A stretch of 31,170 nucleotides of DNA from a virus. The notes under the pieces were generated by a model that saw nothing but the letters and a program-made list of their open reading frames with translations, ran no database searches and was not told where the DNA came from. Positions 1 to 31,170 of the stretch are shown piece by piece. Numbering within the stretch: the stretch's first letter is position 1; each line of letters opens with the position of its first letter. The translations under genes were made by a program, and so were the position numbers. The DNA lies in IMG/VR virus record IMGVR_UViG_3300005043_000009, positions 1-31,170 of that record. One strand, given 5' to 3'.

Positions 1-1
1 A

Positions 2-61
2 AGCACGCAAGCCGCAACCACAGCCGCAAGAATCGCGGCGCAAGAAAAGGAAGATCAATAA
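2..61 (+). CDS. C-terminus of an upstream late protein (partial)
   Basis: Only the last 19 codons are inside the window. They read as an Ala/Thr-rich then charged tail (ending QEKEDQ) and stop at TAA, which overlaps the ATG of the next gene (TAATG). Ala-rich C-termini of this kind are common in phage tail and virion proteins, and the next gene is a tail spike, so this is probably another virion protein. The family cannot be named from such a short piece. Confidence 0.55.
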   Translation, partial: STQAATTAARIAAQEKEDQ

Positions 62-1803
62 TGGCTTATTTGCCCTCGGTACAGTTATCAACCACATTCA
101 CTCAATACCCTGGGTACTGGCTGAAGTTCTACGTGCAAGGCACTCTAAATCCATTGTCGATGGCAACGGATGCGGCGGCCGGAACATTGCTCGCTAGGGC
201 TGAGATTAGCTCAGGCGGATCAATTCCCATCGGATTTGTTAAAACTGCCGGTAATGCGATATTTCAACCGTACCTTAATACCGCATATGACGCATGGATT
301 TTTCCAACGTCCGCAGAGGCAGACGCTAACGATACCTCGAACGCTATCAGGATTGCCGATAACGTAGATTTGCAGGCCGCAGAGGAAGCGTTAAGCCTAG
401 TATTCACAAAGCAATTTGATACTGTGGCGCTCATGGTCGCGTCTACTACTCTATCAGTTGGCGAATTAGTTATAACTGCCGGGTATGCTGCTGCAAGTGA
501 CGGCGGCGGCAATAAATACGAGGTTGTTTCTGCTGGCACTGGCACGGTTGACGGCGGCAAGTTTATCAATCTAGCGACGCATCAGGCTAGTGCGATCATA
601 GGCAATGAAACTAATGTCGTTCAGTGGGGTGCGGTCCGAGATGGTACGGATCAGACCTCTATCGTGCAGGCAGCTGCTGATTTCATGCGTGGCAATGAGG
701 CTTTAGGCCCTGGCCCTACGTTCGGCGGCATAGCTGGTGGGTTTGTTGATGTGCCACAGGGCGTTCAGTGGACCGCTGTCGGCTTTACCTTCAGGCCTAA
801 CGTCACAATCAGGCAGGATACCGGCGAACATATCAGGATTTACTTGAACGGTGAAAACGTATCTGGCGCGGTTAATGAATGGCGTATTATTTCAGGATTC
901 CACCCTGGCATCATTCGAGAAGTGCATACGGATTATACTATTGACACTTTGGGTGGATCTCAGATTTTAGGAAATCGAATGAGTGATATCTGGAATGTGA
1001 ACGGCGCAGATGTTTGGCAGTTGGCTAACGATATTGACAACCTTAAAGACGATAACTTGACGTTATTTGCACTTAATCCATCCAAGCAAACAATGCACTG
1101 GCACCACGATGGCAGAATGCGCTATGGAAGAATGGATAATATCCAGGACTTTACAAAGCCTGTAGGAAATCACACGTTTAATAAGAAGATAACGCATCAA
1201 GAGCAAGCCGGCACTACGCTGACTCACACGATGCAGATAGTTTCATCTGGCGTCCCTGATTTGACTGATATAACTGGAGCAACCCAGGCTAACCCTTGTG
1301 TAATTACAACGCCTAACCCTCATAACATGCTTAACGGTGCCGAGATTAGAATATTTGGCGTGCTTGGTATGGTTGAGCTGAATAATATTAATTACACGAT
1401 AGCGAATGTCACGGCGACCACGTTTGAATTATCTGGTATAGACTCGACTGGATTTTCTCCCTATGCGAGCGTCGGCGGAATTATCCCGCAAACAAAGCAT
1501 AGCAAAATAGTTCAGATACAGAGTTTCGATGGCGAGATGACAATTTTAGACACCGCTGGCACGACTTTTATCCACCGGCTACGGGATGACGGTAGTCTGA
1601 AAGTGGCGTCAGGTATTAGCTCAGGCGACGGCGTTAGTACCACGGCATTGGCATCGATATCAAACGTGATCAATACGGCGAACAAGGACATTTTCAAGGT
1701 CATAGGCAACGTAACCACGGGCCGAATGGTTTATGCATCGGGTACGTCCGCTGCTGCTGTATGGAAATTCATGGACGGCACTACTGCCCACACACCAATT
1801 TAG
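61..1803 (+). CDS. Tail spike / tail fibre protein
   Basis: A 580-residue protein that probably binds or degrades the host surface receptor from the outside of the virion. The N-terminal 110 residues look like a virion-attachment head. Around residues 185-205 there is the pattern VQWGAVRDGTDQTSIVQAA, which resembles the entry to the pectate-lyase-like beta-helix of many tail spikes (gravity of the usual form: WFGAxGDGxTDDTxAIQ). The remainder is Gly/Asn/Thr-rich and beta-strand-like, with no coiled coil. The start ATG overlaps the stop of the preceding gene, and AAGGA lies about 10 bases upstream. Catalytic residues cannot be assigned by eye. Role is inferred from this motif and from the late-operon position. 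Confidence 0.7.
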   Translation: MAYLPSVQLSTTFTQYPGYWLKFYVQGTLNPLSMATDAAAGTLLARAEISSGGSIPIGFVKTAGNAIFQPYLNTAYDAWIFPTSAEADANDTSNAIRIADNVDLQAAEEALSLVFTKQFDTVALMVASTTLSVGELVITAGYAAASDGGGNKYEVVSAGTGTVDGGKFINLATHQASAIIGNETNVVQWGAVRDGTDQTSIVQAAADFMRGNEALGPGPTFGGIAGGFVDVPQGVQWTAVGFTFRPNVTIRQDTGEHIRIYLNGENVSGAVNEWRIISGFHPGIIREVHTDYTIDTLGGSQILGNRMSDIWNVNGADVWQLANDIDNLKDDNLTLFALNPSKQTMHWHHDGRMRYGRMDNIQDFTKPVGNHTFNKKITHQEQAGTTLTHTMQIVSSGVPDLTDITGATQANPCVITTPNPHNMLNGAEIRIFGVLGMVELNNINYTIANVTATTFELSGIDSTGFSPYASVGGIIPQTKHSKIVQIQSFDGEMTILDTAGTTFIHRLRDDGSLKVASGISSGDGVSTTALASISNVINTANKDIFKVIGNVTTGRMVYASGTSAAAVWKFMDGTTAHTPI

Positions 1804-1811
1804 GAATCAAA

Positions 1812-2177
1812 ATGACTACTGTGAACTTAAATATTCAGTCAATCGAATTACTTGCCGCTTTGGCAAAGAAACGAAACGCCGTCGAAGAAACGGAAGCGCT
1901 AACGAATGGCAATTTAGTGACTGCATTGATTGCGGAAGCTTATCGCACTGAAGTGAACAACAACTTGAGGATAGTTTATATCTCTGATGATGAGTACGAA
2001 GCCAGCGTAAAGAAAAAGCATGATGCTGACCTAGCGACTGAACAGGCTTCTGCCCACGCTAGTAATCTCAGAAACATTGAAATTGAGCGGGAAGAATTGG
2101 CGCTTAAAGAAGACCAGAAGTCGGCTAAACACGCCGAGGACTTAAGGATGATCGAATTAAAAAGCGCCGTATCTTGA
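1812..2177 (+). CDS. Small coiled-coil protein at end of late operon
   Basis: 121 residues from the ATG at 1812, which has AGGAA six bases upstream; an earlier in-frame start at 1761 lies inside the tail spike gene and lacks an RBS. The N-terminal half is mixed helix. The second half (about residues 60-118) is very rich in Glu, Lys and Ala and looks like a continuous coiled coil. It is the last rightward gene before a hairpin and the convergent leftward operon. I do not recognise the family. A chaperone or accessory factor for the tail spike is possible from position alone. Confidence 0.65.
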   Translation: MTTVNLNIQSIELLAALAKKRNAVEETEALTNGNLVTALIAEAYRTEVNNNLRIVYISDDEYEASVKKKHDADLATEQASAHASNLRNIEIEREELALKEDQKSAKHAEDLRMIELKSAVS

Positions 2178-2181
2178 TAGA

Positions 2182-2211
2182 GGTATTAGAGGGCTCCTAG
2201 TCCTCTATACC
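2182..2211. terminator. Hairpin between convergent operons
   Basis: GGTATTAGAGG (2182-2192) pairs with CCTCTATACC (2202-2211) with one bulged T and a 9-base loop. It lies four bases after the stop of the rightward gene and touches the end of the last leftward reading frame. There is no U-run on either side, so it may act as a weak or factor-dependent bidirectional terminator or as a 3' end protector. Confidence 0.5.
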
Positions 2212-2362
2212 CACGCCCTCTGCAATAATGGTTTTCCGTCTGGAAATATCGGCTTGTAAGTCACGTCAATACCAGCATCCTTAGATTTACAGATATCACC
2301 TTTGCGAGCTTCTCATCGAGCGTTAAGTTTCTACCTCGTGCGCTTTTACTCTTCTTTCTCAT
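2205..2362 (-). pseudogene. Small leftward gene with an apparent -1 frameshift
   Basis: The ATG at 2362 overlaps the stop of the protease gene (ATGA), as do other genes of this operon. The opened frame gives only 33 residues (MRKKSKSARGRNLTLDEKLA then unlike protein) and stops at 2261-2263. After the AAA of GCAAAGG, the -1 frame continues as GDICKSKDAGIDVTYKPIFP and on to a TAG at 2205, with no start codon of its own. Joined, the two parts make a protein of about 52 residues. This suggests a lost A in a homopolymer (sequencing or real) or a -1 frameshift. Family unknown. Confidence 0.45.
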
Positions 2363-2832
2363 ACCTCGCCCCTCTCTATCTTCAGTTGCTTCTGGTATCC
2401 GGCCCATCGTGGATCTTCGTCTCGAGTGCATACCGGGAACTTTCCAGCATATCCGTTTCTGTAGAAATATAAACCGTGTATGGTTAGTTCAGCGAACGGC
2501 TTCATGCGCTTTTTCATATAAACCTGGCAAACGATTGGATTTCTAAGCATTGGATCAAGTATGAATAATTGAGCGCAGTACAGCACCTTCAGTACCATGT
2601 GATTCTCGCCCCTGCTGCGGCCTCGCATTAACCGACCGCCGACCAATGACATCGCGTAATCTGGAATTCCCTTATCTAGCAGCACCTGACGCATAGCCAA
2701 GCACTTATCCTCGCAGTCACCGCCATTATCTATAGACTGCGGATACGTCTGCCACACGTCTTTATTAGGCGCTTCGTCTTCGTGATCAATGTCACGGTTT
2801 ACCATGTCTAAAGCTGAATCTAGTATGCTCAT
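2359..2832 (-). CDS. Transglutaminase-like cysteine protease (BTLCP type)
   Basis: 157 residues. A papain-fold catalytic triad is visible in the order and spacing of the bacterial transglutaminase-like cysteine proteinase family (Pfam Peptidase_C93): Cys40 in GGDCEDKC, His78 in ENHMVL, and Asp93 in LDPM. There is no signal peptide, so it should act in the cytoplasm or in the virion. The start ATG has AAGGGG a few bases upstream. It lies nine bases after the TolA-like gene in the leftward recombination operon. The substrate is unknown. Phage relatives are usually described only as transglutaminase-like. Family assignment is firm, function is not. Confidence 0.8.
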   Translation of the reverse strand: MSILDSALDMVNRDIDHEDEAPNKDVWQTYPQSIDNGGDCEDKCLAMRQVLLDKGIPDYAMSLVGGRLMRGRSRGENHMVLKVLYCAQLFILDPMLRNPIVCQVYMKKRMKPFAELTIHGLYFYRNGYAGKFPVCTRDEDPRWAGYQKQLKIERGEV

Positions 2833-2841
2833 TATTTCCCC

Positions 2842-3765
2842 TTAATAATTGATGGTGATGTTGGCAATGTCGCCAGAGTGAATAGCCAATACTATTTTCT
2901 TGGCTGTATCCTCATCAACCAAGGTCATTAGTGATTCCTTGGCGGCTTTTCTAATTGCTCCAATGTGCTTTTTGTTGGCTTCTCGCTTAGCTTTCTCGGC
3001 TTCCTCTGCTGCCTTAACAGCATTCTGCCGGTCTAACTCGGCTTGTCGTGCGGCGTCTGCTGCGGCATCGGCATTTATCTTGGCTAGTTTCTCAGCCTTT
3101 ACGCGTGCCTCCTCTGCTAATTTAGCGTTCTTCTCTGCCTGCTCGGCCATAACTACGCGGCTTGCTTCTGCCTGCTGTGCTTCCAGCTTTAGATTTTCCT
3201 CTCGAGCGATAGCGGCGCGGCGTTCTTCTTCGGCCTTGCGTTCAGACTCAGCAATGGCGGCCTGCTTGATTGACTCCTCATGAGCTATTCTATCAGCCTC
3301 TACCTTAGCCGCCGCTTCTGCCTTCTCACGGTCAAACGCGTCATCCATCAGCACAGCCATCTCATGATCTGATTCTTTCTCAATCTGAAGTTGCTTAGCT
3401 GCTTCCTCCGCTCTCTTCACTTCCTCAAGCCTGGATTGCTCGGCCTCCCATTCTGTCAGTGGTCGGCGGGCTTCAATCTTAATAGCATCCAGTTCGTCGC
3501 GCATTGATTTGCGGCTAGCATCGACAAGCTTAGACTTGGCCTTCCACTCCGACACTAGATCCTTGCCAAGGTCGTCATACTTGACCTTTACCTTGGCCAC
3601 CTTAGCCGCTAATGATGCCGTCTTGGCTCGATTGGTCGCATTGGTTAGGTCATGTTTGAATCCATCAACTACGGCGCGTACCTGATCAACCTCGGCGCTC
3701 AATCCGTTTTCAGATGAATATGCCGCCAATGCTGTGCTTTTGTTTATCTCTACTAATTCGCTCAT
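2842..3765 (-). CDS. TolA-like coiled-coil protein of recombination operon
   Basis: 307 residues from the ATG at 3765, preferred over an upstream in-frame start because it has GGGAGAG upstream and overlaps the Rad52 stop (ATGA). Residues about 15-110 are helical and contain the only non-repetitive part. Residues about 115-275 are an almost unbroken Ala/Glu/Lys/Arg coiled coil, which is why such proteins are often annotated as TolA-like. There is no signal peptide or membrane segment, so it is not a real TolA. Similar proteins often sit beside phage annealing proteins (Rad52, ERF, RecT types), and a role with the recombinase is inferred from that. Confidence 0.75.
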   Translation of the reverse strand: MSELVEINKSTALAAYSSENGLSAEVDQVRAVVDGFKHDLTNATNRAKTASLAAKVAKVKVKYDDLGKDLVSEWKAKSKLVDASRKSMRDELDAIKIEARRPLTEWEAEQSRLEEVKRAEEAAKQLQIEKESDHEMAVLMDDAFDREKAEAAAKVEADRIAHEESIKQAAIAESERKAEEERRAAIAREENLKLEAQQAEASRVVMAEQAEKNAKLAEEARVKAEKLAKINADAAADAARQAELDRQNAVKAAEEAEKAKREANKKHIGAIRKAAKESLMTLVDEDTAKKIVLAIHSGDIANITINY

Positions 3766-4217
3766 TTGCTCTCTCCCTTTGGTTTTGGTAATGCCCATGT
3801 AGGTAACGCAGGCGGCTTAACAATCTTGCCGTTATTGAGTGCGCACCACTCATTAGGCAGGTAGTACAGGTATCGACCAACGCCCCACAATACGGCGGCA
3901 CGTTTGAACGCATCGGAGAACTTGCCCTTCTCGCCCTCGACATCAGTCTCGCCAGCGCCATTAGCGCGCCATATCCATTCATCGCCAATTTTCACGCCTA
4001 TTCGACAGCATCCATCAAACGGATACTCGACTTGCCACAGGTCGCCACACACATCATCAAAGCGCTTCATGACGTCTCTAGCATCGATATAAGCCAAAGC
4101 TATGCCCTTGCTTGCCTTGTACGCTGGTACGCCCTCCTTCTTAGCTGTGGTGGCTCCGACCCTCCAGTGAATCACCTTGGGATTGAATGGCTCCTTTAAC
4201 TCTTTTGTAATGCTCAC
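3762..4217 (-). CDS. Rad52/Rad22-family single-strand annealing protein
   Basis: 151 residues. Anneals complementary DNA strands during phage recombination. The diagnostic Rad52 pattern is present at about residues 97-118 (GKFSDAFKRAAVLWGVGRYL), with the upstream HWRVG (residues 17-21) and the YIDARDVMKRFDDV helix (43-56) also typical. The start is GTG, which overlaps the stop of the preceding 47-residue gene (GTGA), with GGAG eight bases upstream. The protein is short, consisting of the annealing core with a small Pro-rich tail. Its partners are likely the SSB gene at 7648 and NinB/NinG further right. The family assignment is confident. Confidence 0.88.
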   Translation of the reverse strand: MSITKELKEPFNPKVIHWRVGATTAKKEGVPAYKASKGIALAYIDARDVMKRFDDVCGDLWQVEYPFDGCCRIGVKIGDEWIWRANGAGETDVEGEKGKFSDAFKRAAVLWGVGRYLYYLPNEWCALNNGKIVKPPALPTWALPKPKGESK

Positions 4218-4357
4218 TTACTATTCTCCGATTGAACTTGCTCTAATTCGTATTGCGCTGAATAACCACGATCATAGGCTTCAGACATCCCTGGTTTATG
4301 TGGTACGCCATCACGGCAATCAACTTGCCCGGCTAAGAAATCAGTCTCAAAGCTCAT
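4214..4357 (-). CDS. Small conserved phage protein, 47 residues
   Basis: Starts MSFETDFLAGQVDCRDGVPH and continues with SEAYDRGYSAQYELEQ. Both its ends overlap neighbours by ATGA/GTGA, which strongly supports it as a gene. The pattern GQxDCRDGVPHKxGxSExYxRGYxxQYExEQ is one I associate with small phage proteins of unknown function near recombination genes. It has one Cys and no membrane segment. Confidence 0.75.
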   Translation of the reverse strand: MSFETDFLAGQVDCRDGVPHKPGMSEAYDRGYSAQYELEQVQSENSK

Positions 4358-4815
4358 AATTCCCCGTTCCTAGTTAGTTTCAATTCTTCCCAGCCGTCAG
4401 CCAGGGTAGCTTTTGCCTTCTGCACTACGAGATAAGGCGTGTCAGCGGTAATCACTTCTTCTTGCATGTACGTCCTAACCTTCATATGCCACGGACCTAG
4501 CCCCGTGTAATACCGCTCGCACCTAACGAAGTTGCCAAAGTTAACCCTATTTACCCTGAGCTCCTCTTGATCGTTCCAGATCTGCTTGGCACTTAACTCA
4601 ATATTGCATTTAGTCATCGCTCCTAACTCCTCGATGCCAATGCAAGCGCTCACCTGATCCAGTGGTAGCCAGCAATTATGCGATAGGTATCCTGCGCACT
4701 GGTCTAGGTTCCGCTGCTTCTCGCCGTCCTCAATGGCTTCGTGGTCCTCAAGCGATTCGTTGTGCTGAATATCAAGCTGTAATTCCCGCTCCCTCTCTAG
4801 TCTGTCCATGCTCAT
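4354..4815 (-). CDS. Hypothetical phage protein, 153 residues
   Basis: The preferred start is ATG at 4815 (MSMDRLERE), with AGGTGGGG upstream; a GTG three codons earlier is possible. The first 45 residues are highly charged and likely coiled. The rest holds Cys residues at about 41, 49 and 58 and a mixed fold ending in ADGWEELKLTRNGEL. No motif I can assign. It overlaps both neighbours by a few bases and belongs to the leftward operon. Confidence 0.65.
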   Translation of the reverse strand: MSMDRLERERELQLDIQHNESLEDHEAIEDGEKQRNLDQCAGYLSHNCWLPLDQVSACIGIEELGAMTKCNIELSAKQIWNDQEELRVNRVNFGNFVRCERYYTGLGPWHMKVRTYMQEEVITADTPYLVVQKAKATLADGWEELKLTRNGEL

Positions 4816-4988
4816 GATCCCCACCTCTCGTCAGATAGCTCAGTTGTTGCGGCATTCAACGCCTTGAAATAAGCCTCTGATCGGTCGTATAAGATGCTGC
4901 ATCTCTCATGACTCCGCTTAATCTGAGCCTCTAGCTCTGCGATTCTTCGTAACATTCCCGCCTTACTGTCTTTCTGTAATTTGCCCAT
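4812..4988 (-). CDS. Small coiled-coil protein, 58 residues
   Basis: Starts MGKLQKDSKAGMLRRIAELE and is helical and charged throughout, ending ERWGS. The RBS GAGGAGAGAG precedes the ATG, and the stop overlaps the next ATG (ATGA). The leader GAGGAGAGAGAAGATG is identical to the one before the gene at 14277. Function unknown. Confidence 0.65.
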   Translation of the reverse strand: MGKLQKDSKAGMLRRIAELEAQIKRSHERCSILYDRSEAYFKALNAATTELSDERWGS

Positions 4989-5016
4989 CTTCTCTCTCCT
5001 CAGTTAGTACCCAGAA

Positions 5017-5034
5017 AGCCGCAATTAAGCGGCT
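5017..5034 (-). terminator. Hairpin between two leftward genes
   Basis: AGCCGC (5017-5022) and GCGGCT (5029-5034) form a 6-bp stem with a 6-base loop. Read leftward, it is followed by TTTCT, a poor U-run. It could attenuate transcription after the first leftward gene rather than stop it. Confidence 0.4.
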
Positions 5035-5053
5035 GGTTATGGTGAGTGTTAAG

Positions 5054-5365
5054 TTAAGGCTTAATCGCGTCAACTGCTTTCAAATTATACAAATGAATTT
5101 CATCGCCCCATCTTTGTAGCGCCGCGTTATAAGTGATGCCATTGTCTGATTGTTTTTTTATGGTGTACCAGACCCTGGCGCCGCCGTAATTGTTATAGCC
5201 ACCGAATCCCCATTTATAGCCCTCGTATCCAACAACATCAAAGCCGTGCTCGTTAAGGGTTTCTTCTGCCCTGTCCTTTACGTAATCAAGATTCCCGCTC
5301 GAGCCTGTAACAATAATAATTAACAGTATGACGATCATTATTACCGCGGCTAAAAACTTATCCAT
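5054..5365 (-). CDS. Membrane-anchored phage protein, 103 residues
   Basis: Residues 4-22 are a strongly hydrophobic segment (LAAVIMIVILLIIIV) that should anchor the protein in the inner membrane or act as an uncleaved signal. The rest is soluble, with a Gly/Tyr/Asn-rich middle (YKWGFGGYNNYGGARVWY) and the ending LQRWGDEIHLYNLKAVDAI. Similar small phage proteins of unknown function exist in my memory. It is the first leftward gene, read directly from the divergent control region, with a GAGGAAGAGAGAG leader. Confidence 0.7.
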   Translation of the reverse strand: MDKFLAAVIMIVILLIIIVTGSSGNLDYVKDRAEETLNEHGFDVVGYEGYKWGFGGYNNYGGARVWYTIKKQSDNGITYNAALQRWGDEIHLYNLKAVDAIKP

Positions 5366-5378
5366 CTCTCTCTTCCTC

Positions 5379-5429
5379 GTTGGTTGTTACCTGATTGGTG
5401 AAATCAATTTAGCAGTCATGGAAAGTAAT
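5379..5429 (-). promoter_or_regulatory. Candidate leftward promoter and leader
   Basis: Read leftward, TTGCTA and TAAATT are separated by 17 bases, a moderate sigma70 match, and they are followed by ACCAACGAGGAAGAGAGAG and the first leftward ATG. The match is imperfect. The position between divergent operons makes some promoter here certain, but this exact one is an inference. Confidence 0.4.
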
Positions 5430-5446
5430 AGCAAACTTTAATTGCA

Positions 5447-5452
5447 TATAAT
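5447..5452 (+). promoter_or_regulatory. Rightward early promoter, -10 box
   Basis: A perfect TATAAT upstream of the rightward early operon. No good -35 hexamer stands 16-18 bases before it. A second -10-like TAATAT lies at 5464-5469 with TTGCAT 16 bases before. Either would place the transcript start over or next to the inverted repeat at 5454-5470. Confidence 0.5.
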
Positions 5453-5453
5453 C

Positions 5454-5470
5454 CATATTAATGTAATATG
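5454..5470. promoter_or_regulatory. 17-bp operator-like inverted repeat
   Basis: CATATTA-ATG-TAATATG is a perfect inverted repeat of 7 bases around a 3-base centre. Its 17-bp length is that of lambdoid CI/Cro operators, it lies just after the TATAAT box and just before the gene for a Cro-like protein. Binding of that protein is inferred. Confidence 0.55.
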
Positions 5471-5503
5471 TAATAAATCAACAAGACGAAGGATTAATCG
5501 GTA

Positions 5504-5752
5504 ATGGCAGCGTTTAGCTTAGAAGAGTACATGCTTTTGTATAAGAAGAACCCTACAGACATGGCAAAAATACTTAGCGATGAGCTATCGAAGCAGGGTA
5601 GCAACGATATAGTAAGCAGGCAGAGTGTAAAGGGGTGGCTTGGCAAGGACGACTATGCAGCTATAGAGGTGAGCAACGTAAAGACAGGCGAGATTAACAG
5701 CGTAGAAACAAACAAGCGCAAATTCATATTTCAAAGGCAGGTTAAAAGATGA
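5504..5752 (+). CDS. Putative Cro-like repressor
   Basis: 82 residues. First gene of the rightward operon, next to a 17-bp inverted repeat. The N-terminal half is helical with a plausible helix-turn-helix (about residues 19-47, ending SVKGWLGK). The following strand, a turn and another strand (YAAIEVSNVKTGEINSVE) and a basic tail (NKRKF) recall the order in lambda Cro, where helices are followed by a beta hairpin and an NKK tail. Similarity is by shape rather than by identity. No divergent CI-type gene is seen. It could instead be an unrelated small early regulator. AAGGA is 12 bases before the ATG. Confidence 0.5.
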   Translation: MAAFSLEEYMLLYKKNPTDMAKILSDELSKQGSNDIVSRQSVKGWLGKDDYAAIEVSNVKTGEINSVETNKRKFIFQRQVKR

Positions 5753-5928
5753 AGGATTTTGTATTTACGATGCTAATCGGGATTTTATTTTTAATTAGCG
5801 GATTTTTGATTGGTGCGGGCATGTGGCCAAATTATAGGATGGCTAACGTAGCGTCCGGCGAGGTAACAATCCAAGTAGACCACGCCCCAGACATTATTTA
5901 CACATGCGAGATAAGGAGAGAGGGATGA
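5749..5928 (+). CDS. Small membrane protein, 59 residues
   Basis: ATG overlaps the stop of the Cro-like gene (ATGA). Residues 4-27 are one hydrophobic segment (FVFTMLIGILFLISGFLIG), followed by a 30-residue soluble tail with one Cys. A single-span inner-membrane protein of unknown role. Confidence 0.65.
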   Translation: MKDFVFTMLIGILFLISGFLIGAGMWPNYRMANVASGEVTIQVDHAPDIIYTCEIRREG

Positions 5929-5931
5929 GTG

Positions 5932-6132
5932 ATGATTGAGTTTGCAGCAGTTGACAAAGGTAAGATCGAAGTTGTCAATGGGACTTATACAATAGCAAAG
6001 ATAATGTTCTACACGGGGCTTGACGGGTGGGCAATCTGTGGCGTTAGAGACGGTATGCACGCTACCACATTCCGCCTTATAGCAGACAAACTAGACGAGC
6101 TAAACGGGGTGAGTGATGAAAGCAGGGGATAG
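5932..6132 (+). CDS. Hypothetical early protein, 66 residues
   Basis: Start taken at the ATG at 5932 with GGAGAGAGGG upstream; a GTG one codon earlier is also possible. A compact, beta-like small protein (MIEFAAVDKGKIEVVNGTYT) without recognisable motifs. The 3' end overlaps the next gene by 17 bases. Confidence 0.6.
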   Translation: MIEFAAVDKGKIEVVNGTYTIAKIMFYTGLDGWAICGVRDGMHATTFRLIADKLDELNGVSDESRG

Positions 6133-6385
6133 GGTTATATTTAGAACTAATGCAATGAAGCTGGGAGTACTTGTCGTCAGATACACGCTAGGAAGGGACC
6201 GAAGCTGTTTTAGGTTAGACGGTCAAAGAGTGTCGATAGCAAACGCTAATCTATCACTAATAGACGACAAGCCAACAGAATATCCATTCCTGCAAGTAGA
6301 CGGCATACAGGAATGGTACGCAGGCATAACGCCATTAACAAACGAAGAGATCGACAAACTAGGAAGGGGATTAAGTGATGACTAA
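6116..6385 (+). CDS. Hypothetical early protein, 89 residues
   Basis: Start at ATG 6116; the codon just before it is GTG. A beta-rich small protein that begins MKAGDRVIFRTNAMKLGVLV, which looks like a small barrel (KOW/SH3-like in feel), but no family can be assigned. It overlaps the genes on both sides. Confidence 0.6.
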   Translation: MKAGDRVIFRTNAMKLGVLVVRYTLGRDRSCFRLDGQRVSIANANLSLIDDKPTEYPFLQVDGIQEWYAGITPLTNEEIDKLGRGLSDD

Positions 6386-6704
6386 TAACATAACCAACGA
6401 GCAAATAATTAACGCTATTGATAACGAGCAAATAAAGGCGTTAATGTGGCACGCCAAGGGCCTAACTATTCAGCACAACTATCATGGCGACCTATGGAAA
6501 AACTGCGACTCAGATGGGCCTGTATTTGTCCGTGGAACTAAGTACCGAGTAAAGCCAGTAGAGAAGAAGATTAACACATACTTGCTCAAGGCTGATGACG
6601 GCCAACATTACGCGGCCACAGAAGAAACCATGCGAGTACAGACAAATACATTCGAGGCTGAAATCGTAAAAAAACACACATTCACCTACACAGAGGAAGA
6701 GTAA
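6378..6704 (+). CDS. Hypothetical early protein, 108 residues
   Basis: ATG at 6378 with GGAAGGGG upstream. The middle has WKNCDSDGPVFVRGTKYRVK, a pattern seen in small phage proteins of unknown function in which a beta domain carries a conserved Trp and a YRVKP ending. The C-terminal part is Thr/Glu-rich. The stop overlaps the next ATG (TAATG). Confidence 0.6.
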   Translation: MTNNITNEQIINAIDNEQIKALMWHAKGLTIQHNYHGDLWKNCDSDGPVFVRGTKYRVKPVEKKINTYLLKADDGQHYAATEETMRVQTNTFEAEIVKKHTFTYTEEE

Positions 6705-6901
6705 TGATTTTAACAAGTACTGAGGAAGCTAGGACTATAGTTTCTAGATTGCAGATTCAGATATATCTAAACGTAGACCCTGTGCCTAGCACTATGGACG
6801 CTCAATATATGGCGGTCTTAAGGTCTATAGAAAAGCTAAAATGTCAGTTAGATCAGCTTAACAAGCAGAAGGATGAATTAAGGAGGAAGAGTAATGACTG
6901 A
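6704..6901 (+). CDS. Small coiled-coil protein, 65 residues
   Basis: The second half (about residues 35-63) is a charged heptad-like helix (RSIEKLKCQLDQLNKQKDEL). Overlaps its neighbours at both ends. Function unknown. Confidence 0.6.
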   Translation: MILTSTEEARTIVSRLQIQIYLNVDPVPSTMDAQYMAVLRSIEKLKCQLDQLNKQKDELRRKSND

Positions 6902-7454
6902 ATTAGATTGGCCATATACGGACGAAGATAATATTGGCTGTTACATCGAGCTATTTCCTGAAGATTCTCGATTTGATTGGGATGTCGGCATTATCAGTCA
7001 TAAGTCAGAGGGCGGTGTTTCATATCAAATAGCCTACGACCTAATCCGCGAGCTACACGCCCAGAAGGCAGAGATAGCAACGCTCGAAAGCGATTCTGAT
7101 CAGATAATGAAAGAGCGTGACGAAGCTGAGGAAATGGCAGATAAATTGGCTTATGCAATAGCGCCGGTAGAGATCATCGGCGAGCACTCTAATTGCAATA
7201 ACCCGCGCGTTAATGCCCTTGAGCAGATTGATATTCAGAAGGCAGAGATAGAACGATTAACCGTTGGCTGGGATCAAGAGCAGGACCACTGCGTATATTT
7301 GAACTCACAGATAGAGCGGTACAGGTCAGCGTTACAAGAGATAAGAGGCGTAGCAGTAGGCGCCGCATTAAATGGTACTGAAGCGATGTTTAACTTACCG
7401 TTCGACGATGTATTAAAACTAGCAACTAAAGCACTAGAGGATAAACAACAATGA
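6894..7454 (+). CDS. Hypothetical phage coiled-coil protein, 186 residues
   Basis: A soluble N-terminal part of about 45 residues is followed by two helical segments (residues 50-90 and 108-150) that recall the coiled coils of Ea/Ead-type phage proteins, which often end in LKLATKALEDK-like tails as this one does. It has RBS GGAGGAAGAG and overlaps both neighbours. The name Ead-like is a guess from composition. Confidence 0.6.
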   Translation: MTELDWPYTDEDNIGCYIELFPEDSRFDWDVGIISHKSEGGVSYQIAYDLIRELHAQKAEIATLESDSDQIMKERDEAEEMADKLAYAIAPVEIIGEHSNCNNPRVNALEQIDIQKAEIERLTVGWDQEQDHCVYLNSQIERYRSALQEIRGVAVGAALNGTEAMFNLPFDDVLKLATKALEDKQQ

Positions 7455-7648
7455 GTGAATGTCGCATGTACGACTCAGATTCAATGCAGTGTAAGTCAGG
7501 CTTGGCGACTAAAACAGACCGGTTCTGCCAGGGTATAGGCGATTATCCGAGAGTCTACAAGACCATATTCTGTCTCGATGAAGAGGTGCCGGAGTTAATT
7601 CTTAGAAAGGCAACAGCAATCACTAATCAAGTTATAGGTAAGAAATAA
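7451..7648 (+). CDS. Small Cys-rich protein, 65 residues
   Basis: Four Cys at about positions 4, 14, 26 and 41 could bind a metal, but their spacing is not that of a standard zinc ribbon. It overlaps the SSB gene start by one base (TAATG). Confidence 0.6.
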
Positions 7649-8079
7649 TGAGTGGAATCAATAAAGTAATAATTATTGGAAATTTAGGCGGTGATCCAGA
7701 GTCAGGGTCATTGCCAAGTGGCAACGCAGTATCTAACTTCACCGTGGCAACTAGCGAGTCATGGAAAGACAAGGATACCGGCGAGAAAAAGGAAGTAACA
7801 GAGTGGCATCGTGTAACCATATTCAATCGATTAGCTGAAGTCGCTAACCAATACCTGCGCAAAGGATCGAAGGTTTACATCGAGGGCAAGCTAAGAACCC
7901 GCAAGTGGGATAAGGACGGCCAGACGCACTACACAACGGAGATTATCGCTAATCAGCTCCAGATGTTAGACAGTAAATCGGAAGGCTCACAGGGGCGCTC
8001 ACAGGAGCCGCAGAAGCAGAATTACTCTCTGCATAACCCGCCGCCTGCCGATGACTTCGATGACGATATCCCATTTTAG
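7648..8079 (+). CDS. ssb: Single-stranded DNA-binding protein
   Basis: 143 residues. Bacterial-type SSB: an OB-fold over residues about 1-110 beginning [18 protein letters not shown], with the usual [23 protein letters not shown] and TTEI elements in order. A Gln/Ser/Pro linker is followed by the acidic DDDIPF tip that binds repair and replication partners. It should coat single strands in phage replication and work with the Rad52-like protein encoded leftward. Somewhat shorter than E. coli SSB (about 178) because the linker is short. Confident. Confidence 0.95.
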
Positions 8080-8087
8080 GAGGGCGT

Positions 8088-8249
8088 ATGAAAGACGGAA
8101 CATTTTTAAGAGGTGCGGCGTTCGGAGTTTTTATTTTAATCACCGTGGTTCAAATTGTGGACGGGAATAATGTGTGGGTGCTGTCGGCGTTTGCCGCCGC
8201 ATTATGGTTTATGGTCCAGCTAGCATACGACATTAAGGATAAATCATGA
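8088..8249 (+). CDS. Small membrane protein, 53 residues
   Basis: Follows SSB after 8 bases, with GGAGGG upstream of the ATG. Two hydrophobic spans are visible, FGVFILITVVQIV (about 12-24) and VWVLSAFAAALWFMVQ (29-44). The stop overlaps the next ATG. Function unknown. Confidence 0.65.
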   Translation: MKDGTFLRGAAFGVFILITVVQIVDGNNVWVLSAFAAALWFMVQLAYDIKDKS

Positions 8250-8392
8250 CAGACATAACAATGTGCGAAGGTAAGAACTGTACTAAACGAGAGCAATGCT
8301 ACAGGTACACGGCTAAATCTGAGCGGGTGCGTTATTTAACACCTAACCCGGTTAATTGCGTATTTTATTTTAGTAACGAGGGGAAGAAATGA
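8246..8392 (+). CDS. Small Cys-rich protein, 48 residues
   Basis: The Cys pattern CEGKNCTKREQCYRYTA, with a fourth Cys near residue 38, is one seen in many small phage proteins of unknown role (Cys-x4-Cys-x5-CYR). It overlaps both neighbours by ATGA. Metal binding is likely but inferred. Confidence 0.7.
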   Translation: MTDITMCEGKNCTKREQCYRYTAKSERVRYLTPNPVNCVFYFSNEGKK

Positions 8393-8568
8393 GTGACAAG
8401 AAATATCTGACAATAGTTTTCGAGTACGAGTCTGGATCCAAGACAGTGCTAGAGATGTCTAAGTGTTTCGGTGGTGAGTATGGTGATACGGTGATTACCG
8501 CCATGTCTACAGATGACCTAGTTACCCGATTCGAAGAGCTGGAAGAGAAACTGGAGGATTTAGAGTGA
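8389..8568 (+). CDS. Hypothetical small protein, 59 residues
   Basis: Overlaps the preceding stop (ATGA) and ends in GTGA with the next gene. A beta N-terminus and an acidic helical tail (FEELEEKLEDLE). No family recognised. Confidence 0.6.
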   Translation: MSDKKYLTIVFEYESGSKTVLEMSKCFGGEYGDTVITAMSTDDLVTRFEELEEKLEDLE

Positions 8569-8738
8569 TAGAGAATATACAGATGACAAGCTTGGCGGTA
8601 TTTGCTTTGACGGGCTTACTTGTGTGGGCGTATCAAGGCGAAATTGTCGGCGATGCTCTTGGTCGATTAGTTGGAACGACATTCTGGGGCTCAGTATTAA
8701 CGGTATTTGTAACCACACTAATGAGGATATGGATGTGA
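8565..8738 (+). CDS. Small membrane protein, 57 residues (GTG start)
   Basis: GTG at 8565 lies in the overlap GTGA with the previous stop, with GGAGG 9 bases upstream. Two hydrophobic spans (about residues 8-23 and 38-53). Function unknown; two-span membrane proteins in early operons are often host-interaction factors, but nothing shows that here. Confidence 0.6.
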   Translation: MIENIQMTSLAVFALTGLLVWAYQGEIVGDALGRLVGTTFWGSVLTVFVTTLMRIWM

Positions 8739-8875
8739 TCAACGCTATAAAGTGCTTCTTCGGGCGACATGATTGGGAGCTATGGCCAAAGCGGCGGCGG
8801 TGTAAAAGATGCTGCAAATATCAGGTGGAAGCCTACGATATGGGCTACGGATCCACATTCTGGGAAGACCAATAA
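8735..8875 (+). CDS. DUF1660-like small zinc-finger protein, 46 residues
   Basis: GTG start in GTGA overlap with GAGG seven bases upstream; an ATG at 8729 in frame is too near that RBS. The pattern IKCFFGRHDWELW...RRRCKRCC resembles DUF1660/prophage proteins, where xGH-xW is followed by a CxRC pair. Last gene of this operon, directly before the terminator. Confidence 0.6.
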   Translation: MINAIKCFFGRHDWELWPKRRRCKRCCKYQVEAYDMGYGSTFWEDQ

Positions 8876-8890
8876 CCCCACCCTAACCAG

Positions 8891-8920
8891 CGCCCCCAAC
8901 TGATTTCAGCGGGGCGTTTT
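8891..8920 (+). terminator. Intrinsic terminator of the first early operon
   Basis: CGCCCC (8891-8896) pairs with GGGGCG (8911-8916), followed by TTTT. It lies 15 bases after the last gene and directly before the promoter at 8941. Confidence 0.8.
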
Positions 8921-8940
8921 CATATAATTGAATAAAGTAG

Positions 8941-8968
8941 TTGCGTCCCATGGGACAATGTATATACT
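8941..8968 (+). promoter_or_regulatory. Early/middle promoter, copy 1, with palindrome in spacer
   Basis: TTGCGT, 16 bases, TATACT. The spacer holds the perfect 12-bp palindrome GTCCCATGGGAC (8945-8956), which would be a good repressor site. The transcript leader then reads CACATACCAAC and a GAGAGAGAG RBS. A second copy of the whole unit is at 13757-13784. Confidence 0.75.
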
Positions 8969-8997
8969 AGGCACATACCAACGAGAGAGAGAACGAG

Positions 8998-9204
8998 ATG
9001 GATCAGATACACATAGACGGCAAGATGATTAGGGCGATGCTTCGCGGGACGGCAATCTCGGTAGCTGGATTTAAGGCGATAGACAAGTCTAAGACCTTCT
9101 TTGATCGCATCTCAGGCGAATTCAGGACCGACTCAAGCATAGTTATGTTTTTATTGAGCAAGGCATCAGTCTCATGTCAGTTAACCCCACACACAGAGGA
9201 TTAG
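8998..9204 (+). CDS. Hypothetical early protein, 68 residues
   Basis: First gene after promoter copy 1. Begins MDQIHIDGKMIRAMLRGTAI. Mixed helix and strand, basic and neutral, no motif recognised. Strong purine RBS. Confidence 0.65.
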   Translation: MDQIHIDGKMIRAMLRGTAISVAGFKAIDKSKTFFDRISGEFRTDSSIVMFLLSKASVSCQLTPHTED

Positions 9205-9207
9205 AAG

Positions 9208-9399
9208 ATGATCACGGGATATATATTATTTATATTATTTACTACGAGCAGAGGCGTGGATATGCACTCAGTAGAGTTCGAAACAAAAGCGGGATGCATG
9301 TTTGCAAAGGAGCAGGTTGAGTCCTCTCTTAATGGTTTCTATGGCGAGATAAGGGCTTCTTGCATCGAACGACGAACTCCAGCAGAGGATAAATCATGA
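9208..9399 (+). CDS. Small protein with N-terminal hydrophobic segment, 63 residues
   Basis: Residues 2-12 (ITGYILFILFT) are hydrophobic and could be a short signal or anchor. The rest has two Cys (about 30 and 51) in a form common in small secreted phage proteins: FETKAGCMFAKEQVE. It begins with ATG four bases after the previous stop. Confidence 0.6.
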   Translation: MITGYILFILFTTSRGVDMHSVEFETKAGCMFAKEQVESSLNGFYGEIRASCIERRTPAEDKS

Positions 9400-9650
9400 G
9401 TGACTTAACAGATAGATTGAGAGGGATATACAAGGTCAATGGTGATCTTCGTGCCGACATGGGGTCTAGGACGTATCCAAGGCCGGAAGACGCGATAATA
9501 CAAGAAGCAGCAAACAGGATCGACGAGCTTGAGGCTATTGTTGAGTCTCAAGAGGTTACGATAGAGACCATTAAGGCGCTAATCGATAGCGGATCACCTA
9601 TAACGATTATCTGCATCAAAGATGTTCTCGCTGAAGCATTGGAGGATTAA
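9396..9650 (+). CDS. Hypothetical phage protein, 84 residues
   Basis: Starts MSDLTDRLRGIYKVNGDLRA and has the phrase EAANRIDELEAIVESQEVTI, typical of short phage proteins in which DLxDRLRxG is followed by a coiled coil. Function unknown. Overlaps the previous gene by ATGA, and its stop touches the terminator-like hairpin. Confidence 0.65.
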   Translation: MSDLTDRLRGIYKVNGDLRADMGSRTYPRPEDAIIQEAANRIDELEAIVESQEVTIETIKALIDSGSPITIICIKDVLAEALED

Positions 9651-9657
9651 CACTCAC

Positions 9658-9681
9658 AAAAAAGCCTCAATAAAGAGGCTT
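9658..9681 (-). terminator. Intrinsic terminator, stronger on the minus strand
   Basis: AAGCCTC (9662-9668), loop AATAAA, GAGGCTT (9675-9681). Read leftward the stem is followed by six T, which is a classic terminator; read rightward there is only TTAAG. A second outer pairing, AACACT (9649-9654) with AGTGTT (9683-9688), could close it further for rightward transcripts. No leftward gene is known to its right, so its leftward orientation is curious. Confidence 0.65.
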
Positions 9682-9731
9682 AAGTGTTGCGCTTCGAAGG
9701 TGAAAGGCGCAGTATATTAAACAGCTAAGGA

Positions 9732-9792
9732 TAATATGAAGAAGATTATAACTGTCATTCGATAGTTGTTCAACAAAATCACATTCATATTA
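9732..9792. ncRNA. Candidate structured RNA element
   Basis: A 9-bp perfect inverted repeat encloses a 7-bp hairpin with one G-U pair. It has no coding sequence. A small RNA or a decayed tRNA are possibilities. Compensatory changes in relatives would be needed to prove it. Confidence 0.3.
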
Positions 9793-9839
9793 CTCATAGC
9801 TGCATAGTGGCGATATTCGTGCGTCCAATGTTTAAGAAT

Positions 9840-9940
9840 GATCGGTACGGTGGTGGTAAGTATATGGGATTAGTGCTGGTAGCATAGCGGTTCGAATCCG
9901 ACCCCATATATTTAGGAGAGTTCGAATCTCTCTACCGATC
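9840..9940 (+). tRNA. tRNA-like element with second tRNA-like fold in place of its anticodon arm
   Basis: Acceptor strand ATCGGTA (9841-9847) pairs perfectly with TACCGAT (9933-9939), an eighth pair being possible. The T arm is perfect: GAGAG-TTCGAAT-CTCTC (9916-9932), with a 5-base variable region TTTAG before it. Where a 17-base anticodon arm should be there is a 50-base insert closed by TATATGGG/CCCATATA. The D region (9850-9860) does not pair and no 7-base anticodon loop is seen, so an amino acid cannot be assigned. No CCA is encoded. Probably not a decoding tRNA in this form. Confidence 0.4.
9862..9910 (+). tRNA. Inner tRNA-like fold lacking an anticodon arm
   Basis: ATATGGG (9862-9868) pairs with CCCATAT (9903-9909). 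A T-arm-like CGG-TTCGAAT-CCG follows at 9888-9900, with only 3 of 5 stem pairs. A short D-arm-like hairpin is TGCT-GGT-AGCA (9874-9884). There is no room for an anticodon arm; the length is about 49 bases. It may be the remnant of a tRNA gene that lost about 27 bases, placed inside another. Confidence 0.35.
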
Positions 9941-10175
9941 CCTAGACAGTTGCAACAGCGATGAGAACTATACAAGCAGTGATCAATACCATTACGCGCT
10001 TAAGAGCGGCGCGAACTAAAAACGGGTTATGTTGAAGACGAATAGCACTAAGCGTGTGCTGGGCTGGGTTGACCTACCAAATACGGGTTCCGAATAGTTT
10101 AATGGATTGAGGGTTATATTAATCTACCAAGGGCTTCAACAAAGCTCTTTATGTCTAGCTACGCGGAGAATAAGT

Positions 10176-10502
10176 ATGGTGTATGTTTATTTCATTCAGT
10201 CAGGAGGTAAGGCTATAAAAATAGGCTCCGCTAAGAATGTCGATCGACGATTAAAAATGCTTCAGACGGGCAATCAATTCGAACTAAAGATTGTGGCTAA
10301 GATTGGCTTTGAGTTTGAGGCAGAGGCCAGGGCTTACGAGAAGAAGCTACACCGGTTCTTTCAGTCTCAGCATATCAGAGGTGAGTGGTTCCACGAAAGC
10401 ATCAACCTGGGCAAGGTAACGGACCCTACAGCGAGGTTTAAGCTTCAGGGCAAGCACAAAGAACTAAAGCAAAGAAGAAAGGAGAAGGCGGCTTGCTCTT
10501 AA
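10176..10502 (+). CDS. GIY-YIG-like nuclease (T5orf172/MUG113 type)
   Basis: 108 residues from the ATG at 10176, with CGGAG nine bases upstream. The N-terminus MVYVYFIQSG followed by AIKIGSAKNVDRRLKMLQTG is the GIY-YIG core as it appears in the T5orf172/MUG113 group, with the Arg of the catalytic helix present and EAEARAYEKKLHRFF giving the Glu-containing helix. It ends in a basic tail. It may be a small homing-type or DNA-binding nuclease, and sits alone after the noncoding stretch with tRNA-like elements. Confidence 0.75.
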   Translation: MVYVYFIQSGGKAIKIGSAKNVDRRLKMLQTGNQFELKIVAKIGFEFEAEARAYEKKLHRFFQSQHIRGEWFHESINLGKVTDPTARFKLQGKHKELKQRRKEKAACS

Positions 10503-10543
10503 AAGCTGAGTTGACTTTAAATTTTAATCTGGAGGATATGAAA

Positions 10544-10792
10544 ATGGGTGATATGGGAGACGATTTCAGAGCCTGGAACGAAGACAAGAAAGCAAAGAAG
10601 CGCAGCAATAAAGAATTCTCAACCGGAATGCTAAGAGAGAAAGGCATTAAATTTACATCGCATAACAGCGGCTCACACTTAAAGATTGGTAATGTCGATT
10701 TCTGGCCTAGTACTGGATTAATCATGCGCAAAGGTCAGCATTTAGGCCGAGGGTTCAAAAAGCTACTCAAGATAATTGAGTCGAGTAAGTAA
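10544..10792 (+). CDS. HicA-like / phage hypothetical protein, 82 residues
   Basis: GGAGG lies eight bases before ATG 10544, so longer in-frame forms from 10493 (TTG) are less likely. The stretch LREKGIKFTSHNSGSHLKI followed by WPSTGLIMRKGQHLGRG occurs in many small phage proteins and feels like the dsRBD-like fold of HicA, but it lacks a clear antitoxin partner. Function unknown. Near neighbours are nuclease-like genes. Confidence 0.6.
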   Translation: MGDMGDDFRAWNEDKKAKKRSNKEFSTGMLREKGIKFTSHNSGSHLKIGNVDFWPSTGLIMRKGQHLGRGFKKLLKIIESSK

Positions 10793-10793
10793 A

Positions 10794-10988
10794 GTGTCAG
10801 TGATTAACGTGTACAAAAAGGAATACAACGAGCACGGGATAGCAGTACTAAGAACTACGTGCCCCGCTTGCAAGCGTGAATACACGATAACGCCATATCC
10901 CAAAGACTTGCTTTTATATAACCGGTGTACGGCTCCAGATTGCGTTTCATACGATCCGGCGAGAGACATCGAACATTTATTTGTTTAA
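10794..10988 (+). CDS. Small zinc-ribbon protein, 64 residues (GTG start)
   Basis: The likely start is GTG 10794 (MSVINVYKKEYNEHG). Two Cys pairs, CPAC (about residues 23-26) and CTAPDC (about 45-50), form a zinc-ribbon-like site. Function unknown. Confidence 0.55.
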   Translation: MSVINVYKKEYNEHGIAVLRTTCPACKREYTITPYPKDLLLYNRCTAPDCVSYDPARDIEHLFV

Positions 10989-11000
10989 CAGGAAGGTGAG

Positions 11001-11528
11001 ATGGCAAAGAAGAGAGGAAGAATCACTGGAGCTAGCCCAGGACAAATATCTAAATTCGAGATATGGCTTAAAGATCAAGGCGCATCGGTTCTTAGCGACA
11101 ACATGGAATGGGAATTAGTTAGGTTTAGAGGTGCGAATGATGGGACGATATTCAGAAAGAATAACGGGCAAGGTATCTATTTTTGCGGGACTTACAGTAA
11201 GCATGCCTGGAATTGCTTTATATCTTCTAGGTCGTGGAATGGCCGAGTAAAAAGGGGCGAGCGTGGATCTAGAGGTGTAAACCTAATCAAAGAGCTGATT
11301 AGCAGGGATGGAGATGATTGTTTTTATTGCGGCGAAGATATGCCAGATGATGATATGAGCATAGAACACTTGATATCGATAACTTGCGGCGGAGGCAATC
11401 ACCTGAGCAACCTTAGTTTGGCGCACAAGGCATGCAACGTAATGGCGGGAAATATGACGGTAGTAGAAAAAGTAAGGCTTAGAGAGAAGCTTCACAACCA
11501 ACTTGTTAAAAAGAGGATAGAGATATGA
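11001..11528 (+). CDS. HNH endonuclease
   Basis: 175 residues. The HNH core is at about residues 100-150: zinc ligands CFYC (107, 110) and HKAC (142-145), EH at 122-123 as the first catalytic motif, GGGNHLSN (130-137) and the ending ACNVMAGN. The N-terminal 95 residues have no nuclease motif and may bind DNA. Homing-type or restriction-like nuclease; not the terminase-adjacent HNH of long-tailed phages. GAAGGTGAG RBS precedes ATG 11001. Confidence 0.85.
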   Translation: MAKKRGRITGASPGQISKFEIWLKDQGASVLSDNMEWELVRFRGANDGTIFRKNNGQGIYFCGTYSKHAWNCFISSRSWNGRVKRGERGSRGVNLIKELISRDGDDCFYCGEDMPDDDMSIEHLISITCGGGNHLSNLSLAHKACNVMAGNMTVVEKVRLREKLHNQLVKKRIEI

Positions 11529-11752
11529 ATTACCAAGGACAAGAATTCACCCACAAAGGATTATTCTTAAACATCATTCCGGTCTACCTTTGTGCTGATG
11601 ATCCAGAAGGCTTAATAAGCGTTAGACACTGGTCTCTAGAGATTCCAATGGACATTGTCGAGGGCGCATTCGGGATGCTCTGCGCATTGATATCAATGGT
11701 TAACCCAGACTTTGAGCCTTCGTTCCAAATACTCATCACCGGAGAGGTTTAG
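11525..11752 (+). CDS. Hypothetical protein, 75 residues
   Basis: The ATG overlaps the HNH stop (ATGA). Acidic, with a hydrophobic helix IVEGAFGMLCALISMVNP (about 45-62) that is likely amphipathic rather than membrane-spanning. Family unknown. Confidence 0.6.
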   Translation: MNYQGQEFTHKGLFLNIIPVYLCADDPEGLISVRHWSLEIPMDIVEGAFGMLCALISMVNPDFEPSFQILITGEV

Positions 11753-11754
11753 CC

Positions 11755-11790
11755 ATGAATATTTTGATTAACAAGAGGATAGAGAAATGA
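11755..11790 (+). other. Mini-cistron, 11 codons, coupled to the next gene
   Basis: ATG 11755 to TGA 11790 codes MNILINKRIEK and overlaps the next ATG (ATGA). It repeats the end of the HNH gene (KKRIEI, same AAGAGGATAGAGA bases). It is either a leader peptide or a by-product of a small duplication carrying the RBS. Confidence 0.3.
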
Positions 11791-11984
11791 GCGAGATAAT
11801 AACGATCAAGAAGAAGATTTTGGTAGATGTTGATGGCGAGTTAGTCAACCTTGAGAAGGAGATGGATATTCAAATTGACTATGTGTCGTGTGATAAATGC
11901 GGCGACAGCCTTAATTTCAGTGTCGAGTGTGATCACTACGGCGACTTACAAATAGAAGTTCAGCCGCATCAATGCGCTGATTAA
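11787..11984 (+). CDS. Small Cys-containing protein, 65 residues
   Basis: The motif DYVSCDKCGDSLNFSVECDH, followed by HQC near the end, gives a probable zinc site (CxxC...CxH...C). RBS AGAGGATAGAGA. Function unknown. Confidence 0.6.
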   Translation: MSEIITIKKKILVDVDGELVNLEKEMDIQIDYVSCDKCGDSLNFSVECDHYGDLQIEVQPHQCAD

Positions 11985-12013
11985 CAGGTCTCTAAGAGGC
12001 TAAAGGAGAGGAT

Positions 12014-12367
12014 ATGAAAGAGTTTAGAGTGTGGGATGGAAAAGAATACGTAAATAAGTCGGATCTTGATGATTATTATCTCGGTGCCGATGGCGGCGTT
12101 TACTATTACAACAGAATGACCGAGTCAATAATGGAGCTTGAATATACGACCCCTGAATTCTGGACCGGCCTAACTGACAGCGAAGGGGTTAAGATATTCG
12201 ATAAAGACAAACTGCACTTGGGCATTGATTTTGTCGGCTATGTTGAGATGATCGACGGATCATGGCGGCTTATAAGTGAAAATCCCATGCATGGTAGAGA
12301 TGTTCTTTTTCAGGATAAGGCAAAGCATTTTACAGTCATAGGCACGATACACGAGGATGAGAAATGA
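12014..12367 (+). CDS. YopX-family protein
   Basis: 117 residues. The order MKEFRVWDGKEYV at the start, FWTGLTDSEGVKIFDKDKL in the middle and the closing HFTVIGTIHEDEK is that of YopX proteins (Pfam PF09643), common accessory proteins in phages, of unknown biochemical role. Good RBS GGAGAGGAT. It overlaps the next gene by ATGA. Confidence 0.85.
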   Translation: MKEFRVWDGKEYVNKSDLDDYYLGADGGVYYYNRMTESIMELEYTTPEFWTGLTDSEGVKIFDKDKLHLGIDFVGYVEMIDGSWRLISENPMHGRDVLFQDKAKHFTVIGTIHEDEK

Positions 12368-12552
12368 AATACGTATATTTTGTGAGTCATTATTACAGTA
12401 CCGGCAGGGGACGCATGGTATTGGACAGGGACAGCTTGATTGATACTGTGGAAGACATCGAGGAAATAGAAAAGCATATCGCAAGCAATAATGATTTCGG
12501 GCCGGTATGCGTTACCAATTTCAAGCTATTACGCACAGAGGATGAGAAATGA
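12364..12552 (+). CDS. Hypothetical phage protein, 62 residues
   Basis: Begins MKYVYFVSHYYSTGRGRMVL. Proteins of this kind (a beta-strand start, FGPVCVTNFKLL near the end) are common in phages next to YopX genes, without a known function. Overlaps both neighbours by ATGA. Confidence 0.65.
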   Translation: MKYVYFVSHYYSTGRGRMVLDRDSLIDTVEDIEEIEKHIASNNDFGPVCVTNFKLLRTEDEK

Positions 12553-12836
12553 AAAAGATTAAAAACTTTGGTGAGTTCGCAGAGGCTATGGAAGCGGGCA
12601 AGCAGTTCTATACTGAGAACGGAGATGATATCGATATTTTGTCTGGTTATGTCCCGTATTTTGTAACGATAATAAAAGAGGGGGCGATGTTCATTAAAGC
12701 TGACCCGGTGGTTTTGGTCGAGTACCAGCAGCAAGGGGAGCTTCTGTATTGCGATTCGGCATCTCCTATGCTTTACAACCACAAGCAAGGGATTCCATCG
12801 CTTACAGGTCGCACATTCATAGAAGTAATCAAGTGA
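12549..12836 (+). CDS. Hypothetical protein, 95 residues
   Basis: Begins MKKIKNFGEFAEAMEAGKQF. Cytoplasmic, acidic, mixed fold. No motif recognised. Good RBS and ATGA overlap with the preceding gene; its TGA overlaps the GTG at 12833. Confidence 0.6.
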   Translation: MKKIKNFGEFAEAMEAGKQFYTENGDDIDILSGYVPYFVTIIKEGAMFIKADPVVLVEYQQQGELLYCDSASPMLYNHKQGIPSLTGRTFIEVIK

Positions 12837-13153
12837 TCCGCAGACTATCAGACCGCTTCTCACGTTGCGCTAAGACTACATGTAATAGCTCAGCATCATT
12901 AGAGACTAAAGGCGTTAGATACTGCGAGACACACGGCAGAATAGAATACACAAACCAGGGTATAAGGGGAGAGCATGATAGACCTGTTCGGAGAAGTCAT
13001 AACAGTTGGTATTACATTCGAGGATTTTTGGGCTGCATGGCCAAAGGGATTCAAAGCAGCGCCGAAGAAGGCAGCAAAGTCTTGGGCAAAGTTACAGGAA
13101 TCAGAGAAAGCAGCGGTAATGGAAGACTTGGAGCACCGAGAGCAGAGAGATAA
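12833..13153 (+). CDS. Putative small Cys protein with long overlap
   Basis: GTG at 12833 lies in a GTGA overlap. The first 48 residues (FSRCAKTTCNSSASLE... YCETHGRIEY) look protein-like with a Cys4-like or Cys3His pattern. Beyond 12975 the frame continues for 59 codons over the next gene and no longer reads like a natural protein, so the true coding end may lie near 12975 (lost stop or frameshift). Confidence 0.4.
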   Translation: MIRRLSDRFSRCAKTTCNSSASLETKGVRYCETHGRIEYTNQGIRGEHDRPVRRSHNSWYYIRGFLGCMAKGIQSSAEEGSKVLGKVTGIRESSGNGRLGAPRAER

Positions 13154-13319
13154 AAAGTGGGTCGGCGATAGGAACGGAGATAGATTTATACCTAACCCGA
13201 CAACGTATTTAAACCAAGGTAGATGGATGGACGATTATGAAGAATGTAGGCCAGCTAGCCAAGAAGTTCGACGTAGTGTTACAGAACGGATCAACAACAC
13301 TAGTTGGGCGGACAGCTAG
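12975..13319 (+). CDS. O-like replication protein C-terminal domain
   Basis: 114 residues. The core FEDFWAAWPKGFKAAPKKAA followed by AKLQESEKAAV, RFIPNPTTYLNQGRW is the C-terminal domain of phage replication-initiation proteins related to lambda O, in which FWxxYPRK-KxxAxKAWxKL leads to PxPxTWLNxxRW. The N-terminal DNA-binding winged-helix half is missing, so it may be a stand-alone partner of a helicase loader. RBS GGGGAGAGC; overlaps the next gene by 83 bases. Confidence 0.7.
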   Translation: MIDLFGEVITVGITFEDFWAAWPKGFKAAPKKAAKSWAKLQESEKAAVMEDLEHREQRDKKWVGDRNGDRFIPNPTTYLNQGRWMDDYEECRPASQEVRRSVTERINNTSWADS

Positions 13320-13755
13320 GAGCGTAGATAGAACCAGCGAAATCAAGCGGCTTAATATGTTGTTCGAGAACATGCGCTCGACTTACGACTTCTGGATGCA
13401 CAAGGCTATGGAAGTGGAGGATGACAATACTGATAATGATGGCAATATTGATGAGGATAAACTTAGCGCTAAGGATAAGCGCATCCTAGAGGGCTTAACA
13501 ATTAGCCGTAAGAAGTGGCTGGCTCACCTTCACCCATATACTGATGAACAGATCTCAAGTGCTGTCATTAAATGCGAGGAGACTATAAGCAAACTTGCAG
13601 GACCGACGATTGCCGAATTCTTGAGCTTCTGCAAAGGGGCCAAGTGGGTAGCAGCACATCAAGACTACAAAGCACTGCCGCCGCCGAAGAATGACAACCG
13701 CGAGATAGGACTAAAAGCACTAGACGAAGCTAAGCGTAAAGTAAAGAGGAAATAG
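13237..13755 (+). CDS. P-like replication protein (helicase loader)
   Basis: 172 residues. The stretch KKWLAHLHPYTDEQISSAVI followed by PTIAEFLSFCKGAK follows the pattern of lambda P-type replication proteins (W-x2-L-x-x-YT-x-EQI...PxxxEFxxxC). It should load the host helicase onto the phage origin with the O-like protein. The start at 13237 has only a weak RBS and lies inside the O-like gene (an overlap of 83 bases), so translational coupling is likely. A start at 13357 is possible. Confidence 0.55.
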   Translation: MKNVGQLAKKFDVVLQNGSTTLVGRTARSVDRTSEIKRLNMLFENMRSTYDFWMHKAMEVEDDNTDNDGNIDEDKLSAKDKRILEGLTISRKKWLAHLHPYTDEQISSAVIKCEETISKLAGPTIAEFLSFCKGAKWVAAHQDYKALPPPKNDNREIGLKALDEAKRKVKRK

Positions 13756-13756
13756 C

Positions 13757-13784
13757 TTGTGTTGCAAGGGACATAGAGTATACT
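13757..13784 (+). promoter_or_regulatory. Early/middle promoter, copy 2
   Basis: TTGTGT, 16 bases, TATACT. GGGACA in the spacer and CACATACCAAC plus GAGAGAGAG after the start are in the same places as in the copy at 8941-8968. The palindrome is reduced to one half-site here. Confidence 0.7.
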
Positions 13785-13813
13785 AAACACATACCAACCG
13801 AGAGAGAGCGATC

Positions 13814-14053
13814 ATGACAAACAACACTTTAGAAGCAGTTCAGAAAAGACGCCTAAACGCATACGCGAGAGCCGTTGTTAACGACATCGAAGTGATGGCG
13901 ACAAAGCATGTTCGTGCTGGAGACTCTCAAAAATCACATAATCGAGTGGTAAAAACTTTCGACAACTGCCTGAATGCAGAGTGCGTCAGGTCGCAAATCC
14001 AAGACGCCCTAGAAGCGGTGATTGGCAACAAAGCCGAAGACTACCTCATATAA
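13814..14053 (+). CDS. Hypothetical early protein, 79 residues
   Basis: First gene after promoter copy 2. Helical, basic at the N-terminus (MTNNTLEAVQKRRLNAYARA). No family recognised. Confidence 0.65.
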   Translation: MTNNTLEAVQKRRLNAYARAVVNDIEVMATKHVRAGDSQKSHNRVVKTFDNCLNAECVRSQIQDALEAVIGNKAEDYLI

Positions 14054-14066
14054 ACAGGAGTACGAT

Positions 14067-14252
14067 ATTATCAAACAGATAAAAATCGAGTACAAATCAG
14101 TTTCAGCAATCCTTTCTCTAGAATCGGGAATGTGGATTATCGATAGAGGCGAAGGAGACCCGGCTGAAGTATATCCAGCGAAGCAGTATTCATTGAGTGA
14201 CGCGATAGAGGAATGGCAGAGTTCTATTTCGGATGCGATAGTCACTAACTAA
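14067..14252 (+). CDS. Hypothetical protein with probable AUU start, 61 residues
   Basis: The open frame extends upstream to a TTG at 14022, but that start lies inside the preceding gene without an RBS. AGGAG (14056-14060) stands six bases before an ATT at 14067, and reading from there gives a natural N-terminus (MIKQIKIEYKSVSAILSLES). An AUU start is therefore proposed. Function unknown. Confidence 0.5.
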   Translation: MIKQIKIEYKSVSAILSLESGMWIIDRGEGDPAEVYPAKQYSLSDAIEEWQSSISDAIVTN

Positions 14253-14276
14253 ACGGACCAACAGAGGAGAGAGAAG

Positions 14277-14480
14277 ATGCTAGATGATTTTTGTTTGACC
14301 GAGCACAAAGTAAGCGTTGATGTCATGGGCGTTCCTTATTTTTCGATGGAGAATGGAGACTTCTCCCGCGATCCAGAGAAGGCATTTACGCATTACACAA
14401 AATCAGTGGCTTTACGTGTTCAGGCTGATTTATATCAATCAATGCCCGGGATGATTGTTGACATAATCGAGACTAATTAA
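14277..14480 (+). CDS. Hypothetical protein, 67 residues
   Basis: The leader ACCAACAGAGGAGAGAGAAG precedes the ATG. Begins MLDDFCLTEHKVSVDVMGVP. No motif recognised. Confidence 0.6.
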   Translation: MLDDFCLTEHKVSVDVMGVPYFSMENGDFSRDPEKAFTHYTKSVALRVQADLYQSMPGMIVDIIETN

Positions 14481-14498
14481 CAGAGAGAGGATAGAGAG

Positions 14499-14759
14499 AT
14501 GAATAACGGAGATTCACCGGCAAGTTCAGTAGTAATTAAACCCAGCGCTAGTGCTATTGCTCAATCTAAAGGGCTTGGTATTTCAGCAGATCCTATAGTG
14601 TACACGGGCCTCACCAAGCGGGAGCACTTCGCAGGACTGGCTATGCAGGGGTTATTCAATTCTTTAGATGTTCACGACCTTAAGACGTATGCGGATATTG
14701 CAAAGGGAGCTGTAAATATCGCTGGCCACCTACTAGCAGAGTTAGAGAGGACTAAATAA
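14499..14759 (+). CDS. Hypothetical phage protein, 86 residues
   Basis: Ser/Ala-rich N-terminus of about 40 residues, then TGLTKREHFAGLAMQGLF, a phrase widespread in small phage proteins (GxSxREYFAxxAMQGL), followed by an amphipathic C-terminal helix (AVNIAGHLLAELER). Function unknown. Its stop overlaps the next ATG (TAATG). Confidence 0.7.
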   Translation: MNNGDSPASSVVIKPSASAIAQSKGLGISADPIVYTGLTKREHFAGLAMQGLFNSLDVHDLKTYADIAKGAVNIAGHLLAELERTK

Positions 14760-14968
14760 TGGATATAACATTCGACAGAGAGATGCGGAAGAAGGTGCAG
14801 GACATCAAGAAGCTGAACGATGAGATGACAAGCCTACTTTATAGCGCCGAAGAAGTTAGCAATAAAGAGTTATGGGCGCTTCTCGATGAAAAATCAGAGC
14901 AGTTAGGCATCATAAGTGTCGGCCTAGCGCTAGAACTATACGACCACATAGGAGAGGAAGAAGAGTGA
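14759..14968 (+). CDS. Hypothetical helical protein, 69 residues
   Basis: A charged, mostly helical protein ending in GEEEE. Starts MDITFDREMRKKVQDIKKLN. The stop overlaps the GTG of the next gene. Confidence 0.6.
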   Translation: MDITFDREMRKKVQDIKKLNDEMTSLLYSAEEVSNKELWALLDEKSEQLGIISVGLALELYDHIGEEEE

Positions 14969-15132
14969 AGGACGAAGAAGTAAACGCATCAACAAAGCGA
15001 TCGAGGGAATTCAGAGCCAAGAATCGAAAGGTCAACCTGTACGAGACTAACTTTTTGATACCGGACAACGAAGTATCCAGGGCCGAGATGAAAGCCAAAG
15101 CTAAACAACTGAGAGCGGAGTACGGGAAATGA
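14965..15132 (+). CDS. Small basic protein, 55 residues (GTG start)
   Basis: GTG 14965 in GTGA overlap with GGAAGAAGA upstream. Rich in Lys and Arg (KRSREFRAKNRKVNLYETNF) with a central IPDNEVSRAEMKAKAKQL, so nucleic-acid binding is possible. Overlaps the next gene (ATGA). Confidence 0.6.
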   Translation: MKDEEVNASTKRSREFRAKNRKVNLYETNFLIPDNEVSRAEMKAKAKQLRAEYGK

Positions 15133-15335
15133 GTAAGTGGATAAACATTAAAGACTTTATGGAGTCCAACCTAGCCGGGTATTGCTGGGGTGTCGACTCA
15201 GACGGATATGTGGATATTTGCTTTTACCGCCGTGGGAATTTCTACCTTGGCGATGGCGAGAGTAATGACGTGATAGTCCCCGCTGTAGTAATGGCGATGA
15301 AAATATCAGTACCGCAACCACCGGAGCTACCATGA
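15129..15335 (+). CDS. Hypothetical protein, 68 residues
   Basis: Tyr/Gly/Asp-rich beta-like protein (MSKWINIKDFMESNLAGYCW), ending with VPQPPELP. The phrase GYCWGVDSDGYVDICFY is a likely small beta-domain. Function unknown. Confidence 0.6.
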   Translation: MSKWINIKDFMESNLAGYCWGVDSDGYVDICFYRRGNFYLGDGESNDVIVPAVVMAMKISVPQPPELP

Positions 15336-15406
15336 TCAGCACAATTAAAAACGGAGTTCGGGTATACGAGTACAAGGGCAGGGAATATAAGGGGTGGAGT
15401 TTCTAG
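15332..15406 (+). CDS. Very small protein, 24 residues
   Basis: ATG at 15332 overlaps the preceding stop (ATGA) and the frame ends one base before the NinB GTG. It codes MISTIKNGVRVYEYKGREYK and GWSF. The overlap and spacing suggest translation, at least as a coupling unit for NinB. Confidence 0.45.
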   Translation: MISTIKNGVRVYEYKGREYKGWSF

Positions 15407-15407
15407 C

Positions 15408-15899
15408 GTGAAGATGCGAATACAAAAGCAGGGTGATGCGTTCTATCCGTTCGATGCCGAAGCCGTGGAAGATATGGTGATGGTTAAGGACGATGGCGTA
15501 TTCCTTGTAAGTATCAAATCTCTGAGCAAACGGGACCAGAGAAGCATCGACCAGAATAGAATGCAGTTTAAATGGTACGCAGACGCAGCCAAGCAGGGCG
15601 ACCACACGGCGATGGAGTACAGGGCATACTGTAAGCTGCATTTCGGCGTAAAGCTGCTACGGGCTCACGATGAAGAGTTTAGAGAGATATACGACAAGAT
15701 AATCAGACCTCTACAATACGAGGATAAGCTAGCAATGATGATGGAGCCAATCGACCTGCCGATAACGTCACGCATGAGCGTTGAATTAATGGCGAAGTAT
15801 CTGAAGGAAGTAAGCGACCATTTTCTAGCTCTAGGGTTTCAGCTAACTAAGTTTGAACACTTTGCGGACTGGCTGAAGCAGGATATTAAAAAGCATTAA
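15408..15899 (+). CDS. ninB: NinB (lambda Orf) recombination protein
   Basis: 163 residues. The phrases SLSKRDQRSIDQNRMQFKWY and FGVKLLRAHDEEF, followed by ITSRMSVELMAKYLKEVSDH and a closing DW, are the conserved parts of the NinB/Orf family (Pfam PF05772). Orf binds single-stranded DNA and SSB and helps the annealing recombinase, so it fits the SSB and Rad52-like proteins of this phage. The start is GTG at 15408 with GGAG nine bases upstream; an ATG two codons on is an alternative. Slightly longer than lambda Orf (146). Confidence 0.85.
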   Translation: MKMRIQKQGDAFYPFDAEAVEDMVMVKDDGVFLVSIKSLSKRDQRSIDQNRMQFKWYADAAKQGDHTAMEYRAYCKLHFGVKLLRAHDEEFREIYDKIIRPLQYEDKLAMMMEPIDLPITSRMSVELMAKYLKEVSDHFLALGFQLTKFEHFADWLKQDIKKH

Positions 15900-15913
15900 C
15901 GAGGAATAGAGAG

Positions 15914-16129
15914 ATGAAAATCAAGAAAATACTTAGCCAACATCGCAGAGACTTTCAAGCGGTCTACGAGTGCGAGCATTGCAAGGCTAAAAAGACGTCA
16001 CACGGATACGACGACGCCAACTTTCATAACAACGTAATCCCTGCTATGAAGTGCAGGCGCTGTGGGAAAACTTCATCTGACGAGTACAGTCCGCTGACCA
16101 CAAAATATGCAGAAGGCGTTACGATATAA
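15914..16129 (+). CDS. Small zinc-ribbon protein, 71 residues
   Basis: CEHC (about residues 20-23) and CRRC (about 47-50) form a ribbon of the type found in phage proteins of unknown function. RBS GAGGAATAGAGAG. Sits between NinB and NinG like other nin genes. Confidence 0.65.
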   Translation: MKIKKILSQHRRDFQAVYECEHCKAKKTSHGYDDANFHNNVIPAMKCRRCGKTSSDEYSPLTTKYAEGVTI

Positions 16130-16152
16130 CTAACACTATAAGAGAACGACAA

Positions 16153-16293
16153 ATGAAAAATCAACCATTAGACTTATCAAACAACGAAGACTACAGATGG
16201 CAATTACAGATAGGCGCACTTAAAATAATCTGCTGTGCTATTGCTGGTTACGCCGCGTGGCACTTCATCCCTAAGATTTTGGCGACACTATAG
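16153..16293 (+). CDS. Small membrane protein, 46 residues
   Basis: A polar N-terminus followed by one hydrophobic span (residues 21-44, GALKIICCAIAGYAAWHFIP). Has RBS AGAGAACG. Single-span inner-membrane protein, function unknown. Confidence 0.55.
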   Translation: MKNQPLDLSNNEDYRWQLQIGALKIICCAIAGYAAWHFIPKILATL

Positions 16294-16304
16294 GAGCAAT
16301 AGAG

Positions 16305-16493
16305 ATGCAAGAAATGCTATGCGGCTGCGGAAGAGAAGGTAAATACATCAAGAATATCGGCGGCGAAGAGGTTTTTATGTGCAATAAGCGGAGTAGATGC
16401 CCGTCTTACGAGGAGATAGAGGCGCAGCTAGATTGGTACAAGGAAGCGTTTTTCATGATTAAGAAAATAGCATTGGATAAGCCTGATGCCTAA
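16305..16493 (+). CDS. Small Cys-rich protein, 62 residues
   Basis: CGCG at about residues 6-9 and CNKRSRCPSYEE (about 26-37) give four Cys in two pairs. This form is common among phage small proteins. Function unknown. Overlaps the next gene by 8 bases. Confidence 0.6.
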   Translation: MQEMLCGCGREGKYIKNIGGEEVFMCNKRSRCPSYEEIEAQLDWYKEAFFMIKKIALDKPDA

Positions 16494-16677
16494 CAGCAAC
16501 TGGGACAACTTAAAACTAATGTTCTGCCTAGACCGGCCTAAAGACTACGTGAACCACCTGAAGCAAGAATTAACCGAAGACCAGATGAGGAATAAGCGTG
16601 ATTGGAAAGAATCCAAAAAGAAAGAAGAAGCGTTCGCCAAGCGACTTGAACAAGAAGACGATTCCGCAGCTACATAA
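16486..16677 (+). CDS. Small protein overlapping NinG by 80 bases
   Basis: 63 residues, strongly charged, with a probable coiled coil in the second half (KRDWKESKKKEEAFAKRLEQ). The end shares 80 bases with NinG in another frame. It has its own ATG directly after the previous gene. Whether both frames are translated cannot be told by eye. Confidence 0.5.
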   Translation: MPNSNWDNLKLMFCLDRPKDYVNHLKQELTEDQMRNKRDWKESKKKEEAFAKRLEQEDDSAAT

Positions 16678-17041
16678 GGTGTTGTGGCCGTTATTCTCAA
16701 GATACATCAAGTTAGTGCGTGCTATCGATGGATGGTGTACCTGCTATACGTGTGACAAGCCAATAAAGGTAGGCGGTAATGATTGCGACGGTGGCCACTT
16801 CATACCTAGGACCTACTCGCCCACAAAGTACGATGAGGACAACGTTAGACCGCAATGCTCAGCATGTAACCAGTACCACGAGGGCAAGCCAGTAGAATTC
16901 GAACGAAGGTTAAAGCTGGAAATCGGCGATGATGCAGTGGAGAATCTAAAGCTCAGATCTACTCAGTCATGGAAGTGGAATAGGCCGGACATGGTCGAAC
17001 AGGTTAAGCACTACAAAGCGTTAGTAAGTGAATATTCATAA
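16598..17041 (+). CDS. ninG: NinG/Rap-like recombination protein
   Basis: 147 residues. NinG family (Pfam PF05766). A basic N-terminus with PKRKKKRS, then WCTCYTCDKPI (zinc ligands 49 and 52), GGHFIPR (His67) and RPQCSACN (87, 90), in the right order and spacing; the family is related to HNH folds. Lambda Rap is longer (about 204), so this is the compact form. It resolves branched recombination intermediates in lambda. GTG start at 16598 inside the preceding gene; a coupling mechanism is likely. Confidence 0.88.
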   Translation: MIGKNPKRKKKRSPSDLNKKTIPQLHKVLWPLFSRYIKLVRAIDGWCTCYTCDKPIKVGGNDCDGGHFIPRTYSPTKYDEDNVRPQCSACNQYHEGKPVEFERRLKLEIGDDAVENLKLRSTQSWKWNRPDMVEQVKHYKALVSEYS

Positions 17042-17047
17042 TCATGG

Positions 17048-17053
17048 TACAAT
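17048..17053 (+). promoter_or_regulatory. Possible extended -10 promoter before lysis genes
   Basis: TGGTACAAT is an extended -10 box (TGN plus TACAAT), without a good -35. The 10 bases GTACAATAGTAC are also a near-palindrome. It lies between NinG and the first gene of the lysis region. Confidence 0.4.
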
Positions 17054-17076
17054 AGTACTACACTCAGGAGACAGAC

Positions 17077-17199
17077 ATGGCAAGTGATCGCAAAAAGAGA
17101 CAGGTTAAGCGCAAGGTAGGCAAGCCTAAGTCAGCTAAGCCTAAGTCTGGCAATGCTCGAATCGGCACAATCGATGATCCAAAGAAGAAAAGCAGATGA
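17077..17199 (+). CDS. Small very basic protein, 40 residues
   Basis: Begins MASDRKKRQVKRKVGKPKSA with a short repeat KPKSAKPKSG, then DDPKKKSR. It has CAGGAG RBS. Overlaps the next ATG (ATGA). A nucleic-acid-binding role is possible from charge alone. Confidence 0.6.
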   Translation: MASDRKKRQVKRKVGKPKSAKPKSGNARIGTIDDPKKKSR

Positions 17200-17648
17200 T
17201 TACCCCGTTTGATGCACTACTACCGGTCGGCATACTACTCGCGCTACTGCTTTCGGCGGAGCCCAAGCGCACAGCCATATCGATAGTAATACTGGCTACC
17301 TTGGCAATCACCTTCTACGATTACATGTTTGATGGACTGCTGCCTTATCAACTGGCAGTGATCACGGAATCGATAGCGGGTATATTCCTAGTAGCAATGA
17401 GTAAGCGTATATTTCACAGTAAATTGTTTTTCTACGCTATGTCATTACTCTTATTCTCAAGCGCTACGGTCACGACGCTTTATATTTACGACTTTATACT
17501 GTTACACACGGACTACGTGACGGCCTCGCAAACAATCGCCTTTTCCCACTTAGTTGTCATGCTCACCTTTTCTGATGGAGTACACAATTTTGTTGGAAGC
17601 TTGCATGATCGCATTGCTAGTTTGCGGCTTTATATATCTCGCATATGA
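17196..17648 (+). CDS. Multi-span membrane protein, 150 residues
   Basis: Four hydrophobic segments at about residues 8-20, 28-45, 50-68 and 80-105, and a polar end. It opens the lysis region and may be a holin-like or antiholin-like protein, but no family motif is seen. Overlaps the 40-residue gene by ATGA. Confidence 0.65.
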   Translation: MITPFDALLPVGILLALLLSAEPKRTAISIVILATLAITFYDYMFDGLLPYQLAVITESIAGIFLVAMSKRIFHSKLFFYAMSLLLFSSATVTTLYIYDFILLHTDYVTASQTIAFSHLVVMLTFSDGVHNFVGSLHDRIASLRLYISRI

Positions 17649-17724
17649 GGTAGGAGCAGATGAGCGAAAACTTAAAAGACGCGGGAAAGGCGGTAGGGGC
17701 TGCACTCGGGACGGCTCCAAGTGA
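17575..17724 (+). CDS. Embedded small membrane ORF
   Basis: 49 codons in another frame, overlapping the end of the 150-residue protein and the start of the next gene. It codes MEYTILLEACMIALLVCGFI, one membrane span, and a basic tail (ERKLKRRGKGGR). No RBS is visible, so it is doubtful, but small overlapping membrane ORFs of this kind occur in phage lysis regions. Confidence 0.25.
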   Translation: MEYTILLEACMIALLVCGFIYLAYEVGADERKLKRRGKGGRGCTRDGSK

Positions 17725-17947
17725 GATATTTTCACGGACCGGTCAACTGCTAGCTATCCCGTCTGGATTAGTCCTGATGGGTCTTAACGTGTCAGGCGTG
17801 GAAGTAGGAGAGCATACAATAGCAGCGCCATACGTGACTCTATTCACTGGCGTATTCTGCATGTGGTACGGCGGTAAACGTAAAGACCGGCATTCAGCAG
17901 AGGCTAGAGAGCACGAATTAAACCTGGAGAGGGAGAGGAATAAATGA
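17660..17947 (+). CDS. Putative holin-like protein, 95 residues
   Basis: A polar N-terminus of about 28 residues, two hydrophobic segments (about residues 30-47 and 55-70), and a strongly charged, Glu/Arg-rich tail (REHELNLERERN). The topology fits class II holins and the gene directly precedes the endolysin (overlap ATGA). GTAGGAGCAG RBS. Holin assignment is by topology and place. Confidence 0.6.
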   Translation: MSENLKDAGKAVGAALGTAPSEIFSRTGQLLAIPSGLVLMGLNVSGVEVGEHTIAAPYVTLFTGVFCMWYGGKRKDRHSAEAREHELNLERERNK

Positions 17948-18324
17948 TATCGACGGAGAACTTTAACCCGGTAACGGATCCTAAGTTACTATGCACCTGC
18001 GGAGATTCAGACTGTGATCAAGCTAGCGTATCTCAAGCTACATTAAATAGACTTCAGTTTGTAAGGGATATATTCGGCGGCCCATTAGTTGTTACTTCTG
18101 GCGGTCGATGTGCTAATCATCCTGATGAGATTCACAGAAAGACACCGGCAGACCATCAAAAAGGCCAAGCGGTAGATATTGCCGTTAATGGATTGACGCG
18201 AGGACATGTACTAAAGGCGGGTATCGCTGCGGGATTTAATGCAATAGGCGTAGCAAAGACATTCATCCACCTTGGTTGTCGCTCTGAATTGCCTTCTGGT
18301 CAACTAGTCGTGTGGGTGTATTAG
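17944..18324 (+). CDS. Endolysin, M15-family peptidase
   Basis: 126 residues. D,D- or L,D-peptidase of the M15 zinc type. The zinc motif H-x6-D is at residues 71-78 (HQKGQAVD), the third zinc ligand is His109 in FIHLG, and SGGRC (52-56) is the typical preceding loop with the nearby NHPDE. No signal peptide, so release depends on a holin. Cuts peptide cross-links of peptidoglycan. Its four-base overlap with the holin-like gene supports a lysis cassette. Confident in family. Confidence 0.88.
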   Translation: MISTENFNPVTDPKLLCTCGDSDCDQASVSQATLNRLQFVRDIFGGPLVVTSGGRCANHPDEIHRKTPADHQKGQAVDIAVNGLTRGHVLKAGIAAGFNAIGVAKTFIHLGCRSELPSGQLVVWVY

Positions 18325-18325
18325 C

Positions 18326-18526
18326 ATGAGATGGATAGCGGGTAAATCTCCAGAGAACGGAGACAAGAGAACCAGAACTGTATTCTGCTTATTCCCTAAG
18401 TGGGTATTAGGTCGATGGGTATGGCTCGAGCGAATAACTATCGTAGAGGAATTCCAAAGGACATACGTTAACTATGATGATTGGGATTTTGATTGTTGGG
18501 AAGTGGTCGAGGAGATAACTCAATGA
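18326..18526 (+). CDS. Hypothetical protein, 66 residues
   Basis: Starts MRWIAGKSPENGDKRTRTVF and is rich in Trp (seven in 66). Looks like one of the small phage proteins with FxxFPKxxLGRWxWLE, whose function is not known. Overlaps the next gene by 4 bases. Confidence 0.6.
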   Translation: MRWIAGKSPENGDKRTRTVFCLFPKWVLGRWVWLERITIVEEFQRTYVNYDDWDFDCWEVVEEITQ

Positions 18527-18741
18527 CAGACAACGTATCAATCCTTCCCATAGGCAATGGTGAGCAATACGATCCTGATTTATTCCTTCAAAAAGCAATA
18601 GGAAAGCTGGATACCGTATTGATAATCGGCTCAGATAAAGACGGTGATTTCTTTTTCACTAATACGCTAGGTAAGTCAAAGGACGTTTTGTGGTTGCTAG
18701 AGCTGGCTAGGTTTAATCTGATGGAGGAGGCTAATGAGTAA
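18523..18741 (+). CDS. Hypothetical phage protein, 72 residues
   Basis: The ATG at 18523 overlaps the preceding stop; an upstream in-frame start at 18493 lies inside that gene. The pattern DTVLIIGSDKDGDFFFTNTL followed by LWLLELARFNLME is widespread in small phage proteins of unknown function. The stop overlaps the next ATG. Confidence 0.7.
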   Translation: MTDNVSILPIGNGEQYDPDLFLQKAIGKLDTVLIIGSDKDGDFFFTNTLGKSKDVLWLLELARFNLMEEANE

Positions 18742-19051
18742 AGAAACAGACAAGTTAAACGCTCGCATCAATGAGCTAGAGATAGAGAATAAGCTGATGA
18801 AAGAGCTATTGGCGAATGGGATTATCGAGCGCGGAGATATTAAAGTCCGCCGCTCAGTTATGGAAGACAGCCCTGTCGTTCGAAATCCATACGAACAGGA
18901 ATGGCCAAGTAGGCGCGGCAAGCATGACCGGGAGACATTCACCCTCGTTAACGACATGGACAACATATCAACCAATGAGAAGACGGCACAAACCTGCACT
19001 ATCAATATACCCCCGCAAAAGTGGCACTACCCACCGAGCGCTGAATCATGA
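18734..19051 (+). CDS. Coiled-coil protein in lysis region, 105 residues
   Basis: Residues about 1-35 form a heptad-rich coiled coil (KLNARINELEIENKLMKELL). The rest is polar with no membrane anchor, so this is not a typical Rz/Rz1 spanin. Overlaps both neighbours. Function unknown. Confidence 0.55.
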   Translation: MSKETDKLNARINELEIENKLMKELLANGIIERGDIKVRRSVMEDSPVVRNPYEQEWPSRRGKHDRETFTLVNDMDNISTNEKTAQTCTINIPPQKWHYPPSAES

Positions 19052-19458
19052 TCGGCGTCGCTAAAGCAGGCATAAGTCTAGTAGAGACATTCATTGACAA
19101 GTTTATTCCCGACAAGGATGAAGCTAGCCGGTTAAGACACGCCGCGAATTCGCAGGAGTTCGAAGGCGTGGTTAACTTGGCCCTGGGGCAGATAGAGGTC
19201 AATAAGCAAGAGGCGGCACATGACAGTGTGTTTGTAGCTGGCTGGCGACCATTTGTAGGCTGGGTATGCGGTGTAGGCGTGGGCATTAAGTTCATATTGC
19301 TTCCTATCGTCGAATACATGTGCGTGATATTCATGACCACGGTCCCGAAATTTCCAGAGTTCAACATTGCAGAGCTGATGACGCTGCTGGGTGGGATGCT
19401 AGGGTTTGGCGCTCTCAGAACGTATGAGAAACTTAAGGGCGTATCGAGGGAGAAATAA
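19048..19458 (+). CDS. Holin of the GTA 3-TM type
   Basis: 136 residues. The phrase FVAGWRPFVGWVCGVGVGIK (about 62-81), two further hydrophobic helices, and the ending GGMLGFGALRTYEK match the GTA_holin_3TM family (Pfam PF11351). An N-terminal region of 60 residues is soluble and amphipathic. It should make the membrane holes that release the M15 endolysin. Confident in family. Confidence 0.8.
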   Translation: MIGVAKAGISLVETFIDKFIPDKDEASRLRHAANSQEFEGVVNLALGQIEVNKQEAAHDSVFVAGWRPFVGWVCGVGVGIKFILLPIVEYMCVIFMTTVPKFPEFNIAELMTLLGGMLGFGALRTYEKLKGVSREK

Positions 19459-19460
19459 CA

Positions 19461-19715
19461 ATGAAGCTAAGAGAAGCGCTAGATCACAGTAGGATATTCG
19501 AATACAAAGGCCGTCGATACTTCGCGTTCCTGTATTTGCGCAAGCACCTATGGCCAGATGACTCTAGAAAGAAATTCACGGTAGTCTGTAATGATCACCC
19601 AATGCCGAACAAGACGTATGATTTTAGCTCGAATATCGAAGTTAAGCCGGTGATCAGGATGGAGCAAATGACAAGTTTTAATAAATTATGTAATTCAGGT
19701 ATAATGCCAGCATGA
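19461..19715 (+). CDS. Hypothetical protein, 84 residues
   Basis: Starts two bases after the holin stop, with AGGGAGAAATAACA upstream. Basic and aromatic (MKLREALDHSRIFEYKGRRY). No motif recognised. A TATAAT lies across its end (19700-19705), without a good -35. Confidence 0.55.
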   Translation: MKLREALDHSRIFEYKGRRYFAFLYLRKHLWPDDSRKKFTVVCNDHPMPNKTYDFSSNIEVKPVIRMEQMTSFNKLCNSGIMPA

Positions 19716-19736
19716 ATCAACCGAACTTACATTGTC

Positions 19737-19883
19737 ATGTTAATGCCCACTTACCACGGAAAGCCTGTGGAGATCATAAAGAGCAATAAAGCCGTTTATA
19801 TTTTATTAGACGGCAAGTACTTTTGTGCCAGTAAGCAAAGACATACAGCGAAAATTTATAAGTTTAAACCTAAGGACAGCTGA
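19737..19883 (+). CDS. Small basic protein, 48 residues
   Basis: ATG at 19737 (or 19743). Codes MLMPTYHGKPVEIIKSNKAV and a Lys-rich end KIYKFKPKDS. The RBS is poor, but the codons read as real protein and the stop lies 4 bases before the HNH start. Function unknown. Confidence 0.5.
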   Translation: MLMPTYHGKPVEIIKSNKAVYILLDGKYFCASKQRHTAKIYKFKPKDS

Positions 19884-19887
19884 AATA

Positions 19888-20352
19888 GTGGCCATTATAC
19901 CGGCAATAGAGAGATTTAATTCGAGAGTTGAGAAGATACCGTTCTCTGAATGCCATTGGTGGACAGGATATTTAGGGGCCTCGGGATACGGAAAGATCGT
20001 GGTAAACGGAAAGTACGTTGGCGCTCATAGATTCGCCTATGAGAATTTTGTAGGTCCGATACCAAGCGGGCTATTTGTTTGCCATAAATGCGATGAGCGA
20101 AGTTGCGTTAACCCTAACCACTTGTTTGTAGGCACTCAAAAAGAAAATATCGATGACATGTACAATAAGGGCCGAGACAGAAAAGCAGAAGGTGAGGATC
20201 ACTACAGGTCTAAGCTGACGGAAAAGGATATCGTCCGAATCAGGAGCTTAGACGGACTAGCCAGTCACAGACAAATTGCTAGGCTATTCGGTACAGGTCA
20301 GCAAAATATATCCTGCATCATTAGTAGGAAATATTGGAAGCACGTGGCATGA
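19888..20352 (+). CDS. HNH homing-type endonuclease (GTG start)
   Basis: 154 residues from the GTG at 19888, with AAGGAC 11 bases upstream; a longer in-frame form from 19825 lies within the previous gene. HNH_3-type core: ECHWWTGYLGASGYGKI, AHRFAYE (His47), CHKCDERSCVNPNHLF (ligands Cys65, Cys68, Cys73; His78) and GTQKENIDDM. The last 45 residues contain a helix-turn-helix that is a repeated feature of homing nucleases (RQIARLFGTGQQNISCIIS). It lies between lysis and late genes as a likely insertion. Confidence 0.85.
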   Translation: MAIIPAIERFNSRVEKIPFSECHWWTGYLGASGYGKIVVNGKYVGAHRFAYENFVGPIPSGLFVCHKCDERSCVNPNHLFVGTQKENIDDMYNKGRDRKAEGEDHYRSKLTEKDIVRIRSLDGLASHRQIARLFGTGQQNISCIISRKYWKHVA

Positions 20353-20486
20353 CGCCAAATAAATAACGGTTTACAGTAAAAAAAGAGAGATTAAGACAGC
20401 TATAATTTACCAGTTTCCTCTGCCTCGCTAGGACCACCCTCTCCTCGTCCCGGTCCTAGTGAGGTCCTTAATTACGGAGATAGAAC
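20353..20486 (+). promoter_or_regulatory. Late-operon leader with TATAAT box
   Basis: TATAAT lies at 20401-20406, and TTTACA at 20370-20375 is too far away (25 bases), so activation by a phage factor is possible. The leader contains the hairpin described at 20423-20464 and the RBS ACGGAGATAG before ATG 20487. Confidence 0.4.
20423..20464 (+). terminator. Large leader hairpin before the late genes
   Basis: CCTCGCTAGGACC (20423-20435) pairs with GGTCCTAGTGAGG (20452-20464): 13 pairs with one G-U, a 16-base C/T-rich loop, and a possible extra G-U pair at its foot. No U-run follows. Either a terminator/antiterminator element or a stabilising 5' structure of the late mRNA. Confidence 0.5.
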
Positions 20487-21851
20487 ATGGGCGTAAGTGC
20501 GTCTATAAGACAATCGATAAGGCGGTCAATACGTAGCAGCATTGGCGTCGATACTACGCTACTAGACACAGCGCTAGTAAACCTCACCACCGAAGGCATA
20601 CAAACCACAGGCGGAGCGGTCACTAGCTGGGAGAACTCCGGCACAGGTGGCTCAGCTTACGATTTAGACGTTGTTTTAGGTACTGGCGCTAATCTCAGAG
20701 AGCTACAGGATAAGGCTATTACGTTCTACGGTGCTGATGGCGATAGAGTGACCACGCCAGCTAATGCAGCAGTTGACGCCATTACGAGCGGAGACATGGA
20801 GATAATATGCTACGACCAAACTCTAATAGACTGGACTCCAGCAGCAGACGAGCAGGCTTTTGTATCTCAATGGGACGGAGCCGGAACGGATAGAAAGTTT
20901 ATTTTCAGAAATAAAACTAACGGAAGATTAGAATTGTTTCTTGGTCATAGCGGAGGGCAGTTGATTTTCGGTTTTGATGCCCACGGCTACTTGGACGGAA
21001 GCACTCATAGCTTTAGGGTTGAAATAGAGAATAACGGAGCTTCTGGTTTCGCCTGCGAGGCTTTCGATGTAGATACGGGACTGTCTTTAGGCACCGCGTC
21101 AAACGCTACGGTCGCAAGTCTTAATGTGAGCGCGGCTGATATCGTAGTAGGAGCCTTTGATGATAGTGGAACTGGAGATAACCTAGTAGGGTCATCTGGC
21201 CGAGTAGAGATATACAGCGGGCTAGTTAAGAACGGCGGAACCTTAGCTTTAAACTGCGACGCATCCCAAGCAGGCAATAAAACAGGCGTGGCTAGTGATA
21301 CGTTTATAAGTGGCGGCGTAACCTTCACAATGCACGGAGACACCTTCGCTAATAACACAGGTCACTCGATAGTTAACTCATCAGGCGGTGCAGGTCTCGA
21401 GTCTACAGCAGGGCAGACTATTAATACGCCTATGACTATATTCTTGGTGGCTAAGGCTCATGAGTTAACGGGCACGGCTCAGTTCTTTATGTCTGCGAGG
21501 CTGGCATCTTCGTTATCGCCTCAAATAATAGTGGACGCTGGAGATAACTTTAGATTTGATGCTGGCGCGGGTATCGTGGCAGGTGCGGCTGATTTAGCTT
21601 TACACATACACACGGCAAGTCATAACGGAGACCCTAGCACTAACTACGAGGCGTCTGGCATTGGCTCGGTAACGGGTAACGCAGGATCAGAAGCACTTCA
21701 GTATGGGACCATCTTCGCTAGCCCAGCAGCAGCTAGTACTCTAAACGGCTCAGAGGCTCAGCTAGTGATATTCGACAGGGCTTTAAACGTAAGCGAGAAG
21801 CTCAGAGTACAGAGTGAATTAAACCGAAGATACAAAGGTATCAGTACTTAA
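20487..21851 (+). CDS. LamG/concanavalin-like virion adhesin
   Basis: 454 residues. Two similar-looking beta-rich halves (about 40-245 and 250-450) each resemble a concanavalin A-like (LamG) lectin fold, with phrases such as GTGTDRKFIF, GRLELFLGHSGGQLIF, and DGSTHSFRVEIE. The second half has FLVAKAHELTGTAQFFM and a closing FDRALNVSEKLRVQSELNRR, which is typical of LamG domains in phage proteins. Likely a decoration or adhesion protein on the virion. It is unusual in lying upstream of the terminase genes. RBS GGAGA. Confidence 0.7.
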   Translation: MGVSASIRQSIRRSIRSSIGVDTTLLDTALVNLTTEGIQTTGGAVTSWENSGTGGSAYDLDVVLGTGANLRELQDKAITFYGADGDRVTTPANAAVDAITSGDMEIICYDQTLIDWTPAADEQAFVSQWDGAGTDRKFIFRNKTNGRLELFLGHSGGQLIFGFDAHGYLDGSTHSFRVEIENNGASGFACEAFDVDTGLSLGTASNATVASLNVSAADIVVGAFDDSGTGDNLVGSSGRVEIYSGLVKNGGTLALNCDASQAGNKTGVASDTFISGGVTFTMHGDTFANNTGHSIVNSSGGAGLESTAGQTINTPMTIFLVAKAHELTGTAQFFMSARLASSLSPQIIVDAGDNFRFDAGAGIVAGAADLALHIHTASHNGDPSTNYEASGIGSVTGNAGSEALQYGTIFASPAAASTLNGSEAQLVIFDRALNVSEKLRVQSELNRRYKGIST

Positions 21852-21868
21852 CAAACGGAGACCACAAC

Positions 21869-22162
21869 ATGGCCGAAAGATTAACGACATTAGATACACA
21901 GAACGAAGTGCTTGAAATCGCAGTAACAACTGACGGTACTAGCGCGGTATCAATTAAGTTCGAAGGCACGTTCGACTCAGGTAATATCGAGGTTGGATAT
22001 ACAGATACAAATGCGGGTGGCGGTACATTCTTCGTCGCAGTAGATGGATTATCAAGCGCTGCCGGTGATTTCATCTATACCATCGGCAGAAATCAGCGTG
22101 TATTCGCCAGGGCAACAGGTGCCAGCCCAAGCATCGATGTTAAAACTTCAATCGTAGATTAG
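21869..22162 (+). CDS. Small beta-rich structural protein, 97 residues
   Basis: MAERLTTLDTQNEVLEIAVT then a Gly/Thr-rich beta pattern ending RATGASPSIDVKTSIVD. It resembles small virion decoration-like proteins in composition. RBS ACGGAG. A structural role beside the LamG protein is inferred. Confidence 0.55.
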   Translation: MAERLTTLDTQNEVLEIAVTTDGTSAVSIKFEGTFDSGNIEVGYTDTNAGGGTFFVAVDGLSSAAGDFIYTIGRNQRVFARATGASPSIDVKTSIVD

Positions 22163-22197
22163 AACTAAACACCGGATCAACCTTCGAGGAATCCAGA

Positions 22198-22575
22198 ATG
22201 ACAGGTAAGACCACATACACGCCAGAGAAAGAGCAAGAGGCGAATGCATACGTAGACTCGGGATACATTGAGCTAGAACATGTCATTCCCAGTATCGTGG
22301 GTATGTCTATCGCAATAGAGGTAAACAAATCAACGCTTTACAAATGGGCTGAAGATGGTCACGGCACAATGTCCCACACGTTAGCCAGGTGCCAGGACGC
22401 TCAGCACGTAAGATTGCTCGCCAAAGGGCTTACAAACGACTTTAACGCGACTATCGTTAAGCTGGCATTAGCTAACCATGGGTACAGCGATAAGCAGACT
22501 ACAGAGATCTCAGGGCCTAATGGAGGGCCTGTATCAATATTCGAGTTTGTGCCGGTTGGCAATGAAGAAGATTAG
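22198..22575 (+). CDS. terS: Terminase small subunit
   Basis: 125 residues. Similar to P22 gp3-like and related DNA-packaging proteins: MSIAIEVNKSTLYKWAEDGH is a helix-turn-helix and the C-terminal half has LANHGYSDKQTTEIS, a phrase typical of TerS proteins. It recognises the packaging site and regulates TerL. Shorter than P22 gp3 (162). RBS GAGGAAT. It overlaps TerL by 14 bases. Confidence 0.85.
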   Translation: MTGKTTYTPEKEQEANAYVDSGYIELEHVIPSIVGMSIAIEVNKSTLYKWAEDGHGTMSHTLARCQDAQHVRLLAKGLTNDFNATIVKLALANHGYSDKQTTEISGPNGGPVSIFEFVPVGNEED

Positions 22576-24070
22576 AATAGAGTACGTCAAAAACCTACAC
22601 CCTATATTCACCAAGCCGAAGCGCATAAAAATCATCGTCGGCGGGCGCGGATCAACTAAGTCTACCGGCATTGCTGGTTATGTTGCGGCTAAGATGACAG
22701 CGGGGGAGCTTTGGTGTTGTGCTAGAGAGAATCAGAACTCCATTGAAGAATCAGTTCATCGAACGTTACTAGATGAGATCACACGTTTAGATATGACTGG
22801 GTTCGAGGAGACTAAAACCTCAATCACTCACGTCTCAGGTGGTCGCGCATTCTATCGAGGCCTAGCAAGAAACATTACATCGCTTAAATCTACCCTCTCG
22901 GGTGTTCATGGCCTATGGATTGAGGAAGGGGAGGATATGTCAGCTAATACTCTGCGCATCCTAACCGCTTCAGTCCGGCTTAACGCGCTGGACTCTCAAC
23001 GTTTGATAGCTGGCGAAGACGTGAAGATGCCGGAGATCATAATCACGATGAATAGAGGCGCCAGAACCGGCGCAGTTGCTCAGAAGTGGCTAGTACGGGC
23101 AGAGCATGAATTACAGAGATGCGGATACTACGAGGACGATCTAATAATGGTGGTCCAGATGAACTACACGGACATGCCTAATAGCTGGTTCATTGCCTCC
23201 GGTCTTGAGGATGAGCGATTAGACGACGAGGCTAGGATGTCCAAGGCTGGATATGATCACAAGTGGCTAGGGCATTACCTGGATGAGGTTGATAACTCAG
23301 TGATTAAACCTGAATGGTTCGACGCTGCTATTGATGCGCATAAGATTGAGCATCTGGTAGAAGTGTTTAAACCAAAGGGCGCAAAGATTGCTTCGCATGA
23401 CCCGTCTGATACGGGAGCCGACGCCAAAGGATACAGTCTTAGGCACGGCTCAATCATTCGCAAGGTGTTATGTAAGGATGACGGCGAGATAGACGAGGGC
23501 TGTGATTGGGCAACTGATTTAGCTATTGCTGACGGTGCCGACTGGTTTGTATGGGATGGTGACGGTATGGGCGCAGGGCTCAAGCGGCAGATATCCGACA
23601 ACCTATCAGGCAAGAAGATGCAATATCACATGTTCAGGGGCTCGCTATCAGGATCAGGACAAGATCATGCCGATGATATCTATATGTCACTGGACGACAC
23701 CAAGGACTCGCAGCCTAGAACGTATTCAGAGACGTTCACTAATAACCGCTCCCAGTACACCGTCTCCCTCGCCGACCGGTATTACAATACTTATAAGTGC
23801 GTGGTCAGAGGTGAGTACATCGACCCAGACCTAATGATAAGTCTTGATTCGAAAGGTATAACGGAGATGGAGCGATTCAGATCAGAGACATGCAGGATAC
23901 CCAGAAAGCAGAACGGCACAGGATTGATTCAGATAATGAGCAAGCAGGAAATGAAGAAGCTAGGCATCGAATCACCGAATATGTTCGACAGTGTTATGAT
24001 GGGGCAATTTAGACCGCCGGTTAAAGTGACCTGGGGCAAACTTAACTATGGAAAAATGAGCATAGCATAA
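22562..24070 (+). CDS. terL: Terminase large subunit (ATPase and nuclease)
   Basis: 502 residues from ATG 22562, which overlaps the end of TerS; a longer form from 22478 lies inside TerS without need. Walker A GGRGSTKS (27-34), Walker B GLWIEEGED (117-125) with the catalytic Glu, C-motif region around 160-170 (ITMNRGAR). The nuclease half has HDPSDTG (Asp280, Asp284) and WDGDGMG (331-337), acidic residues of the RNase H-like fold. Length equals P22 gp2 (499). Packages DNA by ATP hydrolysis into the prohead through the portal. Very confident. Confidence 0.96.
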   Translation: MKKIRIEYVKNLHPIFTKPKRIKIIVGGRGSTKSTGIAGYVAAKMTAGELWCCARENQNSIEESVHRTLLDEITRLDMTGFEETKTSITHVSGGRAFYRGLARNITSLKSTLSGVHGLWIEEGEDMSANTLRILTASVRLNALDSQRLIAGEDVKMPEIIITMNRGARTGAVAQKWLVRAEHELQRCGYYEDDLIMVVQMNYTDMPNSWFIASGLEDERLDDEARMSKAGYDHKWLGHYLDEVDNSVIKPEWFDAAIDAHKIEHLVEVFKPKGAKIASHDPSDTGADAKGYSLRHGSIIRKVLCKDDGEIDEGCDWATDLAIADGADWFVWDGDGMGAGLKRQISDNLSGKKMQYHMFRGSLSGSGQDHADDIYMSLDDTKDSQPRTYSETFTNNRSQYTVSLADRYYNTYKCVVRGEYIDPDLMISLDSKGITEMERFRSETCRIPRKQNGTGLIQIMSKQEMKKLGIESPNMFDSVMMGQFRPPVKVTWGKLNYGKMSIA

Positions 24071-26109
24071 TGGCAGATATGGCGGATTTTGAATTACTCG
24101 CGTTAATTGAGGAGGCTGTATCAGACTCCATTCAGTTTAACGGCGTGTTCATGAAGGACAATGAGCGGTTGCTTAAGCGGTATCTGGGTGAACCATACGG
24201 TGACGAGGTCGAAGGCAGATCGCAGGTCGTATCAACTGATATAGCTGATGTGGTTGAGGCTGACATGCCTAGTCTGGCTCGAGTCTTCTTGGGTTCGGGC
24301 GATGTTGTTACGTTCAAGCCTAACACTGGCGCTGAAGATGACATTCAAGAGGCCGAGGATAAGACCAAGTATGTTAATTGGCTGGTCAGGAATCAGCCGG
24401 ACTCATTCGCTACATTGCATGGATGGCTTAAAGATGCCGAGATCCAGAAGATGGGCGTGGTTAAGTACTTCATTGAAGACACACGCGAGACTGAAGAGGT
24501 AGCATTTACCGGCGTTGATGGACTGGAACTACAGGAGATCATGGATTCACTGCGTGGTGAGGACGTGGCCAAGGTAGAGATTGTCGGGCAGGATGAGAAT
24601 GACGGTCAATTTGATGTCACGTTTAGGGTCACTAGAGGCAAGCAGCGAGTAGTAATTGACAACGTACCTACTGAATCATTCCTTATCACCTCGGGCGCCA
24701 GAAGCCTGGAGGATGCTGATATGGTCGGCGATAGGATGCTGAAGACTCGAGGTGATCTAGTTGCAGAGGGATTCGATGAGGACGTTATACGAAAACTGCC
24801 ATCGTTTCAGATATCGTCTAGTCGCGGCGCTAGTGATGGCTCGACAATGGAGCAGATCAGAAATAAGGACCAAGGCGGGACATCGGTAGATAAAACCATC
24901 AGTGAATGGGCGTCGGAAACGGTCGAGATTATCGATATGTCTATTCGCGTAGACTTTGACCAGGATGGCATCGCCGAAAGACGCCACATCATTAAGTCGG
25001 GTCAGGTCGTATTAGTTAACGAGCAATTCAATCACATACCATACGCTATGATTTCAGCTATGCTTATGCCTCACAAGGCTATAGGCAGGTCTAGAGCAGA
25101 GATCACAGAGTCTAATCAGCGCGTTAAGACGGTGCTACTAAGGCAGACGCTAGATAACATCTACTTCGTGAACAACCAGCGTAACGTGGTCGGTGAAGCC
25201 GTTAACCTAGATGACATGCTTACCGTAAGACCTAATGGCATTGTAAGAACCTCCGGATCAGTATCGGAAGCAGTCTTCCCGTTGGTTACTCAGTACATCG
25301 GCGACAAATCATTGCAGATCATTCAGTATATGGATTTTGCGCGGGCTCAATCTACAGGCACGCTGATGGCTTCTCAGGGGCTTGATTCAGACGCGCTTAA
25401 TAGTGAGACGGCCACCAGATTCCAAGGCATACAGGACGAGGGCTCAGCTAAGATTGAGCTAGTGGCCAGGGTTTACGCTGAAACAGGATTTAGAAAGCTA
25501 TACGAGGGCATTGCTTGGCTGGTGTCTCAGTTCCAAGATACAGAGTCGGAGATCATGGTCTTGGGGAAACCTCTGACTGTTGATCCGTCTAAGTGGAAGT
25601 TCGATCATCACGTAGCGTCTAGCGTAGGTCTTGGCGCCGGGGACAATGACAAGCTAATTAGCTCGCTCGAGAGTATCTATCAGGTACAAATGAGCCTCAA
25701 GATGCAAGGTTCGTCACTGGTCGATGAGAAGAAGATATTCAATACGCTTGAAAGGCTGACAAAAGGCATTGGCTTACCTCAAGTAGATGAGTTCTTTAAC
25801 GACCCCGAGCAGCCTGACGAGGTCATTCTAGCCAACAATGAGAAGCTAATCGCTACGGTCCAGCAGCTACAACAGCAGGTCGAGTTATTGCAGAATCCAT
25901 TGGCAGAGGCGGAGACCATACGCGCACAAGAGAAGGCGGCCAGCTCCAAAGCAAAGAACCAGCTAGAGCTAGTCAAGGCGCAGGATAAGCGGGCGCAGTT
26001 TGATATCTCTGAGCGTAATGACATGAAGCAACATAACGATGATATAGCAGTTCAATTAACTAAACTTGAAGTCGATTCAGGTACAGATGTACCAGGGAGC
26101 ATAGTTTGA
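24070..26109 (+). CDS. Portal protein
   Basis: 679 residues, the usual size of portals of P22-like podoviruses (725 in P22). Early motif LKRYLGEPYGDEVEGRSQVV, then a long mixed body and an N-terminal clip/wing order. The last 100 residues are a Gln/Glu/Lys coiled coil (ANNEKLIATVQQLQQQVELL), as in portals with a barrel. Forms the dodecameric gate for DNA at the unique vertex. ATG overlaps the TerL stop (TAATG). Confidence 0.88.
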   Translation: MADMADFELLALIEEAVSDSIQFNGVFMKDNERLLKRYLGEPYGDEVEGRSQVVSTDIADVVEADMPSLARVFLGSGDVVTFKPNTGAEDDIQEAEDKTKYVNWLVRNQPDSFATLHGWLKDAEIQKMGVVKYFIEDTRETEEVAFTGVDGLELQEIMDSLRGEDVAKVEIVGQDENDGQFDVTFRVTRGKQRVVIDNVPTESFLITSGARSLEDADMVGDRMLKTRGDLVAEGFDEDVIRKLPSFQISSSRGASDGSTMEQIRNKDQGGTSVDKTISEWASETVEIIDMSIRVDFDQDGIAERRHIIKSGQVVLVNEQFNHIPYAMISAMLMPHKAIGRSRAEITESNQRVKTVLLRQTLDNIYFVNNQRNVVGEAVNLDDMLTVRPNGIVRTSGSVSEAVFPLVTQYIGDKSLQIIQYMDFARAQSTGTLMASQGLDSDALNSETATRFQGIQDEGSAKIELVARVYAETGFRKLYEGIAWLVSQFQDTESEIMVLGKPLTVDPSKWKFDHHVASSVGLGAGDNDKLISSLESIYQVQMSLKMQGSSLVDEKKIFNTLERLTKGIGLPQVDEFFNDPEQPDEVILANNEKLIATVQQLQQQVELLQNPLAEAETIRAQEKAASSKAKNQLELVKAQDKRAQFDISERNDMKQHNDDIAVQLTKLEVDSGTDVPGSIV

Positions 26110-26366
26110 CACCGGAAGAGGAGGTAATTAGAGGTAATGAAGCGGCTATCGTCATCAATAATCCCGTTTATAAAGAGGCTATCATGGCATTGCGCGGGCA
26201 GATGATGGAGGAGTTCTCAAAGACTACCTACGAGCAATCCAATGCGCGCGATGAGATATGGAGAACCATGAAGGTTCTAGACGCCATCGAATCCAAGCTT
26301 AAGTACGTGATGACTACCGGGCGGATAGCTCAAAATCCCGACATGCAAACCAGCGCGCCTCGTTGA
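26106..26366 (+). CDS. Small helical protein behind the portal, 86 residues (TTG start)
   Basis: TTG 26106 overlaps the portal stop (TTGA). Helical and charged; begins MTPEEEVIRGNEAAIVINNP and includes the pattern YKEAIMALRGQMMEEFSKT. Likely a small virion or assembly accessory protein by position. Similar small proteins follow the portal in many related phages. Confidence 0.65.
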   Translation: MTPEEEVIRGNEAAIVINNPVYKEAIMALRGQMMEEFSKTTYEQSNARDEIWRTMKVLDAIESKLKYVMTTGRIAQNPDMQTSAPR

Positions 26367-26396
26367 TTGGTCAATCTAACCAATTTTTAGTATAAT
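26366..26396 (+). promoter_or_regulatory. Candidate capsid promoter overlapping a hairpin
   Basis: TTGGTC (26367-26372), 18 bases, TATAAT (26391-26396). The same bases form a hairpin, ATTGGT (26366-26371) with ACCAAT (26379-26384), followed by TTTT, i.e. a terminator-like element with a weak A/T-rich stem. Confidence 0.5.
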
Positions 26397-26432
26397 TAAT
26401 TAACTGAGATCAACCCTTATAGGAATCTTACA

Positions 26433-27374
26433 TTGTCAAACGAAATTCTAGCAGCAGTAGAGAAGCTAAAGGCCAGCCGGACAGAGGAATCCACAACGGA
26501 TCAAACGGAAGTCGGGGCGGTTGATGTGTCGGAAGACACGCCAGAGTTAGAGGCTGAAGAGGTAGCACTCGAGGTCGAAGAGTCTGAAGAGTTGAGCGAG
26601 GAAGTAAGCGACGTTCAAGTTAGCGAAAGTGGCGAAGACCAGGATACTCTGATCTATGAGATCAATGGTAAGGAGTACACCCAGGAACAACTCACCGAAG
26701 CGCTTGAAGGGAATATGCGCCTTTCTGACTACACGCGAAAGACCCAAGAAGTAGCAGAGAATAGAAAATCAGTCGCAGCCAAAGCGGAAAAGCAGGATCA
26801 GTTACTTGATACGCTTCAATCCCACATAGATTTATTGGCAGACATGACTGATGCAGAGTTCAAAGATATCGACTGGGACGAACTGCGTGATGATAACGCA
26901 TCGGAATACCTTAAACTTAAAGAGAAGAAAGAGAGCAAGCAGGGCAAGCTAGACAAAGCTAAATCGGATAGACAGCAGATGCTAGACGATAAACGCAAAG
27001 ACCTAGCGGGCGCAGAATCAGCTAAGTTGTTTGATGCTATGGGGTGGAACGACAACCCTACTAGACAGCAAGAAGATTTAGACCAGATACAGGCTTATCT
27101 CAAGCAGGCAGGATGGACGAACGAAGAGTTCAGCGACATCATTAATCACAAGCACATGCTTACGATTCTTGACGCAGCTAAGTACCACGAACTTAAGTCT
27201 AAAGCGCCAGCAACTACTAAGAAGGTTAAAAGGGCTCCTGTTGTTGTCAAAGGAAAGAAAGCAAGCACAACCACAATTGGCAGGCAGATCCAAGAGGCAC
27301 AAGCCAGGGCTAAAAGCTCAGGAAGTCTTAAGGACGCGCAGGCACTTATGAAACTCAAACGACAGAACAGGTGA
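26433..27374 (+). CDS. Capsid scaffolding protein (TTG start)
   Basis: 313 residues. Acidic first 80 residues (EAEEVALEVEESEELSEEVS), central coiled coil (about 90-185) and a basic C-terminal part from about 265 (KKVKRAPVVVKGKKAST), the typical layout of phage scaffolding proteins, in which the basic end contacts the capsid. Lies directly before the major capsid gene. TTG start with AGGAA upstream. Assignment by composition and place, not by a motif. Confidence 0.75.
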   Translation: MSNEILAAVEKLKASRTEESTTDQTEVGAVDVSEDTPELEAEEVALEVEESEELSEEVSDVQVSESGEDQDTLIYEINGKEYTQEQLTEALEGNMRLSDYTRKTQEVAENRKSVAAKAEKQDQLLDTLQSHIDLLADMTDAEFKDIDWDELRDDNASEYLKLKEKKESKQGKLDKAKSDRQQMLDDKRKDLAGAESAKLFDAMGWNDNPTRQQEDLDQIQAYLKQAGWTNEEFSDIINHKHMLTILDAAKYHELKSKAPATTKKVKRAPVVVKGKKASTTTIGRQIQEAQARAKSSGSLKDAQALMKLKRQNR

Positions 27375-27378
27375 TTTT

Positions 27379-28323
27379 ATGACTCAGCCAGCAGATACAT
27401 TTTCGACTTATGACGCGATTGGCAACCGCGAAGACTTGAGCAATATCATTTATGATATCTCTCCCACTGAAACCCCATTCATGAGCGGCATCGCGCGAAC
27501 GCCAGCGACGGCCACTTTGCACGAATGGCAGACAGATACACTAACAGCCGCAAGCGCTACTAACGCAGTGATCGAAGGCGACGACGCCACTACTACAGCA
27601 TCAAGTCCTTCTGTACGTCTCGGCAATAGAACGCAGATCAGTGATAAGGTGCCTCGCGTTACCGGTACTCAGCGTGTGGTTGATTCCGCAGGACGTGGCG
27701 ATGAGTTCGATTATCAGATTCTAAAGTCTGGTAAAGAACTGAAGCGCGACATGGAAAGTTCATTGCTCGCTAATAACGCAGCGGTAACTGGTAATGACTC
27801 AACAGCACGAGAGTTAGCCGGTATCGAAGCTTGGATTGCAACCAATGACGACTTTGGCGCCGGTGGTGCTAGTCCGTCTGGTACTGGCGCGAACGCTAGA
27901 ACAGACGGGACTCAGCGAGCATTCCTAGAATCTGACCTTAAGTCCGTGTTAGCTAGTTGTTTCGACGCTGGCGGCAATCCTAATATGGTGATGGTTGGTT
28001 CGTTCAACAAGCAGGCTATGAGTGCATTCAGCGGTAACGCAACACGTAACACTGACTCCCGTGATCAAACCTTGATGACGGCTATCAAGATCTATGTATC
28101 TGACTTCGGTGAGCTACAGGTTATGACTAACCGTTTTCAGCGTTCACGTTCGGCATTAGTGCTTGATATGGATATGTGGGCAATGGCTACTCTGCGCGAG
28201 TTTGAGCAGACCCCACTAGCCAAGACCGGCGACTCTGACCGAGTACAGCTAATATCGGAATACACCCTAGAAGCTCGTAATGAAGCGGCTAGCGGCGGCG
28301 TTTTCGACCTAACCACAGCTTAA
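27379..28323 (+). CDS. Major capsid protein (SU10/DUF5309 type)
   Basis: 314 residues. The opening (STYDAIGNREDLSNIIYDIS then PTETPFMSGI) followed by RTPATATLHEWQTD, RLGNRTQISDKVPRVTGTQ and the ending of the family are those of SU10-type major capsid proteins (Pfam DUF5309/SU10_MCP, HK97 fold). Forms the icosahedral or elongated shell. CGT/CGC Arg codons are commoner here than in the early genes, consistent with high expression. RBS AGGTGA. Confidence 0.9.
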   Translation: MTQPADTFSTYDAIGNREDLSNIIYDISPTETPFMSGIARTPATATLHEWQTDTLTAASATNAVIEGDDATTTASSPSVRLGNRTQISDKVPRVTGTQRVVDSAGRGDEFDYQILKSGKELKRDMESSLLANNAAVTGNDSTARELAGIEAWIATNDDFGAGGASPSGTGANARTDGTQRAFLESDLKSVLASCFDAGGNPNMVMVGSFNKQAMSAFSGNATRNTDSRDQTLMTAIKIYVSDFGELQVMTNRFQRSRSALVLDMDMWAMATLREFEQTPLAKTGDSDRVQLISEYTLEARNEAASGGVFDLTTA

Positions 28324-28330
28324 TATTAAC

Positions 28331-28344
28331 GGGGCTTCGGCCCC
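28331..28344 (+). promoter_or_regulatory. Stable UUCG tetraloop hairpin after the capsid gene
   Basis: GGGGC-TTCG-GCCCC, a 5-bp stem closed by the extra-stable C(UUCG)G loop, lies 7 bases after the capsid stop. No U-run follows. Probably protects the 3' end of the capsid message or sets its level relative to downstream genes. Confidence 0.65.
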
Positions 28345-28357
28345 ACATGGAGACTCT

Positions 28358-28573
28358 ATGCCACGTCCTAAGAAGCTAATTGAAACTATCGCCTTGAGGA
28401 ATGTCCGCCCTGAACTTAACGAGAATGGATCTCCCGGCGACATCGTCAGAAAAGGCGGAACAGTCCATCTTAATAAGGATGAGCTGGAGAAGTACGTCCA
28501 GATAGGCGCAGTTGAAGTGCCTGCTTATAAGTACGTGGAACCAGAAGCTCCAAAGATTGAAGGAGATGAATAA
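28358..28573 (+). CDS. Small structural-region protein, 71 residues
   Basis: Begins MPRPKKLIETIALRNVRPEL, mixed with GDIVRKGGTVHLNKDELEKY, then an acidic Pro-rich tail. The form is common in phages directly behind capsid genes. Virion role is inferred; the fold resembles small head-associated proteins. RBS GGAGA. Confidence 0.65.
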   Translation: MPRPKKLIETIALRNVRPELNENGSPGDIVRKGGTVHLNKDELEKYVQIGAVEVPAYKYVEPEAPKIEGDE

Positions 28574-28938
28574 TGGGTGAACAAGTAGATAAGCTATTAA
28601 ATGCCGTTCTTACGTTCAAAATCGTCAATGTGTCTAGTGCCGGTCAGGTTTTTATTCCTATTCCTGATGGGTACGATGGTGAAGTTGTCGAGATTGTAAC
28701 GGCTCTAAACGGTGCTATTACCGGAGGTGACGCTGTATTAACGCCTAAGATTGCCGGTGTAGCCATGACAAACGGGGTTATTACTATCGCTAACTCAGGA
28801 TCAGCGGCCGGTGATGTAGACCGCTCTCGACCTAGTAGCGCCAATGCTGTAGCAAGCGGCGGTTCTATTGAGATTGAGACGAATGGCGGCAGCACTGGCA
28901 CTGTTGAGGTTAACGGCACCATTAGAATCAGGCGGTAA
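28573..28938 (+). CDS. Beta-rich decoration-like protein, 121 residues
   Basis: After a short N-terminus, a Gly/Ala/Thr-rich beta pattern (GAITGGDAVLTPKIAGVAMT, then SIEIETNGGSTGTVEVNGTI) that is frequent in small phage head-decoration-like proteins. Overlaps the previous stop (TAATG). Structural role inferred. Confidence 0.6.
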   Translation: MGEQVDKLLNAVLTFKIVNVSSAGQVFIPIPDGYDGEVVEIVTALNGAITGGDAVLTPKIAGVAMTNGVITIANSGSAAGDVDRSRPSSANAVASGGSIEIETNGGSTGTVEVNGTIRIRR

Positions 28939-28940
28939 AT

Positions 28941-29258
28941 ATGAAGCGCACATTGGGTACTGACTCTTATACTGGATTGACTCAAGAATATCACTCGAAC
29001 ACTGACGGCACGTTTACTATCAAGACTTACCAGGACGTTTCAAGTTATTTGAATCAGAATGCAGAGGCTCGAGGTAACGCTAATGAAGGCTGGAAGGGCG
29101 AGATGCACGAAGTTGCTAGTATCCCACCATTAGTATGGCATACATGGTGGAAGGAATTCGGAGGCGACCCAATGGCGCAACATAATAGAAAGCGATTAAT
29201 AGCCAAGTTAAATTCAAACGAGTTTAAAGGCTTAAGGACTAAAGAAGGACGGATCTAA
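28941..29258 (+). CDS. Conserved phage virion-region protein, 105 residues
   Basis: MKRTLGTDSYTGLTQEYHSN, then VASIPPLVWHTWWKEFGGDP and NSNEFKGLRTKEGRI. Proteins with TGxxxEYH...IPxxVxxxWxxEFGxDP and KLNxxDFKxLRT occur next to neck genes of many phages. Function not known to me; head completion is likely by position. Confidence 0.7.
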   Translation: MKRTLGTDSYTGLTQEYHSNTDGTFTIKTYQDVSSYLNQNAEARGNANEGWKGEMHEVASIPPLVWHTWWKEFGGDPMAQHNRKRLIAKLNSNEFKGLRTKEGRI

Positions 29259-29884
29259 TGGGACTAGCCACGTATGAAGACCTAAAGCAATCGATTATTA
29301 ATTGGTCGCATCGGTCTGATTTAGATTTGTTGATTGATGATTTTATTTTACTAGCAGAAACCAGGATGTTTAATAATCCTATTGAGGTTTTGGAGGTTGC
29401 TGGGCAGGATACGACCGATAACACGCTGACTACCACGGGGAAAACTATAGCGCTCCCTGCCGACTACCAATCTATACGCAGTATCAGGCTAGAACTAAAC
29501 GGCGTTAATAATGACCTGCGTTACAGGGCGCCAGAACAGATGATTATCAGGGATGCGTCCGGCCTTCCTTCGTTCTTCACTGTATCAGGCACTAACATTG
29601 TTTTTGACAGAGTGCCGGACGCTGTTTATACAGTTAATCTCCAGTACTTTGCTAAGCCTACTGCTTTGTCATCGGCAAATCCTACTAATACGATATTGAC
29701 GAACAATCCAGATATTTACTTATTCGGTGCGCTGAATGCTCTTTTCGCGCACGCAAATAATGATATTGATGCGGCCAATTATGCCAATCAATTTATTGCG
29801 GCTATACGCGGCGCTAATAAGCTCGCAAAACAAGGGCGGTACGGCCCAGCTCCGGCGATGAGGATTGAGGGCGCCACTCCATGA
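29258..29884 (+). CDS. Head-tail adaptor, P22 gp4-like / SU10 adaptor
   Basis: 208 residues. Begins MGLATYEDLKQSIINWSHRS, with the pattern LIDDFILLAETRMFNNPIEV, then a beta-rich middle and a C-terminal helix region NPDIYLFGALNALFAHANND, in the order of adaptor proteins that attach to the portal (SU10/P22 gp4 type, about 166 in P22). It links portal to tail hub. ATG overlaps previous stop (TAATGG). Confidence 0.82.
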   Translation: MGLATYEDLKQSIINWSHRSDLDLLIDDFILLAETRMFNNPIEVLEVAGQDTTDNTLTTTGKTIALPADYQSIRSIRLELNGVNNDLRYRAPEQMIIRDASGLPSFFTVSGTNIVFDRVPDAVYTVNLQYFAKPTALSSANPTNTILTNNPDIYLFGALNALFAHANNDIDAANYANQFIAAIRGANKLAKQGRYGPAPAMRIEGATP

Positions 29885-31170
29885 CATTCCAAACTGTAGA
29901 TGTAAACACAACGGGTCCTAGTTATCAGGCGCGTTCACGTCCTTTATCCTCCCAGTCTACGATTAACTTTTATCAAGAGTTCGATGAGTCTGGTAAAAGC
30001 CCGTTCACACTCCAGTCATTCCCTGGTGAGACCGTGTTTAGCGCGGGCGTTGGGCCTGATCGTGGCTCTGAAGTTATGGCCGAGATAGATTATCGCGTCT
30101 TCGGCGGATCTTTGTTCGAGATAAGTCCATTGGGCGCTAGAACAAACAGGGGCGAGATAAGAGGCACAGACAGATGTATCATTGCTAATGATGGCACTAA
30201 CATGTTTATCGTACATGATGGACTAGTAGATCAATACAGCAGCGACACGAAGCTAATCACACCGGTAACTGACCTCGATATTGTCGGGTCGATTGCGGTT
30301 GATTTTATTAATTCTCAATTCATTTACACCAAGCCGGATCTATTTATTATTTCTGACGTTGGTGATGGTTCAAGCGCGTCAGGGTTAAACGCGGCTCAAG
30401 CAGAATCACAACCTGATGACTTGGTCAGAGCTTATGTATTTCAGCAAATAGCCTATATGTTTGGCGTTCACTCTACGGAGCCTTGGTATAACTCAGGTTC
30501 TGGACTGCCTCCGTTTATTCGCATTGATCCGCAGATCTTCCCGGTAGGTCTTGGCGCTATTCATTCTCTGGCTAGAAATGACACGGCCATGTACTGGCTA
30601 GGCGACGATAGACAGGTATACCAAAGCAGGGGCGGCGGCACGTTTGACCGAATATCCACTATCGCTATTGCCCACGCTATCGAAAACTATGACGTAGTTG
30701 ATGACGCGGTAGGATTTACATTTACCCTGGAGGGACAGAACTTCTATTTGCTTCACTTTCCTACGGCTAATGCGACGTGGTGCGTGAACGAAGGCCTTGG
30801 AAAAGACGGATGGTTTCAGCTTAGCGCTGGAATAACTGGCGATAAGTACAATGTAACCTCTCACTCATATGTTTATGGTAAGCATCTCGTTTCACATGAA
30901 ACCAACGGCGACTTGCTAGAGTGGGATCTCGAGGCTTTCACGAACGCAGGGGGTACGATTAAGAGAACTAGGGTGATGAGTTCAATCAGCGGTGACAGCA
31001 TCGGTGCCAGGGGCAAAAGAATCCAGATGTCGCGGCTAGAGTTCGTCATGGAGATGGGCGTTGGCTTGGTATCTGGGCAAGGAGTTGATCCCAAGATCAT
31101 GATAGAAGCGTCATACGATGGCGGTAAGAGCTTTGCGGCTGGCGAATGGCTCAGGATAGGCCGACTTGGA
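29881..31170 (+). CDS. P22 gp10-like packaged-DNA stabilisation / tail hub protein (partial)
   Basis: 430 codons to the right edge; the reading frame is still open. The start ATG overlaps the gp4-like stop (ATGA). The opening (SYQARSRPLSSQSTINFYQE) followed by SPFTLQSFPG and then a repetitive beta-propeller-like body with AIHSLARNDTAMYWLGDDRQ and WCVNEGLGKDGWFQ resembles P22 gp10 (472 residues), which closes the neck after DNA packaging. The remaining C-terminus lies beyond the window. Confidence 0.85.
   Translation, partial: MTFQTVDVNTTGPSYQARSRPLSSQSTINFYQEFDESGKSPFTLQSFPGETVFSAGVGPDRGSEVMAEIDYRVFGGSLFEISPLGARTNRGEIRGTDRCIIANDGTNMFIVHDGLVDQYSSDTKLITPVTDLDIVGSIAVDFINSQFIYTKPDLFIISDVGDGSSASGLNAAQAESQPDDLVRAYVFQQIAYMFGVHSTEPWYNSGSGLPPFIRIDPQIFPVGLGAIHSLARNDTAMYWLGDDRQVYQSRGGGTFDRISTIAIAHAIENYDVVDDAVGFTFTLEGQNFYLLHFPTANATWCVNEGLGKDGWFQLSAGITGDKYNVTSHSYVYGKHLVSHETNGDLLEWDLEAFTNAGGTIKRTRVMSSISGDSIGARGKRIQMSRLEFVMEMGVGLVSGQGVDPKIMIEASYDGGKSFAAGEWLRIGRLG

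Follow-up and report, generated by a model that had tools for sequence, protein, structure and literature searches.

A tRNA-like unit nested within another in a tailed-phage genome fragment, and nested tRNAs in other phages

What kind of RNA, if any, is encoded by phage DNA that folds into one tRNA-like unit enclosed within another, neither of which has a normal anticodon arm? This question is raised by positions 9840-9940 of the window, i.e., the whole stretch of 31,170 nucleotides that was analyzed (a 31.2 kb virus record with linear ends). The window is a tailed-phage fragment; the subset of ORFs that was scanned includes genes for a portal, a terminase, a major head protein and SSB, as well as NinB-like, HNH and GIY-YIG-like genes. 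The element is one domain within a 525-nt non-coding gap on the plus strand (9651-10175), which is bordered upstream by an ORF of 84 aa, with its end at 9650, and downstream by a T5orf172/GIY-YIG-like ORF from 10176, for which a start further upstream, in the same frame, is provided by TTG at 10107. ARAGORN, used with default settings, found no tRNA or tmRNA genes anywhere in the window. It should be noted that a long imperfect hairpin (9722-9802, with 26-nt arms that are 77% complementary) is located just 5' of the element, and that the minus strand, opposite to the genes, has promoter-like matches at 9745-9773 and a terminator-like site at 9681-9662, all of which are consensus matches only.

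In both the minimum free energy (MFE) and the centroid fold, the outer unit forms its acceptor and T arm, and the inner unit forms a 12-bp stem and two hairpins. The 5' strand of the outer acceptor (9840-9847, GATCGGTA) forms eight Watson-Crick pairs with the 3' strand (9933-9940, TACCGATC), which is followed by CCT rather than CCA. An earlier note on this DNA had described a perfect 7-bp acceptor (9841-9847 with 9933-9939); all seven pairs are Watson-Crick, and G9840-C9940 is an eighth pair that the note did not mention. With an acceptor proper of 7 bp, G9840 would occupy position -1. An extra G-1 acceptor pair in bacteria is typical of tRNA-His; despite this pair, the element has no histidine anticodon. 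The acceptor is followed by a D-loop-like linker (9848-9861, CGGTGGTGGTAAGT) with a TGGTA motif and without a D stem; the part of the linker that precedes 9857 is single-stranded in the centroid fold, and the last five nucleotides of the linker belong to the inner helix. The outer unit also has a 5-nt variable region (9911-9915) and a T arm (9916-9932, GAGAG TTCGAAT CTCTC; stem 9916-9920/9928-9932, loop 9921-9927), and the earlier description of the former as 5 bases and of the latter as perfect agrees with both the sequence and the folds.

The two strands of the inner stem (9857-9868, TAAGTATATGGG, and 9903-9914, CCCATATATTTA) constitute an inverted repeat with 92% complementarity and form a helix of 12 bp, 11 of them Watson-Crick pairs and one G-U. 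The acceptor-like stem attributed to the inner unit (9862-9868/9903-9909, 7 of 7 paired) is the 7-bp inner acceptor and extends into this longer helix. The short D-like hairpin (9873-9885, GTGCT GGT AGCAT or, equally, TGC TGGTA GCA) and the T loop TTCGAAT (9891-9897), both reported previously, are present in the sequence as well as in the MFE and centroid folds, the latter as the loop of a T-arm-like hairpin (9888-9900, CGG TTCGAAT CCG). The inner unit combines an acceptor helix of 12 bp with this T loop, yet its T stem has three Watson-Crick pairs, followed by G-A and A-C mismatches. The would-be inner discriminator base is A9910; the sequence after 9909 is ATTTAG, which lacks CCA or NCCA, and neither unit has an encoded CCA.

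The statement of the earlier note that neither unit has a 7-base anticodon loop holds in the sense that a normal anticodon arm, i.e., a 5-bp stem with a 7-nt loop, is absent, and the sole available 7-nt loop sits on a 3-bp stem. However, the statement is not strictly true, because this loop, TTCGAAT, is 7 nt long and fits the anticodon-loop rule YUNNNRN. Excision of 9862-9910 would join 9861 to 9911, and the D-like linker would then run straight onto the variable region; as the inner unit stands for the whole anticodon arm, no anticodon stem would be left. The comparison with covariance models that had been proposed gave no Rfam match to tRNA (RF00005) or tmRNA, neither at the gathering score nor at E <= 5. 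As anatomy, the reading of the locus as a tRNA-like unit within a tRNA-like unit is correct, and similar nesting is present in many other phages; the roles that the note suggested (a remnant inserted into another remnant, a decoy, a processing substrate or packaging) would all be putative.

We estimated how often such a fold would arise by chance. The 100 nt before the inner T loop were dinucleotide-shuffled, while both T arms were kept fixed, as were the 3' strands of the acceptors; the shuffled bases contain the real arms, which makes the test mildly conservative. The outer acceptor was paired at 7 of 7 positions in 428 shuffles, the inner one in 630, and both in 8 of 20,000, a number that is conditional on two consensus T loops 30 nt apart and leaves the chance of this spacing out of the count. 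The window contains four GTTCRANTC matches versus 1.41 expected, and none of its consensus T arms other than that of the outer unit has a perfect acceptor (mean of 0.015 such units in 200 shuffled windows). The free energy of 9840-9941 is only modestly low (z -2.34), so that the case is carried by specific tRNA features and not by stability; for the inner 58 nt, z is -3.35 and none of 200 shuffles was as stable. The nested fold at 9840-9940 is real and non-random.

A search with the portal protein yielded 15 relatives (identity from 75% to 41%), in which the structural genes match and the early genes do not. Seven stretches from five of these relatives were compared with the window; their structural genes have matches whose identities rank in the same order, whereas no queried ORF from about 5.5-17.9 kb of the window matched at E 1e-3. 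The element is thus located in a region that the portal relatives do not share. No tRNA genes were found in the seven stretches, and the sole candidate with a T arm and an acceptor, located in L402, consists of one unit whose loop is TTCAAGC. Queries with the ORFs 10535-10792 and 15408-15899 recovered no related loci; the GIY-YIG gene recovered four relatives, none with a tRNA-like unit nearby. A T-loop pattern found no homologue of the element in 2.9 million viral contigs, and altogether five routes, at the DNA or protein level, gave none. The searches uncovered no relative arranged in this way, and there is thus no covariation to draw on. As the element was untraceable by homology, we searched for the arrangement itself. 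Scans with patterns of two close T loops produced many chance matches and many genuine other elements, none of them alike in sequence, and twelve further contig matches did not have the arrangement of the window in the printed folds. About 45 pattern matches were rejected as ordinary tRNAs with CGTTCGACTC in the anticodon arm, a chance likeness.

Our tentative preference is for a non-decoding, tRNA-derived RNA with a double elbow, perhaps cut by host tRNA-processing enzymes. The outer unit would have retained the acceptor, the T arm and a D-like linker that contains GG, while a second, minimal unit (acceptor helix, D-like hairpin and T loop) would replace the entire anticodon arm and provide, with its acceptor stem, the helix of the outer arm. 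The element would be transcribed together with the plus-strand genes. RNase P and RNase Z recognize the stacked acceptor and T arm; the host enzymes could cut at either unit or at both, and the outcome might be a stable processed small RNA or a transcript that is cut at this site. The element may also engage enzymes that bind the tRNA elbow. As to its origin, it might, with less assurance, derive from a tRNA nested in an anticodon loop that lost the outer anticodon stem. The two perfect acceptors, the two consensus T loops and the unusually stable 12-bp inner helix favor this reading, as do the recurrence of nested tRNA-like units in other phages and the similar shape of one of them (L317, see below), whereas the 3-bp inner T stem, the missing CCA ends and the failure to find a homologue argue against it. 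If functional, such a phage RNA would copy the shape of tRNA twice without decoding, and could serve as a probe of the tRNA-binding enzymes that the phage engages.

A functionless pseudo-tRNA is nearly as likely. A tRNA or a nested tRNA could have been acquired, rearranged by duplication or deletion, and could now be decaying. No such element was seen in the relatives that share structural genes, and the search of contigs with these T loops found no homologue; the two mismatches in the inner T stem and the absence of a D stem and an anticodon stem in the outer unit are also consistent with decay, and the nearby HNH and GIY-YIG genes suit a recombining region. Conversely, all 8 pairs of the outer acceptor, all 5 of the outer T stem and all 12 of the inner helix are intact, which counts against a pseudo-tRNA since neutral decay would break these stems, unless the event was recent.

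We consider it rather unlikely that the element forms one domain of a longer structured RNA or leader that spans some 500 nt (9651-10165) and might regulate the GIY-YIG-like gene located downstream. The entire gap folds better than shuffled sequences (z -3.50; 1 of 100 shuffles was equally good), and its strongest folding part is 9651-9839 (z -4.18), the hairpin at 9722-9802 being the main source of the z-score of the gap. However, the fold of 9941-10165 is ordinary (z -0.89), no large-RNA family of Rfam matched at the gathering score, no tRNA-like unit was found near the relatives of the GIY-YIG gene, and the only promoter-like match on the plus strand of the gap is weak and located downstream of the element.

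It is more doubtful still that the locus encodes a single odd tRNA, in which the inner hairpins would be the D arm and an anticodon arm (UUCGAAU, anticodon CGA, serine) displaced from the acceptor/T domain by the 12-bp helix. Any loop of T-loop consensus also satisfies the anticodon-loop rule, and for this reason the inner hairpin can be read as an anticodon arm, with a poor stem; in UUCGAAU, U33 is present and position 37 is a purine, and in a comparable locus of another phage (L070:5644-5733) ARAGORN calls a tRNA-Leu(CAA) whose anticodon arm is a T-like hairpin. Nevertheless, the putative anticodon stem would have three pairs, the 12-bp insertion would break the tRNA core, and no tRNA was called at default settings; a 97-nt call of ambiguous identity appeared at a lowered ARAGORN threshold only, alongside overlapping low-scoring chance calls. 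A tRNA fragment carried as an attachment site for integration is very improbable: phages often carry tRNA 3' ends as attP, but an attP copy would not give a matching 5' acceptor strand twice, and there is no integrase among the window proteins scanned (part of the ORFs of a fragment record). Chance or an assembly artefact is just as improbable, as the 8 joint acceptor matches in 20,000 shuffles stand against the former and the absence of a second tRNA in the window, which could have been the source of a chimera, makes the latter unlikely, even though the record is a fragment from a metagenome with junctions that are not confirmed by any relative; nor was a relative found that has an ordinary tRNA at this site.

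Structural filters sorted the loci from the pattern scans into several kinds, the clearest of which is a set of nested tRNAs in other phages. We placed the outer anticodon stem using the distances to the acceptor and the variable loop, without assuming any loop length, and 18 distinct elements passed this filter. In all 18, a tRNA or mini-tRNA of 40-119 nt is located within the anticodon loop of another tRNA (for example, L008:3330-3477, L054:4219-4335, L078 on the minus strand, L122, L123, L130, L133, L157, L186, L189, L198, L214, L219 and L351). Removal of the inner unit and its discriminator (and of CCA, where present) leaves an exact 7-nt loop starting with CU in 16 of 18 elements, the exceptions being L126 and L135. 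The inner unit ends with NCCA, followed by the 3' half of the 7-nt loop, in 15 of 18 cases (L078 lacks NCCA), a share that is high partly by selection because one scan pattern demanded CCA after the inner T arm. Three elements (L008, L054 and L078) were first found with a CCA-free pattern, which in L054 hit the acceptor strand by accident. Loci from all scans were pooled, and the 18 cases are therefore not a random sample. Some inner units look like whole tRNAs, as that of L198 is similar to stand-alone tRNA-Gly genes of Streptomyces phages (78% over 74 nt). A BLAST search for annotated isolates with nested tRNAs returned ordinary tRNAs only.

This set with exact 7-nt loops is the most interesting by-product of the analysis and extends a reported oddity. 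Nested units could be a general phage arrangement in which the inner unit is excised by tRNA end-processing enzymes, the window carrying a derived double-elbow form, although we regard this generalization as unlikely. Excision by RNase P and RNase Z would leave a 3'-OH and a 5'-phosphate, which could be sealed by a phage RNA ligase; we infer this route from the known end chemistry of the enzymes. An Rnl1-type RNA ligase was found in 2 of 17 nested-tRNA records and PF09414 scored above the cut-off in 6 of 16, counts that come mostly from fragments and have no non-nested comparison set. The wider pattern matters more than the single element, as the exact 7-nt loops hint at how an insert might be removed from a bacterial-type tRNA by enzymes that every cell has.

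Several other arrangements were observed among the scanned loci, for which inspection by eye covered mainly those printed by our scripts. Six loci (L330, minus strand, about 3150-2100; L326, L338, L342, L366 and L296) have a short D-like hairpin, with a loop such as TTGGT, between two T arms; the stem of this hairpin varies among copies (GGTC/GACT, AGTT/AACT) in a manner that looks compensatory by eye only. In L245:685-794, L269:67-184 and L289:2139-2282, a complete tRNA-like unit lies inside a second acceptor pair and a following T arm, with the linker ACAAA or ACGAA, i.e., the nesting is from the outside and not in the anticodon loop. Three T-arm-like hairpins are found within one acceptor in L297, L343 and L367.

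How does the window element compare to known systems? Like the tRNAs nested in anticodon loops, some of which have inner units as small as 40 nt, it has an inner acceptor helix, here with a T-arm-like hairpin of 3-bp stem, inside an outer unit that contributes an acceptor and a T arm. However, those tRNAs keep the outer D arm and the 5-bp anticodon stem, both of which the window element lacks; since neither a stem nor a loop for an anticodon would be left without 9862-9910, the element is outside this class. The nearest shape that we saw (L317:291-400) has an outer unit that resembles tRNA-Leu (Rfam tRNA, 38.6 bits), with an inner stem in the middle bearing TTGGTA and a TTCGAAT hairpin; it differs from the window element by an extra hairpin, and its MFE fold pairs part of the inner T hairpin otherwise. 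The tRNA-like domain of tmRNA shares with the element the acceptor, the T arm, a D loop without a D stem and a long helix that replaces the anticodon arm, whereas the third acceptor pair is C-G in the element and G-U in tmRNA. A tmRNA was considered and rejected, with no match in Rfam, no call by ARAGORN under its default settings and no reading frame for a tag of the known kind; at a lowered threshold, ARAGORN reported several overlapping, mutually exclusive tmRNAs, none with an identified tag. G-1:C73 is the identity pair of histidine tRNA, and a pair of this type is also present in the element, where any charging would be putative. Plant RNA viruses have tRNA-like structures at the 3' end of the RNA genome, and these are charged. 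They copy the acceptor/T-arm half of tRNA (see the review PMC5723415), whereas the genome that hosts the window element is that of a DNA phage. In phages, Lak megaphages have tRNAs with introns, one of which possibly encodes a tRNA, and related phages have versions free of introns (Devoto et al. 2019, PMC6784885); given this precedent, we do not call nesting as such new. The Lak case shares with the window element a tRNA-like unit inside another in a phage genome. The Lak outer gene, however, is recognized as a tRNA by tRNAscan-SE when its insert is taken for an intron, whereas the outer unit of the window has no anticodon stem or loop after removal of the inner one and belongs to a small phage with no other tRNA in the fragment.
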